Assembly: GCA_023511295.1 (NCBI GenBank)
Contig: JAIMBT010000003.1
Location: 124,001-188,000 of the forward strand
Length of the DNA: 64,000 nucleotides
Source of the DNA: Alicyclobacillus sp.
GTDB taxonomy: Bacteria; Bacillota; Bacilli; Alicyclobacillales; Alicyclobacillaceae
Reading direction: 5' to 3'
Part shown: one piece after another, positions 1 to 64,000 of the stretch
Layout of the letters: each line of letters begins with the position of its first letter
Position numbering within the stretch: the stretch's first letter is position 1
Notes under the pieces: model-generated
The model's input: the letters and a program-made list of their open reading frames with translations, nothing else
Databases searched by the model: none
What the model was told of the DNA's origin: nothing
Program-made: the position numbers and the translations under genes

Positions 1-1097
1 TGTTGGGACACGCCCACCCGCACGTCATGGCAGCGATTCGGGAAGCCACCGAGGCCGGAATCCTCTACGGCACGCCGACGCCATGGGAAGTGGAGTTCGC
101 GGAGATGCTGCGCCAGGCGGTGCCGGATTTGGAGCGGATCCGCTTCGTGAACTCCGGGACCGAGGCCGTCATGACCACCATTCGGGTGGCCCGCGGGGTC
201 ACCCAGCGGACCAAGGTGATCAAATTCGAGGGGTGTTACCACGGGCACTCCGACGCGATGCTCGTCGCCGCAGGGTCCGGCCCCTCCTCCATCGGGGTGC
301 CAGACAGCGCCGGCGTCACACCGTCCACGGCGGCGGACGTCGTGACGGTCCCGTTCAACGACCTGAACGCCCTCGACGCCGCCCTCCGAGCGCACGGCCC
401 GGACGTGGCGGCGGTCCTGGTGGAGCCGATTGTCGGGAACTTCGGCATCGTCGCGCCACACCACCCGGACTACCTGCAGCAGGTGATTGAGCGGGCGCAC
501 GCCAACGGATCGCTCGTGATTTTCGACGAAGTCATCACGGCGTTCCGGTTCCACTACGGAACCGCCGCGCAGCGCTACGGCGTCCACCCAGACTTGTTCG
601 CACTCGGCAAAATCATCGGAGGTGGGCTACCGATTGGGGCTTACGGTGGCCGACGCGATGTCATGGAGCGCGTGGCGCCGCTCGGGCCGGTGTACCAGGC
701 TGGTACTATGGCCGGCAACCCGGCATCCGTTCGAGCTGGTATCGCGTGTCTGGAGGTCCTGCGCCAGCCCGGCGTATACGAGCGGATGGACGCCCTCGGC
801 GCGAGACTGGAAGCCGGGTTGTGGGAAGCGGCGGAGCGCGCTGGGCAGGTGGTTCAGATCAACCGCGTCGGCGGGGCGCTGACGGTGTTCTTCACGGACC
901 GGCCCGTCGTGCAGTACCAGGACGCCGCTGCATCCGACGGGTCGCGGTTTGCTCGGTTTTTCCGGGAAATGCTGCATCGCGGCGTGTTTCTCGCTCCATC
1001 CAAATACGAAGCTTGGTTCGTCTCGGCCGCGCACACCGAATCGGACATCGAACAGACCTTGGCGGCAGCCCGGGCGGCGTTTGCCGCCCTGGATTGA
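1..1097 (+). CDS. hemL: Glutamate-1-semialdehyde 2,1-aminomutase, 5'-truncated by window edge
   Basis: PLP enzyme that turns glutamate-1-semialdehyde into 5-aminolevulinate in the C5 route to heme. The window opens inside the gene: the first full codon is a TTG leucine at base 3, within the family's usual LGHAHP stretch, so about 60-65 N-terminal residues lie outside. Visible motifs are [22 protein letters not shown] and the Schiff-base lysine in ALGKIIGGG (codon 609-611). The C-terminal end is complete. It converges with the next gene across a 26-bp gap. It belongs with the later heme genes hemE-hemH-hemY functionally, but it is not adjacent to them. Confidence 0.95.
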
Positions 1098-1123
1098 GGG
1101 TCGGCGGGGGTGGTGTGCGAAGA

Positions 1124-2218
1124 TCAGGCCGCGCGGGCGACGCGCGTGGCTCGAAGGGTGAGCAACGCGGCCAACGCCAACAGGCCGGCGCTGACGCCGT
1201 GGAGCGAGACCAAGTGATACCGGGTGGCGAGGGTCTGCAGCGGCAACAGCCAGTACAGCAGGGAGGCCGCCAGCAAGATCCCCGGCAGCAAGGCCCCGCG
1301 CAGCCGGTACACGCCGAAGATGAGCGCGCCGGCGCACAGGGTCAGCCCGCCCGCCAGCATGGCCTCTGGGTACAGCCGCCACGGCGTCAGCCAGATGCCA
1401 ATCGCCGGTACGACCGTACTCTGGAACACCATCGCGCCCGTAATGTTCCCGAGGGCCAAGCCGTCCTTTCCCTGGCGAATCCACACCACGCTGTTCAGCG
1501 TCTCGGGTAGTTCCGTCGCGATGGGGATGAGGATGGCGGAGAGCACGAACGGCGGGATGTTCCACGCCAGTGCGACCGTTTCCACGCCGCGCGACAACAG
1601 GTGGGCACCGCCGACGATGGCGCCGAGCGAGACGACGAGCTGGAGGGCGACCACGGCCGTGGACGGTCGGTCGGCCTTCCACTGAAGGTAAAGTGGGTGC
1701 AGGTCGTCCGTATCCTCGACGGGCGCCTTGCTGACGAGGGTGCGCGTGATGAACGCGGCGTAGGCAGCCACGAGCAACCATGGCGCCAGCGCGTGTAACG
1801 CAGCATTCGGGATGACGCCCACCACCAGAACGAAGGCGTAGGCGCAGAGAAATGCGCTCATGTCGCGTTCAAACGACCGGCGTTCGATGTGCAGCTGCGC
1901 GGACCCACGGTGACGACCGCGAGTCAAGAACAGGGCGACCGCAATCACGAGAGAGCCGAGCGTGACGAGCAGAAAGGGGGCACCGAGGATGCCGCCGATG
2001 CCCACGTCCTCTGCCGCCCGGTTACTCCGGTCGAACAAGATGGCCGTGATGGGCACGGCGGTTTCCGGCAGCGCCGTGCCGAGAGCGGCGAGGACGCTGC
2101 CGACCGCGCTCTGACCGAGGTGCAACTTGTCACCGAGCCACTCGATGGCGTTGGTGAACAGTTCCGCGCCGAACAAGATCATCACCAGCGCAAACCCCAT
2201 CCAGACGGCTGTCTGCAT
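1124..2218 (-). CDS. Cation/Ca2+ antiporter, CaCA family membrane protein
   Basis: Integral membrane exchanger of the sodium/calcium (CaCA) family. Both alpha-repeats are visible: GTALPETAVP near residue 47 and ATELPETLNS in the second half, each carrying the acidic residue that binds the cation. About ten hydrophobic segments are predicted by eye. An in-frame ATG lies 24 bases further upstream, but ATG 2218 has a GGGGGG ribosome site six bases away and is preferred. It stands alone between convergent hemL and the terminator of the next operon. The ion is not deducible: Ca2+, Na+ or H+ exchange are all possible. Confidence 0.85.
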   Translation of the reverse strand: MQTAVWMGFALVMILFGAELFTNAIEWLGDKLHLGQSAVGSVLAALGTALPETAVPITAILFDRSNRAAEDVGIGGILGAPFLLVTLGSLVIAVALFLTRGRHRGSAQLHIERRSFERDMSAFLCAYAFVLVVGVIPNAALHALAPWLLVAAYAAFITRTLVSKAPVEDTDDLHPLYLQWKADRPSTAVVALQLVVSLGAIVGGAHLLSRGVETVALAWNIPPFVLSAILIPIATELPETLNSVVWIRQGKDGLALGNITGAMVFQSTVVPAIGIWLTPWRLYPEAMLAGGLTLCAGALIFGVYRLRGALLPGILLAASLLYWLLPLQTLATRYHLVSLHGVSAGLLALAALLTLRATRVARAA

Positions 2219-2293
2219 GCACATCCCCCCGGTCGCGGCCATTCATGAGGCTCTCTGTCCACTCTACGCGCCAATCGGTCCAGATATGCGACA

Positions 2294-2325
2294 AGCCCCT
2301 GGAACCGATGAAGGTTCCAGGGGCT
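2294..2325 (-). terminator. Hairpin terminator ending the 2372-3874 unit
   Basis: A perfect 13-bp inverted repeat (AGCCCCTGGAACC and its complement) with a six-base loop. It lies 46 bases beyond the stop of the minus-strand gene at 2372. The bases after the stem on the minus strand begin TTGTC, a weak U tract. Confidence 0.7.
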
Positions 2326-2371
2326 GTGCGCGAGCCGTGTACGCGTCAACCTGCGGACTGCGGCGGTCGCG

Positions 2372-3175
2372 CTACTCGGCGCCGCCCGCAGGCTGGGCGA
2401 TTCGCAGCAGCTCCGCTCGAAATGGCTGGGCAATCTCGTGGACATCTGCATCGCGATCAACAAACAGTGCAAACCAGATGTCGCGCGTCCCTGTCAGAAA
2501 CCAGATCTGACCCTCCGCACCGACCACAGAGGTCTCCAGGACGTCCGACAGTCCGACCTCGCGCTGCAATTTCGAAACCGACCGGCGATATCCGCGGAGC
2601 ACATTGAGGAACGCCTCGTCGTACGGCCTGTCAGACGCACCGACGACTTCATCCTCAAATCCAATCCAACCGAGGACACGGTCGTCGGCCGTCATGCGAA
2701 GGAAGCATTCATGCCAGCTTTCGCTGTCGAACAGCGGGACCGACGCAGCGTACCGCTCGTAGGGCAGCGCATGGCGCTGGAACAGCTTGGGCGGGTCACT
2801 GTGACGGCTTCCCGAGCCGACCACCTCGACATCCGGGACGGCGTCCGTCGGCGCCGGCTCGGCAGCATGCATCGGCGCCGCAGCCTGTGTGGTCGCAGAC
2901 GCCTCCGCCGTCGACGCACGCGGAGCGCGAGCTCCAATCTCCGCGGTCCGCTCTCCTTGTGCGATCGGGCCCGCCGCCGCTCGCATGGGCTCCAGCTGGG
3001 GGGAGCGCTGCTGCTCGGGGTCACTGTCGAGATCTGGCTGCACGGCCTTCCCACGAGACTTCGCCGGACGGTGCTCTGGCGCCGCAGACGTCCCCCGGCC
3101 GCGAAGCAGGAACACGTTTAACCAGACGATGAGACACACCAGCACCAAGACGACCAGAATCAGGCCAAACAGCAC
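2372..3175 (-). CDS. Membrane-anchored protein of unknown function
   Basis: Not recognised as a named family. One hydrophobic helix occupies residues 2-25. A long low-complexity linker rich in A, P, E and R follows to about residue 135, and a compact C-terminal domain covers about 140-262 with a patterned end (ETSVVGAEGQIWFLTG, then WFALFVDRDADV). That pattern has some resemblance to Roadblock/LC7-type domains, but this is only an impression. The GTG start has GGGAGG eight bases upstream. It follows the HlyD-type gene after 57 bases on the same strand, so the two are probably co-transcribed. Confidence 0.6.
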   Translation of the reverse strand: MLFGLILVVLVLVCLIVWLNVFLLRGRGTSAAPEHRPAKSRGKAVQPDLDSDPEQQRSPQLEPMRAAAGPIAQGERTAEIGARAPRASTAEASATTQAAAPMHAAEPAPTDAVPDVEVVGSGSRHSDPPKLFQRHALPYERYAASVPLFDSESWHECFLRMTADDRVLGWIGFEDEVVGASDRPYDEAFLNVLRGYRRSVSKLQREVGLSDVLETSVVGAEGQIWFLTGTRDIWFALFVDRDADVHEIAQPFRAELLRIAQPAGGAE

Positions 3176-3232
3176 GGTCAGCCCTCCCTGTTGCCGTGTC
3201 CGCGCAGGCTACCCGGAGTGAGCAGCCCCGCG

Positions 3233-3874
3233 TCAGCGATGAATTCGAACCGTGGCGTTCATCTGCGGGACGATGTACTTACCGCCCGTGCCGGTAATGG
3301 AAATCTCGACCGGAATCCGCTGCACTTCCTTCGTGAAGGTGCCCGTCGCCGACCCGGACGGCAGAACCGTCTTGGACGCGGCGGACTCGTTGCCGATGCG
3401 CATCACGGTCCCGCTGAAGGAATCGCCGGGGTAGGCGTCCACGTAGATGTCGACCGCTTGCCCGACCTTGATGTGGCGCACCTCGGTCTCGGTGACGTAC
3501 GCCGTCACGTACTCGTTCTGGACATCCGCAATTGCGCCGAGCATCGTTCCCTGGCCAACCGTTTCCCCTGTGATGGCGCTGTTTTGCAAGACCTCGCCGG
3601 AGGCTGGAGCGGTCACGTCGATGGTCTGCCCGGTCGGCAACTGCTCTCGCCCGATGACGTCGCCCGCATGGACGGTCTGGCCTTGGGCCAGGTTCCAACT
3701 CACCAGTTTGCCTGGGGTCAGTCCGACCACGTAGGTCATCTTTGCGTCGATGTGCGCATCGTTCTCCGTGATGTAGTTCTGGCGGTTGTAGAAGTACCAA
3801 ATGCCTCCGATGGCAGCGGCCACGATGACGATGAAGATGACCACATTGACCAGGATCATTTGCCTTGCTCGCAT
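3233..3874 (-). CDS. HlyD/EmrA-type membrane fusion protein, short form
   Basis: Periplasmic-adaptor-type protein, 213 residues, with one N-terminal membrane helix (about 7-27). A split biotinyl-lipoyl-like domain follows (ITENDAHIDAKM near 35-46; VTAPASGEV near 87-95), then a beta-barrel region ending IVPQMNATVRIHR. The coiled-coil hairpin of longer family members is missing. Such proteins normally partner an MFS or ABC exporter, but no exporter is in the same unit; the nearest ABC genes lie upstream on the same strand beyond a promoter. Start ATG 3874 is preceded by GAGGG. Confidence 0.75.
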   Translation of the reverse strand: MRARQMILVNVVIFIVIVAAAIGGIWYFYNRQNYITENDAHIDAKMTYVVGLTPGKLVSWNLAQGQTVHAGDVIGREQLPTGQTIDVTAPASGEVLQNSAITGETVGQGTMLGAIADVQNEYVTAYVTETEVRHIKVGQAVDIYVDAYPGDSFSGTVMRIGNESAASKTVLPSGSATGTFTKEVQRIPVEISITGTGGKYIVPQMNATVRIHR

Positions 3875-3913
3875 GTTCGTCCCTCGCTCTCCGGTGCAGC
3901 CTATCCGGCAGAA

Positions 3914-3942
3914 AGTTTACTGGGGATATGTTTCGATCCCAA
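3914..3942 (-). promoter_or_regulatory. Putative sigma-A promoter for the HlyD unit
   Basis: On the minus strand, -35 TTGGGA (3937-3942) and -10 TAAACT (3914-3919) are separated by 17 bases, about 40 bases before the HlyD start. Confidence 0.45.
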
Positions 3943-3998
3943 AACAGTCTCTATTGTAATATGCGTAACCGGAAAAGAAAAGGGATGGTTCAGCGGTG

Positions 3999-4838
3999 TC
4001 ACGACATCCGTTCGTCGTTCCCCACGACCTTGTTGAGCAGTGCCAATCCGCGGGGCCGCAACCGCCACCGTGCCACCATCAGGAGCGCGGCACAGAGGAT
4101 GGTGTACACCCCGATGAACACGAGCCAACTCCGCTCTGGGCCGGTGACGGCATTTTCAAGCCGTGCCTCCACCCAGAGCGGATTCAACTGCAACAGCCAG
4201 TTTCCCCAGCGCGGAAGGAACTCATCCACGGGAAAGCGGGTCGCGACGTACCGCAGTCCGTACCCGGCTCCCCCGGTCGCGAGGGTCATCGTGGCCACCG
4301 TGGCGTAACTGAGGACCGTACTCCACCCAGAGCGCAGGGCAATCGTGGACCACGCCACAGACAGCGCGGCAATCACGACAATCGTGAACAGTTGAAACCC
4401 GAATACAGCGAGCGTCTCCTGCGGAACCGCGCCGCCGAACAGAAACACCAGGCTGTACAGCGGCAACGTGACCACGAGCAAAAGTGCCAGGAGCGCGCTC
4501 GAGCTCAGCACCTTTCCCGCCAAAATCCCGAAGGGAGACATCGGCGTGGTCAACAGAACGGCCAACGTCCGCCGCTCGCGCTCACCGCTGACCGCCGTCG
4601 CCGCGAAGGCCGGCGTGAGATACGCCGCCACCACCATCTGCAGCAGGCTGACGATGAGAAAGACCTGTTCACTGCGGGCAGGAAGAAGCAGAGAGAATTG
4701 CCCCTGTACGTTTTCGTACAGCAAAAAGAAGGTCAACACGGCCATGCACAGCAGGTAGAAGACAATCACCATCGGCGCACGGGCGGTTCGCATCCGCTGC
4801 CGAAACTCCTTGTTGACCAGTGGGTTGTGCCACCACAT
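3999..4838 (-). CDS. ABC-2 type transporter permease
   Basis: Membrane subunit, 279 residues, with about six hydrophobic segments. The motif SGERERRTLAVLLTTPMSP is typical of ABC-2 permeases (ERxxxTLexLLxTP). The start is ATG 4838: it shares one base with the TGA of the ATPase gene and has GGAGG upstream. In-frame sequence further upstream only shadows the ATPase gene. It is the last gene of a three-gene translationally coupled operon. Export of an unknown substrate, or a role in envelope organisation with the large exported protein, is inference. Confidence 0.88.
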   Translation of the reverse strand: MWWHNPLVNKEFRQRMRTARAPMVIVFYLLCMAVLTFFLLYENVQGQFSLLLPARSEQVFLIVSLLQMVVAAYLTPAFAATAVSGERERRTLAVLLTTPMSPFGILAGKVLSSSALLALLLVVTLPLYSLVFLFGGAVPQETLAVFGFQLFTIVVIAALSVAWSTIALRSGWSTVLSYATVATMTLATGGAGYGLRYVATRFPVDEFLPRWGNWLLQLNPLWVEARLENAVTGPERSWLVFIGVYTILCAALLMVARWRLRPRGLALLNKVVGNDERMS

Positions 4839-5782
4839 CAAGGTGCCGCCTCCACGCTTGTGTCGTGGGACGCCGTCAAGCGCAAGAACAAGGCTTCGAC
4901 GTCCACCGCCTCTTCGTAGAACTGCTGGACAGCCACACCGGCTGTCACCAGCCGCTGCAGCAGTTCGGCCTGTTGTCCGGTCGTCCCGCCGTACTGCACC
5001 TGCGCGCCACCGGGCCGCAGGCGAAACTCGACGACGCGGCCGTCGGCCGCCAGCGCATGCCGCCAGACGTGCTCCGGCGCCTCGCCGACCACTTGCAGCG
5101 TCCGATAGGCGGAGGTGTGATTGCGCAGCACGTCCACCGAGGCCACTGCTTGCAGCTCCCCACTTCGCATGAAGCCCAATTCGTCGGCGACTTCGACCAA
5201 CTCGTGCAGAATGTGTGAGCTGAGCAGGACCGTCTTCCCCGCATCCTTCAGCTTCAACAGGATGGCCCGCATTTCCAAGCGGGATCGCGGGTCGAGTCCG
5301 GACGAAGGTTCGTCCAGCACGAGCACCGCCGGGTCGTGCATGAGGCATCGCGCGAGTTCCAGCCGCTGCTGCATGCCGCGAGACAGCGCGTTGACGTACG
5401 CGTCCTGTTTATCCTCCAATCCCACCCACGCAAGTAACTCCCGCGCCCGCTGTCGCGCGACGGGTCGCGGCACCCGGTAGCAGTCCGCGTAGAACTGCAG
5501 GTACTCCATGCACCGGATGTCGTCGAACACGCCGAATGAATCCGGCATGTAGCCGACGGACCGGCGGACGGCCACCGGGTCTTGCGCCACCTCAAAACCG
5601 TTGACGAACGCCCGGCCCGACGTCGGCGCCGTCAACGTCACGAGCATGGACAGTGTGGTGGTCTTCCCGGCCCCGTTCTCTCCAACAATCCCGAACACCG
5701 TGCCCGGCCGAACCGTGAGGTTGAGTTGATTGACCACCAGCTGACGGCCGTAGCGTTTGCAGAGGTTCTCCGTCCGAATCAC
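4838..5782 (-). CDS. ABC transporter ATP-binding protein
   Basis: Cytoplasmic ATPase, 314 residues. Walker A is GENGAGKTT (34-42), the signature is LSRGM (133-137) and Walker B is LVLDEP (154-159). It has the C-terminal extension usual for drug- or lipid-type ABC-2 exporters. The GTG start overlaps the TGA of the upstream gene (GTGA) and its stop overlaps the permease ATG, so translation of all three is coupled. No substrate can be assigned. Confidence 0.93.
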   Translation of the reverse strand: MIRTENLCKRYGRQLVVNQLNLTVRPGTVFGIVGENGAGKTTTLSMLVTLTAPTSGRAFVNGFEVAQDPVAVRRSVGYMPDSFGVFDDIRCMEYLQFYADCYRVPRPVARQRARELLAWVGLEDKQDAYVNALSRGMQQRLELARCLMHDPAVLVLDEPSSGLDPRSRLEMRAILLKLKDAGKTVLLSSHILHELVEVADELGFMRSGELQAVASVDVLRNHTSAYRTLQVVGEAPEHVWRHALAADGRVVEFRLRPGGAQVQYGGTTGQQAELLQRLVTAGVAVQQFYEEAVDVEALFLRLTASHDTSVEAAP

Positions 5783-7776
5783 TGCATGCGCACCCTCCCT
5801 TCCGGGAACGTCAGGACGTCGCCGAACTCGCGCACGAGCTGCAACGCCGAATCCGTCGAGATGCGGACGTCCTGGACGAGTTGAACTCCGCTCGCCGCCT
5901 CGGCGTCGGTCGTCGCCATCACCACTGCGGCCGATTTATCCGGACTGCTTGCAAGCAACTTCATATCTGCCGCGTAGGCACTCAGGGACCGACCGATGCC
6001 CCGCGTCAAGTCGCGGTTGTAGTCGACGTACGATTGCAGATAGGATCCTGCCGTTCCAACGGACGACGCATGATCCATGGACACGGCCTGCCCCGGGCTC
6101 AAGTCCCCGAGTTCGTACAGGTGGCCGTTCCACCCGACGGCCACGTCGTGCAGCGGATACGGCGTGTCGTTCTCCACCGTCCCGGACAGCATCCCCTGCG
6201 CGGCGCCGAGCCGCAGGTCAATCCAGCCTTGCCCGCTCACCGTGCCGCTGGCGACGATGTCGTGAACAATCCACCGCCCGGTATTGTGCAACTGAATGAC
6301 GGTGGCAGACCCGTGCACCACGTCCGTGCTGCTGACGCGCCGGCTGTCCGCCTGAACCATCGGCAGGATCTCCACGCCCCGCTCCGCGGTGAGGGTGACG
6401 TCTTCCGGGTACGGCGCAGTGAAGCTGCGAACGGACACCGTCTCAGCGGTCCCGTCCCCGACCAGGTCGGTGACACCGACTGCATCGCTCAGCACGCCCC
6501 CAGGCCGTTGCGAGAGACCCACCGCGTACATCACGGCGGTGGTGACCACGCTCAAGATGGGTAAGATGGCCCACGCCCACGGCTCAGCCTGCAGGCGCCG
6601 CAACAGGACGAACAGTCCCGGTCCGACGACGGCGATATACAAGGCGAAGACGAGCCCCCACAGCCGTAACGACGGGACCCGCAGCGGTGCCAACACGCTG
6701 CTGGCCGAAGCCAGGCTGTCGATGGGGTTCGCCGTGAGCCCGGGCGGCAGGGCGCTCTGGCGATTGTCGGCACCTTGACTCAGCACCTCGGTCCACAGGC
6801 TCGGGTTGTTCTGCCATGTCAACAGCGCCGATTGTGCGGGTTCGAATCCGGTCTGGACCACGGTGCCGCGCCCCACGTGGAGCGCGGCCAGCAACGGCGC
6901 TTCGTCCGTCCCGGCCCACAGGTCCGCTCCGGCCCGCACAGCCCGTGCGTCAACCACCACCGGCACAGGAGGCGACGAAGCCGTCCCAGCGAATCGCGCC
7001 AGGTCCTGGCCCGAATCTTTTCGCAGGGGCCCAGGCAGCAACGGAAGCACACCGTTCCAATCGGGTACCGCAGGGTCCGTCCCCGTCACGACCAGCAACC
7101 CGCCCAATTCCACCCAGTGCAGAAGCGCCTTCTGATGCGCGGTATCCATGCGCGTGAGTTCGGTTGGACTCGCCACAACGGCGGTCAGGTCGGCCATCAG
7201 GTCGTCTTGAACCGGCATCGTCGCTGCGGGTACCGCCAAGGGGAGAACGGGCAGACCATCGGGTCCATCCGAACTCCCCGTCAGGAACTGCGCGGCCTGA
7301 GGCGCATCCGACAGCACGGCGACAAACGCCGCGCGGCCCATCTGGTTCCCGGAGAGCCGTACAGAAGCGGCCATCTGGCCGCCGACCCAGCATTCGACTG
7401 CGCCGTTCTCGTCCACCACCCAACCGGGAACGGCGATATCCTGCTCCACGGTCTTGCCGCTCTGCAATCGCACGGTCCAACGCAACACCCCAGCGGCATC
7501 CCGGGTCCCGTCGAATGAACCGGCGACGTCCACCTGCAACACGGCCGTTTCCGAGGGGCCGCTGTCGTGCAACCGCACCTCGACGGGCACCCACGTGTAC
7601 TTGCTGTAAAATCCGTTCAGCCCGACGGAAGCCGACATCGAGACGGTGCGCTCCGCTCCAAACGCGTCGATTGGCCCGATGGACAGCGCGACCGCGAGGC
7701 TCGCCAACACGGTCCGCACCGTGCGGCTCGTGAAGCGCCAACCGGCTTGTCCCGGCCACCTTGAAACCCGTCTCAC
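5779..7776 (-). CDS. Large exported/membrane protein with amidotransferase-like domain, ABC-associated
   Basis: Protein of 665 residues. It has a signal-type N-terminus (hydrophobic about 22-42 after a basic stretch), a beta-rich region, and then a segment resembling class I glutamine-amidotransferase-like folds (LLHWVELGGLLVVTGTDP near 220-240). No catalytic Cys-His-Glu triad is evident there. Two to three membrane helices lie around 370-425 and a second extracytoplasmic region follows. GTG start with GGAGGG. It leads the ABC operon with a 4-base overlap, so it probably forms a complex with, or is served by, the transporter. Function unknown. Confidence 0.75.
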   Translation of the reverse strand: MRRVSRWPGQAGWRFTSRTVRTVLASLAVALSIGPIDAFGAERTVSMSASVGLNGFYSKYTWVPVEVRLHDSGPSETAVLQVDVAGSFDGTRDAAGVLRWTVRLQSGKTVEQDIAVPGWVVDENGAVECWVGGQMAASVRLSGNQMGRAAFVAVLSDAPQAAQFLTGSSDGPDGLPVLPLAVPAATMPVQDDLMADLTAVVASPTELTRMDTAHQKALLHWVELGGLLVVTGTDPAVPDWNGVLPLLPGPLRKDSGQDLARFAGTASSPPVPVVVDARAVRAGADLWAGTDEAPLLAALHVGRGTVVQTGFEPAQSALLTWQNNPSLWTEVLSQGADNRQSALPPGLTANPIDSLASASSVLAPLRVPSLRLWGLVFALYIAVVGPGLFVLLRRLQAEPWAWAILPILSVVTTAVMYAVGLSQRPGGVLSDAVGVTDLVGDGTAETVSVRSFTAPYPEDVTLTAERGVEILPMVQADSRRVSSTDVVHGSATVIQLHNTGRWIVHDIVASGTVSGQGWIDLRLGAAQGMLSGTVENDTPYPLHDVAVGWNGHLYELGDLSPGQAVSMDHASSVGTAGSYLQSYVDYNRDLTRGIGRSLSAYAADMKLLASSPDKSAAVVMATTDAEAASGVQLVQDVRISTDSALQLVREFGDVLTFPEGRVRMQ

Positions 7777-7820
7777 GCGCCGCCCTCCTGTCCTCGTCTA
7801 TCGACACGCTGCTGACTTGC

Positions 7821-7850
7821 ATTGTACCGTTTCTCGCACGGGTTGACCAA
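7821..7850 (-). promoter_or_regulatory. Promoter of the ABC operon
   Basis: Minus strand: TTGGTC (7845-7850), 18-base spacer, TACAAT (7821-7826). It lies about 45 bases before the GTG start at 7776, back to back with the moaA promoter. Confidence 0.5.
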
Positions 7851-7937
7851 CCAGCGGCCTGGACCCCGGCCCTTTGCAGCGGAGGAATGGGCTTCTGAAC
7901 GGATTCACGTGTCCCGGCGCACGACCCCGCTTTTCCG

Positions 7938-7966
7938 GCGACAGCCGCCCTGGGGTGCGGTACAAT
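7938..7966 (+). promoter_or_regulatory. Promoter of moaA
   Basis: GCGACA (7938-7943), 17-base spacer, TACAAT (7961-7966). Transcription would start near 7973, leaving a leader of only about 16 bases that is mostly the ribosome site GGGAGGTGG. This leaves no room for a Moco-type riboswitch. Confidence 0.5.
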
Positions 7967-7988
7967 AGCCGCAGGGAGGTGGTACTGC

Positions 7989-9026
7989 GTGGCGAATTCC
8001 ATCGACGCGCGTGGACCGCTGCAGGACAAGCTGAATCGGCTCTTGCGCGACCTGCGCATCTCCGTCACCGACCGCTGCAATTTTCGCTGCACATACTGCA
8101 TGCCGAAGGAAGTGTTCGGTCCGGATTTCGCGTTCCTCCCCCATGAGGAGCTGCTGACCTTTGAGGAGATTGTCCGTCTTGCGGGCGTGTTCGCCCGCGG
8201 CGGTGTGCAAAAGATCCGCCTGACCGGCGGTGAACCCCTGCTGCGCCGGGACATTGAACGCCTGGTGAGCATGCTCGCACAGGTTCCGGGAATCGATGAC
8301 ATCGCTTTGACCACCAACGGGTCCCTGCTCACGCCAAGGCGCGCTCAGCAGCTGGCTGAAGCGGGTCTGAAACGCGTGACGGTGAGCCTCGACTCCCTTC
8401 GCGATGAAACCTTTATGGCCTTGAACGACGTGCATTTCCCGGTGGCGCGCGTGCTGGCCGCGATTGACGCCGCAGCGGCGGCGGGGCTGCGACCCGTGAA
8501 GGTGAACATGGTGGTCAAGCGGGGCGTCAACGATGCGGACGTGGTCGAGATGGCCGAGTACTTTCGCGGCACCGGGCATATCCTGCGGTTCATCGAATAC
8601 ATGGACGTCGGCAACAGCAACGGTTGGCGGATGGACGATGTGGTCTCGGCTGGAGAGATTTTGGAGCGCCTGAATGCCCGTTGGCCGTTGCACCCGGTGG
8701 CGCCGGCCCGGCCGGGCGAAGTGGCGACGCGTTACGTCTATGACGACGGCGGCGGGGAGATTGGCGTCATCGCTTCGGTCACGCGGGCGTTCTGCGGCAC
8801 CTGTACCCGAGCCCGGCTGTCGCCGGAGGGCGCGCTGTACACCTGCCTGTTTGGCACCCGCGGCACCGACTTCCGCACACCGCTGCGAACCGGCGCGACC
8901 GACGACGAACTGTTCGCACGGTTGCAACAGGTGTGGGGAAGCCGGGTGGACCGCTACTCCGAACTGCGGAGCGATGCGACCCGGCCAGCCCGTCCGAAAG
9001 TAGAGATGTCGCACATCGGCGGCTGA
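7989..9026 (+). CDS. moaA: GTP 3',8-cyclase MoaA
   Basis: Radical SAM enzyme that converts GTP to 3',8-cyclo-7,8-dihydro-GTP, the first step of molybdenum cofactor synthesis. The SAM-cluster motif is C30-X3-C34-X2-C37 (CNFRCTYC). The C-terminal GTP-binding cluster is C269-X2-C272-X13-C286 (CGTC...TC). The protein ends in the conserved double glycine (HIGG). Length 345 is normal. GTG start with GGGAGGTGG. It is monocistronic here; moeA is 18 kb away and no moaC, moaD or moaE is in the window. Confidence 0.97.
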
Positions 9027-9036
9027 CCGGAAAGCG

Positions 9037-9074
9037 CGGCGAGGCCGGCGGAAGCTCCGCCGCCTCGCCGTTTT
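9037..9074 (+). terminator. Intrinsic terminator of moaA
   Basis: Arms 9037-9052 and 9056-9070 pair over 15 bp with one bulged C and a short loop, followed by TTTT (9071-9074). It sits between convergent moaA and the SDR gene and may serve both directions. Confidence 0.8.
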
Positions 9075-9080
9075 GCGCGG

Positions 9081-9839
9081 TCAGCGCGGTCCGCCGGCGA
9101 TGTAGATGACCTGACCGGAAACGTAACTGGCGTCATCGCTGGCGAGAAACGCAATCACACTGGCCACTTCCTCGGGCTTTCCAATGCGCCGAAGCGGAAT
9201 CTGCGCAGACGCGGCCTCCTGGAACTGCACCGGATTGAGCCCCATCCGCTCAGCCGTCGCGCGCGTCATGTCGGTGTCGATGAACCCCGGCGCGACCGCG
9301 TTCACGCAGATCCCGAACGGTCCGAGTTCAATTGCGAGGGTCCGGGTGAAACCCTGGAGGCCCATCTTGGCCGCCGAGTAGTTCGCTTGCCCGCGGTTCC
9401 CGAGGGCCGACGTGCTGCTCAGGTTGACAATCTTTCCGTATCTCTGCTCCACCATGTACTTCTGAGCCGCCTTGCTCATGAGAAAGCTGCCTTTCAAGTG
9501 GACGTTCATGACTGCGTCCCAGTCCGCCTCTGTCATCTTGAACAACAGGTTATCGCGGATGATGCCCGCGTTGTTGACGAGGATGTCAATCCTCCCAAAC
9601 GTCTCCGCCACCTGCTGGACCGCCTGCTCCACCTGAACCGCGACGCCCACGTCGCAAGCGAGGCCGACCGCCTGCCCACCCGCTGCGCGGATGGACGAGA
9701 CCGTCTGCTCCGTATCCGCTTCCCGCAAGTCGATGACAGCGACCGCCGCTCCATCTGCCGCCAGCCGCTGGGCTGTGGCAGCGCCGATACCCCGTCCAGA
9801 ACCGGTGACGATGGCGACGCGTCCTTGTAAATTCGGCAT
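9081..9839 (-). CDS. SDR-family 3-hydroxyacyl (FabG-like) dehydrogenase
   Basis: NAD(P)-dependent oxidoreductase of the classical short-chain family, about 252 residues. The nucleotide motif is TGSGRGIG, then NNAG, catalytic Tyr-Lys in YSAAK, and PGFIDTDM after it. Start ATG 9839 has GGAGG eight bases upstream; an alternative ATG lies at 9854. It is the last gene of a minus-strand catabolic operon with an ACAD10/11-type dehydrogenase, two MaoC-fold proteins and an APH-type kinase. A 3-hydroxyacyl-CoA dehydrogenase is therefore more likely than a fatty-acid-synthesis FabG; that role is inference. Confidence 0.85.
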   Translation of the reverse strand: MPNLQGRVAIVTGSGRGIGAATAQRLAADGAAVAVIDLREADTEQTVSSIRAAGGQAVGLACDVGVAVQVEQAVQQVAETFGRIDILVNNAGIIRDNLLFKMTEADWDAVMNVHLKGSFLMSKAAQKYMVEQRYGKIVNLSSTSALGNRGQANYSAAKMGLQGFTRTLAIELGPFGICVNAVAPGFIDTDMTRATAERMGLNPVQFQEAASAQIPLRRIGKPEEVASVIAFLASDDASYVSGQVIYIAGGPR

Positions 9840-9869
9840 GGAAACGCCCTCCATTCTTTCCTCTCTCCG

Positions 9870-10943
9870 TTACACCCGTCCGCTGACCAAGGCGTGTGCG
9901 TGAACCATCAGAGCCCGGGCCAGCGGTCCGAGCGCTGCGAACCGCGCATCCTTGGTTTGCCCGCGACGCCAACGAACGTAGATCTGCTGGCAGATGACGG
10001 CAACTTTGAAGTAGGCAAACTGCAGGTAGTAGTCGAAGTTTGACACGTCGATTCCGCGTGCCAGCGCATACCGCTCGAGCAGGTCTGCGCGGGTGGCCCG
10101 GCCGGGGAGGCCGCCGAGATCGCCCAACCACTGCCGCAGCTCCGGGGGGTCTTCCGGGTCTGCCCAGTAGCACAAAGTGGTGGCGAGATCTGTCAGCGGG
10201 TCGCCCACGGTTGCCATCTCCCAGTCCACCACAGCGCTTACACAACCGGGTTGCGCTGGGTCGAACAACAGGTTGTTCAGCTTGAGGTCGTTGTGGACGA
10301 TGACCGCGGGCGGCGACGGCGGCACGTCCCGGACGAGCCGTGCAGCCAGGGCGTTCGCCTCCGGGATCTCTTCGGTCTTTGCGCGTTCGTACCGGTCGAC
10401 CCACCCTTCCACCTGGCGCTGCAAGTAGCCCTCCGGGTGGGTGAAGGCCGCCAATCCGGTGTCGCGGTAATCCATCTGATGGAGTTGCACCAAGGTCTCG
10501 ACCGGTGCCACGGACACCGCGCGAACCGCGTCCGGCGTCGAAGGGTAGACGGGCGGCCAATCGCGGTCCACCACCAGGCCCGAGCGCCGCTCCATCAGTT
10601 GGAATGGCGCGCCGATGACGGACGGGTCCCTGCAGAACCAGAGGGGGCGCGGCGCCAGCGCAAACACGTCCGATACGGCCTGCAACACCCGGAACTCGCG
10701 TTCCATGTCGTGAGCCTTGGCGGCGACCGGTCCGAGGGGAGGCCGGCGCAACACGTAGGTCTGTGCGCCCGTGTGAATCAGATACGTGAGGTTGGAGTGA
10801 CCGGACAGGAACTGCTCCACCTCGATGGGACCGTCGAGCAGGTGCGGTGCCTCCTGCTTCAGGTAGGTCGTCAGCCGGCCGATATCGAACGCCTCGCCAG
10901 GCCGGACCGGGCCCCACGCAGGAGGCGGCGTGGTACCCGTCAT
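9870..10943 (-). CDS. APH-family kinase, ACAD10/11-type (putative 4-hydroxyacyl-CoA kinase)
   Basis: Aminoglycoside-phosphotransferase-fold kinase, 357 residues. The catalytic loop is HNDLKLNNLL and the metal-binding motif DWEMATVGDP. The N-terminal lobe (FLSGHSNLTYLI, YVLRRPPLG, SVIGAPFQLME) matches the APH domain that precedes the dehydrogenase in vertebrate ACAD10/ACAD11. In those proteins and in the Pseudomonas levulinate system (LvaA), this domain phosphorylates the 4-hydroxyl of acyl-CoAs. Here it is a separate gene next to an ACAD11-like gene. It overlaps the upstream MaoC gene by four bases (ATGA). The substrate is inference; antibiotic resistance is unlikely. Confidence 0.85.
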   Translation of the reverse strand: MTGTTPPPAWGPVRPGEAFDIGRLTTYLKQEAPHLLDGPIEVEQFLSGHSNLTYLIHTGAQTYVLRRPPLGPVAAKAHDMEREFRVLQAVSDVFALAPRPLWFCRDPSVIGAPFQLMERRSGLVVDRDWPPVYPSTPDAVRAVSVAPVETLVQLHQMDYRDTGLAAFTHPEGYLQRQVEGWVDRYERAKTEEIPEANALAARLVRDVPPSPPAVIVHNDLKLNNLLFDPAQPGCVSAVVDWEMATVGDPLTDLATTLCYWADPEDPPELRQWLGDLGGLPGRATRADLLERYALARGIDVSNFDYYLQFAYFKVAVICQQIYVRWRRGQTKDARFAALGPLARALMVHAHALVSGRV

Positions 10944-11398
10944 CCGCGTTCCCCCCCTTGCCCAGTCGCTTCCGCCCTGCCGAGACCGGTCCGAAACGTC
11001 GCGTCGCCGCGCACCGCCACCGTGCCGTCCTGCGTCACCGCCTCGACCGAGGCGGTGACCACCTGCCCCGCATCGACATCCGAAACCTCGGTCACGGTGC
11101 CGCGGCAGGTGATGACATCGCCGGGCCGGACCATCCCGCGGAAGCGGACGCCAAACTCCAGCAACTGACCCCTTTCCCCGATGGCGTCGGTCAACATCTG
11201 TCCCACAAACGCCATCGTCAACATGCCGTGTGCAATCACGCCACCCAAGCCGGCGGCCTTCGCGAACGCCTCGACGGTATGGATGGGGTTGAAGTCACCC
11301 GATGCACCCGAGTACTGTACCAACTGAATCTGCGTGACCGGCGGTTTCACCAACTCCGGGAGCGCCTCCCCGACACGCCAACGCTTCCCGTTCATCAC
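10940..11398 (-). CDS. MaoC-type (R)-enoyl-CoA hydratase, catalytic half
   Basis: Hot-dog-fold protein, 152 residues. It carries the (R)-hydratase motif YSGASGDFNPIH, containing the catalytic Asp and His, and GVIAHGML, so it should be the active partner for hydration of trans-2-enoyl-CoA. Overlaps are GTGA with the upstream FAS1-type gene and ATGA with the kinase gene. GTG 11398 or ATG 11395 may be the start; both follow GGAGGG. Pairing with the adjacent MaoC-N protein is inferred from gene fusion and heteromer patterns in the family. Confidence 0.88.
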   Translation of the reverse strand: MMNGKRWRVGEALPELVKPPVTQIQLVQYSGASGDFNPIHTVEAFAKAAGLGGVIAHGMLTMAFVGQMLTDAIGERGQLLEFGVRFRGMVRPGDVITCRGTVTEVSDVDAGQVVTASVEAVTQDGTVAVRGDATFRTGLGRAEATGQGGERG

Positions 11399-11859
11399 GC
11401 CATCCCTCCGCCGACGTCCGCAGTTGGCCGGTGGATGATGGAGGAACGCAGCTCGACCACCACATCACCGTCCGCCTCGGCCGCAACCTGGTGAAAGACG
11501 AGGAAGATCATCTGGCCGATGGAGCCGGACTTCTCGAATACGTCGACGAGCGTCCGTCGGCAGTAGAGCACGTCACCCGCCACCACCGGGCGGTGGTAGA
11601 AGATCCGCTCCTCGCCGTGAATCAACCCGTCTGTCGGCAAGGTCCAGCCGGGGATGGCCCCGAAGTCGAACGTCCGCGGGAACGTCGGCGGTGCCACCAG
11701 ACTGCGGTAGCCGAGTTGCCTCGCGAAGTTCTCATCCCGATAGAGCGGGTTGTCGTCGCCGATGGCCGCTGCAAACCGGCGGATGGCACCTTTTTCAACC
11801 TCGTTCGCGACAGGTCTCGACGACTGCCCAACAAAGCCCTTCAACGCTCTGAGTTCCAC
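11395..11859 (-). CDS. MaoC-N/FAS1-like dehydratase-domain protein, probably non-catalytic half
   Basis: Hot-dog-fold protein, 154 residues, of the N-terminal dehydratase type (FAAAIGDDNPLYRD, APPTFPRT, GEERIFYHRPV). At the position where the active partner has NPIH this one has NPLY, so the catalytic His is replaced. It probably forms a heteromer with the product of the next gene. The GTG start at 11859 lies four bases after the dehydrogenase stop. The role as a structural half is inference from the residue change and adjacency. Confidence 0.82.
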   Translation of the reverse strand: MELRALKGFVGQSSRPVANEVEKGAIRRFAAAIGDDNPLYRDENFARQLGYRSLVAPPTFPRTFDFGAIPGWTLPTDGLIHGEERIFYHRPVVAGDVLYCRRTLVDVFEKSGSIGQMIFLVFHQVAAEADGDVVVELRSSIIHRPTADVGGGMA

Positions 11860-11863
11860 GGTG

Positions 11864-13138
11864 TCACCCCATTTCGATGCCGGCCTCCCTGGCAGAACGG
11901 AGGCCTTGTAGCGGGCCGTTCAACCGCTCGGCTCGCTTCAGTTCGGCGCGCGCGATGCTCTCCAGGTGAACCTCGTCCGGACCATCCGCCAGCCGCAGCG
12001 TGCGGATGTTCGCCCACGCCGCCGCGAGCGGGAAATCGCCGCTCACGCCGGCCGCACCGAAGGCCTGAATGGCGCGGTCCAGCACCTGCAGAGCCACGTT
12101 CGGAGCGACCACCTTGATCATGGCGATGTACGACCGAGCCGCTCGGTTTCCGAGCGCGTCCATGCGGCTCGCGGCTTCCAGCGTGAGCAGTCGAGCCTGC
12201 TCTATCTCCATCCGCGACTTCGCAATCCACTGGCGAATCACACCTTGGTCCGCAAGCGGACGCCCGAAGGCGACCCGTTCCTGAACCCGTTCCACCATCA
12301 GCGCGAGCGCACGTTCTGCGGCGCCGATGCAGCGCATGCAGTGGTGGATGCGCCCGGGGCCGAGGCGCGCCTGCGCGATGGCGAAGCCCTGGCCCTCCGC
12401 CCCGATGAGGTTGCTGACCGGGACGCGAACATCCGTGAAGCTGATCTCTGCGTGGCCGTGCGGCGCGTGGTCATACCCGAAGACGGTGAGCGTCCGCTCC
12501 ACGCGGACACCGGGTGTATCGAGCGGAACCAAGATCATGGACTGCTGCTCGTGCCGGGGGGCATCTGGGTTCGTCTGGCCCATGAGGATGGCAATCCGGC
12601 AGCGCGGGTCACCGCCTCCGGTCGACCACCACTTGCGGGCGTTAATGACGTACTCGTCTCCCTCGCGCCGGATGCTGGCCCGGATATTGGTTGCGTCCGA
12701 AGACGCGACGTCCGGCTCCGTCATGCAGAAGCAGGAGCGGATGCGACCGTCGAGTAACGGGTCGAGCCACGTGGCCTGCTGCGCTTCCGAGCCGAACGCC
12801 GCGAGCAGCTCCATGTTGCCCGTGTCCGGCGCGTTGCAGTTGAAAACCTCCGGCGCGATGGGGGACCAGCCCATGACCTCGCAGATGGGCGCGTATTCCC
12901 GGTTGCTCAAGCCTGCACCGCGGACTTCGTCGGGGAGAAACAGGTTCCACAGCCCCTCGCTCCGCGCTGCCGCTTTCATCTCCTCCAGAATCGGCGGAAT
13001 CGTCCAGCGCGACGGGGCCTCCCGAAGCTGCTGTTCAAAAACGGGTTCGTTCGGCAGCACGACCTCCTTCACGAAGCGCGTGACGGCGTCGAGCAGGTCC
13101 TTTGCCCGCTGTTCGCGGGAACCGTTCACGCAGATCAC
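11864..13138 (-). CDS. Acyl-CoA dehydrogenase, ACAD10/ACAD11 type
   Basis: FAD-dependent acyl-CoA dehydrogenase-fold enzyme, about 424 residues. The C-terminal half is very close to ACAD11: [10 protein letters not shown], then [26 protein letters not shown] and [11 protein letters not shown]. The substrate-side motif [13 protein letters not shown] is also present. In the ACAD10/11 and LvaC work this type acts on 4-phosphoryloxyacyl-CoA, giving an enoyl-CoA rather than simple beta-oxidation. Start is uncertain: GTG 13138 or GTG 13129, both after GAAAGG. The in-frame sequence further upstream lacks homology and runs into the SDR gene. Confidence 0.88.
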
Positions 13139-13292
13139 CAGCCTTTCTCTATCCCTGATGTGTGACCGGCGGCGAGCGTCTTCCACGCCAACCGAAACCC
13201 GGCCGGCACCTTCCGGCCGTTCGGTCGATACCGGCGCCATCCAGTGAGCGCCCGCTTCCGTCTCAGTCGGCCGCTTCTGTCGTCGGCACCTC

Positions 13293-14066
13293 TCAGCTGA
13301 CGCTGCTGCCGCCGTCGACCGCGAGCACCTGCCCGGTGGTGTAGTCGGAGGCCGCAGAGGCGAAGTACAGCGCCGCACCCTGCAGGTCGCGTTCGCCGCC
13401 GAGTCGGCCCAGGGGCACGCCGTTGGTGATGCGGTCGCCCGCCATTTTGAGCACGTCTTTCGTCAGTTTGGTGGGGAAGAATCCCGGTGCGATGGCGTTG
13501 ACGCAGATGTGGTAGCGGGCCCACTTGACGGCCAGGTCGCGCGTCATCGCGATGATACCGCCTTTGCTCGCGCTGTAACCCACAGCATCGAGTACCTCCG
13601 GCAACGATCCTTGGAGGCCCGCCACCGACGCGATGTTGACAATCTTCCCGCCACCTTGCGCACGCATGGGCCGTGCGGCCGCTTGGGCCATGAGGAAAGA
13701 CCCCGTGAGGTTGGTGTCGATGACCTTCCGCCACGCTTCAAGGGGCATGTCCAGCGCAGGTGCACCCCACGACGTGCCGCTGTTGTTCACCAAGATATCG
13801 AGGTGCCCGTACTGCTCGACCACCGCACGCACCGTCTCACCCACCGCCGTCGCGTCGGTCACATCGAGGGCCAGCGCGTGCGCGCGGCCTCCCGCCGCTT
13901 CAATCGCCTGCTGGACCTGCTCGCAGGCGTCCACCTTGCGCGATGCGAGAACGACCGTCGCGCCTGCCTCTGCGTACGCCTCGGCAATCTGTTGGCCCAG
14001 GCCGCGGCCACCACCGGTGATGAGCGCCACCTTGCCGTCGAGTCGAAACAGGTCCCACACCGACAT
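13293..14066 (-). CDS. SDR-family oxidoreductase
   Basis: Classical short-chain dehydrogenase, 257 residues. Motifs are TGGGRGLG (residues about 17-24), NNSG, Tyr-Lys in YSASK, and PGFFPTKL. It most resembles gluconate 5-dehydrogenase-like SDRs, a broad group in which the substrate cannot be read from sequence. ATG 14066 follows AAGGAGGG. It is the first gene of the catabolic operon, with 154 bases before the ACAD gene. A role in oxidising a hydroxyl or reducing a keto group of the operon's substrate is inference. Confidence 0.87.
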
Positions 14067-14129
14067 CTTCCATCCCTCCTTGTGCGAACGCTCAGATTTC
14101 AGGGCGGTAAATCGCTTTCATTATATACC

Positions 14130-14158
14130 GTTCTTCCTCGCAACTGGAGGAGAAACAC
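14130..14158 (-). promoter_or_regulatory. Putative promoter of the catabolic operon
   Basis: A perfect -10 TATAAT (14130-14135, minus strand) lies about 65 bases before the first SDR start. The -35 position (TCCAGT, 14153-14158, 17-base spacer) is poor, which suggests activator dependence or a different start. Confidence 0.4.
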
Positions 14159-14177
14159 GAGACAAAGACACGGGAAG

Positions 14178-14207
14178 GCGGCCGCTGCCTCGTGGGGCAG
14201 CGGCCGC
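14178..14207 (-). terminator. Hairpin downstream of the first YheC/YheD gene
   Basis: A perfect 12-bp stem (GCGGCCGCTGCC and its complement) with a 6-base loop, 48 bases after the stop at 14256. The following minus-strand bases are T-rich but have no run. Confidence 0.6.
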
Positions 14208-14255
14208 AACGGCGCGGAGAGTGGGCGGAACGCCGGTAGCAAGGTCCCCAGGTTG

Positions 14256-15371
14256 TCACGTTTGGCGGTGCCGTTTCGCGAGGTAAGCCGCGAAGCCGGC
14301 GCTGTGGACCGCCATCTGCTGGCGCATGTCATCCGATAGCAGCGAACGGGCGGGTTTCGGGTTCACCTCGATGATCCAGGTACGCCCGTTCTCATCCACA
14401 CCCGCATCGAAACCGAGGAGACCGACGTTCGGCACGCGACGGCTCAGTGCCCGAGCCACCTGCAGCGCCGCGGCTGTCAAATCGTCCACCGGTACCTTGT
14501 GTCCGTGCCGAGCCGCCATGGCTTGCAGCTGCGACAGACTCATCCGCTCGCCGCCTGCGACGATGTTCGTGACCACGCCGTCCGCGGCGGCCACCTTCGG
14601 TATGATGCCGACGAGCTGCCAGGCGCCGTCCGCCCCTCGCTGAACGACCACGCGGAAGTCGACCTTGCGCCCGTCAACAGTCATCAACCGAATCCCGCGC
14701 TGGACGATGTGGGGCACCCGGCGCCGCCCGTCGAGGAACCGCTCCAACTGCTCCTCCGTGAGCACCATGCGCCGCCGGCCACCGCCTCCCTTCTGGCGGT
14801 CCACGCTCACACGGTACTGGTCGTGGTGGAGCCGCTCAATGCGGAGGACCCCCATCCCGCCATACCCCCCAATCGGCTTGACGTACACGAGGGCCCATTT
14901 GTCGACGAGCTTGCGCGCCTGCGCGCCGCTGTGAAGGTACGCTGTGGCCGGCGCCAGCCGAGCGAGATCCGAACGCTGCATCCATCGCACCATCTGCCAC
15001 TTGTTGGGGAGCGGCGGGTTGAACAAAGGAATTCCGAGTTTGCGGGCGTGTCGCCGCAGCGAGCGGCTGTACCCGGAGACGGCCAAATGGACGAACACGT
15101 TTTCGTAGATGGCATCCGGCAACCCCGTCGTCCGACGTACCCATTCACCGAACGGTCGGGTCGCCCGAGCCGGACACCACCCGCGCACCACGCGGCGGTG
15201 CCAGTCGACGTCGACCGGATCGAACAGGACGAACTCGCAGTCCATCTCGGCCGCTGCCTGGGCCATCCGGCAGTAGTGCAGGGACGGCCGCACCACACCG
15301 TCGCTTCGCCCACTGCGGCGCCGTGGCCGAACGGTGCTCGCCACGCCAAGCAATCTCTTCGGCAAGGTCAA
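14256..15371 (-). CDS. YheC/YheD-family endospore-coat-associated ATP-grasp protein
   Basis: ATP-grasp protein, 371 residues. Conserved blocks are NKWQMVRWM, YVKPIGGYGGMGV (nucleotide loop), VDFRVVVQRG and a metal-binding end IIEVNPKPARS. The family is known from Bacillus spore coats; its reaction is not established. The TTG start at 15371 follows GGGGTGA. On the minus strand an upstream CATATAAT (15402-15409) resembles a sporulation sigma-E/K -10 element, but no fitting -35 is seen. A shorter relative lies at 30082. Confidence 0.85.
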   Translation of the reverse strand: MTLPKRLLGVASTVRPRRRSGRSDGVVRPSLHYCRMAQAAAEMDCEFVLFDPVDVDWHRRVVRGWCPARATRPFGEWVRRTTGLPDAIYENVFVHLAVSGYSRSLRRHARKLGIPLFNPPLPNKWQMVRWMQRSDLARLAPATAYLHSGAQARKLVDKWALVYVKPIGGYGGMGVLRIERLHHDQYRVSVDRQKGGGGRRRMVLTEEQLERFLDGRRRVPHIVQRGIRLMTVDGRKVDFRVVVQRGADGAWQLVGIIPKVAAADGVVTNIVAGGERMSLSQLQAMAARHGHKVPVDDLTAAALQVARALSRRVPNVGLLGFDAGVDENGRTWIIEVNPKPARSLLSDDMRQQMAVHSAGFAAYLAKRHRQT

Positions 15372-15550
15372 TTGTCGTCACCCCATCGCAACGCCTGGCA
15401 CATTATATGACGCCTAAATCTTTGCGGGCGTGCGTAGCTTGAAATTGGGCACCGTGCCCGGGTCGGCGCGACAACGGATGCCCATCGGGATGCAGACGAT
15501 GCTGGCGCAGGATACGTCCGGGTTGCTTCGATGGGAGAGGAGTGAGGAGC

Positions 15551-15997
15551 GTGTTGCGAACCATCTGCAAGGGGAAGATTCACCGGGCAACGGTCACCCA
15601 AGCGGACCTCAACTACATGGGGAGCATCACGATTGACCAAGTGCTGATGCAGGCTGCCAACATTCTGCCGTATGAAATGGTGCAGATCACGAACCTGTCG
15701 AACGGCGTGATTTGGCACACCTACGCCCTGGCGGGCGCCGAGCAGAGCGGGACCATCTGCCTGAACGGCCCACCTGCCCGACTGTTTCAGCCAGGTGACC
15801 AGGTCATCATCTTGTCACTCGCGCTGATGACCGACGAGGAATGGCAGAACTGCACGGCCAACGTGGTGTTTGTGGACGAACGAAACGGCGTTCGCTCTGT
15901 GGTGTCGCACCGGTTGGCGGAGGAACCCGGTGGCACCGGGCCCCGTCCGCGCGGCACCGGGGCCGGCGCGGAGCTGCCGCCGACCGGATTGCACTAG
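15551..15997 (+). CDS. panD: Aspartate 1-decarboxylase PanD
   Basis: Pyruvoyl enzyme that makes beta-alanine for pantothenate and CoA. The self-cleavage site is YMGSITID, with Gly-Ser cut to form the pyruvoyl group. KGKIHRATVT at the N-terminus and NGPPARLFQPGDQVIIL are family hallmarks. GTG 15551 (after GGAGAGGAG) gives the usual N-terminus; GTG 15542 is possible. The protein is about 20 residues longer than usual because of a Gly/Pro-rich tail after VVSHRLAEE. It is alone; panB and panC are not in the window. Confidence 0.96.
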   Translation: MLRTICKGKIHRATVTQADLNYMGSITIDQVLMQAANILPYEMVQITNLSNGVIWHTYALAGAEQSGTICLNGPPARLFQPGDQVIILSLALMTDEEWQNCTANVVFVDERNGVRSVVSHRLAEEPGGTGPRPRGTGAGAELPPTGLH

Positions 15998-16005
15998 AAC
16001 ATCCA

Positions 16006-16027
16006 CCCTCCCTGCGGTGCGGGAGGG
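16006..16027. terminator. Hairpin between panD and queF
   Basis: A 7-bp stem (CCCTCCC/GGGAGGG) with an 8-base loop, between convergent genes. There is no T run, so termination is only likely. Confidence 0.4.
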
Positions 16028-16092
16028 CACGATGGAGCGGCCGAGCTGCCCAACGTTAAGGGTTGCACCGCGGGTCGGACGACGCCGCCAAA

Positions 16093-16452
16093 TCACTCGG
16101 GTCGCTTGTAGGCGACCGTCACTTTGGTGTGGATCCCGCCGCGGACGGTGAAATCAGCCGTGACCTGAGCGGACCTCGGTTGTGCCGCCTGCACGAAGTC
16201 GTTGAGGATGATGTTGGTCACGTCTTCGTGAAAGTGGCCTTCGTTTCGAAAGCTCCAGAGGTACAGCTTGAGCGACTTCAACTCGACCAGGTGATCTGCC
16301 GGCTGATAGACAATCGTGATGGTCGCGAAGTCGGGCTGACCGGTCATCGGACAAAGGGTGGTGAACTCGTCCGTGCGCATCTCCACGTCGTACACCTTGT
16401 CGGGATGCGGATTGGGGACCACCACGAGTTCCTTGGACGGTTTCGTAGACAC
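16093..16452 (-). CDS. queF: NADPH-dependent 7-cyano-7-deazaguanine reductase QueF
   Basis: Reduces preQ0 to preQ1 in queuosine synthesis. Motifs are EFTTLCPMTGQPDFATI (the catalytic Cys is in LCP), VELKSLKLYLWSFRN and FHED. At 119 residues it is a short unimodal form, shorter than the 165-residue Bacillus protein at both ends. GTG 16452 with GGAGGG eight bases upstream is the clear start; in-frame sequence before it has no homology. No queC, queD or queE is adjacent and no preQ1 riboswitch was recognised in its leader. Confidence 0.95.
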   Translation of the reverse strand: MSTKPSKELVVVPNPHPDKVYDVEMRTDEFTTLCPMTGQPDFATITIVYQPADHLVELKSLKLYLWSFRNEGHFHEDVTNIILNDFVQAAQPRSAQVTADFTVRGGIHTKVTVAYKRPE

Positions 16453-16759
16453 GGACAAATCCCTCCTGGTTCTCTGCGCACACGGGCGAACGGGAACACG
16501 CTCTGATGCGGACCGCGCCGCCCGTCTGTGAACACTGGCAACTATACTGAAACCCTCCGTGAGATGCAACGCACCATCCCACACTGGCCCTCCTGCCGGC
16601 CGTCCGCCGTCCGCGCCTTCGTAGCGTGCACCGATGGCCGGCGCGGGGGGAGGACACGTCAGGGGGTGCCGTGGCGCGACTCCCTCCGCGCGCAACGGTC
16701 GGCTCGATGCGGTACACTAGCCCGTGTACCCTGCGCAAACAGAAACGGAGGCCGCCACC
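16453..16759. other. Intergenic region between divergent queF and rsmF
   Basis: No gene seen. It holds the queF promoter at 16541-16569 and the rsmF ribosome site (GGAGG at about 16747-16751). No structured riboswitch pattern was recognised. Confidence 0.6.
16541..16569 (-). promoter_or_regulatory. Promoter of queF
   Basis: Minus strand: TTGCAT (16564-16569), 17-base spacer, TATAGT (16541-16546). The leader is about 80 bases. Confidence 0.5.
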
Positions 16760-18334
16760 TTGGATACCCCAGATCTCCCGATGGCCTTCTGTCATCGAAT
16801 GTCGTACCTGCTTGGCGATGAGTGGCCGGAGTTTTCGGCATCGCTGCAGAACGCGGCTTGGCGCGCAGTCCGTCTGCACCGCTGGGCGACGCCGAACCGG
16901 TTGACGGACTGGTCGCGGCATCCATCAGCCGGGGCCGTCTCGGACTCCCCATGCGACGACGGGCTGCAGGGCCAGCGTCCGCCGGATGCCGTCTCGTCGT
17001 TCCTTGCCGTAGGCTGTCCTCTGCCCCTTCCAGTTGAACTGGAAGACCGTCTGACCAGCCCTGTGCCGTGGGCGCCGGACGCATTCTACCTCGCGGCCGA
17101 CCTGCTGTTGGGGAAGACCATCCAGCACGAGGCCGGTGCATTCTACCTGCAGGAACCCTCCGCCATGGCGGTGGTGGAGGCACTGGCGCCCGTACCTGGC
17201 GAGCGGGTGCTCGACCTGTGCGCCGCACCAGGCGGCAAAGCCACCGCCATTGGGCGCGCTTTGGCCGGGACCGGTCTGCTGGTCGCGAACGAGGTGCACC
17301 CGAAGCGCGTGACGGTCCTCGCGCAGAACTTCGAGCGCCTCGGTGTCCCCGGGCTGGTCGTCCATGAGACCGCAGACCGCCTCGCTCAAGCGTGGCCACA
17401 GCAGTTTGACGCCGTCCTCGTCGATGCCCCTTGCTCCGGCGAAGGGATGTTCCGGAAGGACTTCGCTGCGCGCGAGGCGTGGAGCGAGGACGCGCCGGCG
17501 GCGTGTGCCGCCCGCCAGCGCGACATCCTGCGGGCGGCCGTGCGGTTGGTGCGGCCGGGGGGGCGGATCATCTACTCGACGTGCACCTTCAACGCGGAGG
17601 AGAACGAAGGCGTGGTCTCGTGGGCGGTTCGGACACTCCCTGTCACGGTCGAACCGCTGCCGCACTGGCCCGGTTGGTCCGAGGGGCGACCCGAATGGGC
17701 GGACGACCGCTCCGACCTGCGACACACCCGGCGACTCTGGCCACATGTCGGGCGAGGAGAAGGCCATTTCATCGCGCGGTTGCGCGTGACAGCTGCCTGC
17801 GACGCGCGAAGCGCCAGCGAAACGGGAGAAGGCGTTCCCCGCCCGCGCCACCGCCGCCAACCGGTTGCGGGCGCTCGAGCCGAACGGGAACTGTGGAACG
17901 AGTGGGCTGCCGAGGCGACATGCTCGGCGCTCGCCGCGGCGTGGCGACAGCCGGTACAGCAAGGCGGCGTGTGGTTTGCGCCGCCGCCGGCCGACCTGCC
18001 GCTGACGGGACTGCACGTCCTGCGTCCCGGGATTCCCCTCGGCACGGCGAGTGGAACGCGCTGGATACCACACCACGCGCTGGCGATGGCCCTCTCCCCA
18101 CGCGCGGCAGCCCGCACCGTCTGCACCTCACCGACGGAGGCCGCGGCGTGGCTCCGCGGAGAAGCGTTGGAACGCGGAGGTCTTTCCCCCACTTGGCACT
18201 GGGTGCACGCGGGCGGGCTTCCCATGGGCTGGGGCAAGGCTGCCGGAGACCGCGTCAACAACCATGTGCCGAAAGGGCTGCGCAAGGCCGGTCTGCGGGA
18301 TGCGGTGGAAGTGGTGCAAAACGCGATGGCGTAG
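16760..18334 (+). CDS. rsmF: rRNA (cytosine-C5) methyltransferase, RsmF/YebU-like
   Basis: NOL1/NOP2/Sun-family SAM methyltransferase, 524 residues. Motif I is DLCAAPGGKATAIG, motif IV DAPCSGEGMF with one catalytic Cys, and motif VI STCTFNAEEN with the second. The C-terminal third is the RsmF ferredoxin-like plus PUA-like RNA-binding part (HWVHAGGLPMGWGK, NNHVPKGLR). TTG 16760 with GGAGG eight bases upstream is preferred; ATG 16781 is possible. It should methylate a 16S rRNA cytosine. Confidence 0.9.
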   Translation: MDTPDLPMAFCHRMSYLLGDEWPEFSASLQNAAWRAVRLHRWATPNRLTDWSRHPSAGAVSDSPCDDGLQGQRPPDAVSSFLAVGCPLPLPVELEDRLTSPVPWAPDAFYLAADLLLGKTIQHEAGAFYLQEPSAMAVVEALAPVPGERVLDLCAAPGGKATAIGRALAGTGLLVANEVHPKRVTVLAQNFERLGVPGLVVHETADRLAQAWPQQFDAVLVDAPCSGEGMFRKDFAAREAWSEDAPAACAARQRDILRAAVRLVRPGGRIIYSTCTFNAEENEGVVSWAVRTLPVTVEPLPHWPGWSEGRPEWADDRSDLRHTRRLWPHVGRGEGHFIARLRVTAACDARSASETGEGVPRPRHRRQPVAGARAERELWNEWAAEATCSALAAAWRQPVQQGGVWFAPPPADLPLTGLHVLRPGIPLGTASGTRWIPHHALAMALSPRAAARTVCTSPTEAAAWLRGEALERGGLSPTWHWVHAGGLPMGWGKAAGDRVNNHVPKGLRKAGLRDAVEVVQNAMA

Positions 18335-18401
18335 CCGCCTGTCCGAGGCGGACCGCCATCGCACGACGCCCTGTCGCAGTACCCCTGCCGAAGCCTCCGC
18401 G

Positions 18402-19592
18402 TCAGCGCGCGAGGTTTTCGACCACCATGGCAATCCCCTGCCCACCGCCGATGCACAGTGAGGCCACCCCGTAGCGCTCCGAGCGGGCCCGCAACTCGTA
18501 GAGCAGCGTCAACAGAAGCCGCGCCCCACTCGCACCGACCGGGTGCCCCAGAGCGATGGCACCGCCGTTGACGTTGGTCCGCTCCCGCGGAAGCTGCAAC
18601 TCGCGCTCGACACTCAGGTACTGGGCGGCAAACGCCTCGTTGACCTCCCACAGCGCGATATCCGCCGGAGTGAGGCCCGCTCGTTTGAGTGCGCGGCGCA
18701 CGGCTGGCACGGGGCCGATGCCCATGTACGCAGGGTCCACCCCAGCCACGCCGTAGCTGACCACTCGCCCCAGCACTGGCCACTCCCGCTCCGCCGCGAT
18801 GGAAGCCGCGGCAATCACGAGCGCCGCGGCTCCATCGTTGATGCCGCTCGAGTTGCCGGCCGTGACCGTCCCGTCGGCGAGGAACGCGGGACGCAGGCGC
18901 GACAGCCCCGCCATCGACGCGTCGGTTCGGATGTGCTCGTCGTCCGCCACCAGTCGCTCACCGCGCCGATCTGTCACTGGGACCGGCACAATCTCCTCCG
19001 CCAGGCGTCCAACCTTCGCTGCCGCCGCGGCGCGTTGGTGACTCAGCAACGCAAATTCGTCCTGCTCTTCTCGCGAGACGCGATACCGGTTGGCGAGGTT
19101 TTCCGCCGTGATGCCCATCGGACAGTTGCTGTGGCAGTCCGTGAGGACTTCGCTCAACATGTCGATCGCGACGGCATCCCCCATCCGATAGCCAAAACGG
19201 GCACCGCGCAAGACGTAGGGCGTGAGGCTCATCGACTCTGCTCCACCGACCAACCCGACCCGGCTGTCGCCCAACCGGATGTCCTTCGCCGCGGTCAGCA
19301 CGGCTTGTAGACCGGACCCACACAACCGGTTGACGGTCAGTGCGGGCACTTCTTCGGGCACACCCGCACTCAAGCCGACATGACGCGCCAGATAGGCGGC
19401 ACCGTTGTGGGACTGAATGACGCTTCCGAACACCACGTTGTCGACCATCTCCGGCTCCACACCGGCACGCCGTAGCGCCTCCGCCGCAGCGATGCTGCCG
19501 AGTCGCGTCGCGGTTTCAGCGGCGAGCGACCCGCCAAAGGAACCAAACGGCGTACGAGCCCCGTCCAGAATCACCACGTCTTCCACGGTCAT
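18402..19592 (-). CDS. Thiolase (acetyl-CoA acyltransferase)
   Basis: Thiolase-fold enzyme, 396 residues. The nucleophilic Cys is in NRLCGSGLQ, the histidine block is GGAIALGHPVGASGAR, and the second Cys is in CIGGGQG. NEAFAAQ is present as usual. Biosynthetic and degradative types cannot be separated by eye. ATG 19592 or GTG 19586 both follow GGAGGAGG. It is monocistronic, about 4.3 kb from the ACAD operon, and could supply the thiolytic step for that pathway or for the paa pathway (inference). Confidence 0.93.
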   Translation of the reverse strand: MTVEDVVILDGARTPFGSFGGSLAAETATRLGSIAAAEALRRAGVEPEMVDNVVFGSVIQSHNGAAYLARHVGLSAGVPEEVPALTVNRLCGSGLQAVLTAAKDIRLGDSRVGLVGGAESMSLTPYVLRGARFGYRMGDAVAIDMLSEVLTDCHSNCPMGITAENLANRYRVSREEQDEFALLSHQRAAAAAKVGRLAEEIVPVPVTDRRGERLVADDEHIRTDASMAGLSRLRPAFLADGTVTAGNSSGINDGAAALVIAAASIAAEREWPVLGRVVSYGVAGVDPAYMGIGPVPAVRRALKRAGLTPADIALWEVNEAFAAQYLSVERELQLPRERTNVNGGAIALGHPVGASGARLLLTLLYELRARSERYGVASLCIGGGQGIAMVVENLAR

Positions 19593-19686
19593 TCCTCCTC
19601 CATTCACCTTGTCTTTCCATTATCTCACGAAATTCGTAAGCGGAAAGTGGCGCCCCGGCGGAAATTTGGCCGCCAGCGTCGGTGGA

Positions 19687-19715
19687 ATTGTATACATTAA
19701 ACTACGGGATAAGAA
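19687..19715 (-). promoter_or_regulatory. Putative promoter of the thiolase gene
   Basis: Minus strand: TTCTTA (19710-19715), 17-base spacer, TACAAT (19687-19692), about 95 bases before the thiolase start. Confidence 0.35.
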
Positions 19716-19731
19716 ATGTAATAACGGCGTA

Positions 19732-19760
19732 TTGATCTTTTTAATGTCAAGATCAATAAT
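19732..19760 (+). promoter_or_regulatory. Promoter with overlapping palindrome, DUF2089 gene
   Basis: TTGATC (19732-19737), 17-base spacer, AATAAT (19755-19760). A perfect 8-bp inverted repeat TTGATCTT-N9-AAGATCAA (19732-19756) covers the -35 and spacer, where a repressor would block polymerase. The leader is about 48 bases with GGAGG before ATG 19815. Confidence 0.5.
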
Positions 19761-19814
19761 GACGGTAACCGAACCGAACGGCAGCCAGCTGCCGCATCCC
19801 CCGGAGGTGACGAC

Positions 19815-20210
19815 ATGGCGTACCCTGCACCGACCCACTGTCCGGCCTGCTCCGAAGTGCTGGAGGTCACCGAACTGACCTGCCCGCGCTGTGCCACCCG
19901 TGTTCAAGGCGTATTCACAGCCTCCAGGCTCAGCCGCCTGACGGTGGACCAGTTGAACTTTGTCGAGGTATTCCTGCGCTGCCGCGGCAACATCCGCGAG
20001 GTGGAGCGAGACCTGAAGATCTCCTACCCGACGGTGCGCACGCGGTTGGATCAAATCCTGCAGGCCATGGGACTATCGGATGCACCGGCAGAGTGGCCGG
20101 CCGCAGCGGACACCAGCGGCCCGACCACAGACGTCCTCGAGGCCCTGGACGCCGGCAACCTCTCGTTCGAAGAGGCACTGGCGCGACTGCGCGGGAAAGA
20201 GCGCCTGTAG
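19815..20210 (+). CDS. DUF2089-family Zn-ribbon/HTH protein
   Basis: Small putative DNA-binding protein, 131 residues. An N-terminal zinc ribbon (CPAC at 9-12, CPRC at 23-26) is followed by a helix-turn-helix region (FVEVFLRCRGNIREVERDLKISYPTVRTRLDQIL, about 49-82). A short C-terminal helical segment (DVLEALDAGNLSFEEALARL) resembles the N-terminus of the next gene's product. It is followed after 99 bases by the DUF4097 gene, a known neighbourhood. It may bind the palindrome in its own promoter (inference). Confidence 0.85.
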   Translation: MAYPAPTHCPACSEVLEVTELTCPRCATRVQGVFTASRLSRLTVDQLNFVEVFLRCRGNIREVERDLKISYPTVRTRLDQILQAMGLSDAPAEWPAAADTSGPTTDVLEALDAGNLSFEEALARLRGKERL

Positions 20211-20309
20211 GTCGCTGCGCCACAGCCAAACGGCGGCTGCGCGCGGACACGTGCCGTCGACCCTGGCGGTGGCCATTTCCACCCAATCCACGAGAAGGAG
20301 CGGACTGCT

Positions 20310-21290
20310 TTGAACGAGCGAATGAAGATCTTGCAAATGTTGAGCGACGGGAAAATCACGCCTGAGCAAGCCGAATCGCTGTTAAACGCGCTGGAGGGGG
20401 ACGAGAGCAAGCGCAACTTCCGCATCTTGAACCGCCCGGCGCTGGATGACCTGCGGAGTCTCGGCGCGCAAATCAGCGCAACCGTCACACAATCCCTGTC
20501 TGAAGCGCGCCGCGCGTTGGAGGGGCAAATGGACATCTTCTCCCTCGCGTCGCCGTCCGTCGCGGTGACGGAGGACGTCGCGCTGCCCCTCAACATCCAA
20601 CGTTTGACCGCGCAAACGACCAACGGCGCCGTTCAGGTCTTCCAGTACGATGAGCCGTACGTGCGCATCCACGTCCGCGGTCAGGCCAAGACGCACAGCA
20701 TGAACGATGCCAAGCGGGCCCTCGCAGCCGCCATCCAGACCGAAGAGCGCGAGGACGCCTACCACTTGACCATCATCCACGGAGAACGGGATGCCGACAA
20801 AGGGGCCCAGCTCATCGGCGCACACCTGGATATCTACGTGCCAAAGACGTTCAAGGAGTTGTACCTGCGGACCCACAACGGCCGGATGTCGGTCGACAGC
20901 GTCTCCTGCGACGACCTGCGGCTGGAAACTGTCAACGGGTCCGTCTCACTGTACCGCACCCAAGCCGAACGCATCCATGTGCAGGCGGAAAACGGAGGTA
21001 TCGAACTGGTGGACTCCGTGACCAACCGCTGCCGCAACCTGTCCGCGCAGACGAAGAACGGCAGTATCACGCTCGACCGCCTGGACGAACGGGTTCGGGT
21101 TGCGGGTCGGGCCCGGACCTCGTTGGGGCGGATTCAGGTGTCGCACCCGAGCGTGGTCGCCACGTTTGACGACGAAAACAAGCGCACCGTGGCCTACCTC
21201 GAACCCGTCGGTCGGGACGACGGCGAGAACGCGACCGCCGAAACGCGCGTGCACCTCGAGACCCGAAACGGTTCCATCCGCATCAAGTGA
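20310..21290 (+). CDS. DUF4097-family beta-helix protein with SHOCT-like N-terminus
   Basis: Protein of 326 residues. Residues 1-30 (ILQMLSDGKITPEQAESLL) form a SHOCT-like helical motif. Residues about 90-326 show the repeated TxNGxxxV strands of DUF4097 (TTNGAVQVF, THNGRMSV, TVNGSVSL, AENGGIEL, TKNGSITL, TRNGSIRI), a right-handed parallel beta-helix pattern. No signal peptide or membrane helix is seen. The start is TTG 20310 after AAGGAG. Relatives in Bacillus (YvlB type) lie in envelope-stress operons; a similar role is inference. Confidence 0.85.
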   Translation: MNERMKILQMLSDGKITPEQAESLLNALEGDESKRNFRILNRPALDDLRSLGAQISATVTQSLSEARRALEGQMDIFSLASPSVAVTEDVALPLNIQRLTAQTTNGAVQVFQYDEPYVRIHVRGQAKTHSMNDAKRALAAAIQTEEREDAYHLTIIHGERDADKGAQLIGAHLDIYVPKTFKELYLRTHNGRMSVDSVSCDDLRLETVNGSVSLYRTQAERIHVQAENGGIELVDSVTNRCRNLSAQTKNGSITLDRLDERVRVAGRARTSLGRIQVSHPSVVATFDDENKRTVAYLEPVGRDDGENATAETRVHLETRNGSIRIK

Positions 21291-21343
21291 GGACGTGGCA
21301 CGCGCACCGTCCCCATCAACCCGAGCCACCCTCGACCCATGCA

Positions 21344-21393
21344 CGCACAAACCACCTGCGCCGCCGTCAAGGGCGGCGCAGGTGGTTTGTGCG
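21344..21393. terminator. Very long perfect hairpin after the DUF4097 gene
   Basis: The arms 21344-21365 and 21372-21393 are perfectly complementary over 22 bp with a six-base loop. It lies 54 bases after the DUF4097 stop. No T run follows, so it may end transcription, protect RNA ends, or do both. Confidence 0.65.
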
Positions 21394-21481
21394 CGGTGCC
21401 TCGGAGCCTCCGCACAGAGGCATACGTTGCGAAGAAACGGGAAAGCTTTCCTCAACACCGATGCAGAGGAAGTGAACGACC

Positions 21482-21625
21482 GTGGACCGCTCGCACCCGC
21501 TGTATCTCGCCGCTGCCATCGTCTTCGCTCTGCTGCTGCAGTTTGTCCTGCTGTGGAAACTTCGCCGGTCCCTGCCCGCGCAACCGCCGGTGGAAGAGGG
21601 AAAGGACCCGGAGACCGGTCCCTGA
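21482..21625 (+). CDS. Small single-pass membrane protein, 47 residues
   Basis: GTG start after AGAGGAAG. One hydrophobic helix at about residues 6-23 (LYLAAAIVFALLLQFVLLW) is flanked by a basic stretch KLRRS and an acidic, proline-rich tail. The topology would be tail inside by the positive-inside rule. It is not recognised as a named family. It lies 88 bases after a strong hairpin and converges with the aminotransferase gene. Confidence 0.5.
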   Translation: MDRSHPLYLAAAIVFALLLQFVLLWKLRRSLPAQPPVEEGKDPETGP

Positions 21626-21740
21626 AAGCCGACCGTGGCGCCTGCGACGCCGTTCCCGGTGGAGAGAGGCCAGCGACCCGCCGCCCGGTCCAGGGTGAGC
21701 CTTTCGTGTCCAGAGCCAGCGTCAGAACCGGGCGGACCGG

Positions 21741-22895
21741 TCAGGTCCCCTTCTGCAGGAAGGTCACGAGGCGTTCGACGTCGTCCTCCGAGTTGTAGTA
21801 CGCCGTGGATGCGCGGACCACATTCAGGTGTTCGACATTGCGAAGCCAGATTCCGCGTTCAGCTGCCTCCGACACAATGCGGCTGGCGGGCACGTCGCGC
21901 ACGCGGAAGCTGACGATGCCTGCGCGACTCTCCCGCGGCGTCAGCACCTCCACCCCGGACACGTCCAGCAGGTGGTCGAGCAGGGCTCCGGAGAGTCCGT
22001 GGATGCGCGTGTATACGTAGTCCCAGCCCACCTGTACGCGGGCAAACCGGAGGCTCTCCAGCCATCCCGCCCAACTCGGCAGACCCGTGAATCCGTGTTC
22101 AAACCGCCGCGCTCCCGGCTTCGGCAGAAAGTACCCTTCGAGCGAATGGGGCTGGGCAGGGTGCAGGGACGCTCCGCCCACGTAGGTCAAGTGCAACCGG
22201 GCCTGTACGCCCGGGCGCACGAACAGCGCTCCGACGCCATCCGGGCCGCAGAGCCACTTTTGCCCTGGGAATGCGTAAAAGTCAATCTTCGTGCTCCCGA
22301 GGTCCAGGTACTCCGCCCCCGCACCCTGCGCGCCGTCGACCAAGCAGAGCACGCCCTGCTGGTGCGCGGTCAGCGCAATCCGCTCAATCGGCAGGCGCTG
22401 CCCCGTTTCATACGACACGTGTGAACACACCACCAGCCGGGTACGTGGCGTGAGCGCAGCGCGAAAGGCCGCCAGCGTGTCGTCCGCACTGCGGGACACC
22501 TCAAACTGGCGAAGCGTGACCCCTCGGCGCAGGCGCTGCGCGAATACCGGCATCATCCCACCCGCATGCTCGGTGGTGCTGTATAGGACCTCGTCGCCAG
22601 GCTGAAGGTCGAGGCCCCACAGCACGATGTTGATGCCGTGCGTGGTGCTGTCCGTCAACGCGATGGACGTTTCGGGAACATGCAGGAGCGCTGCCAGTTG
22701 TTCCACCACGCCAGCCTGAACCTCCGCCAGCTCTTGCCAATACCCGTGCAATCTGCCTCGCTGTGTCCAGTCGTCCACCCGTTCCTTCATCCGCTCCGCG
22801 GCGACATCCGGAATCGCGCCAAAGGTGGCGGTGTTCAGATACGTACTGGTGCGCACGGCCGGGAAGTGTCGGCGTACGTTGTCGACTAGCGCCAT
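21741..22895 (-). CDS. Class V aminotransferase, cysteine-desulfurase-like
   Basis: PLP enzyme, 384 residues from ATG 22895 (GGAGAGGAG upstream). Motifs are THGINIVLWGL (cofactor phosphate), STTEHAGGMMPV, SHVSYETGQRLPI, LVDGAQGAGAE (Asp to the pyridine N) and the Schiff-base Lys in FPGQKWLCGPDGVG. No active-site cysteine loop typical of NifS is obvious. The group includes isopenicillin-N-epimerase-like and selenocysteine-lyase-like enzymes. The substrate is unknown. An SDR gene lies 48 bases upstream on the same strand. Confidence 0.85.
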   Translation of the reverse strand: MALVDNVRRHFPAVRTSTYLNTATFGAIPDVAAERMKERVDDWTQRGRLHGYWQELAEVQAGVVEQLAALLHVPETSIALTDSTTHGINIVLWGLDLQPGDEVLYSTTEHAGGMMPVFAQRLRRGVTLRQFEVSRSADDTLAAFRAALTPRTRLVVCSHVSYETGQRLPIERIALTAHQQGVLCLVDGAQGAGAEYLDLGSTKIDFYAFPGQKWLCGPDGVGALFVRPGVQARLHLTYVGGASLHPAQPHSLEGYFLPKPGARRFEHGFTGLPSWAGWLESLRFARVQVGWDYVYTRIHGLSGALLDHLLDVSGVEVLTPRESRAGIVSFRVRDVPASRIVSEAAERGIWLRNVEHLNVVRASTAYYNSEDDVERLVTFLQKGT

Positions 22896-22943
22896 CCTGG
22901 ACTCTCCTCTCCATGTCCCAGTTCCCACCAAATTCAGTCCGAA

Positions 22944-23723
22944 TCACAGCGGCCGCGCTGCGTCCAACTCGCGTACCGGCACGCCGCCGGTGACGGACAC
23001 GATGCTGCCACTGACCGATCCGCTGTTCGGCTGCAGCAGTTGCGCCACCACGCGGGCCACATCTCCTCCCACCAAGGTCGGCGTGAGTGAAGGAAACCCA
23101 GCCCCCGAATCCTCGCCAGCCTGTGGCGTCAGACGCTCCTTTTGCGTGTTGCGCAGATCTCCCGGGCATACCATGTTCGCGGTGATCCCATACGGAGCCT
23201 CCTCCGCGGCAATCGACCGGACGAGCGACGCCAGCGCCGCCTTGGCAGCGGCGTACGGTGCGCGATACCGCCAGCCCGCGGCTTGCTCTGCGCCGTCGCT
23301 GCCGAGCGCCACAATCCGCCCATACCCTTCGGTCCGCATCGCGGGGAGCGCCCACTGCACGAGCCATCGAAACGCCTCCACGTTGCCCACCCAAAGACGT
23401 GCCCAATCGCCATCCGAATACTCTGCGAATGGCCGTCGCACGAAGGAGAACGGCCCGTAGTTGTGGACCACTGCCTGGGGCATGCCGAAACACGCTTCCA
23501 CACGGCCGAGTGCGGCTCGCGTGCTCTGTGCGTCCTGCAGGTTGGCCTCCACGCCGACGCACGTCCGCCCAAGCGCGCGTCCCTCAGCCTCGAGCGCGCG
23601 GGCGGCTTGCTCACTCGTTCGGTACGTGAACGCCACGGACCAGCCGGCGTCGAGCAGGGTCCGCACGATGGCCCGACCGATGCCGCGGGCCCCTGCTGTC
23701 ACCAGCACTCGCTGTTCTCGCAT
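22944..23723 (-). CDS. SDR-family oxidoreductase
   Basis: Short-chain dehydrogenase, 259 residues. The nucleotide loop is TAGARGIG. The usual NNAG is HNYG here, the catalytic pair is in YAAAKAAL and the loop after it is VCPGDLRN. The odd NAG replacement and a long insertion near 205-225 set it apart from FabG enzymes. It is placed just upstream of the class V aminotransferase and 32 bases after the methyltransferase stop, so the three may be co-transcribed. Confidence 0.82.
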   Translation of the reverse strand: MREQRVLVTAGARGIGRAIVRTLLDAGWSVAFTYRTSEQAARALEAEGRALGRTCVGVEANLQDAQSTRAALGRVEACFGMPQAVVHNYGPFSFVRRPFAEYSDGDWARLWVGNVEAFRWLVQWALPAMRTEGYGRIVALGSDGAEQAAGWRYRAPYAAAKAALASLVRSIAAEEAPYGITANMVCPGDLRNTQKERLTPQAGEDSGAGFPSLTPTLVGGDVARVVAQLLQPNSGSVSGSIVSVTGGVPVRELDAARPL

Positions 23724-23755
23724 GAGGGCGTCCCGCCTTTCTGCACCTCATCATA

Positions 23756-25249
23756 TCACACATCGCGAACTTGAACGGAGGGGCGTCGGCCGCGCACCAT
23801 CACCGTCGGCATCTCCAGCGTGCGCTGCGCGAGCGGAAATTTCCGGCACACGTCGCGCCCACGGTCCACGAGCTCGCGCACCAGTGTCACCTGGTCGTCC
23901 CACGGCAAATGGGCCAACTCCGTCTGAAAGAAGCGCACGCCGCGCACCAGGTGTTGAACGACGCGCTCCGGGTCGTCGAACACCCAGCGCAGCGTACAAA
24001 CGTCCATCTCCAGGTCGCACAGACCCACCGACTGAAACCAGTTGGTCAAGCGGTCCACGCTGGGCAGGTAGTCCCGCACATCCATCCCGCGATGGCGCGC
24101 AATCAGCTCAAAGACCGGCTCAAACCACTCGACGAAAAACGGCCGCCACAGGTCTGCCTGTACGGTCTGAAACACCGAAACGATACCGCCTGGCCGAACG
24201 GCGCGGCGCATCTCCGAAAGGACGCGGAGTGGGTCCGCGAAGTGGATGAGTGCCGTCCCCAGCGCGAGGTCGAACCACCCGTCCGGAAACGGCAGGTCAT
24301 CCGCTGGCGCCTGCACCAGGTCGACGTGTCCCGGTCGGCCCATGGCTTCGTACTTCCGCCTCGCTTGTTCGAGCATGCCCGGCGAGGCGTGGGCGGCCGT
24401 CAGGTGCCCGCCCCGCTCCAGATGTGTCGCCAGCCCCGTGTCCAAGGTGAGAGCGCCTGCCCCGCAGCCCACCTCCAGCAGCCGAGCGTCGGGTGGGACG
24501 TTCAACCACGCGAGGTAGCGGCGACGGAGCGCGTCCACATCCGGCCAGACGGCGGCGCACAGCGCATCCCAGTCTTCCATCCGCTCAAACTGGAAGACGG
24601 CACTGAGGGTGACCCGCTGGTCGAAATAGCCAGACGCCTCCAGGGCGTCCCGGACCTCCCGGTAGCGCTCCACGCCGAGGCGGGTTAGCTGGATGACGCG
24701 GTCGCCGCGGACCTGCCGCAGACGTACCATGTCGAGCGCCATGCTGAGTAGAAGGTGGGTATCCAGACTCTCCGGGAGATACGGATAGTGGCGAGCGCCG
24801 CTGAGAAAATCCGACTCGCGCAGGCGCTTGTGCAGTACCAGCGGTTGCAGAAAGTCGTATTCCGCCACCGCCACGTACACCCGGTACAGCGCCGCCACGC
24901 CGCGGCTCTGAAGCCATCGCTCGAGTAGGCGCGCAGCGTCCAACACGTCGTCCGGTCCGATACGCACGGACCCGGTCCGGTGATGCGAGCGCCAGATGGC
25001 GGTTGACACCGATGCGTCGACCACGCACCGCTCCATCAGCGCCGGCGTGAACGGCACGTACTCCAGCTGGGTCGGGAGGTCCTCCGACTGGCACCAGCCC
25101 GCGAGCAGGTGCTCCGCCCGCTCACGGGCGGTCTGCCAGACCGCTTGCGCGCAGGCGTCGGCGTAGGTGTGCGTCAGGAGCGGATCGACAAAGATGCCGA
25201 CAGCCTGCATATCCCTGAGATTGTCGCGGATGAGCGTTCCGATGCTCAC
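23756..25249 (-). CDS. Large SAM-dependent methyltransferase with unknown N-terminal domain
   Basis: Protein of 497 residues from GTG 25249 (AAGGTGG ten bases upstream). Residues about 1-255 show no recognised domain but are helix-rich. Residues about 260-440 are a class I methyltransferase: motif I LLEVGCGAGALTLD, then GMLEQARRKYE, and the LALGTALIHFADP stretch. At the end of strand 2, where an acidic residue normally holds the SAM ribose, the sequence reads TAAHAS, which is unusual. It is divergent from the small unknown gene at 25369 across a palindrome. Substrate unknown. Confidence 0.75.
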   Translation of the reverse strand: MSIGTLIRDNLRDMQAVGIFVDPLLTHTYADACAQAVWQTARERAEHLLAGWCQSEDLPTQLEYVPFTPALMERCVVDASVSTAIWRSHHRTGSVRIGPDDVLDAARLLERWLQSRGVAALYRVYVAVAEYDFLQPLVLHKRLRESDFLSGARHYPYLPESLDTHLLLSMALDMVRLRQVRGDRVIQLTRLGVERYREVRDALEASGYFDQRVTLSAVFQFERMEDWDALCAAVWPDVDALRRRYLAWLNVPPDARLLEVGCGAGALTLDTGLATHLERGGHLTAAHASPGMLEQARRKYEAMGRPGHVDLVQAPADDLPFPDGWFDLALGTALIHFADPLRVLSEMRRAVRPGGIVSVFQTVQADLWRPFFVEWFEPVFELIARHRGMDVRDYLPSVDRLTNWFQSVGLCDLEMDVCTLRWVFDDPERVVQHLVRGVRFFQTELAHLPWDDQVTLVRELVDRGRDVCRKFPLAQRTLEMPTVMVRGRRPSVQVRDV

Positions 25250-25303
25250 GTTTACACAACCACCTTGACAGGTGCTGCCCGGTTCCCTGCGGCTGGCGCA
25301 AAC

Positions 25304-25333
25304 GTACCACGCGAGCCGCGGCAACGTGGTACG
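25304..25333. repeat. Hyphenated palindrome in a divergent promoter region
   Basis: Arms CGTACCACG (25304-25312) and CGTGGTACG (25325-25333) are perfect inverted repeats around a 12-base spacer that contains CCGCGG. The right arm runs into a -10-like TACGAT (25330-25335) for the plus-strand gene. A candidate operator. Confidence 0.55.
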
Positions 25334-25368
25334 ATATCAGACAGCAAAGACAGCGGGGGTGATTCCGC

Positions 25369-25683
25369 GTGCAGCCATCCGCACCGTTTGCGTTCGACGA
25401 GCGGCTCGGCATCCGTCTGCCAGCGTTTGCAATCCCGTTTGAAGCCATGGATCCAGCGACTCAGGAAGCCGTGATTGCCGAGTGGGAGTCGATTCGCGCC
25501 CGCATCCCGGACCAGATTCAACAGTTTGAAGCGGAGATTCGCCGTTTTCTGGAACAAATTTCCGAAAGTGACGACTGGGACCAGATTGTCTCGTGGTTCG
25601 ACGACATCTCGGACCGCGCGAGCCGCATTGCCGAACTGAATCAGTGGCTGCGCGTCGACCCGGGGCTGTCTTCAGACGCGTAA
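25369..25683 (+). CDS. Small acidic protein of unknown function
   Basis: Protein of 104 residues with a GTG start after GGGGGTGA. No known family was recognised. It is largely helical and acidic after residue 28 (IQQFEAEIRRFLEQISESDDWDQIVSWFDD), with no signal or membrane segment. It is divergent from the methyltransferase gene over a shared palindrome. Its last 43 bases overlap the end of the convergent cyclophilin gene. Confidence 0.6.
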   Translation: MQPSAPFAFDERLGIRLPAFAIPFEAMDPATQEAVIAEWESIRARIPDQIQQFEAEIRRFLEQISESDDWDQIVSWFDDISDRASRIAELNQWLRVDPGLSSDA

Positions 25684-26219
25684 GTTACAATCTCGACCCG
25701 TTCCATGCGGACCGGCGTCAACGGTCTGCTGACTTCGCCCGCGTCCGACCGCCCGACCGGTGTCGCAGCGATTTTAGAAACCACATCCATCCCCTCGGTC
25801 ACCCGGCCAAACACGGTGTAGTTCGGGGAGCGGTTGAGGTACTCGGACTGCGGGCCGGTACAGATGAAGAACTGCGACCCGTTGGTGTTCGGTCCGGCGT
25901 TGGCCATCGCCACGACGCCAGGCGCATACGGCAGAGCCGGCGGAAGCTCGTCTTCGAACCGGTAGCCCGGTCCACCTCGCCCAGTCCCAGTAGGGTCTCC
26001 CGTCTGGATCATGAATGGCTCGATGATCCGGTGGAACACCACACCGTCGTAGTACCCTTCACCGGCGAGAAACACGAAGTTGTTCACGGTCTTCGGGGCT
26101 GCTTCCGCGAGTAGTTCCACGGTGAAGGCCCCCTCGGTCGTGTGGATGACCGCCTCGTATCGCGTATCTGGCGACAACGTCATGGCAGGCGGACTCGAAT
26201 AGGAACGTACCAACGCCAC
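25641..26219 (-). CDS. Cyclophilin-type peptidyl-prolyl cis-trans isomerase
   Basis: About 192 residues. Active-site blocks are FHRIIEPFMIQTGDP (catalytic Arg) and MANAGPNTNGSQFFI. No signal peptide or lipobox is evident, so it is probably cytoplasmic. Start is uncertain: GTG 26219 has AAAGGA six bases upstream; ATG 26183 gives a more compact N-terminus but lacks a clear ribosome site. The 3' end overlaps the convergent small gene by 43 bases. Confidence 0.93.
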   Translation of the reverse strand: MALVRSYSSPPAMTLSPDTRYEAVIHTTEGAFTVELLAEAAPKTVNNFVFLAGEGYYDGVVFHRIIEPFMIQTGDPTGTGRGGPGYRFEDELPPALPYAPGVVAMANAGPNTNGSQFFICTGPQSEYLNRSPNYTVFGRVTEGMDVVSKIAATPVGRSDAGEVSRPLTPVRMERVEIVTYASEDSPGSTRSH

Positions 26220-26413
26220 CACCCATCCTTTCGAAAACACCGCCATCGTACCACATCCAGACAACCCATTGCCAATTCCTAGACGTGCTGTGTCGGTACG
26301 GTGCAGCGAAGACGCACGGGGGTGTCGACCCCCCGGCGGAGGGGACGCTGCGCTTATGGATAACCCATTTATTGTCTAAAATGTAATAACAGGACCAGAT
26401 GGAGGGATGAAGG

Positions 26414-27055
26414 ATGTTTCGATCTCATCACGAACCAGCCCAACCGGCCAATGGCGCGCTGTCCGCGACGTCCGATTGGCTGCAGCAACTGACCTGGCTC
26501 GACACCCGCGCCGAGTGGGTGGAGACCACGGGGTTACGGGGGCAATTGGCCCGGGTGCTCGACGCGTGGGACACCAGCGTACGGGAACCTTTGGGTTCGC
26601 GCGCGGAACGGCGCCGCGCAGAAGCGCTCGACAGCCGGTTTCACCTCGCCGGTTTACACGCCATCCTGCACGACGTGTGGGCATCGGAGCGCGGGCTGCA
26701 ACCGGCGTGCGATGTCGCGGTCCTTCGGTGCAAGGGCGCTCCGGGCGATACCCTGGCGGTGCAGAGCTCGAGCCTTGACCGGGCGCGGGGCGCCATCTGT
26801 ATCCACGAATTGTGCGTCCACCCCGCGTTTGACCTCAAGAGCCCGGCATGGGCGGCGTGTGCCGGAAGGCTGATGGACCTGGCCAGCCAGGCCAGCGAGG
26901 AGCTGGGCTTTCAGGGCTGGGTGGTCGCCCAGCCAGAACCGAACCAAGATGTCGGTCACGTGTGGGCGTCGCTCGGGTTCATCCGACACGACGACCTCAC
27001 GTACCGTCGCCAAGGCATGTACCCGGTCACCCCCCCAGACACCCTGCTCCAATAG
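26414..27055 (+). CDS. GNAT-like N-acetyltransferase domain protein
   Basis: Protein of 213 residues, ATG after GGAGG. The C-terminal half resembles a GNAT fold: IHELCVHPAF (strand 4), a helix starting SPAWAACAGRLMDLA, then HVWASLGFIRHDDL near the end. The acetyl-CoA pyrophosphate loop (Q/RxxGxG/A) is degenerate, so activity is uncertain. The N-terminal 70 residues are helical and unassigned. An AT-rich stretch upstream has a -10-like TAAAAT. It is monocistronic. Confidence 0.55.
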   Translation: MFRSHHEPAQPANGALSATSDWLQQLTWLDTRAEWVETTGLRGQLARVLDAWDTSVREPLGSRAERRRAEALDSRFHLAGLHAILHDVWASERGLQPACDVAVLRCKGAPGDTLAVQSSSLDRARGAICIHELCVHPAFDLKSPAWAACAGRLMDLASQASEELGFQGWVVAQPEPNQDVGHVWASLGFIRHDDLTYRRQGMYPVTPPDTLLQ

Positions 27056-27131
27056 GGGCGCCAGCGGACGGTGGACGTGGGCGATGGTGCATCGTCAGCC
27101 CGCGTCCGGTGGGCCGTCAAGGTTCGCGCGG

Positions 27132-27160
27132 TGGAAAGGCGTGCCGATGGCCGCTACAAT
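27132..27160 (+). promoter_or_regulatory. Promoter of moeA
   Basis: TGGAAA (27132-27137), 17-base spacer, TACAAT (27155-27160). The leader is about 77 bases with no recognised riboswitch. Confidence 0.4.
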
Positions 27161-27243
27161 AGGGTCAGTGTCCCACCTGTTCCGGAAGCGGCCCGAACCG
27201 ATTCCGACCGTGGTGGTGGCCCGCCGAAAGGAGTGCGGACGGT

Positions 27244-28476
27244 ATGCAATCTCCCGTGTCGTTTGACGACGCGTTCACGCTGTTGAAGTCCCATCTCCCC
27301 TTCACCGTCGCAGATCCCGGGCGCGGCGAATGGGTTGCGGTGGCGAACGCCGACGGCCGAACCCTCGTGGAGCCCGCGTATGCCGCCATCGACGTTCCGC
27401 CGTTCGACCGCGCCATGATGGACGGCTACGCCCTCACGGCGGCAGATCTGGCCGAACGCCGAACGCCGCTGCGCTCGGTGTTGGCGGTCGCAGCGGGCCA
27501 CACACCCCGCGTCGCGATGGAGCCGGGGATGTGCGCTCGCGTCTTGACGGGGGCCCCCGTTCCGATGGGCACCGCCGCGGTGGTGAGACAAGAGTGGTGT
27601 ACGGAGAGCGACGGCGAGATTGAGGTGTTGCGGTGGCCGGCGCCCGGGGAATCCATCCAGCCCGCGGGACAGGACGGGCGCAGTGGCGAACCGTTACTGC
27701 CGGCCGGGCGGGTCCTGTCCGCGCTCGACTGCGCGGTTCTGCAGACGTTCGGCGTGAAACAGGTTCGGGTCGCCCGCAGGTTGCGCGCGGCATTGCTCGT
27801 CACCGGAGACGAACTGGCACCTGCCGGAGGACCGTTGGCACCGGGCCAGATCTACGGGACGAACGACCGCATGTTGGACGGATGCCTTCGTGCGGACGGA
27901 CTGGAGGTCGTGCAGACTGCCCACCTCAGAGACGACCCCCGCGAGTTGGCAACGGCCATCACACGAGCCGCGGCGGATGCGGACGTCATCGTGGTCACTG
28001 GCGGCGTCTCCGTCGGCGACTTCGACTTTACGCCCCACGCGGTCGAACAGGTCCTGGGCCCGCTCCTGCTGCGCAAGGTCTTGATGCGGCCGGGTTCGCC
28101 GTTGGTGTTCGCGGTTCGAGACCAGGTGGCTTGTTTCGGGCTGTCCGGCAACCCGGCCGCGTGTTTCGCTCAGTACGAAACCCTCATCGGCCCCGCCCTG
28201 CGTTGTTCCCTGGGTCAAACGGACGTACCGTTTCCCGCCACCGGCATCCTCGCGCACGACGTCCAACTCAAGCCGGTGAAGCACACGGTGGTTCATCGCG
28301 GCAAGATGCACCTGCAGGCTGGGCAACTGCTGGTGGACTGCCGGATGGCGCAGTCCACCGGCGTCGTCTCCAGCCTGCTGGCGTCTGACGTCCTCGTTCG
28401 GTTGGATGATGCGGACTACCGCGCTGGCGACATCGTCCCCATCCGCGGGTTGCAATGGCCGTCGGCGGCCTCCTGA
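27244..28476 (+). CDS. moeA: Molybdopterin molybdotransferase MoeA
   Basis: Inserts molybdate into adenylated molybdopterin. 410 residues, normal length. Domains in order: the MoeA N-terminal part (FDRAMMDGYAL, ARVLTGAPVPMGTAAVV), the MoCF-binding domain (GDEL, YGTNDRML, VTGGVSVGDFDF, RPGSPLVF, GLSGNPAACF) and the C-terminal beta domain. AAAGGAG lies 10 bases before ATG. It works with MoaA in this window; the other Mo-cofactor genes are elsewhere. Confidence 0.96.
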   Translation: MQSPVSFDDAFTLLKSHLPFTVADPGRGEWVAVANADGRTLVEPAYAAIDVPPFDRAMMDGYALTAADLAERRTPLRSVLAVAAGHTPRVAMEPGMCARVLTGAPVPMGTAAVVRQEWCTESDGEIEVLRWPAPGESIQPAGQDGRSGEPLLPAGRVLSALDCAVLQTFGVKQVRVARRLRAALLVTGDELAPAGGPLAPGQIYGTNDRMLDGCLRADGLEVVQTAHLRDDPRELATAITRAAADADVIVVTGGVSVGDFDFTPHAVEQVLGPLLLRKVLMRPGSPLVFAVRDQVACFGLSGNPAACFAQYETLIGPALRCSLGQTDVPFPATGILAHDVQLKPVKHTVVHRGKMHLQAGQLLVDCRMAQSTGVVSSLLASDVLVRLDDADYRAGDIVPIRGLQWPSAAS

Positions 28477-28502
28477 GCGGCCCCCATCCGGATGAGGGAT
28501 GG

Positions 28503-29996
28503 TCAGCGGACGACGAGATCTGCTTCGCCCAATCGGCTCAGCGCCTCCTGGAAAGCCGCAGCCAATTGTGCCTTGCGCTCCTCGTACACCGCCGGGTCGC
28601 GATAGGCCCGCTCCGGATGCAGGTACGTATCCGGGACGCCCGGGATGGCGAGCGGAACGTTCAGCCAAAGGGCCTCGTCGCGCTTCGTCTCCAGTCCCTC
28701 CAACTGGCCGCGGAGGACCATCTGCACGAGGCTCCGCGTGATAGAGAGCGGCATCCGGTCCGTCTCTCCGTACCCGCCGCCGACCCAGCCGGTGTTCAAC
28801 AGGTACACCGGGACTTCATGGCGGGCAATCCGGTCCATCAGCATGTCGGCGTACCGCGTGGGCCGGTGCACCAGGAACGGCGCCCCGAAGCATGCCGAGA
28901 AAGTCGCTTCCGGCTGTGTCACACCGCGTTCCGTCCCCGCCAGCTTACTGGTATATCCCAAAAGGTAGTGCTTGCGCGCATCTTCAGGCGTCAACCGGGC
29001 AACCGCCGGAAGCACGCCCGTGGCATCCGCCGACAAAAAGATGATGGCAGACGGGTGACCGCCGCGGCCCGACGGCTCTGCGCGATCAATGTACGATAGA
29101 GGATAGGCCGCGCGCGTATTCTCTGTCAGTGAGGCGTCGTCGTAGTTCGGATGGCGCCGAGCGTCGTACGTGACGTTTTCGAGGATGGCTCCGAAACGGA
29201 TGGCCCGGTAAATGTCGGGTTCCTTCGCTTCCGAAAGGTGGATGCACTTCGCGTAGCACCCGTTTTCCATGTTGAAGACGCCGTCTTCCGCCCAACCGTG
29301 CTCATCGTCCCCAATCAATCGGCGCAGGGGATCTGTCGACAGCGTGGTCTTCCCCGTGCCTGACAACCCGAAAAACAGCGCCACATCGCCTGCCTCCCCG
29401 ACACTTGCAGAGCAGTGCATCGGCAGGACGTCGCGCTCGACGAGGTGGTGATGCATAATGGTGAAGATGGATTTCTTCATCTCCCCCGCGTACTCGGTCC
29501 CGCCGATGAGCACGAGGCCCCGAGCCGGATGCAGCGCGATGAACGTGCCCGTCCGCGTCCCGTCCACCGCGGGGTCCGCCGTGACGGAGGGCGCACAGTA
29601 CACGGTGTAGTCTGGTTCTGCGGCGTCTTCCGCCGGAATGAACAGGTTTCGCACGAACAGGTTGTGCCATGCGTATTCCGTAATGAAGCGTACGCGCGCC
29701 CGATGCGTCGGGTGATGATTCACGGTGCCGTCAAACTGGAACCCGCCAACCCGATTGAAGTGCGCCTTCACGCGCGACAACAGCCCCTCAAACTGTGACT
29801 CGCTCAGCCACTGGTGCATGTCTTCGGGAAAACGGCCGCTGCCGTCCGCCACAAAGTACTTGTCCCGAGGCGACCGACCGGTGAACTGACCTGTCGCAGC
29901 CGTGAGCGCCCCGTTCGACAACAATACCGCCTCATTGCGCCGCAGCGACGCTTCCACCAATTCCGGCATCGACAACCCCATCTGGATGCGGTTCAC
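28503..29996 (-). CDS. pckA: Phosphoenolpyruvate carboxykinase (ATP)
   Basis: Gluconeogenic enzyme converting oxaloacetate and ATP to PEP. The kinase loop is GLSGTGKTTLS; other blocks are TGRSPRDKY, IGGTEYAGEMKKSIF and FLSADATGVLPAVARL. Its 497 residues are slightly shorter than the Bacillus enzyme. GTG 29996 follows GGGAGTG. It is monocistronic. Together with beta-oxidation-type and phenylacetate genes nearby, it fits growth on acids and aromatics, though there is no direct regulatory link in the sequence. Confidence 0.97.
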   Translation of the reverse strand: MNRIQMGLSMPELVEASLRRNEAVLLSNGALTAATGQFTGRSPRDKYFVADGSGRFPEDMHQWLSESQFEGLLSRVKAHFNRVGGFQFDGTVNHHPTHRARVRFITEYAWHNLFVRNLFIPAEDAAEPDYTVYCAPSVTADPAVDGTRTGTFIALHPARGLVLIGGTEYAGEMKKSIFTIMHHHLVERDVLPMHCSASVGEAGDVALFFGLSGTGKTTLSTDPLRRLIGDDEHGWAEDGVFNMENGCYAKCIHLSEAKEPDIYRAIRFGAILENVTYDARRHPNYDDASLTENTRAAYPLSYIDRAEPSGRGGHPSAIIFLSADATGVLPAVARLTPEDARKHYLLGYTSKLAGTERGVTQPEATFSACFGAPFLVHRPTRYADMLMDRIARHEVPVYLLNTGWVGGGYGETDRMPLSITRSLVQMVLRGQLEGLETKRDEALWLNVPLAIPGVPDTYLHPERAYRDPAVYEERKAQLAAAFQEALSRLGEADLVVR

Positions 29997-30081
29997 AAGA
30001 TCACTCCCTGCCTCGATTCGCTCCCCATATATTATGACATACTAATTGCATTTAGTGTGTACTTTTTTTGAACACGTCGCC

Positions 30082-30867
30082 TCACGCTCGGTGCCCCGCG
30101 TACTTGGCACGGACAGCTCGGGCGTACTGTCCGTAGCGGAATTCGATCCGCCGGAACATCGACAAATTGGATGTGAGTTTCCGGAACAGCCGGTGGCTCG
30201 GTCCCGTATTTTCCTCCAACAACCACAGCCTTCCGCGCCGGTCCACCGCAACATCGAGCCCGAGTTCTCGGTACGGCTGGTACGCGTCCATGCGCCGAGC
30301 CGCGCGGTGGCCCAACTGTTCGAGGGCAGCCACCGTCTCCGCGACGCGTTCGCGATTCCAGCCGAACGCGCGGCGCAGGGCGACCGGCACCTCCAGCACC
30401 GTCCCGTGGCTCAAGGCGACATTCGTCACGACGCTCCCCGCTCCCGCCAACTTCGCCACCATCCCGGAGTATCGCCATGGACCTCCCGGACGCGTCCGCT
30501 GCATCATCACGCGGATGTCGAACGGCCTCCCGCCGACACGCGCGAGGTCCACTCCCTGTTGTACGATGTACGGCCTCCCACCGCGATGCCGATCCACATA
30601 CGCCACGGCCGCGTCCAGCTGGTCAAACGAACGCGTCGCCCGAATCGTATGTTTCACGTAGACCTGGCGTTCCACGCGCCACACCTTCATGATACCGACC
30701 CCGCGGCTGCCACCGCTCGGTTTGACGTACACCATGCCGTACCGCCGCAACATCTCCGCCAGGTTCGACCGCGAGAACCGGCGGGTGTCGGGCAGCAGCC
30801 GTCGGATTTTCGGATCTCCGGCGAACAGTCTCCACAGCGCGTATTTTCCCAATTCCGGCTTGCGCAC
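30082..30867 (-). CDS. YheC/YheD-family spore-coat-associated ATP-grasp protein, short form
   Basis: About 261 residues. Blocks shared with the gene at 14256 are YVKPSGGSRGVGIMKV, FDIRVMMQR, VVTNVALSHG and a final LLEENTGPS metal site. It lacks the N-terminal region of about 100 residues present in the longer relative, so only the ATP-grasp core is kept. GTG 30867 with GGGGGG seven bases upstream is better placed than TTG 30873. Function within the family is not established beyond spore-coat association. Confidence 0.83.
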   Translation of the reverse strand: MRKPELGKYALWRLFAGDPKIRRLLPDTRRFSRSNLAEMLRRYGMVYVKPSGGSRGVGIMKVWRVERQVYVKHTIRATRSFDQLDAAVAYVDRHRGGRPYIVQQGVDLARVGGRPFDIRVMMQRTRPGGPWRYSGMVAKLAGAGSVVTNVALSHGTVLEVPVALRRAFGWNRERVAETVAALEQLGHRAARRMDAYQPYRELGLDVAVDRRGRLWLLEENTGPSHRLFRKLTSNLSMFRRIEFRYGQYARAVRAKYAGHRA

Positions 30868-30973
30868 AGACAATCCCCCCGACGCAGTCTATTCCAGCCG
30901 CCGCTCCAGGGGACAGGGAGGGTGCGGAAAAGCGCGCCGTTGGCGTCATTGGCCTACGCGCCAAGCGATGCGG

Positions 30974-31267
30974 TCAACGGCGGCGCTTGGCCGCTTCCAC
31001 CGCTTCGTACAGCGCCTGCCGGAACGCTGCGAGCGCCGGTCCTGGATCCAGAAGCTCCGACTCCGCGAAGGTGTGGAGCCAGGGACCGCCGCGAAACGGC
31101 GCAGCGTTGTGCGGTGCGACGCGAACCGTCGCCCGCACGCCGTCTGGGCCGGGTTCGATGCGGACCGTTCGCACCAGGACGTTTGCCGTGGCCGCATCAA
31201 ACGGCGCCCCCATCAGTTCGATGTCCGCTTCGGGATAGCGGGCAAACAACCAGGTCCACTCGCTCAC
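30974..31267 (-). CDS. Small protein of unknown function, coupled to pcp
   Basis: Protein of 97 residues. The GTG start overlaps the pcp stop (GTGA) and has GGAGG seven bases upstream, so it is translated with pcp. It contains WLFARYPEADIELMG at the start and a helical basic end ALYEAVEAAKRRR. No family was recognised. The coupling suggests it acts with, or is controlled together with, pyrrolidone-carboxylate peptidase. Confidence 0.65.
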   Translation of the reverse strand: MSEWTWLFARYPEADIELMGAPFDAATANVLVRTVRIEPGPDGVRATVRVAPHNAAPFRGGPWLHTFAESELLDPGPALAAFRQALYEAVEAAKRRR

Positions 31268-31902
31268 CGGGCGGCCTCCTCGCTCACGCACAGGGACATC
31301 CGAATGGCCGTTTCCAGTGCCTCCGCCACGAGCGTCTTCGGCAAGCACGGTGCGTTGTGGTGGCGCACCGCTTGTTCCGGCAGGAACGGGATGTGGATGA
31401 ACCCGCCACGCACCCCGCGTTCGCGCCAGGGCGACTGCGCCAGCAGGTGCATCAGTCCAAACAGGATGTGGTTGCAGACGTAGGCCCCTGCTGACCACGA
31501 CTCCTCCGCCGGAATGCCGCGTTCGCGGACCGCTTCGACGATGCGCCGCACAGGGAGGGTACTGAAGTACCCGGCCGGCGCGCTGGGTTCGATGGGCTGC
31601 TCGGTTGGCTGTTGCCCGGCGTTGTCCGGGATGCGGGCGTCGTCCATGTTCACGCCGACCCGCTCCACCGACACCGCGCGCCTGCCGCCGGCCTGCCCGA
31701 CGCATACGACCAGGTCAGGTTCGACCTCCGTCATCGCCTGTGCCAAGGCGCGGCGCGACTCGCCGAACACCGTCGGCAGCTGGCGGATGACGAGGTGCGC
31801 CCCTTCTATCGACCGTTCAGACAGGGTCTGAACCACTTCCCACGCCGCGTTCACGGGTTCTCCATCGAAGGGTTCGAACCCGGTGACCAGAACCGTCTTC
31901 AT
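31264..31902 (-). CDS. pcp: Pyrrolidone-carboxylate peptidase (pyroglutamyl peptidase I)
   Basis: Cysteine peptidase (family C15) removing N-terminal pyroglutamate. 212 residues. FEPFDGEPVNAAWE forms the N-terminal signature. The catalytic Glu is in SVERVGVN, the Cys in SAGAYVCNH and the His in FIHIPFLPEQ. ATG 31902 has GGAG eight bases upstream; in-frame sequence further upstream is not conserved. It is first in a two-gene unit with the small unknown protein. Confidence 0.95.
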   Translation of the reverse strand: MKTVLVTGFEPFDGEPVNAAWEVVQTLSERSIEGAHLVIRQLPTVFGESRRALAQAMTEVEPDLVVCVGQAGGRRAVSVERVGVNMDDARIPDNAGQQPTEQPIEPSAPAGYFSTLPVRRIVEAVRERGIPAEESWSAGAYVCNHILFGLMHLLAQSPWRERGVRGGFIHIPFLPEQAVRHHNAPCLPKTLVAEALETAIRMSLCVSEEAAR

Positions 31903-32049
31903 TCCATCATCTCCTGAATGCATGCAGCAAGCCGCCGTCCCTCCGACGGAGCTTACCGTCCTCGTACAGGACCATCTTATCACGCCGACAGATCCCTGTT
32001 GCGTCCCATTCACTCCACCGTGGGCGATGAGGGACGATTCGGCCGACCG

Positions 32050-32078
32050 TTGACAGTGCACCGCGGTCAAGGTACCGT
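32050..32078 (+). promoter_or_regulatory. Putative promoter of the DUF309 gene
   Basis: A perfect TTGACA (32050-32055), 17-base spacer, TACCGT (32073-32078), about 77 bases before the start. Confidence 0.4.
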
Positions 32079-32154
32079 GAGACCGACGACGGACGATGGC
32101 CGCGGTAGACGACGCGGCGGAGGTCAGGTCGACCGACCAAGGAGGAGGAACCGC

Positions 32155-32616
32155 ATGTCCAGCGAGGCTTTCCCGGACACACCCGATTGGCCTGCCGAGT
32201 GGCTCGCGTACCTCTACAGTTTCAACCACTTGCAAGACTACTTCGCCTGCCACGAATACCTCGAGAACCTGTGGTTGGACAGCGGTCGGCCGGAGGTGCT
32301 GAAGGGACTGATTCAGGCGGCCGTATGTCTGTATCATCTGCAGGGAGGCAACGTGCGCGGTGGGCGCCGAATGTGGGGGCGAGCGCAGCGCCACCTGGCC
32401 GCGGCGCGTGCGCAGGATGGCGTGTGGAGCGAGATCGACATCCCGCAACTGGCGGCGGACATGAACGCGCTCTGGGAAGCGGTACCCGTGGCTTGGCACG
32501 ACGACGTGCGGACGCCCTCTGAGATCGGTTCGCTGAACCTGCCGCGCGTCGAAATCCGCTACCTGCAGCCCGCGCTCGCGCGCGCCGTCGCCGACTGGAG
32601 CCCGGACCCAGATTGA
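32155..32616 (+). CDS. DUF309-family protein
   Basis: Protein of 153 residues with the family core: FNHLQDYFACHEYLENLWLD, then KGLIQAAVCLYHLQGGN and RGGRRMW. The conserved His-Glu and His positions suggest a metal-binding helical bundle, but the function is unknown. ATG 32155 follows GGAGGAGG. It converges with the MFS gene. Confidence 0.85.
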   Translation: MSSEAFPDTPDWPAEWLAYLYSFNHLQDYFACHEYLENLWLDSGRPEVLKGLIQAAVCLYHLQGGNVRGGRRMWGRAQRHLAAARAQDGVWSEIDIPQLAADMNALWEAVPVAWHDDVRTPSEIGSLNLPRVEIRYLQPALARAVADWSPDPD

Positions 32617-32667
32617 GGAGCAAACCATCGGTTGGGTGCGTGTCGGCTGCAGGGCCCGTTGCGACTC

Positions 32668-33900
32668 TTATGCCGAATGGCCGGCGTCCCCACGCCCGGC
32701 CGCTGCCCTGCGCACGGACGAGACGCGCGCAGCGCTGTTGAGCCCTCGCCACCCCACCGACAGCGTGCACAGGAGCAGCACACCCGTCACGGCAAACACG
32801 GAGTGAATCCCGAGCGCTCCGCCAATCGCTCCCCCGACGACGGGGCCCACCATGTTGCCCACCTGGTTGGCGGTTTGACTTAAGCCGAAGGCGCGGCCAC
32901 GAAACGTCGCATCGGTACTCTGCACCACAAAACCGTTGAGCGCTGGGAACACGGCGCAGAAGAACACGCCGTACAAAAAGCGCATGGTCGCGAAGGCGTA
33001 CACGTTGTGAAACGGGATCTGCAGCAGGTTCCCGATGCCGCCCCCGATGAGGCCAATCAGCAACACCTTGCGAAACCCGGTTCGATCCGCCCACTTCCCC
33101 CACCGCGGTGCGAACAGCACGCTGGCGATGCCGGACAGCGAGAAGACGATGCCGGCAATCAGGGCGGTATTCGGCCCCTGTCCCGTGACCTGCGCGATGT
33201 ACAGCGGCAGCACCGGCTCAATCGTCATCACGGAGAACGACGTGAGGGCGGTCAGGAACAGCACCAACCGCAGGGTGCGATTCGACGCGGCCTCCCGCAT
33301 CGTCGTCCAGATTCGAGACCGGGTTGCCGAGGGGACAAACTTGTCCTCCCGGACCCAGAAGAGGACCAAAAGCGCCGACAGGAACACCAGGCAGCCCGCC
33401 GTGACGAAGCTCAACCGGTACCCGACCAGGCGCGAAATCAAACCGCCGACGAGGGGACCTAAGATCCCGCCGGCGGCGGTCGCCGTGGACATCATCGATA
33501 GGGCGTAACCGACGCGCTCCTGCGGTGTATTGGTGCCGACGAGTGCGATGGCACCGGGGATATACCCTGCCAATAGGCCCTGTAAAGCCCGCAGGAGCAA
33601 AAGTTCGTAGGGATTCTGCACGAGTGCGGTGAGGAGGTACACGCCGCACAGAGAGAACCCGGCACGCAAGATCATCGGCTTTCGTCCGTACTTGTCTGCC
33701 AGTGACCCCCAGTACGGCGAAACCAAGGCGCCCGTGAGGAACGTCACACTGTAAATCGCTCCGGACCAAAACTCTGCGTGCCGGTGAACGCCCAGTTGGG
33801 GCAAAAATAGTGGGAGAAACGGTACGACCATCGAAAAACTGGCCGACGTCACAAGCGCTCCGAACCACAAAATCCACAGGTTTTTCTGCCACTGCTCCAC
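32668..33900 (-). CDS. MFS transporter, drug-efflux-like
   Basis: Twelve-helix major facilitator, 410 residues. The loop 2-3 motif is GSLADKYGRKPMIL, loop 4 is RALQGLLAGYIPGAIAL, and motif C-like GILGPLVGG suggests a drug:H+ antiporter. GTG 33900 has GGGAGG eight bases upstream. Nothing nearby indicates a substrate. The C-terminal tail after helix 12 is basic and repetitive (AARVSSVRRAAAGRG). Confidence 0.88.
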   Translation of the reverse strand: MEQWQKNLWILWFGALVTSASFSMVVPFLPLFLPQLGVHRHAEFWSGAIYSVTFLTGALVSPYWGSLADKYGRKPMILRAGFSLCGVYLLTALVQNPYELLLLRALQGLLAGYIPGAIALVGTNTPQERVGYALSMMSTATAAGGILGPLVGGLISRLVGYRLSFVTAGCLVFLSALLVLFWVREDKFVPSATRSRIWTTMREAASNRTLRLVLFLTALTSFSVMTIEPVLPLYIAQVTGQGPNTALIAGIVFSLSGIASVLFAPRWGKWADRTGFRKVLLIGLIGGGIGNLLQIPFHNVYAFATMRFLYGVFFCAVFPALNGFVVQSTDATFRGRAFGLSQTANQVGNMVGPVVGGAIGGALGIHSVFAVTGVLLLCTLSVGWRGLNSAARVSSVRRAAAGRGDAGHSA

Positions 33901-34290
33901 CGTTTTCGCCTCCCGGCACGCGCATGCACAAATCATACGCTCTTTCGCCACTCGAAGAAATGTTCATGCGGCGCGATATGCGCGCCTCAGCCGTGACGAC
34001 GGACCGTTTCGGCGGATGAGGTCCGGCAAGCGCGCGGATGGTTCGGGATGCTGGCTCGCTCGCCCCATCCTGCGTGGACGAACCCACCCCGTCGTGACGC
34101 GTTTCGCCAACATCCGCCAAATTTCGCGCAGCGTGTTCTGCCAGGAGAAGGAATTTCAAGACGGCTGTCGAAACTTCTCAGAGAACCGTGTGATGCAAGG
34201 TACGAAACGGGGCTATGATAGTAGAGACAGACAAGTTCACGGGCGGATGGATTCTCAGACATCGGGGAGAAGGGGACGAGGTGAGTCAGC
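33901..34290. other. Intergenic region between divergent MFS gene and galU
   Basis: No convincing gene. It holds a sigma-H-like promoter (34149-34173) and a further -10-like TATGAT (34214-34219), both directed at galU. Confidence 0.5.
34149..34173 (+). promoter_or_regulatory. Sigma-H-like promoter upstream of galU
   Basis: AGGAATT (34149-34155), 11 bases, GTCGAAA (34167-34173). The Bacillus sigma-H consensus is RnAGGAwWW, 11-12 bases, RnnGAAT; only the last base of the -10 differs. It lies about 110 bases before the galU start. Confidence 0.45.
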
Positions 34291-35199
34291 GTGAAGATTC
34301 GCAAGGCGGTCATTCCAGCAGCAGGTTTCGGGACCCGAATGTTGCCTGCGACCAAGGCGGTCCCAAAGGAAATGCTGCCGATTCTGAATAAGCCGTGTAT
34401 CCAGTACATCGTGGAAGAAGCGGTGTACGCCGGAATCGAGGAAATCCTCATCATCACAGGCCGCACCAAGAAGGCGATTGAAGACCACTTCGACCGTTCG
34501 CCGGAGCTGGAATTTCATTTGGAGCAGAGCCGGAAGGCGTCGATGTTGACGGAGGTCAAAGCGATATCGGACCTCGTCGACATCCACTACGTGCGGCAGA
34601 AGACGCCGCTCGGGCTTGGCCATGCCATCCTGTGCGCCAAGTCGTTCGTCGGCGACGAACCGTTCGCCGTGTTGCTCGGCGACGACATCATCCAGGCGGA
34701 TAGACCCGTCACCGCACAACTGATGGCGAACTACGACCACCCGGACGAGGTCCTGGTCGGCGTACAGCGGGTTCCGGACGCAGACGTTTCAAAGTACGGG
34801 ATTGTCGACCCGGCGCCGTCTTCGCGAGCGGAAAGAGACGTGATGAGCGTCCGCAACATCATTGAGAAGCCGACGCCCGCCCAGGCGCCGTCCAACCTCG
34901 CCGTACTGGGCCGCTACATCCTGCCGCCCTCCGTATTCGCGGTGCTAGAGCAGACGCCGCCCGGGCACAACGGCGAACTGCAACTGACGGACGCCATCGC
35001 GGCGTATGCGAAGACGGACCAGCTCCGCGCGCTGCCGTTTGTCGGGACGCGCCACGACATCGGCAACCTCGAGGGCTGGCTCATGGCGAACGTGTCCTTC
35101 GCGCTGACGGACCCGCGGTTATCGGATGCCCTGATGACGCGCATGTTGGAAATCGAGCCGTTCCGCCGCCGGATGAGCGGTCAGACCGCCATCCGGTAA
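34291..35199 (+). CDS. galU: UTP-glucose-1-phosphate uridylyltransferase
   Basis: Makes UDP-glucose for wall polymers, glycolipids and exopolysaccharide. 302 residues. The nucleotide loop is AAGFGTRMLPATKAVPKEM, followed by ILIITGRTKKAIEDHFD, LLGDDI and the sugar-binding IIEKPTPA. GTG 34291 after GAGGTGA gives the standard N-terminus MKIRKAVIP. It is monocistronic and ends at a strong bidirectional hairpin. A possible sigma-H promoter upstream would tie it to early stationary phase. Confidence 0.97.
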   Translation: MKIRKAVIPAAGFGTRMLPATKAVPKEMLPILNKPCIQYIVEEAVYAGIEEILIITGRTKKAIEDHFDRSPELEFHLEQSRKASMLTEVKAISDLVDIHYVRQKTPLGLGHAILCAKSFVGDEPFAVLLGDDIIQADRPVTAQLMANYDHPDEVLVGVQRVPDADVSKYGIVDPAPSSRAERDVMSVRNIIEKPTPAQAPSNLAVLGRYILPPSVFAVLEQTPPGHNGELQLTDAIAAYAKTDQLRALPFVGTRHDIGNLEGWLMANVSFALTDPRLSDALMTRMLEIEPFRRRMSGQTAIR

Positions 35200-35232
35200 C
35201 GACCGACTCGCCATCTCATCTGTACGACTGGA

Positions 35233-35263
35233 CAAGACCGGAGGGGGCTCCCCTCCGGTCTTG
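35233..35263. terminator. Bidirectional terminator between galU and paaD
   Basis: A perfect 14-bp stem (CAAGACCGGAGGGG and its complement) with a 3-base loop, lying between convergent stops. Each arm begins or ends with short A/T stretches but there is no long T run. Confidence 0.75.
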
Positions 35264-35284
35264 CGTCGCGAGCGGCGCATCCCA

Positions 35285-35800
35285 TCACACGGGCTTCATG
35301 ACTTCAAACGGCTGGCGGCACTGGTTGCACGTGTACAACGCGCGGCACGCCGTCGGGCCGAACAAGTTCTGGAGCGCGGTATCCGTCGAACCACAGTACG
35401 GACAGGCCACGCGCCATGCGTCGACGGGCCGCTCGCGAAGGCGACAAGGCGGTGCGGCAATCCCGAGGCTGCGCAGCTTGTCAGCCGCTTCCGGCCGCAA
35501 TCGCTCGGTCGTCCAAACGTCCTCCCGGTCAAACCGGACTTCCACAGTGGTCGCGCCGTCGACGGCAGCGAGCCGCTCACGGACGCGCCCCTCGATGATG
35601 GCGAGCGCCGGGCACCCTACAAACGTGGGCAGCATCCGGACGGACACGGTGCCGCCCGGCTCCACGTCAACACTTCCCACCATGCCGAGGTCCACCACGC
35701 TTACGGCGGGTAGTTCGGGGTCTGCCACCTCCGCGAGGGCATCCCAGACCCGCTGCCTCAATCCTTCCAACTCCGGCCGTCGCCGTTCCGTCGCTTCCAT
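35285..35800 (-). CDS. paaD: Phenylacetyl-CoA epoxidase subunit PaaD
   Basis: Maturation/assembly subunit of the 1,2-phenylacetyl-CoA epoxidase. 171 residues. An N-terminal MIP18/DUF59-like domain (VADPELPAVSVVDLGMV, TFVGCPALAI) is followed by the PaaD zinc ribbon (CPYCGS ... CNQC). ATG 35800 with GGGAGG is preferred over GTG 35833. It is the last gene of paaA-B-C-D and ends at a strong hairpin shared with galU. Confidence 0.93.
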   Translation of the reverse strand: MEATERRRPELEGLRQRVWDALAEVADPELPAVSVVDLGMVGSVDVEPGGTVSVRMLPTFVGCPALAIIEGRVRERLAAVDGATTVEVRFDREDVWTTERLRPEAADKLRSLGIAAPPCRLRERPVDAWRVACPYCGSTDTALQNLFGPTACRALYTCNQCRQPFEVMKPV

Positions 35801-35866
35801 CTGACGACCGACCTCCCTTCGCAACCGGTTCACCCTCTCACCGCGCCCGAGATGGGAACGCAGGCG

Positions 35867-36667
35867 TCACCAACTCGCAGCGGCCGCATCCACATCCAAC
35901 ACGGCGCGCATGGTCGTCAGCAGCTCCGCCAGCGCGGGATGGTGCGCGCCGCGGTGCGCCGCGGAGGTGGCGTCCGTGCCGCCACACGCCGGCACGCCAA
36001 ACCCGAGTTCGCTCAATTCCGGCACCACCACAGCTTCCCAGGCGCTTCTCAGAGCCGCCGCGTCCGCCGGCAGGACGCCTGTCGCGCGCAGCTCTGCGGC
36101 GTGCGGGCCGAGGTCAAACAGGCTCGCCACGTACGGCCACAGGTCGGCCAGTGCGTGCTCCAAGCGCGCGAACGCCTCGCCCCCGGCTTTCGCCAAGTGG
36201 TGCAGTTGAGTTCGGCTGTGCAACCGATGATAGAACTCCTCCCGCCGCACCTTGGTCGCTGCGCGCTGCAGTGGCTGCCAGCCGGACCGTGTGCAAGCGT
36301 CGAGTCGCACCTCTTCGAACGCATCGTAGAGGAAGTGGCGCATCGCGGTCCTCGCCCAGTCGCCGTTTTCCAATTCGACGAACGCGGCACTGCGCCGCTC
36401 TCCGACGGGTCTGTCGAACGCCAGGCGGTCTGCGTCCCCGGCGCCCAGTTGGCTGGCGAGTTCGTAGTACAGGGCCGCGTGGCCCACTTCGTCCTGGGCG
36501 ATGGAACTGAAGGCCACGTCTTCCTCAATGTCAGGGGCCACCCCCAGCCACTCGGAATGGCGGTGGCCGAGAACCAGGTCGTCGTCGGCCATCTGTAACA
36601 GCAGATCAACCAGGGCCGCGCCCTCCGCGACCGATGGCCCGCGGGCCGCCTTGTCGTCCTGTGCCAC
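35867..36667 (-). CDS. paaC: Phenylacetyl-CoA epoxidase subunit PaaC
   Basis: Structural ferritin-like subunit that pairs with PaaA. 266 residues. Helical blocks include DDDLVLGHRHSEW, AQDEVGHAALYY and KVRREEFYHRLH. GTG 36667 has GGAGGGG five bases upstream and lies two bases after the paaB stop, so the genes are coupled. The gap to paaD is 66 bases. Confidence 0.95.
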   Translation of the reverse strand: MAQDDKAARGPSVAEGAALVDLLLQMADDDLVLGHRHSEWLGVAPDIEEDVAFSSIAQDEVGHAALYYELASQLGAGDADRLAFDRPVGERRSAAFVELENGDWARTAMRHFLYDAFEEVRLDACTRSGWQPLQRAATKVRREEFYHRLHSRTQLHHLAKAGGEAFARLEHALADLWPYVASLFDLGPHAAELRATGVLPADAAALRSAWEAVVVPELSELGFGVPACGGTDATSAAHRGAHHPALAELLTTMRAVLDVDAAAASW

Positions 36668-36669
36668 GG

Positions 36670-37011
36670 TTACCCCTCCTTCGACTCCAGGTCGCGCACG
36701 ATGTCCTGCAGCTGCAGCGCCTGTTGCTTGAAGCGCTTCCACCGGCGCGCGTTGTCGGAATACCCGTCTACGCGGCGATACGACTTATCCAATTCCTCCG
36801 CGAAGAACTGCGGGTCCGTGTTCGCGCTGTGCATGTCCGCGTCCGCCACGACCCACAACCCCACCGCGGCGTCTCGCCGCAGGAAGTTCTGCCGCGCAAC
36901 CAGCACGGCCATCTCGGGTGACGCAGCCATCACTGTGCCGACGTGTTCCATCGCATCGAGCGCGTCGCGGCGCACAAACACCTGGTACGGTTCAAACACC
37001 TCGGCGCTCAT
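36670..37011 (-). CDS. paaB: Phenylacetyl-CoA epoxidase subunit PaaB
   Basis: Small subunit, 113 residues, slightly longer than the usual 95. Motifs are YQVFVRRDALDAMEHVGTVMA and VARQNFLRRD, then GLWVVADADM. It overlaps paaA by four bases (ATGA). Confidence 0.95.
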   Translation of the reverse strand: MSAEVFEPYQVFVRRDALDAMEHVGTVMAASPEMAVLVARQNFLRRDAAVGLWVVADADMHSANTDPQFFAEELDKSYRRVDGYSDNARRWKRFKQQALQLQDIVRDLESKEG

Positions 37012-38009
37012 GCTCGGGCGCCCTCCATCGCCAGCTGCGCCGCTCCCGCGCGCATCGCCTCACGCACCCAGCGCTGTCCCTCGTGTGCCTGCTGCCGAAG
37101 GGCAATCCGGGCCTGCGACATCGGCCCTGTGTTGTCCCGGACCATCCGCCCGTACGCCGCCCAATCGGGCGCGGTGTAGTGCCACAGGCCGGACAGCGGA
37201 TCGAAATGCAGGTCTGGGTCCGGAATCGTCAGCCCCAGAGCGTGAATCCGCGGCACGTAGCGGGACAAGAATTTTTGCCGAAGCTCCTCGTTGGTCTTCG
37301 TCCGGATGCGGTAGCGAATCATCTTGCGAGCAGCGTCCGAGACGTCGGGGGGGCCGAAGAAGAAGATGAGTGACTCCCACCACCGGTTCACCGCGTCCTG
37401 CAGCATCTGACGCTGCGACGCCGTACCTTCCGCGAGGGACAGGACGATGGACTCCCCGTGCTGCATGTGGAAGCTCTCCTCCGCGCAAATCCGCTTCAAG
37501 ACGCGCGCATACGGGGCGTACGACGTATCCAGCAGCGCCGCCTGCGAGACGATGGCGGCGCCGTCCACCAGCCAGCCGATGACGCCAGCGTCCGCCCAGC
37601 TGGGCGCGGGCATGTGAAACACGTTGTGGAACTTCGTCCGCCCCGTGAAGATATCCGAGATGAGCTGCTCTCGGGTCAACCCAAGCGGCCGACCCAACTC
37701 CTGCACCACAGACAACAGCAGCTGACCGTGCCCCATCTCGTCCTGCACCTTCGACATCATCCCGAGTTTGCGCCGCAGCGTCGGTGCCTTTGGCACCCAC
37801 TCCTTCTCCGGAAACGCGCCCATGATCTCGCTGACCCCGTGCATCTGGATGAACTTGATCAGCAACAGCCGGTACTCATCCGGCATCCAGTCTGTGGCCT
37901 CAATCTTCTCGCCGCGGTCAATCCGCTCCAGGAAGACCCGCTGCTGTTCAGACGCTACCGGCTCCCGCACGTCCTCCGTTGTCGCGATGTCGGGTTCCTT
38001 CGTACGCAT
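37008..38009 (-). CDS. paaA: Phenylacetyl-CoA epoxidase catalytic subunit PaaA
   Basis: Di-iron monooxygenase subunit that epoxidises the ring of phenylacetyl-CoA. 333 residues. Iron-ligand helices contain KVQDEMGHGQLLL and CAEESFHMQHGE (ExxH pairs). ATG 38009 follows GGAGGCG; sequence further upstream in frame only shadows the regulator gene. It starts 47 bases after the TetR gene stop, in the same transcript. No paaE reductase follows. Confidence 0.97.
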   Translation of the reverse strand: MRTKEPDIATTEDVREPVASEQQRVFLERIDRGEKIEATDWMPDEYRLLLIKFIQMHGVSEIMGAFPEKEWVPKAPTLRRKLGMMSKVQDEMGHGQLLLSVVQELGRPLGLTREQLISDIFTGRTKFHNVFHMPAPSWADAGVIGWLVDGAAIVSQAALLDTSYAPYARVLKRICAEESFHMQHGESIVLSLAEGTASQRQMLQDAVNRWWESLIFFFGPPDVSDAARKMIRYRIRTKTNEELRQKFLSRYVPRIHALGLTIPDPDLHFDPLSGLWHYTAPDWAAYGRMVRDNTGPMSQARIALRQQAHEGQRWVREAMRAGAAQLAMEGARA

Positions 38010-38056
38010 CGGAACGCCTCCTCTACCCGATGTTCTCCTCGCGCTTCCCGCCGCCC

Positions 38057-38659
38057 TCACGCGGTCCCATCCGCCCGGTCCGCAGGCGGCACAAGCAGGC
38101 CGGATAACAGCACCTCTGCCAATTGGTCCGCCAACTGTTCTGCGCTGAGCACCCCGCCCGGGTGCAGCCACTGGTACGACCAGTTCGCCACCGACAGCAC
38201 CACCAGTCGAGCGAACCGCAAACCCTCCCGGCGAAACACGCCAGCGGCCGCCCCCGCCTCCAAGATCCCTGCCCACATTTGTTCGTACGCGTCGCGCTTC
38301 TCCTGAATGACGCGCCGGCGGTCCGGCGACAACCCGCGCCACTCGTGCATGAACACCGATGCCGCATCGAGATGGGTCGAGACCACCCGCAGGTGGGCTG
38401 CGAGGCCTTGCCGCAGCAACGCGTCTGGCGGCAGCGACCGACCTGCAACCGCTTTCATCTCGTCCAGAAACTGGTCGGCGATTTCGTCGGTGATTTCGAA
38501 CAGCAGGTCTTCTTTGGTCCGGATATGCGCATACAAGCTGCCGGACAACATCCCCGCCTCATCCGCGATGTCTCGGATGGTGGTCGCGTGGTACCCCTTC
38601 TCCCGAAACAGCGCACGGGCGGCTTGCAAGATCTGCTCCCTGCGATTTCGATCCGTCAT
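38057..38659 (-). CDS. TetR-family regulator of the paa operon
   Basis: DNA-binding repressor, 200 residues. The N-terminal helix-turn-helix is typical (ILQAARALFREKGYHATTIRDIADEAGMLSGSLYAHI) and is followed by a ligand-binding helical domain. It resembles PaaR/KstR2-type acyl-CoA sensors. ATG 38659 has GGAGG five bases upstream; ATG 38671 would lie inside the operator. The gene is first in the paa operon and a 20-bp perfect palindrome covers its transcription start, so autorepression relieved by phenylacetyl-CoA or a related CoA ester is likely (inference). Confidence 0.88.
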   Translation of the reverse strand: MTDRNRREQILQAARALFREKGYHATTIRDIADEAGMLSGSLYAHIRTKEDLLFEITDEIADQFLDEMKAVAGRSLPPDALLRQGLAAHLRVVSTHLDAASVFMHEWRGLSPDRRRVIQEKRDAYEQMWAGILEAGAAAGVFRREGLRFARLVVLSVANWSYQWLHPGGVLSAEQLADQLAEVLLSGLLVPPADRADGTA

Positions 38660-38670
38660 TCCGGCCTCCA

Positions 38671-38690
38671 TACCAAGCGCTTGCTTGGTA
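38671..38690. promoter_or_regulatory. TetR operator palindrome
   Basis: A perfect inverted repeat TACCAAGC-GCTT-GCTTGGTA. It begins two bases after the -10 hexamer and covers the likely start point of the tetR-paaABCD promoter. Confidence 0.75.
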
Positions 38691-38692
38691 TC

Positions 38693-38722
38693 ATTGTATG
38701 ACCATTCCGATCCGTTCGTCAA
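38693..38722 (-). promoter_or_regulatory. Promoter of the tetR-paaABCD operon
   Basis: Minus strand: TTGACG (38717-38722), 18-base spacer, TACAAT (38693-38698). One of the best sigma-A-like matches in the window. Confidence 0.65.
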
Positions 38723-38738
38723 CCGTTTGCGCCCGCCC

Positions 38739-38765
38739 GGCCCCGGCACCCTTCGTGCCGGGGCC
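38739..38765 (-). terminator. Hairpin after addA
   Basis: A perfect 11-bp stem GGCCCCGGCAC with a 5-base loop. It lies 11 bases after the addA stop and ahead of the paa promoter. No T run. Confidence 0.55.
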
Positions 38766-38775
38766 ACCACAGCGC

Positions 38776-41700
38776 TCAACGCGTGCCGTCCGGGCGCTGG
38801 AACAACGACGCGTAATCCACCGGGGAAAGTGGAACCGCGACCGCGGGCTGCACGAAATACAGCCAAGCCTCTATCGGCTTTTCCGGGCCGATCACCGCAC
38901 GCGCAGCATCGACGTAGACAGAGAGCTGGGCCGCATACGCCACTGCTGCCTCCGCGACCGTGTCTGCCGAAACTGCGTCCGTCTTGTAGTCCACCAACAG
39001 CCAGCGGTCCAGACCCTCCGCCAACAGGTCCATCACGCCCTGTACGGTCACAAACTCGTCCCCGCCGCCCTCCCGGATGGTAATCCGGTGAAAAAATGGC
39101 TGCTCGCGCAGGACCCGACTCGCACGGCGAACCGCCTGACCGAGCGGCGACGCGAGAAACCGCAACACGTCCTCCGGCTCACAGGCTGCCAACCACCGCT
39201 CGCGTTCCGGGTCTTGCGCCACGGCTCGCGCGATGGCCTCCTGAATCGCCGGGCGCGTGACGGGGACGGTGAGATCGATCTGCTGCATGACGCGATGAAA
39301 CGCGTTGCCCCGCTCTCGGCCGCCGATGGTCCGGCGCTTCAGCCACGCCGGTTCGTCGAGCAACCGCTCCGCCGCGCGGGGGCTGCGGTGGGTCGCCCGT
39401 CCCCGCCCGTGCCGCGCGACCCACAGGCGCCGCAGGTCGGTGGCGGACACTTTCGCCGTTACGTCGATTGCCGGCTGTGGCACCACCCGCAAGGGCGCGG
39501 TATTGGGCGCTCCGTCCGTACCGGAGAGATGGGCCTCCGCCGCAGCTAGGCTGGACAACACTTCTTCCAGGTTCACAGGCGGCTCGGCCGCGCGCAGCAG
39601 ACGGGCGCGGGCAGCCTCCACCCTATCCGACGGGGCCACGTCACCGCTCGTCGGACGCGAGGAGCTGGCGGGCGCGGTCTCAGGCTTGGACTCCGACACC
39701 GCTTCCGGCGTCGGCCCGGCTTCATTCGGTTCAGCGGGCCCCTGGACAGACGCGCCCAGTTCCAGCCGGACGTCGAACGCTGCGCCGGCATCCTCCAGGA
39801 CGCGCACCGGGGGCACGTCCCGCCCCGTGGTCGTCAGCGCGTGAGCGAGGGCGCCGTGCCCCTGTGGGTGCCGCCACAACGCCGGCAACAGCCAGTCGAG
39901 CGGGGTCTTCGCGTCCAGCAGCGTCCGTGCCGGAAACGGCCCGTCGCCCGGTGTCATGGCTGCACTCCAGGCCGCCTTCTCCGCGCGCGCAGCGAGACCT
40001 GCCGCGGAGCCGACCAAAATCAGCCGTTCCCGCGCGCGGGTGAACGCCACGTAGAGCACGCGCGCCTCCTCCGCCAGGAACTCTGCCGTCTCCGCTTCCT
40101 CTATCGCCAGCGACGCGACTGTCTTCCACCGCTGGTCTGTCCGGATATCGACGCGGTGCGGTCCAAACCCGAGATTCCGGTGAAGCGGCAGCGCCCGCTC
40201 GATCGTATCTCGGTAGAACTGCTTGCCGAGGTCTGCGACGAAGACGATGGGAAACTCGAGCCCTTTGCTCTGGTGAATCGTCATCACGCGCACGACGTCA
40301 TCCGCCGCGCCGAGGGTTCTCGCTTCGCCGAAATCGACCTCGTTCTCAAGCAACTGCTGCGCGTGGTGGACGAAGCCGTACACGCCGTCGACCGACTGGC
40401 GGTCAAACGCGCGAGCTCGGTGCAGCAAGACCTCCACATTCGCGGTCCGGACGCGGCCGCCCGGCATGGCCTGGATGTACGCGCCAAGGCCGGTGTCCTG
40501 CAGCACCCGCTGCAGCACCGCTTCCACCCCCGCGCGGCGGGCCAACCGTCGCCACGACCGAAGCTGCTGCAATAAGGCCCGGCACCGCGCGGGCAGGTCA
40601 GCCGGCGCATCTGCGTGTACGTGCTCGGTCCGCTCGGCACACGCCTCCAGAGCCTCGTAGAAGTTGCCGCCTTGGACAACCCGGATGGCGGCGAGATCGA
40701 CATCCGAAAACCCGCCCATCGGCGAGCGCAACAGGGCTGCCAGTTCAATCTCCCGGCGCGGGTTGTCGATGGCAGAGAGTGCTGCCATCAGCCAGCGGAT
40801 TTCGAGGGCGCCGTAGAAGCCGGTCGACGTGACACCGTACCCTGGGATTCCCGCCTCCTGCAGCACATCGAGGAACGGCGTCACCCGCCCTTTCACCGAG
40901 CGCAACAGAATGACAATATCGCGAAACTGGAGTGGGCGGTACGCGCGTTCGCGTGGGTCCCAGACCTGATAGCGCGGGCCGCCGTCGAACCCCATCAAGG
41001 TCCGAATCCGTCCCGCCACCACCCGTGCCTCCCGCTCCACGGCGAGCAGGTCTTCCTCGGTCACCGGTTCACCCGCATCGTCCACCGCAGTCGCGAGGTC
41101 GTCGGCCGCAGCGTCGCCAGCGCTCAGGGCGGGGCCGTGGTCAAGCCGTTCCCCTTCGTCGGCAGCTTCCTCGGAAGCCGCGGCGGTCGGCGGCCGACGC
41201 TCCACGAGGAGTACCTCGACGGGGCCATCCAACGAGAACGGCAAATTCGCATCGGGATATGGCGCGGCTGCACCCATGCTGGCTTTGTCATCGTAAGCGA
41301 TGCCCCCGAACGACTCGGAGAACCACTGACTGAACAGAAAGTTCACAGCAGCCACCACGAGAGCGCGGCTGCGGTAGTTGTCCTGGAGGTCAATCGGCAA
41401 AAACGCGGGGCCCTCGGACCGACCTTGGTACTTGTCCAGAAACAGCCCTGGGTCTGCCATGCGAAAGCGGTAGATACTCTGTTTCACGTCGCCCACGGCA
41501 AACACGTTTCCGGTCGGCCGGGCGACCGCCGTGACGACTGCGTCCTGGATGGGACTGGTGTCCTGGAACTCGTCGACAAAGACCTCCGCAAACCGGGCGC
41601 GCAGACGTTCCGCCTCGCCCGTGTTACGGTCGCGAAGCACCGCGTACGCAAAGTGTTCGAGGTCGTTGAAATCCACGGCCCCTCGTGCGCGCTTCGCCTC

Positions 41701-42774
41701 CAGGAAAGCCGATTGAAACGCCGTTACCAGGCGAACGAGAACCGCGACTGCCGGCGCGAGCGCCACAAGGTCCGCTTGCAGCGCCGCCACCCCTCGTCCG
41801 ATGACAGCCGCCACCGGCTGCAACCGTTTGAGTGCCTCTTTGCGCAGGGACTGGACGCGTTCCTTCACCGGCTCCTTGCTTCGACTGCTCGGTTGCCCTT
41901 GCAGAGCCGCCGAAATCTGCGCGGCCGCCTCGTCCCAGTTCCCTGCCCGCACGGCCCGAGCGGCCGCGGCGGCGGCGGGGGCCGCCGTTCGCAGGTTGTC
42001 CGCGTACGACGCCAAGCCATCGGCGGATTCCGCGAGCCGAAGGGCGGTCGCGAGCGCTTCCGCGCTCGCGAGGATGCGGTCCTCGCACCACGTCTGAAAT
42101 CCCGGATACCATACCAGGTCGCAAAGCGCGGCGTCTGCGGCAGCCGCGTACTGCGCCTCGGTCTGCGCCAGCCAACCAGCCGGAGAAGCCTGGCTTCGCG
42201 AGAACGCGTCGAGTCGAAAGACCAGCCGCCGCACCGCTGCCGGGCTTGTCAGGCCGAGCCGGGCCATCATCTCCTGTACATCGGTCCGGGCGGGGCCAGC
42301 GAGCGCAGCCTCCATCACCTGTTCATAGACGGCCTGCTTGACCAGCAGGCTCTCCTCCTCGTCGAGCACGGTGAATCCGGGGTCCAGGTCCAAGTGGAGT
42401 GCGTTCTGGCGCACAATCTGCATACAGAAGCTGTGTAGCGTGGAGATCTGCGCTTGTTCCAGCTGGGCCAGCAGCCGCTCCAGGCGCCTGCGGCCAGGGT
42501 CGTCATGCGATGCCGCCGCCAGCCGCGCCGACAGGTACTCGCCAATCCGCCGCCGCATCTCCGCCGCGGCCGCCTCCGTAAAGGTGACCACCAGCAAGTT
42601 GGACAGATCCGGCCCCGACTCGTCCAAGACGCACTGGACCACCCGCTCGACCAGCACGGAGGTCTTTCCCGAACCCGCCCCGGCGGAGACAATCACGTTT
42701 TGTCCACGCGTCCCGATGGCGCGAGCCTGAGCAGGTGACCAGACTCGCTTTGCATTCGGTGCTGTTTCGGTCAT
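38776..42774 (-). CDS. addA: ATP-dependent helicase/nuclease subunit AddA
   Basis: UvrD-type helicase plus RecB-family nuclease that resects double-strand breaks with AddB. 1332 residues from ATG 42774, which overlaps the addB stop (ATGA). Walker A is GAGSGKTSVL (near 30-40), motif Ia VTFTEAAAAEMRRRI, motif II VDEFQDTSPIQ and motif VI VAFTRARERLIL. The C-terminal nuclease core is DLLAEG...LLVDYKTD. An acidic low-complexity insert (about 525-570) lies inside the helicase part and another Pro/Ser/Glu-rich linker precedes the nuclease. In-frame extension to 43146 is a shadow of addB. Confidence 0.97.
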   Translation of the reverse strand: MTETAPNAKRVWSPAQARAIGTRGQNVIVSAGAGSGKTSVLVERVVQCVLDESGPDLSNLLVVTFTEAAAAEMRRRIGEYLSARLAAASHDDPGRRRLERLLAQLEQAQISTLHSFCMQIVRQNALHLDLDPGFTVLDEEESLLVKQAVYEQVMEAALAGPARTDVQEMMARLGLTSPAAVRRLVFRLDAFSRSQASPAGWLAQTEAQYAAAADAALCDLVWYPGFQTWCEDRILASAEALATALRLAESADGLASYADNLRTAAPAAAAAARAVRAGNWDEAAAQISAALQGQPSSRSKEPVKERVQSLRKEALKRLQPVAAVIGRGVAALQADLVALAPAVAVLVRLVTAFQSAFLEAKRARGAVDFNDLEHFAYAVLRDRNTGEAERLRARFAEVFVDEFQDTSPIQDAVVTAVARPTGNVFAVGDVKQSIYRFRMADPGLFLDKYQGRSEGPAFLPIDLQDNYRSRALVVAAVNFLFSQWFSESFGGIAYDDKASMGAAAPYPDANLPFSLDGPVEVLLVERRPPTAAASEEAADEGERLDHGPALSAGDAAADDLATAVDDAGEPVTEEDLLAVEREARVVAGRIRTLMGFDGGPRYQVWDPRERAYRPLQFRDIVILLRSVKGRVTPFLDVLQEAGIPGYGVTSTGFYGALEIRWLMAALSAIDNPRREIELAALLRSPMGGFSDVDLAAIRVVQGGNFYEALEACAERTEHVHADAPADLPARCRALLQQLRSWRRLARRAGVEAVLQRVLQDTGLGAYIQAMPGGRVRTANVEVLLHRARAFDRQSVDGVYGFVHHAQQLLENEVDFGEARTLGAADDVVRVMTIHQSKGLEFPIVFVADLGKQFYRDTIERALPLHRNLGFGPHRVDIRTDQRWKTVASLAIEEAETAEFLAEEARVLYVAFTRARERLILVGSAAGLAARAEKAAWSAAMTPGDGPFPARTLLDAKTPLDWLLPALWRHPQGHGALAHALTTTGRDVPPVRVLEDAGAAFDVRLELGASVQGPAEPNEAGPTPEAVSESKPETAPASSSRPTSGDVAPSDRVEAARARLLRAAEPPVNLEEVLSSLAAAEAHLSGTDGAPNTAPLRVVPQPAIDVTAKVSATDLRRLWVARHGRGRATHRSPRAAERLLDEPAWLKRRTIGGRERGNAFHRVMQQIDLTVPVTRPAIQEAIARAVAQDPERERWLAACEPEDVLRFLASPLGQAVRRASRVLREQPFFHRITIREGGGDEFVTVQGVMDLLAEGLDRWLLVDYKTDAVSADTVAEAAVAYAAQLSVYVDAARAVIGPEKPIEAWLYFVQPAVAVPLSPVDYASLFQRPDGTR

Positions 42775-45700
42775 TCGCTCTCCTCCTCCTGCCAGCGGGC
42801 TGCAACCTGTTCCCGCGTCATCTTGGGCAAGCGCCGAACGGGCCGCGCATCCCAACGCAAGTCGACTTGACACACGGCCTGATACGGACACGTGGTACAT
42901 GCGCGGTCGCTGCGGCCGAGGGCGTGCGGAGCGACCGAAATCTCGCCGCGCGCAACGGTTTCGGCCAGGCTCCGCACCCGCCGAATCACCGCGCGCTCCA
43001 TCGCTTCCCACTCCGTCGAAGTCAGCGTTGGCCCACCCTTCACCGGCGTTCCGTCCTTCTTCAGGAGCTTCGGGAACAGCTCGGACGCACCGTCTGCTAC
43101 GAGTCGTATATCCATTGCGGCCACCATCTCGCGGTCCGCCTTCCACAATCCGCGCACCTTCATCCGTGCAACTGCCTCGCCGATGCCTGTCCGGTCATCC
43201 ATCGGTGCATCCACAGCGGCGAGCGTCCGCACCAAGGGTTGATAGAAGAAACCCGCTGGGATGACGGGCCGTCCGAACAACCCGGGGCCGAGGTGTTTCA
43301 AAACGACGGCATAGACCGCGAGCTGCAGCTGCAGGCCGTGGTAGACCCGCGAGAGGTCGAGGGCCTGGGACCGACTTTTGTAGTCGATGATGCGGAACAG
43401 GACGACCGGTGCGTCTTCGAGTGCGGCCGACGCGGCGAGGTCCACCCGGTCCATCCGTCCTCGCAGCCACACCTCCGCGCCGTCTGACAACGGTACTGGA
43501 AAGGCCGGCAACTCCGCATCGGGCCCCGTCCCGAATGACAATTCCAGGCGTTCCGGAACGAACGCGCCGTGCCGGACGTGGCGGGTGAGGACCACGGCAG
43601 CCAATCGTGAGATCCACCGGGCCTCCTCTGCCTGTGCGCGGCGCAGCGCCGAGCGGGTCCACGCCCCAAAGGTCGGCTGCCCGAGGATCCGGGACACCGT
43701 CTCGTCCATCGCCGCCGCCGCGGCCTCGTCCGAAAGCTTGCGCCAGCCGGCCAAATCCGAACGGAATCGCTCCACAAACCCGGCAACCGCCGCGTGAATC
43801 AGCGTTCCGCGCTCCGCGGCGGTCACATCGTTCCGTTCCGGCTCGCGCAGGCGCAACCCGTACTGGAGAAAGTGGCGGAACGGACAGCTGGCGACCGTCT
43901 CCAACTGGTAAACGTTCATGTGCAGTGGACGCCCGTACACCTCGCCCGCCAGGTCAGCCGGCAGGGGGCTCGCGGCGGCACGATGGGTTAAGCCACTGAG
44001 GGCGAAAGCGAGCCCGCGCGGCAGCACAGGTTGCCCCAGGAGCCACTCGAACACCTGTCGACTGCCCGGCCGCAGCGGTGCGCCCGCTGCGAAGTCGCGA
44101 ACCGCCGCCATCAACCAGGTGAGCGCCGTTGCCGAGGTCCAGACCGCATCGGCCGCCCGGAGTACACCAGATTCGAGCCACGTCTCCCGCGCCACTGAAC
44201 CACCGTCTGCCGTCTCGATCTGCCGGACGAGCGCCGCTGGCTGACGCTCCTTGCCGTCCAAGTCGGCCATTGGGAAGCTGACCACCAACGCGTCGGACGC
44301 TCGCGTCAGCGCCGTGTAGACGCGCCACCGTTCCCCCAATTGGCGCTCCTGCACGGTTTCTCCAATCCGGCGGTCAAACAGCGCTGCGAACTGCTCGCGC
44401 TCGTCGTCCTGCAACAATCCCGCCGAGTGGATGCGGCGCGGCAGAGACCCGTCCGTCACGCCGAGGACATACGCCACCTTCACGTGAACGGCGGTGGCGC
44501 GTTCGACATCGACCACTTGGACCGCGTTCAACTTCGTCGGTACGCGCTCCAGTCGCTGCGTGGCGATGTGCGTCCGCAGATTCTGGAACACGAAATTGCG
44601 CGGAAGCTTGCCGTCAGGCAGCGTGGCCTGGAGGTCGTTCAGGACTTCGAGCAGGCGTTGCCACGCTTGCTCGTGCACCGCTCCTTCAAACGCACCGTCG
44701 CCGCTGCCCTCTTCGACCAACCACACCGCAACGGTTTGGCGGGCCTGAACGGCCTCCATGGCGGCCCACAGTGCATCGGCGACTTCAGACGGGGTGACCA
44801 CCGGGTGGTTCAGCTGCTCCACCAGACGGAGCAGCATCGGCGCCATGGCGGCGCGAAGCCGTTCTGCGCGCGCATCTGCGCTGCGTGCACGGGGGTCATC
44901 CGGCTGAGGGGCTCTGTCCGCAGCAAACGTCCACGGTTTGGACCACGCCGCGGCACCCTCAATCCCGTGCTCCACCAGGTACGCCTCCAACCAGTCGGCG
45001 TCGGCGGTCGAAATGCCGCAGAAGTCGCTCTTTAACAGGCGTACGACGCTGTCCGTGGAGAGGTTCTCATCCACCGCCAGCAAGGCGCCAAGAAGAAAGC
45101 GCGCCAGCGGATAAGTCGCGAGCGCCGGCGCGTCGGCCACGTCCACCGGGACCTCCGCCGCTGCGAACCGTTCCTCGAGGATTCCGCTGTACTGCGCCGG
45201 GTCCGGGAGCACCACCGCGATGTCGCGGAAACGGCAAGCTCCCTCGGCCACCCGCTGGAGGATGTCTCTCGCGACCGCGTCGAGTTCCGCTCGGATGTTC
45301 TGTGCGGCAGCCAGCGTGACCGCGGGTTCCGATTCGCCCGCTCCGCGTCCATCCGATGCATCGTCCGCGGACGCAAGCGGTGCGCTTTGTGCGAGGTTCC
45401 CAAACACCGCTTGCTCCAAGTTCACCAGCGCTGGTTTCCGGACTGCTGGGAAGCCGGCCTCCGGGAACCGGCGCACGGTGACGGGCAGACCTGTTGTGGC
45501 ACAGACGGCCAGCCACTCAGCGACCGTGCGGACCGCTTCCGGAGCAAACACCTCGCCCGCGCGCTCTGTCGCGTCAACGAGCTCCACCAGTGAGGGCATG
45601 CCGCCTGGCATCGGTTCGGTCGGCGCGAACGGCAGGCCGCCGTCCCTGCGTTCACCGAGGGGTCTGCCGGCCGAGCGGTGCAGCCACGGCATTTGAAACC

Positions 45701-46445
45701 AATCCGGGTCAGCCGTCAATACCAAGGCCGTATGGTCGGCGCTCGCGGCCAGCGCGGCGGCAAACTGCAGTTCTCGCGGCGTCAGTCGCCGAAATCCGTC
45801 CAGATAGACGCGCGCACCCGCGAGCATCGAATGCCATCCATCCACAGCGGCGAGTTGCAGCATGACCTGGCTCGGCTCCTGCAATCCGCGTTCCGCCAGC
45901 GCTCGCTGGTACTGAACGTACAGGGTACACAGGTCGCGCAGTTTGCCCAACAAGCGGCGCCCCGCCAGGGCCGCCGCCGGGCCCGTCATGCGGTCGACGT
46001 GCGCCGCCGCCGACTCCAGTCCCGCCGCCAACAGGTCGGGAGGAACGAGGTGGTCCGTGAGCTCGTCAAACGACGCGAGGATGGAATCCAGGAGCGACAT
46101 CGTCAGGCGGGCCTTGTGCAACACCTGGAGGTCCGATTCACAGTCGCGAAGGACGTGAGCAAGCAGCAACCGCCGACCCGTCTGATTCACCGGCTGGCGC
46201 TCCGACTCGCCGGCGCCCTGCCTGATGCGCAGAGCCAGGCGCTGCAGCGTCACCACTTCCGCTCGCAGCGTCGAAGGCACGTGTTGCATGAGCAGCCGTT
46301 CCGCCGCAAACGAGACCGTTTCCGGGACCACCCAGTACAGCTTCGGGCCGAGCGGGTCCGTCGCGACGCGGTCGGCGATGTCCCGCGCGACGGACGTCGA
46401 TTTTCCGGTCCAAGCCCGCCCCAACCACAGTTCGGTGCGCCCCAT
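42771..46445 (-). CDS. addB: ATP-dependent helicase/deoxyribonuclease subunit AddB
   Basis: Partner of AddA, 1224 residues. The N-terminal nucleotide loop is GRAWTGKSTS. The C-terminal nuclease has the IIDYKSR core and is bracketed by the Fe-S cysteines of the AddB staple: Cys in VASCPFRHF, and CTTCPYQAVC near the end. ATG 46445 follows GAAGGAGGGG. It is the first gene of addBA. A LexA-like box lies 50-63 bases upstream, so SOS control is possible. Confidence 0.96.
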   Translation of the reverse strand: MGRTELWLGRAWTGKSTSVARDIADRVATDPLGPKLYWVVPETVSFAAERLLMQHVPSTLRAEVVTLQRLALRIRQGAGESERQPVNQTGRRLLLAHVLRDCESDLQVLHKARLTMSLLDSILASFDELTDHLVPPDLLAAGLESAAAHVDRMTGPAAALAGRRLLGKLRDLCTLYVQYQRALAERGLQEPSQVMLQLAAVDGWHSMLAGARVYLDGFRRLTPRELQFAAALAASADHTALVLTADPDWFQMPWLHRSAGRPLGERRDGGLPFAPTEPMPGGMPSLVELVDATERAGEVFAPEAVRTVAEWLAVCATTGLPVTVRRFPEAGFPAVRKPALVNLEQAVFGNLAQSAPLASADDASDGRGAGESEPAVTLAAAQNIRAELDAVARDILQRVAEGACRFRDIAVVLPDPAQYSGILEERFAAAEVPVDVADAPALATYPLARFLLGALLAVDENLSTDSVVRLLKSDFCGISTADADWLEAYLVEHGIEGAAAWSKPWTFAADRAPQPDDPRARSADARAERLRAAMAPMLLRLVEQLNHPVVTPSEVADALWAAMEAVQARQTVAVWLVEEGSGDGAFEGAVHEQAWQRLLEVLNDLQATLPDGKLPRNFVFQNLRTHIATQRLERVPTKLNAVQVVDVERATAVHVKVAYVLGVTDGSLPRRIHSAGLLQDDEREQFAALFDRRIGETVQERQLGERWRVYTALTRASDALVVSFPMADLDGKERQPAALVRQIETADGGSVARETWLESGVLRAADAVWTSATALTWLMAAVRDFAAGAPLRPGSRQVFEWLLGQPVLPRGLAFALSGLTHRAAASPLPADLAGEVYGRPLHMNVYQLETVASCPFRHFLQYGLRLREPERNDVTAAERGTLIHAAVAGFVERFRSDLAGWRKLSDEAAAAAMDETVSRILGQPTFGAWTRSALRRAQAEEARWISRLAAVVLTRHVRHGAFVPERLELSFGTGPDAELPAFPVPLSDGAEVWLRGRMDRVDLAASAALEDAPVVLFRIIDYKSRSQALDLSRVYHGLQLQLAVYAVVLKHLGPGLFGRPVIPAGFFYQPLVRTLAAVDAPMDDRTGIGEAVARMKVRGLWKADREMVAAMDIRLVADGASELFPKLLKKDGTPVKGGPTLTSTEWEAMERAVIRRVRSLAETVARGEISVAPHALGRSDRACTTCPYQAVCQVDLRWDARPVRRLPKMTREQVAARWQEEESE

Positions 46446-46494
46446 GCGGCATCCCCTCCTTCACATTCGGTGCGTCGGTCCATGCAGTTGAACG

Positions 46495-46508
46495 CAAACA
46501 TACGTTCT
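46495..46508. promoter_or_regulatory. LexA (DinR)-like box upstream of addB
   Basis: Minus-strand reading AGAACGTATGTTTG against the Bacillus consensus CGAACRNRYGTTYC: 12 of 14 positions fit, including the GAAC and GTTY half-sites. Placed 50-63 bases before the addB start. Confidence 0.5.
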
Positions 46509-46624
46509 CATTCTGGATATAAGACTTCTCCGCGCTGTGGCATTTTCCTGCCGGGTTGCACATCCGGCCCGCACTGGGCATATGTCGCAGTACACTGCTG
46601 ATTTCTGTGAAAGGAGTGACAGAC

Positions 46625-47854
46625 ATGGGCTCAACGTCTTCGACGTTGCCCGCGGAGGGACGCAAGCGGGCTCCGTCTGCGGCCCGACTCATCACCGTCT
46701 CCGGGTTTGGCCTGTTGTTTGACTCGATGGACGTGTCCCTGCTGGCGTTCGTCCTGGTGGCGCTCGGCAAGCAGTGGCACATCAGCACGGCCACGTCCGG
46801 GTTTCTCAGCAGTATCGGATTTGTCGGTATGGCGGTTGGTTCCGCCCTTGCGGGACTGCTCGCAGATCGGTACGGTCGGCAGAACCTGTTCATGTGGACG
46901 CTGCTCATCTACAGCCTGGCGACCGGGCTCACCGCCTTCGCCTGGGGCGTCGGGATCTTCGCCGTCCTTCGCTTTCTCGTCGGTTTCGGGCTGGGTGGCG
47001 AATTGCCGGTCGCAACAACGTACGTGCTGGAATCGTCCCCGGACCACGTCCGCGCCCGCCGCGTCGTCTTGTTGGAGATGTTCTACGCGTTCGGCTCCAT
47101 CGTGGCGGCGCTCATCTCGCGGTTGGTCATCCCAGACATCGGGTGGCGGATGGTCTTCCTGATTGGCGCGCTGCCGGCCCTGTACGTGTTCGTCCTGCGC
47201 CGACAACTGCCCGAGTCGCCGAAGTACGCCGCCCTCGCGCGCAAGCCGCGGCTGTCCGAATCGTTCGCAACCCTCTGGAAAGGCGAGGTGTTGCGGAGCA
47301 CCGTGGTGACCTGGGTGCTCTGGTTCGTGATGAACTTCTCGTTCTACGGCATGGTCCTGTGGCTTCCGTCCATCCTGGCCCTGAAAGGATACTCCCTGGT
47401 CAACAGCCTTGCCTACGTCTTGGTCATGGACCTCGCCCAGGTGCCCGGGTATCTGACGGCCGCATGGTTGGTGGAACGCTGGGGGCGCAAGCGCGTCCTC
47501 GTACCGGCGATGCTGTTGTCCGCGCTCGCGGCACTCGGCTTTGGCTTCGCGCCGAACACCCTGTGGCTGATTGTCTGCGGGCTGTTGCTCAACTACTTCA
47601 TCATGGCCGCATGGCCCGCGACGTACACCTTCACCGTTGAGCAGTTTCCGCTCGCGGCTCGGGCCTCTGGCATGGGGTGGGCCGCTGGGTTCGGCCGCAT
47701 CGGGTCCATCGTGTCGCCGCTGCTCGTCGGAGTCATGCTCGGCGCGAAAGTCGGATTCGCTTGGGTATTCGGTATGTTCTTCCTCGCCATCTTCGTCGGT
47801 TTCATCGTGGTCTGGGCGTGGGGCCGGGAGACCAAAGGCGCCGTTAACGACTGA
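46625..47854 (+). CDS. MFS transporter, NiaP-like
   Basis: Twelve-helix transporter, 409 residues, ATG after AAGGAG. The order of motifs follows Bacillus NiaP closely: LLFDSMDV, GLLADRYGRQNLF, RFLVGFGLGGELPVA, QLPESPKYAAL, NFSFYGMVLWLPS and a PGYLTAAWLVERWGRK second-half loop. Niacin or an aromatic acid is the likely substrate, but paralogues carry other acids. It is monocistronic and converges with dusB at a shared terminator. Confidence 0.88.
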   Translation: MGSTSSTLPAEGRKRAPSAARLITVSGFGLLFDSMDVSLLAFVLVALGKQWHISTATSGFLSSIGFVGMAVGSALAGLLADRYGRQNLFMWTLLIYSLATGLTAFAWGVGIFAVLRFLVGFGLGGELPVATTYVLESSPDHVRARRVVLLEMFYAFGSIVAALISRLVIPDIGWRMVFLIGALPALYVFVLRRQLPESPKYAALARKPRLSESFATLWKGEVLRSTVVTWVLWFVMNFSFYGMVLWLPSILALKGYSLVNSLAYVLVMDLAQVPGYLTAAWLVERWGRKRVLVPAMLLSALAALGFGFAPNTLWLIVCGLLLNYFIMAAWPATYTFTVEQFPLAARASGMGWAAGFGRIGSIVSPLLVGVMLGAKVGFAWVFGMFFLAIFVGFIVVWAWGRETKGAVND

Positions 47855-47882
47855 ACCGGTTTCGATCCCGCTCGTCCACACC

Positions 47883-47928
47883 GAAACACCCGGCCGAGCA
47901 GCGCCATCCGCTGCCAGCCGGGTGTTTC
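47883..47928. terminator. Bidirectional terminator between MFS gene and dusB
   Basis: A 12-bp perfect outer stem (GAAACACCCGGC and its complement) encloses an inner CAGC/GCTG pair. A/T-rich arm ends on both sides supply U tracts within the stem. Confidence 0.7.
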
Positions 47929-47953
47929 TGGCCCATCCGCGCTGCTGCGTGAA

Positions 47954-48934
47954 TCAGACCGCCACGTCGCGCAGGCTGTCAAGGTACGCGAGCAGCGCCT
48001 CTTCCATGCCAGCCTGGGTCGTCTGCAGGTTAATTTGGTCGCGCATCTGCGCTGCGCCGGGCAATCCCTTGATGTACCAGGCCGCGTGCTTGCGCATCTC
48101 GCGGACGCCAATCACCTCGCCCTTGTACGCCACGAGGTGCCGCAGGTGTTCCACCGCCACCTCTATCCGCTCCACCGCATCCGGGCGCGGCAGCTTCCTT
48201 CCCGTTCGCAGGTAGTGCGAGATCTCGCGGAAGATCCACGGGTTGCCGAGCGCAGCCCGGCCGACCATCACGCCGTCGCAGCCCGTCTCGTCGAGCAGCC
48301 GGCGGGCGTCTTCCGGCTCCGCCACGTCGCCGTTCCCAATGACGGGAATCTGCACGGCCTCTTTCACCCGCCGGATGATGCTCCAGTCGGCTTGTCCACT
48401 GTACATCTGCTTGGCAGTGCGGCCGTGTACCGCCACGGCTTGCGCACCCGCCTGCTCCACGGCCTTCGCAACGTCCACCGCGTTCACGGAGTCGTCGTCC
48501 CAGCCCTTCCGGAACTTGACGGTGACCGGCTTGTTGACGCGGTCCACGACCGCCTTGACAATCTCTGCGGCGTACTTCGGGTCCCGCGCGAGTGCCGCGC
48601 CGGAACCGTTTTTATAGATCTTCAGGACGGGGCAGCCCATATTGATGTCAATCAAGTCCGCGTTCGTCTCGCCGACCAATTCGGCTGCCAAGACCATCGA
48701 TTCCTTGTCGTACCCCACCAGTTGCAGGCTCACGGGGTGCTCGTCCGGCAAGATGGTCAGCATCATGTGACTCTTCAGGCTGCCGTGTACCAGCGCCTTG
48801 TCGCTGACCATCTCGGCGCACACCATGCCAGCCCCGAGGCGTTTCGCGATCTTCCGAAACGGCGGATTGCACACGCCCGCCATCGGGGCGAGAATCACCG
48901 GGTCTGAGACATCCACGTTTCCAATCTTCAACAC
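47954..48934 (-). CDS. dusB: tRNA-dihydrouridine synthase (DusB family)
   Basis: FMN enzyme reducing uridines in the tRNA D-loop. 326 residues. Hallmarks are [28 protein letters not shown] (active Cys), [22 protein letters not shown] and GNGDV. GTG 48934 with CAGGAGG eight bases upstream is preferred. A hairpin with six Ts ends just before its ribosome site, so expression may depend on read-through (see findings). Confidence 0.95.
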
Positions 48935-48953
48935 GTTGGAGCCCTCCTGACGC

Positions 48954-48976
48954 AAAAAAGCCGGCCATCCCGCCGG
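48954..48976 (-). terminator. Intrinsic terminator/attenuator directly before dusB
   Basis: Minus strand: CCGGC (48972-48976), short loop, GCCGG (48961-48965), C, then TTTTTT (48959-48954). The T run ends only 20 bases before the dusB start. Confidence 0.6.
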
Positions 48977-49036
48977 ATAGGTTCGGCATGTCCACAGTAC
49001 CAGAGCGAGGGGCCTGGCGCAACCGCCGTCGGCGCG

Positions 49037-49261
49037 TCAGCCCATCGCCATGCCCGCCGTGAGAAACAGGTCAATCAACCACCAGACGCCGACCGCAAAC
49101 AGCAGGATGTGCCCGATGAGAATCGGGAACGTGAGCGTGCCAATCACGGTGAGGGCCAACATCGCCACCCCGCTCCCGACGCGCCCACAGTACATCCGAT
49201 GAATCCCTAATCCGCCCAAAAAGAACCAGAGCACGTACGCCAAGGCGACCGATTTCCTCAT
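49037..49261 (-). CDS. TM2-domain membrane protein
   Basis: 74 residues, two membrane helices. The TM2 signature is complete: ALAYVLWFFLGGLGIHRMYCGR, then the second helix and WWLIDLFLT. ATG 49261 has GGAGGAGGGG upstream. On the minus strand a CATAGCGTA (49316-49324) fits the sigma-K -10 consensus, but no matching -35 was found. Function of stand-alone TM2 proteins is unknown. Confidence 0.85.
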   Translation of the reverse strand: MRKSVALAYVLWFFLGGLGIHRMYCGRVGSGVAMLALTVIGTLTFPILIGHILLFAVGVWWLIDLFLTAGMAMG

Positions 49262-49431
49262 GCGGACCCCTCCTCCGCGGGCGGTCGTGGTCGGCCGCCG
49301 CAGCTGCCCCACCACTACGCTATGCGGATACGGCTCGTTCGCATGAACACGCGCCGCTCTGGATAGATCTGCAACGTGTCGCGGCCACCCCGCAGCGTTC
49401 AGCGGGTGACGGCGCGGCGGCTCTTCGGCCG

Positions 49432-50319
49432 TTAAACCAGCGTGATTCGCTCGCCCTTGTACGCGAACTCCAGGAGGCGTCGCGTCTCCTGGTACATGGC
49501 ACTCTTGCGCGGTGCACCGAGCACGACCGACACGCGCGTTCGGCCGTGCTGGTCGGCCGCAAACGCAAGGCAGTACATGGCCTTCGAGGTGTATCCCGTC
49601 TTGCCGCCGATGATGTCTCCGAAACTCGAGTGCTCGATGCGCATCAACCGGTTGGTGTTCGGCACAAATTTGGAGGCAATGGTGCAACTTGGCGTCTGCA
49701 TCGCAGCGACAATCCGCGGGTACTGCACGGCCGCAGCCGTGATGAGCGCGATGTCCCGCGCGGTCGTTTGATGGTCGTCGTCGTGCAGTCCGTTGGGGGT
49801 GACAAAGTTGGTATGGGTACAACCGAGGAGTCGCGCCTTGAGGTTCATCATGCGCGCAAACCCCGCCTCCGACCCGCCGATGGTTTCCGCCACCGCGTAG
49901 GCGACGTCGTTCGCGCTTTTCATGACGATGGCCCGAAGGGCATCCTCTGCGGAGATGGTCGTGCCCGGGCGTAGTCCGAGCCGCACCTTCGGTTGCCGTG
50001 CGGCGTTCTCGCTGATGTAGATGGGGTCGTCCGGATTGAGATGTGTCACCAACAAAATGGCGGTCATGAGTTTGGTGGTGCTGGCCGGATACAGCCGTTC
50101 ATCCGGGTTCTTCGCATACAACAGTTGGCCGCTCTGTACGTCCAGGACGACTGCTGCCTTGGCGTTGATGTACACGCGCTGTCCGGTCGCCGAATCGGCC
50201 GCAGCCTGTACCGGTGCCGCTGCGATGCCGAGCGCCACCATCCAGGCAGACAGCCATACCAGCGCGCGCTTGCGGAGCCACCGAACCGTCTGTTCCCTGA
50301 CCTGTCGAAGCGGGCCCAT
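49432..50319 (-). CDS. D-alanyl-D-alanine carboxypeptidase, DacF-like, without C-terminal domain
   Basis: Penicillin-binding protein trimming the peptidoglycan pentapeptide. 295 residues. Signal sequence about 1-41, ending AQAAA-like (PVQAAAD). Catalytic motifs are SxxK in ASTTKLMTA, SxN in SANDVA and KTG in GGKTGYTSKA. The protein ends soon after the catalytic domain (YKGERITLV), so the beta-rich C-terminal domain and membrane anchor of full DacF/PBP5 are absent. ATG 50319 has AAAGGGG seven bases upstream. Confidence 0.9.
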   Translation of the reverse strand: MGPLRQVREQTVRWLRKRALVWLSAWMVALGIAAAPVQAAADSATGQRVYINAKAAVVLDVQSGQLLYAKNPDERLYPASTTKLMTAILLVTHLNPDDPIYISENAARQPKVRLGLRPGTTISAEDALRAIVMKSANDVAYAVAETIGGSEAGFARMMNLKARLLGCTHTNFVTPNGLHDDDHQTTARDIALITAAAVQYPRIVAAMQTPSCTIASKFVPNTNRLMRIEHSSFGDIIGGKTGYTSKAMYCLAFAADQHGRTRVSVVLGAPRKSAMYQETRRLLEFAYKGERITLV

Positions 50320-50373
50320 CCGCACACCCCTTTACAAGAGACTCTCCCGTAAAGTGGTCCAACCGCGGCAAAA

Positions 50374-51063
50374 TTATGCCTGCGCCTCCGATGGAACCGC
50401 TCCGACCGGTGTAACAATGATCCGCTCCGCCACGGCCTCGTCGAGTGCGTACGTCTGCCCCTCGACTTCGACGGGAACGCCCGCCTCGAACGAACGGTCG
50501 GTGGCAGCGACGCGCACCCGCCCGCCTGGCACCAGACCGGCGCGGTGGAGAAATCGCAGGAGGTCCAGGTCTTCCTCGGCGTGCTCGAAGATTCGAACCA
50601 CGCGCACCTCCGCTGGGCCGACGACCTCGTTGAGGCGAAGGCCTTGCTGTTGAACCGCGCCGCTGCCTGGAATCACGTTTCCGTGCGGGCACGTTTGCGG
50701 CCGACCGAGCTGTTCATATAGGCGCTCTTCCACCAGCGGTGAGAGCGAGTGCTCGAGACGCCCGGCTTCCACGTGCGCATCTGCCCAGTCCAGACCGAGC
50801 ACGTCGCTCAGCCAACGCTCGAGCAGCCGATGGCGGCGAACCACGACCTCAGCGCGGGCCTGTCCCGCATCGGTCAACACGATTTCCTTGCCTTCGCCCT
50901 GGCCGACATATCCGGCGCTGGTCATCCGCTGGACGGTCTGCGTCACGGTGGGACGTGACACGCCGAGGTAATCGGCCAACACGGACGGCAACACGGTGAT
51001 CCCTTCTCCGTTCAGCACATAGATGGCCTCGAGGTAGTGATCCATTCCGCTCGTACGAGCCAA
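50374..51063 (-). CDS. DtxR-family metalloregulator with C-terminal FeoA-like domain
   Basis: Iron- or manganese-dependent repressor, 229 residues. Winged helix with VLADYLGVSRPTVTQTVQRM (near 28-47). Metal ligands by family position: Asp8, Glu12, the His in RRHRLLE, Glu and His in GRLEHSL, and CPHGNVIPG as in DtxR/IdeR. The C-terminal 75 residues are SH3/FeoA-like, which separates it from the short MntR. TTG 51063 has GGAGG nine bases upstream. It follows the FAH gene by 39 bases. Confidence 0.88.
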   Translation of the reverse strand: MARTSGMDHYLEAIYVLNGEGITVLPSVLADYLGVSRPTVTQTVQRMTSAGYVGQGEGKEIVLTDAGQARAEVVVRRHRLLERWLSDVLGLDWADAHVEAGRLEHSLSPLVEERLYEQLGRPQTCPHGNVIPGSGAVQQQGLRLNEVVGPAEVRVVRIFEHAEEDLDLLRFLHRAGLVPGGRVRVAATDRSFEAGVPVEVEGQTYALDEAVAERIIVTPVGAVPSEAQA

Positions 51064-51102
51064 CTGAACCCGCCTCCCTTCCCCACGATATCCATGACGC
51101 GC

Positions 51103-51774
51103 TCAGGCCTCTTGGGAGACGGTACAGGTGCCCCACAGGTCACCATCGACCAAGAGGCGCAGAGCATCCCCAGGGAACAACGGTCCGACGCCAGCCGGCG
51201 TACCCGTAAACAGGAGGTCCCCCGGCCCAAATCCGTAGCGGGAACCGACGTGGTGCAACAGCTGTGCGAAGGGGAACACCATCTCCGCCGCACGCCCTTC
51301 TTGCACCACGGCCCCGTTCTTCTCCAGCGCAAAGGGCGTGTCAAGCAAGGCTGCCCAATCGACGACCGGGTAGAAATCCGTGACGACACCACTGCCGCGG
51401 AACGACTTCGCGTCCTCCCAAGGCTGCCCGGCCGCTTTCAGTCGGCTCTGGGCGTCACGGTCCGTCAGGTCGAGGCCCAACGCAATCCCACCGACATACT
51501 CGGTCCACTCCGTTCCCGGCTCATAGGGCCGCTGGAGCCACAGCACGAGTTCCAACTCATGATGAATGTTGGTCCGGCCCTTCGGCAGGCGCAACTCGCC
51601 GCCACAGGGCACCATCGCATGCGTCCATTTCCCGAACAACATGGGCTCCGTCGGAACGGCATTGCCGAGTTCCGTCGCGTGGTCCCGGTAGTTTCGTCCG
51701 ACGCAATAGATGTTGCGGACCCGTGCGACCGCTTCCTCTGCACTCAACCACACATCGTCGTCGTAAAACCGCAT
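51103..51774 (-). CDS. Fumarylacetoacetate hydrolase-family protein
   Basis: FAH-fold hydrolase/isomerase/decarboxylase, 223 residues. Motifs are YCVGRNYRDHATELGN, LFGKW, the metal-binding HHELELVLW, GLDLTDRDAQ and FTGTPAGVGPL. The family covers oxaloacetate decarboxylase, acylpyruvate hydrolase and catechol-pathway enzymes; the exact reaction cannot be read. ATG 51774 follows GGGAGTGGGAG. Likely in one transcript with the DtxR gene. Confidence 0.9.
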   Translation of the reverse strand: MRFYDDDVWLSAEEAVARVRNIYCVGRNYRDHATELGNAVPTEPMLFGKWTHAMVPCGGELRLPKGRTNIHHELELVLWLQRPYEPGTEWTEYVGGIALGLDLTDRDAQSRLKAAGQPWEDAKSFRGSGVVTDFYPVVDWAALLDTPFALEKNGAVVQEGRAAEMVFPFAQLLHHVGSRYGFGPGDLLFTGTPAGVGPLFPGDALRLLVDGDLWGTCTVSQEA

Positions 51775-51875
51775 CGTTCTCCCACTCCCGTCTCGCATAT
51801 CCTGGGGTTTATTCTAGCACACGCTGGGACAGGCCGGTCCGGCGTTGGCAGGTGACGACCGAAAGCGCGGCGTGT

Positions 51876-51910
51876 AAAAAACCCTCGCCCAGCGCACGGC
51901 CGGACGAGGG
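51876..51910 (-). terminator. Intrinsic terminator after the bacilliredoxin gene
   Basis: Minus strand: CCCTCG (51905-51910) pairs with CGAGGG (51882-51887), followed by TTTTTT (51881-51876). Confidence 0.7.
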
Positions 51911-51934
51911 CACCGATGACACAGACGACGCTGG

Positions 51935-52366
51935 TTACTGGCAATACGTCGCGAACATATCGGACAGACGTGCGGCGACGTGTTCCGCACTCGTCCCTTC
52001 GATGTCACTGCGGTGCAACTGGTCGACCAACTTCCCGTCCTTGAATAGCCAGACGGACGGCGAGGACGGCGGGTTGCCTTCAAAGTATTCCCGTGCCCGG
52101 CTGGTCGCTTCTTTGTCCTGGCCGGCGAACACAGTCACCAGCCGGTCCGGACGGTGCGGTCCCTGAAGCGCCTCGGCAATGCCCGGCCGCGCGATGCCAC
52201 CTGCACAGCCGCAGATGGAGTTGACCACGACCAACAGCGTGCCTTTCTTGTCTGCCATCACCTCGTCGACCGCTTCCGGCGTCTTCAGTTCCTGAAAGCC
52301 AATCTGCGTCAGTTCGTCCCGCATCGGCTGAATCATCATTTGATAGAAATCCAACTCGAGGCTCAA
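51935..52366 (-). CDS. Bacilliredoxin (BrxA/BrxB, YphP/YqiW family)
   Basis: Thioredoxin-fold de-bacillithiolase, 143 residues. The active site is the CGC motif in NSICGCAGG. FYQMMIQPMRDELTQIGFQEL and GNPPSSPSVWLF are family blocks. TTG 52366 follows GAGAGGAGG and matches the usual N-terminus. It implies bacillithiol as the main low-molecular-weight thiol, as in Bacillales. It has its own promoter, divergent from hemE. Confidence 0.94.
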   Translation of the reverse strand: MSLELDFYQMMIQPMRDELTQIGFQELKTPEAVDEVMADKKGTLLVVVNSICGCAGGIARPGIAEALQGPHRPDRLVTVFAGQDKEATSRAREYFEGNPPSSPSVWLFKDGKLVDQLHRSDIEGTSAEHVAARLSDMFATYCQ

Positions 52367-52444
52367 CGTAGATCCTCCTCTCGCCCCTTCGGGCGCGCAT
52401 ACTGACCGTCGCGGCGAGCTGTGACACCCGCACGTCACTTACTG

Positions 52445-52473
52445 ATTATAACAGATTGGCGCCGCAATGCCAC
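52445..52473 (-). promoter_or_regulatory. Promoter of the bacilliredoxin gene
   Basis: Minus strand: GTGGCA (52468-52473), 17-base spacer, TATAAT (52445-52450). Confidence 0.6.
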
Positions 52474-52482
52474 GGCCGCTGG

Positions 52483-52511
52483 TTGCATAGGCCACCTCGG
52501 ACGGTTATAAC
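52483..52511 (+). promoter_or_regulatory. Promoter of hemEHY
   Basis: TTGCAT (52483-52488), 17-base spacer, TATAAC (52506-52511). The start near 52518 puts a small hairpin (ATGCCCGA-T-TCGGGCAT, 52523-52539) at the very 5' end of the mRNA. It also excludes ATG 52523 as the hemE start. Confidence 0.6.
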
Positions 52512-52561
52512 AGGAGGGAGACATGCCCGATTCGGGCATTTTGACCGCAAAGGAGACGACC

Positions 52562-53641
52562 ATGACGGTACCCAGCACTTTTCTCGATGCCTGCCGAGGC
52601 AAGCCGGTCGATCACATCCCCGTCTGGTACATGCGGCAAGCGGGGCGTTACCAACCCGAATACCGGAAGATCCGGGAGCGGTATTCGCTCGTCGAAATCT
52701 GCCAGCATCCCGACCTGTGTGCCGAGGTCACGATGCTCCCCGTTCAACAGCTCGGCGTGGACGCCGCCATCCTCTTCTCCGATATCATGATCCCGCTCGG
52801 TGCGATGGGGGTCGACTTCGAGATCCGCGAACACGTCGGACCTGTGTTGGACGCGCCCATTACGCGGGCCGCTGACATCGACCACCTGCGGCCGTTTACG
52901 TCCGATGCGCTGCCGCACGTCTTCGAAACCGTCCGCATCCTGCGCCGAGAACTGACCGTTCCGCTCATCGGCTTCGCCGGCGCACCCTTCACCTTGGCCA
53001 GCTATTTGATTGAAGGGAAGCCTTCCCGCAGCTACATCCGCACCAAACAGATGATGTGGGGTGAACCGGAGATGTGGCGCGCCTTGATGGACAAGCTGGC
53101 GGACATGGTGGTGACCTATGCCGAGGCACAGGTCGAGGCCGGCGCCGCAGCCATTCAGCTGTTCGACAGTTGGGTCGGCAGCCTGTCCGTCCGCGACTTC
53201 CGCACGTACGTCCTGCCGACCGTTCAGTCCATCTTTCGACGGCTGCAGACGACGGGGGTTCCGCTCATCTACTTCGGCGTCAACACGGGTGAACTGCTCT
53301 CGGCGTTCGCCGAGACAGGCGCCACCGTGATCGGCGTCGATTGGCGCGTCCCGCTCGCCGCGGCCCGCGAGCGGGTGGGAAGCGGGATTGCCCTGCAGGG
53401 AAACCTAGACCCTGTGCTCTTGTTTGCACCGTGGCCCGTGCTGCAGCGGGAAACGGCTGCGGTGCTCGACGCAGGTATGACCCACCCCGGGTTCATCTTC
53501 AACCTCGGCCACGGCGTTGCGCACCACCAACCGCCCGTGGAAGTGGGCACCCTGCGCCGCCTCACGGAATTCGTCCACGAGTACACCCGCCGTGCGGGAA
53601 ACCCCCGCGCGCGCATCGAGGAGGCATACCCCCATGGCTGA
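52562..53641 (+). CDS. hemE: Uroporphyrinogen decarboxylase
   Basis: Converts uroporphyrinogen III to coproporphyrinogen III. 359 residues. Signatures are PVWYMRQAGRYQPEYR, FSDIMIPLGAMG, GFAGAPFTLASYLIEG and FNLGHGV. ATG 52562 has AAAGGAG six bases upstream; in-frame ATG 52523 also has a purine-rich site, but that site would lie at or before the mRNA start. It is first in hemE-hemH-hemY, overlapping hemH by 8 bases. Confidence 0.97.
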   Translation: MTVPSTFLDACRGKPVDHIPVWYMRQAGRYQPEYRKIRERYSLVEICQHPDLCAEVTMLPVQQLGVDAAILFSDIMIPLGAMGVDFEIREHVGPVLDAPITRAADIDHLRPFTSDALPHVFETVRILRRELTVPLIGFAGAPFTLASYLIEGKPSRSYIRTKQMMWGEPEMWRALMDKLADMVVTYAEAQVEAGAAAIQLFDSWVGSLSVRDFRTYVLPTVQSIFRRLQTTGVPLIYFGVNTGELLSAFAETGATVIGVDWRVPLAAARERVGSGIALQGNLDPVLLFAPWPVLQRETAAVLDAGMTHPGFIFNLGHGVAHHQPPVEVGTLRRLTEFVHEYTRRAGNPRARIEEAYPHG

Positions 53642-54566
53642 ACCGCGTTGGGGCGCACTCGTCATGGCCTACGGCACGCCCCGCAGTCTGGACGAGGTGG
53701 AAGCCTACTACACCCACATCCGCCACGGCCGTCCGCCGACACCGGAGCTGCTGCAGCAGCTCATCGCGCGGTACGAAGCCATCGGCGGAACATCTCCTTT
53801 GAACGAGATCACTCAGGCCGAGGCGGACGGCATTCAAGCTCGGCTGCACGCGCTGCGGCCCGAGGTATACCAGGTCTACCTCGGCATGAAGCACGCGCAC
53901 CCCTTCATAGGAGATGCCATCCGGCAAATGGCGGACGACGGCATTCGCCGCGCAGTGACCCTGGTTCTCGCGCCGCACTATGCGTCGATGAGCGTTGGAG
54001 CGTACCAAGCGGCGGCCGCCGATGCGGCGGCTCCGCTCGGCGTCGCGCTCTGCCACATCGACCACTGGTATGACGTCCCGGCCTTTCTCGACCTGCTGGC
54101 GGACAGAGTTCAGGAAGCGTTGCAGCGGTTTCCGGCACCCGAACGGGTCCATGTGGTGTTCACCGCACACAGCCTGCCGCAGCGCATCTTGGCGGCGGGA
54201 GATCCGTATCCGGAGCAGCTGCGGGCCACCGGACAGGCCGTCGGAGAGCGGCTCGGTCTGCGGGACGTGTCCTTTGGTTGGCAGAGCGCAGGGCGGACGC
54301 CCGAACCATGGCTCGGGCCGGACATCCTCGAGATCTTGCGCTCGTTGGCTGCTGCCGGCAAGCGGGACGTGCTCATCTGCCCGGCCGGCTTCGTCTCGGA
54401 CCACCTGGAAGTTTTGTACGACATCGATATCGAGTGCCAGGCACTGGCGCGCGACCTCGGGATGCACCTCGAACGCACCGCCTCGCTGAACGCGGACCCG
54501 CGCTTTCTCGACATCCTGGCGGCGCAAATTGACCGGCGTGCGCGGGCGGAGGAGGCGCACGCATGA
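53634..54566 (+). CDS. hemH: Coproporphyrin III ferrochelatase
   Basis: Inserts Fe2+ into coproporphyrin III in the Gram-positive branch (also called cpfC). 310 residues. Motifs are GGTSPLNEITQ, FTAHSLPQR with the metal-binding His, and FVSDHLEVLYDIDIE with the acidic partner. It overlaps hemE by eight bases and hemY by four (ATGA). The [2Fe-2S] C-terminal extension of some ferrochelatases is absent. Confidence 0.96.
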   Translation: MAEPRWGALVMAYGTPRSLDEVEAYYTHIRHGRPPTPELLQQLIARYEAIGGTSPLNEITQAEADGIQARLHALRPEVYQVYLGMKHAHPFIGDAIRQMADDGIRRAVTLVLAPHYASMSVGAYQAAAADAAAPLGVALCHIDHWYDVPAFLDLLADRVQEALQRFPAPERVHVVFTAHSLPQRILAAGDPYPEQLRATGQAVGERLGLRDVSFGWQSAGRTPEPWLGPDILEILRSLAAAGKRDVLICPAGFVSDHLEVLYDIDIECQALARDLGMHLERTASLNADPRFLDILAAQIDRRARAEEAHA

Positions 54567-55984
54567 GCGAACGCGTCGTCGCCGTCATTGGCGGAGGCAT
54601 CACGGGGCTCGCCGCGGCGTTTGCCTTACAACAAGCCGCAGGGCAAAGTGGCGGTCTCCGCTGCGTCGTGCTCGAGCAGTCAGAGCGCTGGGGCGGGAAG
54701 ATCCGAACGGATCGAGAAGACGGACTGGTGATGGAGTTCGGCCCGGACTCGCTCTTGGCGCGAAAACCGGCCGGCATGGAGCTCATCCGGCAGCTCGGAC
54801 TCGAATCCGAAGTCGTCCACATGAACCCGAGCGCAGGACGGACGTACATGCTCTACCGCGGACAACTGGTGGACATGCCGCAGCCGACCCACATGGGCGT
54901 ACCGGCAAGCCTTCGCGCCATCTGGAACACCCCCCTGGTGTCGGAACGCGGCAAACTGCGGGCCATGCTCGATCTCGCCCTGCCGCGGACGACGGTGCCG
55001 GAGGTTGACCACTCCCTCGGCGCCATGCTGCGGCGGCGGCTCGGCGACGAGTGGGTGACCCAGGTCTGCGAGCCCCTGATGGCGGGGATTTCGGCGTCCA
55101 AGTTGGACGATCTGAGCGCACTGTCGACCTTTCCGCAGTTCGCCGCGATGGAACAGCGAGATCGGAGTCTCATCATCGGCGCTCACCGGCTGCGTGGAGC
55201 CGCCGCGCCTGGAACGGCTGGACAGCGAAGCGCCTTCATTACGCTGAAAGGCGGGTTGCAGTCGCTGGTCGAGCAACTGTACCACCAGCTGCACGACTGG
55301 GCAGAGTTGCGCACCGCGACTTCCGTCCAGCACCTGGGACGCAGGGCCGGTGGATACGAATTGACGCTCGGGACAACCGCCGGACCCGAGCGTCTGCTCG
55401 CAGACGCCGTGATTGTGACCGTACCGGCGTACGCAGCGGGCCAGTTGCTGTGTCCGCTCTCCGACAAGGCGGCGTCCCTGTCCGCCATCCGCTACGTATC
55501 CACGGCGACCGTGGTGCTCGGCTACCCGCCGGACGCCTTGGCGGGACGCACGGGATCTGGGTTTCTCGTTCCGCGGACCGAATCGGTCACCATCACGGCG
55601 TCTACCTGGACGTCCAACAAGTGGCCGCACACCGTGGGCGACGACCGCGTGCTCATCCGGTGCTATGTGGGCCGCAGCGGTCAGCAGGAAAGTCTACAGC
55701 TGGATGACGCGACGCTGGCAAGCACCGTGGCGGAAGAACTCCAGGAGGTGGTCGGCCTGCAAGCCCGGCCCTGGTTCAGCCGCGTCGCCCGGTGGGAGCG
55801 GGCGATGCCACAGTTTGAAGTGGGACACCGGAACCTCGTGGCGGACGTGGAGACCCACTTGGCGACCGATGCTCCGGGGGTCTACCTGGCTGGGGCCGGG
55901 TTCCACGGAATTGGCATCCCGGACTGCATCGAAAGCGGCCGGCGCGCAGCCGAACGGGTGCTGACCTTTTTGCAGGGCGCGTGA
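54563..55984 (+). CDS. hemY: Coproporphyrinogen III oxidase / protoporphyrinogen oxidase family
   Basis: FAD-dependent oxidase, 473 residues. The dinucleotide site is VIGGGITGLAAAFAL (8-22), the second block is RWGGKIRTDREDGLVMEFGPDS, and the C-terminal FAD site is GVYLAGAGFHGIGIPDCIESG. Directly downstream of the ferrochelatase, so in the coproporphyrin-dependent pathway it would be CgoX (coproporphyrinogen to coproporphyrin). The last step enzyme HemQ/ChdC is not in the window. Confidence 0.95.
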   Translation: MSERVVAVIGGGITGLAAAFALQQAAGQSGGLRCVVLEQSERWGGKIRTDREDGLVMEFGPDSLLARKPAGMELIRQLGLESEVVHMNPSAGRTYMLYRGQLVDMPQPTHMGVPASLRAIWNTPLVSERGKLRAMLDLALPRTTVPEVDHSLGAMLRRRLGDEWVTQVCEPLMAGISASKLDDLSALSTFPQFAAMEQRDRSLIIGAHRLRGAAAPGTAGQRSAFITLKGGLQSLVEQLYHQLHDWAELRTATSVQHLGRRAGGYELTLGTTAGPERLLADAVIVTVPAYAAGQLLCPLSDKAASLSAIRYVSTATVVLGYPPDALAGRTGSGFLVPRTESVTITASTWTSNKWPHTVGDDRVLIRCYVGRSGQQESLQLDDATLASTVAEELQEVVGLQARPWFSRVARWERAMPQFEVGHRNLVADVETHLATDAPGVYLAGAGFHGIGIPDCIESGRRAAERVLTFLQGA

Positions 55985-56024
55985 ATGGCCGTTCCCTGCT
56001 CGGCCTTCCTGCAGCACCGTGAAA

Positions 56025-56056
56025 ACGGCGCCAGCGCGCGATGGCGCTGACGCCGT
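56025..56056. terminator. Hairpin between hemY and yceI
   Basis: Arms 56025-56037 and 56044-56056 pair over 13 bp with one C-A mismatch. Convergent stops lie on both sides. The left side is preceded by AAAA, giving a U tract to minus-strand transcripts. Confidence 0.65.
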
Positions 56057-56073
56057 CTGTTCACCTCGGCGCG

Positions 56074-56607
56074 TCAGGATGCCGGGTTTGCCTGGATGTC
56101 CAGGGACACCTGTACCTGGTCCCCGACCAGCACGCCGCCAGCCTCGAGGGCTGCGTTCCAGGTTAACCCGTAATCACTGCGGTTGATGGTTCCGCGGGCG
56201 CTGAACGCAGCGACCAATACGCCCCACGGATTCTTCCCCTGGCCTTCGTAGGTGACGATGAAGGTCTCCGGCTTCGTCACGCCGCGGATGGTCAGATCCC
56301 CCGTGACGTGGTATTCTCCAGGGCTCTTGCGCTCAATCTTCGTCGCTTTGAAGGTCATCGCCGGGTGGTTGTCGCAGTCGAAGAAATCCGCGCTGCGCAG
56401 GTGTTTGTCGCGGTCCTCGCTGCGCGTGCTGACGCTCGCTGTGTTCACAGTGAACTCGATTCGGGCGTCCGTTAAGTCCTCGGGATCTGCCTCAATCACT
56501 GCGGAGAAGTCCTCGAAGTTGCCACGCACCTTGGATACGACCATGTGTTTGACCAAAAACTCCACACTGCTGTGGGCCAGGTCCACCGTCCAACTCTGCT
56601 TCGCCAT
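56074..56607 (-). CDS. YceI-family lipocalin-like protein
   Basis: Small beta-barrel that binds isoprenoid-type lipids in characterised members. 177 residues. WTVDLAHSSVEFLVKHMVVSKVRGNF, then FFDCDNHPAMTFKAT and GDLTIRGVTKP are the family blocks. There is no signal peptide, unlike the E. coli protein, so it is probably cytoplasmic. ATG 56607 follows GGGAGG. Its upstream region is AT-rich and carries two GTTAC direct repeats (56692-56696, 56706-56710). Confidence 0.92.
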   Translation of the reverse strand: MAKQSWTVDLAHSSVEFLVKHMVVSKVRGNFEDFSAVIEADPEDLTDARIEFTVNTASVSTRSEDRDKHLRSADFFDCDNHPAMTFKATKIERKSPGEYHVTGDLTIRGVTKPETFIVTYEGQGKNPWGVLVAAFSARGTINRSDYGLTWNAALEAGGVLVGDQVQVSLDIQANPAS

Positions 56608-57092
56608 TCCCAAATCCCTCCCAATCCACGATGGCTGCATGTCCCACGCCCCCCAGCTCTGGAGCGCTGAGGCGGCGCGTCCTTGACAATTGTTACATTA
56701 CCGTAGTTACTATACAAATGCAAGCTTTATTTGGCGACAACTGTCTTTCAAAAGGTTTTCCACAAGCCCGCACGTAGATACGGCGAGGTGCCTTGTGCAG
56801 TAAGGAATATTTTGGAGTGCTGCCGAACGTATGAGAAGGTTCAAGGCGAGGCATCGTAAGGGGCGTAAGGAGGATGATGTGGCATGGTGACGACAACGCT
56901 CGTTTGACGCGAAGCATCCGCTGCAGCGGATGGACGCAGCAGTCGAGCCGCCAGTCCTATGAGAACATCGCGCCTTACACGGGGGACGCCGTCATCGGCG
57001 TCCCCCTCCGTATGTGAATGGACATCGGCCGGGCCGTTTCAACGGCGGCGCGCATTCCCTGAGGAGACAGATCATCAGGGAGGCGAGATGCC
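56608..57092. other. 485-base region between divergent yceI and the SGNH esterase
   Basis: No secure gene. It is AT-rich at 56683-56760. On the plus strand it contains a TTGACA (56683-56688), a 19-codon very basic reading frame at 56831-56890 without a well-placed ribosome site, and an 11-bp perfect hairpin at 56981-57006 (GGGGGACGCCG, TCAT loop). A short structured RNA ending at the hairpin is possible. Confidence 0.4.
56981..57006 (+). terminator. Hairpin in the yceI-SGNH gap
   Basis: A perfect 11-bp stem with a TCAT loop, followed by TCCGTATG; no T run. No recognised gene ends just before it. Confidence 0.45.
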
Positions 57093-57779
57093 ATGTTCCA
57101 ATACACCGCACTCGGCGACTCCATTACGGCTGGTGTGGGCGCCACATCCCCGTGCCGGACCTATCCGGCACGCGTGCTGCGGGACGTCCGGAAGCTCCGC
57201 GCTGGCGCCGCGTACGGAGACGTTCTGGCGGAAAGCGGCTGGACGACCGCGGACCTCACGGCCGCCGTCCTCGAAAATCCAGGGAGCTATCTCGCCCGCT
57301 CGAACGTCGTCTCCATCTGGGTTGGCGGAGACGACCTCGTCAACGCGGCACTCGCTGCGCTGAACGCTGGGACTCGGGCGGCGCTCGCGGCCCAGCTCGC
57401 CACACGGCTGCGCGTGCACGAAGCCCAACTCGAGTTTCTCATCCGCCACATTCACCGCGTCAGCCGCGCTGGCATCGTCGTATGTACACAGTACAACCCG
57501 TTCCCCAACACGCCGCTCGCGGCCGAGGCTGTCGAAAAACTGAACCAGGCGACCATTGCCGCTGCACAGCGAGCCGGTGCCGCCGTCGCGCCGGTGGACG
57601 CCTGGTTTGACGGCCATCAGGCACAGTGGATTGCCGGCTACCGAACTGGCCGCCTGCAGGACGCGCTGCGTGGTCCCGCGCCGGTACACCCGAACGACCG
57701 AGGTTGCGCCGCCATTGCCGCCGGGCTGACCCCCATCCTCAGCGGTGTCGCACGCCCGGCCATCAACCTTTATGGATGA
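57093..57779 (+). CDS. SGNH/GDSL-type esterase
   Basis: Serine hydrolase, 228 residues. Block I is ALGDSITAG with the nucleophilic Ser, block II a Gly in VGGDD, block III TQYNP with Asn, and block V PVHPNDRG with Asp/His. There is no signal peptide, so it is cytoplasmic unless exported another way. ATG 57093 follows GGGAGGCGAGATGCC. The substrate (lipid or sugar ester) is unknown. Its last 17 bases overlap the convergent GT51 gene. Confidence 0.9.
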   Translation: MFQYTALGDSITAGVGATSPCRTYPARVLRDVRKLRAGAAYGDVLAESGWTTADLTAAVLENPGSYLARSNVVSIWVGGDDLVNAALAALNAGTRAALAAQLATRLRVHEAQLEFLIRHIHRVSRAGIVVCTQYNPFPNTPLAAEAVEKLNQATIAAAQRAGAAVAPVDAWFDGHQAQWIAGYRTGRLQDALRGPAPVHPNDRGCAAIAAGLTPILSGVARPAINLYG

Positions 57780-58488
57780 GGCGAATCGGTTCCTGGAGGA
57801 TGGCCTGGCCTTCCTCCTGGCTGATGACGCCGTTGTCGACCATGTTGTCCACCACGACGCGCTGCCGTTCGCGTGCCAACTTCAGGGAACGGAACGGATC
57901 ATACAAGGAAGGGGCGTTGGGCAGCCCCGCCAACATCGTTAGCTCCCCAGCGTTTAAGGCACCGGGCGGGCGACCGAAGTACGTCTCTGCGGCGTTGTAC
58001 AGGCCATAGGCCCCGTGGCCAAAGTAGATGACGTTCGCGTACATCGCAAACGTCTCCGGCTTCGTAAACGTATCGTAGACGCCGAGCGCCAGCACGAACT
58101 GCTTGACCTTGCGAATCAGCGTCTTCGACTGATTCAGCAAGGTGTTGTCGACGAGCTGCTCCGTGATGGTCGAACCGCCTTCCACGTACCCGTCCTGCTC
58201 GACGTCCACGAGGATGGATCTCGCCAGCCCAATGGGGTCAAACCCTGGGTCCCATGCGAACCGCCGATCCTCCGTCGACACGACCGCTTCGCGGTACAAC
58301 GCCGGAATCTGGTCGTAGGTCAGCGGGTGAATGTGTTCCGCCTGAATGCGGGCCGAAACCGCAGCCGTCATGTGGGGTCGCAGCGGATAGACGCGGTGAA
58401 AGGCGTAATCCAGCGCACCGGCGAGGACGGCCACCGTGACCGCGACACCAATCACCAGTTTGAGGAATCCACGCGCCAGCCGTCGCAT
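57763..58488 (-). CDS. Monofunctional peptidoglycan glycosyltransferase (GT51)
   Basis: Membrane-anchored glycan-strand polymerase, 241 residues. One N-terminal helix (about 8-28). GT51 motifs in order: STEDRRF (first catalytic Glu), GGSTITEQLV (second Glu), RKVKQF, YANVIYFGHGAYGLYNAAETYFG and LAGLPNAPSLYDP. No transpeptidase domain follows, so it is an MGT-type enzyme. ATG 58488 has GAAGGAGGGAG upstream. The motif spacing in EDRRFAWDPGFD departs from the common EDxxFxxHxG. Confidence 0.9.
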   Translation of the reverse strand: MRRLARGFLKLVIGVAVTVAVLAGALDYAFHRVYPLRPHMTAAVSARIQAEHIHPLTYDQIPALYREAVVSTEDRRFAWDPGFDPIGLARSILVDVEQDGYVEGGSTITEQLVDNTLLNQSKTLIRKVKQFVLALGVYDTFTKPETFAMYANVIYFGHGAYGLYNAAETYFGRPPGALNAGELTMLAGLPNAPSLYDPFRSLKLARERQRVVVDNMVDNGVISQEEGQAILQEPIRLIHKG

Positions 58489-58559
58489 CGACGCTCCCTC
58501 CTTCGTCCGTGCGCCGGCCGCACGGTGCGAGCGCCGAGTCGCCCGCGCCGGATGGCGCA

Positions 58560-58655
58560 CTACCGCTGATGAGGCTGGGAACCAGCCGGTGCCAGCAGGA
58601 ACAGCAACACGAAGATGATGAGAAACACGACGACCCAGCGGTTCAATCCGTTCAC
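58560..58655 (-). CDS. 31-residue single-helix membrane protein
   Basis: GTG 58655 with GGGGGGAG eight bases upstream. Nearly the whole chain is one helix (WVVVFLIIFVLLFLLAPAG) with a short polar tail SQPHQR. It is preceded by a good sigma-K-like promoter (58687-58715), so expression in the mother cell late in sporulation is plausible. It is not a recognised named family; YjcZ-type spore peptides are similar in size and hydrophobicity but have Gly/Tyr-rich ends that this lacks. Confidence 0.55.
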   Translation of the reverse strand: MNGLNRWVVVFLIIFVLLFLLAPAGSQPHQR

Positions 58656-58686
58656 CAATGCGACTCCCCCCCGAAAGGCCTCCGTG

Positions 58687-58715
58687 TAGGCTATGCCGGC
58701 GCCCATTGGGGGGTG
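58687..58715 (-). promoter_or_regulatory. Sigma-K-like promoter
   Basis: Minus strand: CACC (58712-58715), 16 bases, CATAGCCTA (58687-58695). It fits the Bacillus sigma-K consensus mACm, 15-16 bases, CATAnnnTA at every defined position. It lies 32 bases before the 31-residue gene. Confidence 0.5.
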
Positions 58716-58720
58716 AGCGC

Positions 58721-58900
58721 TCAGTGCTTCGGGCGCTCGGGCAGGTTGAACGGGCCGGTTTTCACCACCAGGCGCTGGACGTGGATGGGACCGCGCCGCT
58801 GCGGCCCTCGCCGCCTGCGTTGCAGTTCCACCAGACCGTTCAGAATCAGCCAGCGCTCCGTCATCGTCAACTGCTGCCAGCGCCCTGCTCGAAACATCAT
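58721..58900 (-). CDS. Small basic protein, 59 residues, unknown
   Basis: ATG 58900 has GGGGCGG seven bases upstream. The sequence has a hydrophobic-basic helix (TMTERWLILNGLVELQRRRRG) and is very Arg-rich after it. No family was recognised. It is possibly a genuine small protein because of the ribosome site and position, but the GC-rich sequence makes chance frames common. Confidence 0.4.
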   Translation of the reverse strand: MMFRAGRWQQLTMTERWLILNGLVELQRRRRGPQRRGPIHVQRLVVKTGPFNLPERPKH

Positions 58901-59102
58901 CGTGCATCCGCCCCTTTTGGACAAGGTGTTTACCTCACCCTATGCCGGGGTGCGCGCGGATAGCACGCGACCCGCCCCACCGCGAGGTGGAACGGGCCGG
59001 GGCCGACAGCATGGAAAACCCAACCGGTGCTCGGCCAGACAGCACGCCGGCGATGGGGGCGAGTCGACATCCGCCCGTCACCCTTCCCGGTCCGAGGCAC
59101 CC

Positions 59103-59669
59103 TTACGCCCCAGCGTACACCCAGTGGCCGGTGGCGTCTTTCACCAGCAGAGCCTGCTGGGTCTGCGGCGCACCACCGCCGATCTGCGGGACGCTGAGCG
59201 TGACTTCGTACCCGTTGTCCTTCGGCGTCACGGATACGACCTTGGCGTTCGTCCAGTCGTTCGTGTCCCCGCTCGACTTCATCGACTGGTAGACGTACAC
59301 GCCGTCCTTCTCCGTCACGTGGCCAAACAGGTTGTCGACCTGCGCCTGGGTCATGAAGTCGAGGTAGGTCTGCTCGAGGGACTGCAGGTCAGACTTCGAG
59401 CTCGCCACCACGCTGTACGTCGTCCCCCCGATATCCTTGGTACTCATGTCTCCCAGCATCGATTTCCCGGTGACGAAGTCGTCAATGGCCTGCTGGGCCG
59501 CAGCAGTCACTTGGACGAACTGCGTCTTCATGGCATCGGTGACACCCTGCGAAGAACTGGCGGTGTTGGTCGCGTTGCCCGCGCCCGCGGTGTTGTTGGC
59601 GGTTCCGCACCCAGCCATGAGGCCCGTCAAGCCGATCATCGCCGCGGCGACAAACCAAGTCTTGTTCAC
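59103..59669 (-). CDS. Putative lipoprotein of unknown function
   Basis: 188 residues. A lipobox LMAGC ends at Cys21 after a short signal sequence; a Ser/Thr/Asn/Ala-rich linker follows to about residue 42, then a soluble domain (about 45-188) that includes YSVVASSKSDLQSLEQTYLDFM. The domain recalls IseA/YoeB-type inhibitors of cell-wall hydrolases, but only loosely. GTG 59669 follows GGAGGGG. A good promoter lies upstream. Confidence 0.7.
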   Translation of the reverse strand: MNKTWFVAAAMIGLTGLMAGCGTANNTAGAGNATNTASSSQGVTDAMKTQFVQVTAAAQQAIDDFVTGKSMLGDMSTKDIGGTTYSVVASSKSDLQSLEQTYLDFMTQAQVDNLFGHVTEKDGVYVYQSMKSSGDTNDWTNAKVVSVTPKDNGYEVTLSVPQIGGGAPQTQQALLVKDATGHWVYAGA

Positions 59670-59710
59670 GCGAATCCCCTCCCGATTATTCTCTTTCTAT
59701 CACCTCGACC

Positions 59711-59739
59711 ATACTAAGTTGTTCGCCACGACCTGTCAA
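59711..59739 (-). promoter_or_regulatory. Promoter of the lipoprotein gene
   Basis: Minus strand: perfect TTGACA (59734-59739), 17-base spacer, TAGTAT (59711-59716). Confidence 0.6.
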
Positions 59740-59852
59740 TAAATAGGAAAAGTGGCGGAATACTCGTCCTCGTCTGGGAAGTGACAGAAATCCCAACCGC
59801 CGGAGGAATCGGTGAATACCCAGATTGTTGCGGGAAGCCGGGCCTGCCACGC

Positions 59853-60506
59853 TCACCGCGAGGGCGGGCCTGACAGGTTCTGCAGAAACGGGTTGGCACG
59901 GCGCTCCTCGCCCATCGTGGTCCGCCCCATGTGGCCCGGGTAGAGCGTGAGCTCGTCCGGCAGCGCCAGGAGCCTCGCGAGCGAACGTTGCATCGCGGCC
60001 GGATCTGCGTGCGGGAGGTCGACGCGTCCAATCGTCCCCGCGAACAGCGTGTCGCCCGTGAAAGCGAGTTCCGCGCCGACGAGGACCACCCCACCCGGCG
60101 AATGCCCCGGGGTGTGCCACACCGTGAACACCGTGTCTCCCACCCGCAAACGGTCGCCTTCCTGCAGCAGTCGATCCGGTTCCGCCAAAGGCTCCACCTG
60201 CATCCCGAGCCACCGCGCCGCATCGGCGGGCACCTCGCGCCACACCGGCAAATCAGCGGCGTGCACGGCAGCCGGCACGCCGAACCGTTGGCGGATGACG
60301 TCGACGCCGAGCACGTGGTCGAGGTGCGCATGGGTCGCCCACACCTCCGTCACGCGCAGCTGGTGGCGTTCGATGTAGTCGAGGACCGGGTCAAGCGTGG
60401 GATCTCCCGGGTCAATCACCACCGTCGGCGAACCGGGTGTCAGCGATTCGGAGAGCACGTAACAGTTGGATAGCAGAGGGGACACGGTAAACGCGGCAAC
60501 CTGCAC
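59853..60506 (-). CDS. MBL-fold metallo-hydrolase, glyoxalase II-like
   Basis: 217 residues. The binuclear metal site is complete: THAHLDH, then His in TPGHSPG, Asp in FTGDTLF and His in YPGHMG. It resembles the YqgX/GloB-like proteins common in Bacillales. GTG 60506 follows AAAGGTGG. It sits beside dtd-relA-apt, a frequent neighbourhood, but no functional link is established. Confidence 0.9.
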   Translation of the reverse strand: MQVAAFTVSPLLSNCYVLSESLTPGSPTVVIDPGDPTLDPVLDYIERHQLRVTEVWATHAHLDHVLGVDVIRQRFGVPAAVHAADLPVWREVPADAARWLGMQVEPLAEPDRLLQEGDRLRVGDTVFTVWHTPGHSPGGVVLVGAELAFTGDTLFAGTIGRVDLPHADPAAMQRSLARLLALPDELTLYPGHMGRTTMGEERRANPFLQNLSGPPSR

Positions 60507-60553
60507 AGGAGACCCACCTTTCGATGTGTGACAGCAAAATCGCGGCCATGCGG

Positions 60554-61018
60554 TCAGCGGTTCGGCGCAGACCCTCCGTGATCTGTATCGAGCAGAATGG
60601 TCACGGGCCCGTCGTTGACGAGGGCCACCCGCATCATCGCGCCAAAAACGCCTGTCGCAACCGGCACGCCGAACGATGCCACGCGTTCGTTGAACAGAAC
60701 GTACAGCGGCTCCGCCTCCTCTGGGGGAGCGGCCTCCAGGTAGTTCGGCCGGCGGCCCTTGCGGGCGTCGCCGTACAGCGTGAACTGTGAGACGGACAGC
60801 ACGTGGCCGCGCGCGGCTTGGACATCGCGGTTCATCTTCCCCTCTTCGTCCGGGAAGATCCGCAAGTGTACCAGCTTGTCCGCCAGGTAGGCGGCGTCCG
60901 CCGGCGTATCGCCCCGCCGGACTCCGACCAGTACCACCAGTCCCCGTGGGATGGCGCCCACTTCCTGGCCCTCCACCGTGACCGATGCCGGGCCACTGCG
61001 CTGAACCACCAATCGCAT
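60554..61018 (-). CDS. dtd: D-aminoacyl-tRNA deacylase
   Basis: Removes D-amino acids mischarged to tRNA. 154 residues. The two signature motifs are SQFTLYGD and NDGPVT (Gly-cis-Pro motif). ATG 61018 follows AAAGGAG. It is 42 bases downstream of relA, in the conserved Bacillales order recJ-apt-relA-dtd. Confidence 0.96.
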
Positions 61019-61060
61019 CCTTGCTGTCTCCTTTCGCGTACGCACCGGTAAACGCCGCCG

Positions 61061-63238
61061 CTACTGAATCACCCGCCGCACGCTGTGTACGTCCTTAATT
61101 CGCTTGAGCCGCTCCACCACCGTTCGCAGGTGGTCCAGGTTGCGGATGCGGATGGTCAGGCTGATGTGCGCGATGCGGCGGTTGTCGACTCGCCCGCTGA
61201 CCGCCGTCACATCCGTCTTGTGCTCAATCACGGCGTTCATCACCTCGTTGATGAGGCCGTGGCGGTCGAGCCCGACAATCTCCAGCTCCACTGGGTACGA
61301 CAGGTCCGGGTTCCCGACCCATTCCACCTCGACGACGCGGTCGTTCTCGGCCTTCTGCACGGCCGCGTTGGGGCAGTCGATCCGGTGCACGGACACGCCC
61401 CGCCCGCGCGTGACGAAGCCGATGATCTCGTCGCCCGGCACGGGGTTGCAGCAGCGCGCAAAGCGAATGAGCAGGTTGTCCACACCGCGGACGCGCACGC
61501 CGCTGCCGTCGGCCTTGCGCCGCTCGCGAACTTCGCGCGAGATGGCGTCCTGCGGCGGCACGTTGTGCTCGCGGCGGACACGCTCCACAAGACGCGTCAC
61601 CACTTGACCCGCGCTCAATCCGCCGTATCCCACCGCGGCGAACATCTCGTCCTCGCGGTTGAAGTTGAACTTGTGCAGAACGTCATTCAATACGGCTGGG
61701 ACGAGCAACTCGTGGGGATCGAGTCGCTGTCGGGCAATCTCCTTCTCCACCAGGTCTCGCCCGCGGGCGATGTTTTCCTCCCGCTGCTCGCGCTTGAACC
61801 ACTGGCGGATCTTGCTCTTCGCTTGCGAGGACTGCACAATCTTCAACCAATCTCGGCTCGGCCCGTAACTGTGTTTGGAGGTGAGGACCTCGACGATGTC
61901 GCCGGTCCGCAACCGGTAGTCGAGGGGGACAATCTTTCCGTTGATCTTGGCCCCGATACAGCGGTTGCCGACGTCCGTGTGAATCCGATACGCGAAGTCA
62001 ATCGGCACGCTGCCGGCCGGCAGGCCAATCACCTCGCCCTTCGGCGTGAAGACGAACACCTCGTCGGAGAACAGGTCCAGCTTCAGCGTCTCCATGAACT
62101 CCTGCGCGTCTTTGAAATCCTGCTGCCACTCCAACACCTCGCGGAACCACGCCAGCTTCTGCGAGAACTTGCTGTCGGCTCGGCCACCGCCCTCTTTGTA
62201 CACCCAGTGGGCCGCAATCCCGTACTCCGCGGTCTGGTGCATGTCCCACGTGCGGATCTGGATCTCCAGCGGCTCACCGCGCGGCCCGACGACTGTGGTG
62301 TGCAGACTCTGGTACATGTTGTACTTCGGCATCGCGATGTAGTCCTTGAACCGGCCGGGCATTGGCTTCCACATCGTGTGCACGACGCCGAGCACACCGT
62401 AGCAGTCCTTGATGTTGTTGACGATGATGCGCACCGCAAACAGGTCGTAGATCTCGTTGAACTCCTTGTGCTGCGTGACCATCTTCTTGTAGATGCTGTA
62501 GATGTGCTTGGCGCGCCCGGTCACCTCGGCCTGGATGTCGATGGCCTCGAGTTTTTCGCGGATAAGCGCCATCACCTCGTTCACGTACGACTCCCGCTCT
62601 TTGCGCTTTTGCGCCATCAGGTGGACAATCCGGTAGTACTGCTGCGGGTTCAGGTACCGCAGTGCGGTGTCCTCGAGTTCCCACTTGACGGAGTACATGC
62701 CGAGCCGATGGGCGAGCGGCGCGAAAATCTCCAGTGTCTCCCGCGCCGTCTGCACCTGTTTTTCCGGCGGCTGGTACCGCAGGGTGCGCATGTTGTGCAG
62801 CCGGTCGGCCAGTTTAATCAGGAGGACGCGGATATCCTTCGCCATCGCCATGAACATCTTGCGCAGGTTCTCCGCCTGTTGCTCCTCCATCGAATCGAAT
62901 TTGATCCGCTTGAGTTTGGTCACCCCGTCCACCAGCGCAGCGACCTCAGAGCCGAACTGGCGGACAATCTCCTCGTCCGTAACCTTGGTGTCTTCGACCA
63001 CATCGTGAAGCAGTGCCGCCGCGATGGTGGTCGCGTCCAGCTGCAGTTCGACCAAGATTTTGGCGACCGCGACGGGATGGCTGATGTACGGCTCTCCAGA
63101 CCTGCGCCGCTGGCCCTGGTGGGCAGCTTCCGCGTACTCGTAGGCGCGCCGAATGAACTCCGCGTCCCGCTGCGAACCGTAGACCCGATATTGCTCAATC
63201 ACGTCGTCGATGGTGTCGACCGCGTGCGCCATTTCCAA
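61061..63238 (-). CDS. relA: Bifunctional (p)ppGpp synthetase/hydrolase (RSH)
   Basis: Stringent-response enzyme, 725 residues. The hydrolase HD domain has HDVVEDT and DRLHNMRT (both intact, so hydrolysis is expected). The synthetase domain has YDLFAVRIIV and YQSLHTTVVG. TGS follows (VFTPKGEVIGLPAGSVPIDFAY, about 388-409), then the conserved cysteine domain (ARCCNPVPGD) and a C-terminal ACT domain. TTG 63238 has AGGGG six bases away; ATG 63232 is possible. Lies between apt and dtd. Confidence 0.96.
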   Translation of the reverse strand: MEMAHAVDTIDDVIEQYRVYGSQRDAEFIRRAYEYAEAAHQGQRRRSGEPYISHPVAVAKILVELQLDATTIAAALLHDVVEDTKVTDEEIVRQFGSEVAALVDGVTKLKRIKFDSMEEQQAENLRKMFMAMAKDIRVLLIKLADRLHNMRTLRYQPPEKQVQTARETLEIFAPLAHRLGMYSVKWELEDTALRYLNPQQYYRIVHLMAQKRKERESYVNEVMALIREKLEAIDIQAEVTGRAKHIYSIYKKMVTQHKEFNEIYDLFAVRIIVNNIKDCYGVLGVVHTMWKPMPGRFKDYIAMPKYNMYQSLHTTVVGPRGEPLEIQIRTWDMHQTAEYGIAAHWVYKEGGGRADSKFSQKLAWFREVLEWQQDFKDAQEFMETLKLDLFSDEVFVFTPKGEVIGLPAGSVPIDFAYRIHTDVGNRCIGAKINGKIVPLDYRLRTGDIVEVLTSKHSYGPSRDWLKIVQSSQAKSKIRQWFKREQREENIARGRDLVEKEIARQRLDPHELLVPAVLNDVLHKFNFNREDEMFAAVGYGGLSAGQVVTRLVERVRREHNVPPQDAISREVRERRKADGSGVRVRGVDNLLIRFARCCNPVPGDEIIGFVTRGRGVSVHRIDCPNAAVQKAENDRVVEVEWVGNPDLSYPVELEIVGLDRHGLINEVMNAVIEHKTDVTAVSGRVDNRRIAHISLTIRIRNLDHLRTVVERLKRIKDVHSVRRVIQ

Positions 63239-63291
63239 CGCCTGCCCCTATGCACGGCGGACGCGCATCGGATTGCGCGCCCGCCCGTCTG

Positions 63292-63804
63292 CTAATATGT
63301 GACCAGTGTGTGCACCGGAATCTCGCCCAGCCGGGCGCGGCCGCCCAGGTCGCCAAGCTCAATGAGAAACGCGGCCCCAACCACGGCGCCACCGAGTTTG
63401 TCGACCAGCTCTCGGGTCGCCCGCATCGTCCCACCGGTCGCGAGCAGGTCGTCCGCTAACACCACGCGCTGTCCGGGCTCGATGACGCCCTGTGCCACTT
63501 CGAGGATATCCGTTCCATACTCCAAGCTGTACGCGACCGACAGCGTCGGCGCCGGTAGCTTCCCGCGCTTGCGCACCGGCACAAAACCCGCCCCGAGGGC
63601 GTACGCCAACGGCGCCCCAACGACGAACCCGCGCGCCTCCGGACCGACGATGACCTCAGCGTCCACCGTCCGCGCGAACGCCGCCAGGTGGTCGATGGCG
63701 CTGCGGTACGCTTCGCCGTTTCCCAGCAGCGGCGTCACGTCTCGGAATAAGATGCCGGGCTGCGGGAAGTCGGGAACTGACCGTATCCATTTGCGAAAGT
63801 CCAT
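63292..63804 (-). CDS. apt: Adenine phosphoribosyltransferase
   Basis: Salvages adenine to AMP. 170 residues. The PRPP loop is VVLADDLLATGGT, and the N-terminal FPQPGILFRDVTPLL with GPEARGF is characteristic. ATG 63804 has AGGAG seven bases upstream. Lies 53 bases before relA and 48 bases after recJ. Confidence 0.97.
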   Translation of the reverse strand: MDFRKWIRSVPDFPQPGILFRDVTPLLGNGEAYRSAIDHLAAFARTVDAEVIVGPEARGFVVGAPLAYALGAGFVPVRKRGKLPAPTLSVAYSLEYGTDILEVAQGVIEPGQRVVLADDLLATGGTMRATRELVDKLGGAVVGAAFLIELGDLGGRARLGEIPVHTLVTY

Positions 63805-63852
63805 TCGCTCGCTCCTATCTTCGTCCATCCGTCCGATACGCCCACCCTCCGA

Positions 63853-64000
63853 TTACCGAGCATCGCTCGGTTGCCGGGCGCGCGCACAGAGATGCGCCTG
63901 GTACACGGCGGATTCTCGCAGATCTCGCGCAACCGCTTGCTCAACAACATGATATTCGCTCTCCGCCACGTACGCAAACCCGAGCTCGACGAAGGCGCCG
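63853..64000 (-). CDS. recJ: Single-stranded-DNA exonuclease RecJ, C-terminal end only
   Basis: The last 48 codons of a gene entering from beyond the window. The frame reads FVELGFAYV, then VARDLRESAVYQAHL before the stop, which matches the C-terminal FxELGF and KRDLxESxxYQ pattern of Bacillus RecJ. The order recJ-apt-relA supports the call. No catalytic part is visible. Confidence 0.8.
   Translation of the reverse strand, partial: GAFVELGFAYVAESEYHVVEQAVARDLRESAVYQAHLCARARQPSDAR

Follow-up and report, generated by a model that had tools for sequence, protein, structure and literature searches.

A 31-codon membrane peptide gene of Alicyclobacillus with a conserved sporulation-type promoter and its place in a multicopy peptide family

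Tiny peptides of the SscA/YjcZ type are thought to aid coat assembly or spore hydrophobicity in Bacillus, and SscA is presumably YhzE of B. subtilis, itself of YjcZ type. In passages of three papers, SscA is spelled out as 'small spore coat assembly protein A' (PMC13033320), the YjcZ family is placed among the membrane-associated ones in a survey of small proteins (PMC11796252), and B. subtilis yjcZ is assigned to the sigma-K regulon (PMC517825). As described in the last of these passages, B. subtilis promoters read by sigma-K and by sigma-E have the -10 element in common and differ in a single -35 base (sigma-K, C; sigma-E, T), and 14-16 nt separate a 5-nt block from a 10-nt block (PMC517825).

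Here, we describe a gene for a 31-residue peptide in a stretch of Alicyclobacillus DNA of 64,000 bases, which is referred to as the window. The features of the locus are collected in Table 1, and syntenic orthologs of the peptide gene are present in three related genomes (G002, G017, and G024). The gene probably encodes a sigma-K-dependent mother-cell peptide that acts in the manner of YjcZ/SscA, either at the outer membrane of the forespore or at the coat. Late in sporulation, the mother-cell sigma-K RNA polymerase would switch the gene on, and the product of about 31 residues would be directed to the outer forespore membrane or the membrane-coat boundary, a placement that we propose because of its hydrophobic stretch. 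Many similar hydrophobic peptides would be produced alongside it in the mother cell, where they would enter the outer forespore membrane or be packed along the membrane-coat boundary, acting jointly in coat assembly or spore hydrophobicity, with the SscA/YjcZ type as the model. We infer the coat location of the window peptide by analogy with these peptides.

Table 1. Features at the peptide locus (positions in the window)
Feature	Position	Strand	Basis
Monofunctional peptidoglycan glycosyltransferase (Transgly), downstream, possibly co-transcribed	57763..58488	-	PF00912, E 5.6e-52 for 57763-58485
31-codon peptide gene, GTG start, TAG stop, product MNGLNRWVVVFLIIFVLLFLLAPAGSQPHQR	58560..58655	-	ORF list, family matches, purifying selection
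Ribosome-binding site GGGGGGGAG, 8 nt before the GTG	58664..58672	-	Sequence; G-rich site similarly placed in three orthologs
Candidate -10 element CATAGCCTA	58687..58695	-	Pattern search, ortholog identity, family-wide enrichment
Candidate -35 element CACC (sigma-K type, C at the discriminating position)	58712..58715	-	Pattern search and ortholog comparison
Small ORF of about 59 aa, directly upstream of the promoter	58721..58900	-	Conserved in three syntenic orthologs

The family to which the window peptide belongs, as a divergent member, has the core GGYTRWAVVFLIIFVLFFLLVP, from which this copy departs at a few positions (NGLNRWVVVFLIIFVLLFLLAP). The peptide carries the core G[YL]xR[WF]xVVFLIIFVL.FLLVP in a short ORF, by which we delimit the Alicyclobacillales GGYTRW peptide family. 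Used as the only query, the window peptide returned 11 other short paralogs from its own genome. For this genome 14 matches are listed and 12 are counted as members, including two tandem pairs; a related-looking helix (L032, E 0.028) and part of a transporter-like protein (L033, E 0.74) are left out of the count. When the 31-residue query was run against 61 genomes (own, family, order, and class), matches at E <= 10 were obtained in 57, of which 55 had a best E <= 1.3e-5 and several matches each and two were weak (E 0.2 and 0.56). A profile of 17 rows (A1), in which the window peptide is itself a row, finds that peptide at E 8.1e-17. Of 398 class genomes searched, 74 match it at E <= 0.001, and in 58 of these E is 1e-5 or lower. 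Up to 19 candidates were scored per genome, and the 30 genomes listed for the same taxonomic family have between 7 and at least 19 matches each; among 398 genomes drawn across the phylum, E <= 1e-5 was reached in the peptide's own genome only. Among the 80 loci kept of 381, the named relatives are mostly Alicyclobacillus, together with Ferroacidibacillus, Tumebacillus, and Kyrpidia, and there are Bacillota bins as well.

The window peptide and five relatives gave nothing over the cut-offs of Pfam or NCBIfam, and weak matches far below them, to TatA, ComGC, DUF2650, FtsH_ext, and YxzE among others, were set aside as hydrophobic-helix matches. The A. fastidiosus plasmid NZ_CP104069.1 encodes a peptide, annotated as 'hypothetical protein', that is a family member like the window peptide, with 90.9% identity to an own-genome paralog used as the query over 33 of 35 residues (E 0.1); it is of the GGYTRW subfamily, whereas the divergent NGLNRW type is that of the window copy. 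Ten ORFs taken from 9 of the 11 paralog loci were of mixed functions by Pfam, one GerA and one YkuD domain included, and had no common theme. Among the papers listed for Alicyclobacillus together with spore-coat proteomics, small transmembrane proteins, or sporulation transcriptomes, none names the family in its title or abstract opening.

The family and the YjcZ peptides (NCBIfam TIGR01732, tiny_TM_bacill) are alike in being tiny, with a single hydrophobic segment and several copies per genome, in the Gly/Tyr-rich N-terminus of most copies seen, and in a sigma-K-type -10 element just upstream of the ribosome site, which the window gene shares. They differ in the core, which is GGYTRWAVVFLIIFVLFFLLVP in the family and GFALIVVLFILLIIVG in YjcZ. 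The window peptide and five relatives give no hit over the TIGR01732 cut-off, by which measure the window peptide does not qualify as a member, and its own genome has no TIGR01732 match. Among 61 relatives only one exceeded this cut-off, a genome outside the order. An hhalign comparison of the family with TIGR01732 gave a probability of 52% and an E of 1.4e-4, the latter for a single comparison and over only 17 hydrophobic columns. The TIGR01732 cut-off was exceeded in 32 of 101 genomes of the class, none of which is among the 74 family-positive genomes, all 32 being presumed to lie within the 398 searched; this exclusion follows phylogeny and therefore does not represent many independent events. 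By analogy, the family may be said to work like YjcZ, a likeness in the way of working as distinct from membership, and Alicyclobacillus-type spore formers appear to carry it where Bacillus carries YjcZ spore peptides.

A broader picture can be offered tentatively. Alicyclobacillales and some neighbouring lineages may have expanded a family of tiny membrane peptides, numbering from 7 up to at least 19 matches in a genome and under late mother-cell control, that replaces Bacillus YjcZ/SscA and forms the hydrophobic membrane-coat interface of spores. The window copy would then be a divergent branch with its own conserved locus, in which a weak start column (GTG, CTG, TTG, CTG) may hold output low. 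Through this analysis, a multicopy peptide family with no Pfam or NCBIfam match among the tested members joins the probable late sporulation programme of Alicyclobacillus-type spore formers, which include spoilers of acidic food. The findings also point to lineage-specific counterparts of the tiny YjcZ-type peptides, and what tiny peptides do at the coat or membrane becomes testable outside Bacillus.

The promoter assigned to the peptide gene reads CACC-N16-CATAGCCTA on the minus strand at 58715-58687 (full site CACCCCCCAATGGGCGCCGGCATAGCCTA). The first-pass annotation had taken it for a sigma-K consensus site, and the closer count agrees. The pattern MACM-N16-CATANNNTA (mACm-N16-CATAnnnTA) has a single match on both strands of the 64,000 bases, at 58715..58687, with 0.01 expected, and one of 100 shuffled windows contained a match. 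The rarity is that of the combination of -35 element, spacer, and -10 element, because CATANNNTA by itself is not rare (4 in the 64-kb window vs 1.66 expected). The pattern was picked post hoc, and conservation is the better test. In an alignment of the four syntenic copies (window, G002, G017, and G024), GGCATAGCCTA is identical letter for letter in all four, and the spacer and flanks have diverged. The distance from AC to CATA is 17 nt in the window, 16 or 18 nt in G002, 16 nt in G024, and 18 nt in G017, the window site has the C at the -35 position that favours sigma-K, and its -10 element lies 14 nt from the ribosome site. The genome encodes sigma-K-type factors, exceeding the curated cut-off of the sigma-K model TIGR02846 at two places (G000:C22:88083 and G000:C24:105367), a cut-off that was reached by none of 14 control genomes, B. 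subtilis included. One of these two loci may be sigma-E, or the genome may have two sigma-K-like factors. The alignment and the counts support the designation of the site as a conserved mother-cell sporulation-type promoter, and we infer from the consensus match and the conservation that it is read by sigma-K polymerase.

The same element was then counted across the family. A total of 131 members were found, 107 of which remained after upstream regions at least 60% alike were dropped, and 105 of these had a ribosome site. The controls were 586 ORFs of at least 100 codons from the same loci, some of which are not genes because they were picked mechanically. CATANNNTR occurs within 35 nt of the ribosome site in 24/105 family genes vs 16/586 controls (p 1.7e-11), mostly 10-19 nt before that site, and in the next 36 nt upstream in only one of the 105. 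For CATANNNTA near the ribosome site the corresponding counts are 10/105 and 6/586 (p 1.6e-5). When the window gene and two orthologs are removed, CATANNNTR remains in 21/102 (p 1.0e-9) and CATANNNTA in 7/102 (p 0.001). The YjcZ family served as the positive control: 30 TIGR01732 loci yielded 23 upstream regions with a ribosome site, CATANNNTR lies within 35 nt of it in 15 of these and in the next 36 nt in 2, and the comparison of 15/23 with the 586 controls is rough because those controls come from other genomes. TATAAT was found in none of the 105 family upstream regions and in 16 of the 586 controls.

The element is not uniform across the family. The looser CATNNNNTR is found in 53/105 family genes vs 61/586 controls, so that 52 of the 105 upstream regions are without even this form near the ribosome site, and in the peptide's own genome CATANNNTR lies within 110 nt of the match start in 5 of 12 copies. 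Because about half of the family upstream regions lack the loose site and the own genome has CATANNNTR in only 5 of 12 copies, other sigma factors or regulators may serve some copies. The -35 element is weakly marked family-wide (AC-N16-CATANNNTR in 5/105 and AC-N17 in 4/105, with 1/586 controls each), and plain CATA is not enriched in the upstream regions (38/107 vs 36.6 expected from shuffles). A first EM motif run returned the ribosome site preceded by a CATA-like block; when the regions were trimmed at the ribosome site, CATA...TR came first, with a log-likelihood of 156.1 against 152.0 for the next motif. Because the EM motifs are close and the run had no shuffled control, the promoter argument rests on the counted comparison of 24/105 with 16/586. 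The suggestion of an overlooked late-sporulation peptide holds in that the gene is real and has a conserved, family-enriched mother-cell promoter, and its 'outer membrane' could refer only to the outer forespore membrane; the multicopy family and the conserved neighbouring small ORF are additions to the earlier account.

Two further features of the family upstream regions were observed. A second CAT lies about 12 nt downstream of CATA in L095, L031, L103, L143, and others (e.g., CATACTCTG CAGCATG), and it sits in the presumed early transcribed region of many family promoters. The paralogs L005, L007, L008, L015, L016, L020, and partly L027 form a group with a highly conserved non-coding upstream block in common, CCGTATCGCCGGG...CATCATTTCATGCAGTAA, which could be a further promoter for sporulation or else an RNA element.

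The enrichment of CATANNNTR would fit sigma-K and sigma-E alike, and it is conceivable, if unlikely, that the window promoter is read by sigma-E at the middle mother-cell stage or by both factors. The -10 element is common to the two, and 28 of 103 B. subtilis sigma-K genes are given as also sigma-E dependent in a passage of PMC517825. This reading is countered by the -35 AC with the sigma-K-favouring C, which is found at 16-18 nt in all four orthologs.

The sigma-K-dependent peptide proposed here has a second rival in the type I toxins, by which the product would be a small hydrophobic pore-former, present in many copies and held down by an antisense RNA. Gram-positive type I toxin peptides such as TxpA and BsrG, which are named in a passage of PMC6562991, are likewise short, hydrophobic, and present in several copies, and the present family fits this description in size, hydrophobicity, and copy number, as do its two tandem pairs in this genome. 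The alternative was kept because YhzE-family peptides of B. subtilis have been grouped as putative type I toxins, an assignment that was still unconfirmed in that 2019 review (PMC6562991). We regard it as improbable. Unlike these toxins, the window gene has a sporulation-type promoter as its conserved regulatory element, and in the orthologs the gene keeps its position, with housekeeping genes on either side. A sigma-70-like promoter was not seen on either strand at 58400-58950 or around the gene in G002 and G017, so that no antisense promoter of this type was seen in three of the four orthologous regions; the G024 region has two sigma-70-like promoters vs 0.7 expected.

The order kept at the locus is RelA, Dtd, a metallo-beta-lactamase-fold protein, an IseA-like protein, the small ORF, the peptide, the transglycosylase, and a GDSL protein, with the comparison for G017 covering the end of the metallo-beta-lactamase-fold gene through the GDSL gene. 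A third alternative, by which the peptide would serve as leader or partner to the transglycosylase gene lying about 71 nt downstream, is very improbable. The two genes lie on the same strand and are adjacent in G002 and G017 as well. In the window, the scan found no terminator-like site between them and the fold there is no better than shuffles (z -0.50), for which reason they may be co-transcribed. In G002 and G017, by contrast, a strong hairpin with a T-run parts the two genes (z -4.45, with a weak terminator in the pattern scan, and z -4.58 by fold, not listed by that scan, respectively). G024, in which the terminator scan after the peptide found none, keeps the peptide and its promoter with the transglycosylase absent from the locus. 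Moreover, 27 of 30 transglycosylase loci have no upstream family peptide, the remaining three being the window, G002, and G017, and 11 other family copies lie elsewhere in the same genome. The G024 locus, the survey of transglycosylase loci, and the hairpins together disfavour a leader function.

On the other side of the promoter, the ORF at 58721-58900 (MMFRAGRWQQLTMTERWLILNGLVELQRRRRG...) has 57-66% identity across 35-46 aa in the three syntenic genomes and no match in Pfam or NCBIfam. It is a neighbour of the peptide gene, for which a place in the same transcription unit is only possible. Further upstream, 59103-59669 on the minus strand is a lipoprotein-like ORF that matches the PF16800 IseA DL-endopeptidase inhibitor family barely above the cut-off (31.1 bits vs 29.9), and its synteny is kept in the orthologous loci.

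The coding frame of the peptide runs from the GTG at 58655 to 58563 on the minus strand, is followed by TAG at 58562-58560, and consists of 31 codons of hydrophobic character, with a mean hydropathy of 2.84 across residues 8-26. We take the peptide to be little more than a single membrane-spanning helix, to which the window copy adds a short polar C-terminus of its own. The earlier description of a strong ribosome site followed by a GTG that opens a membrane peptide was accurate (GGGGGGGAG, 8 nt before the GTG). The first-pass annotation had also named conservation of the peptide and promoter in relatives as a check and an unconserved reading frame as grounds for refutation. Besides the promoter identity described above, the three syntenic orthologs give pN/pS values of 0.11, 0.23, 0.23, 0.31, 0.40, and 0.44 for the six pairs of four sequences, so that the frame is conserved in 6/6 pairs; in two pairs tried with frames shifted by 1 and 2, the values were 0.79-1.84. 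It is well supported by these comparisons that the peptide is a real, conserved gene under selection. A chance ORF beside a chance promoter, which the short, hydrophobic gene with a non-ATG start and no family model might bring to mind, is ruled out for practical purposes by orthology, synteny, pN/pS, and promoter conservation.

A gene of 31 codons with a non-ATG start is easily missed by gene finders, and a conserved promoter offers a route to such genes. The window frame stays open further upstream as an ORF of 115 aa, a longer protein that is ruled out because G024 and G017 have a TAG in frame, 15 nt ahead of the aligned start; because two of the three orthologs have this stop, only the short form is common to them. 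The peptide lengths at the orthologous locus are 31 aa in the window and 32, 32, and 35 aa in the others. The aligned start column reads GTG in the window, CTG in G017, TTG in G002, and CTG in G024. As alternatives, the window has a TTG one codon upstream, which would give 32 aa, G017 has an ATG two codons upstream that is just 2 nt from its AGGAGG, and G002 and G024 have a GTG three codons upstream that lies inside the G-rich ribosome site. A weak non-ATG start is therefore likely at the orthologous locus.
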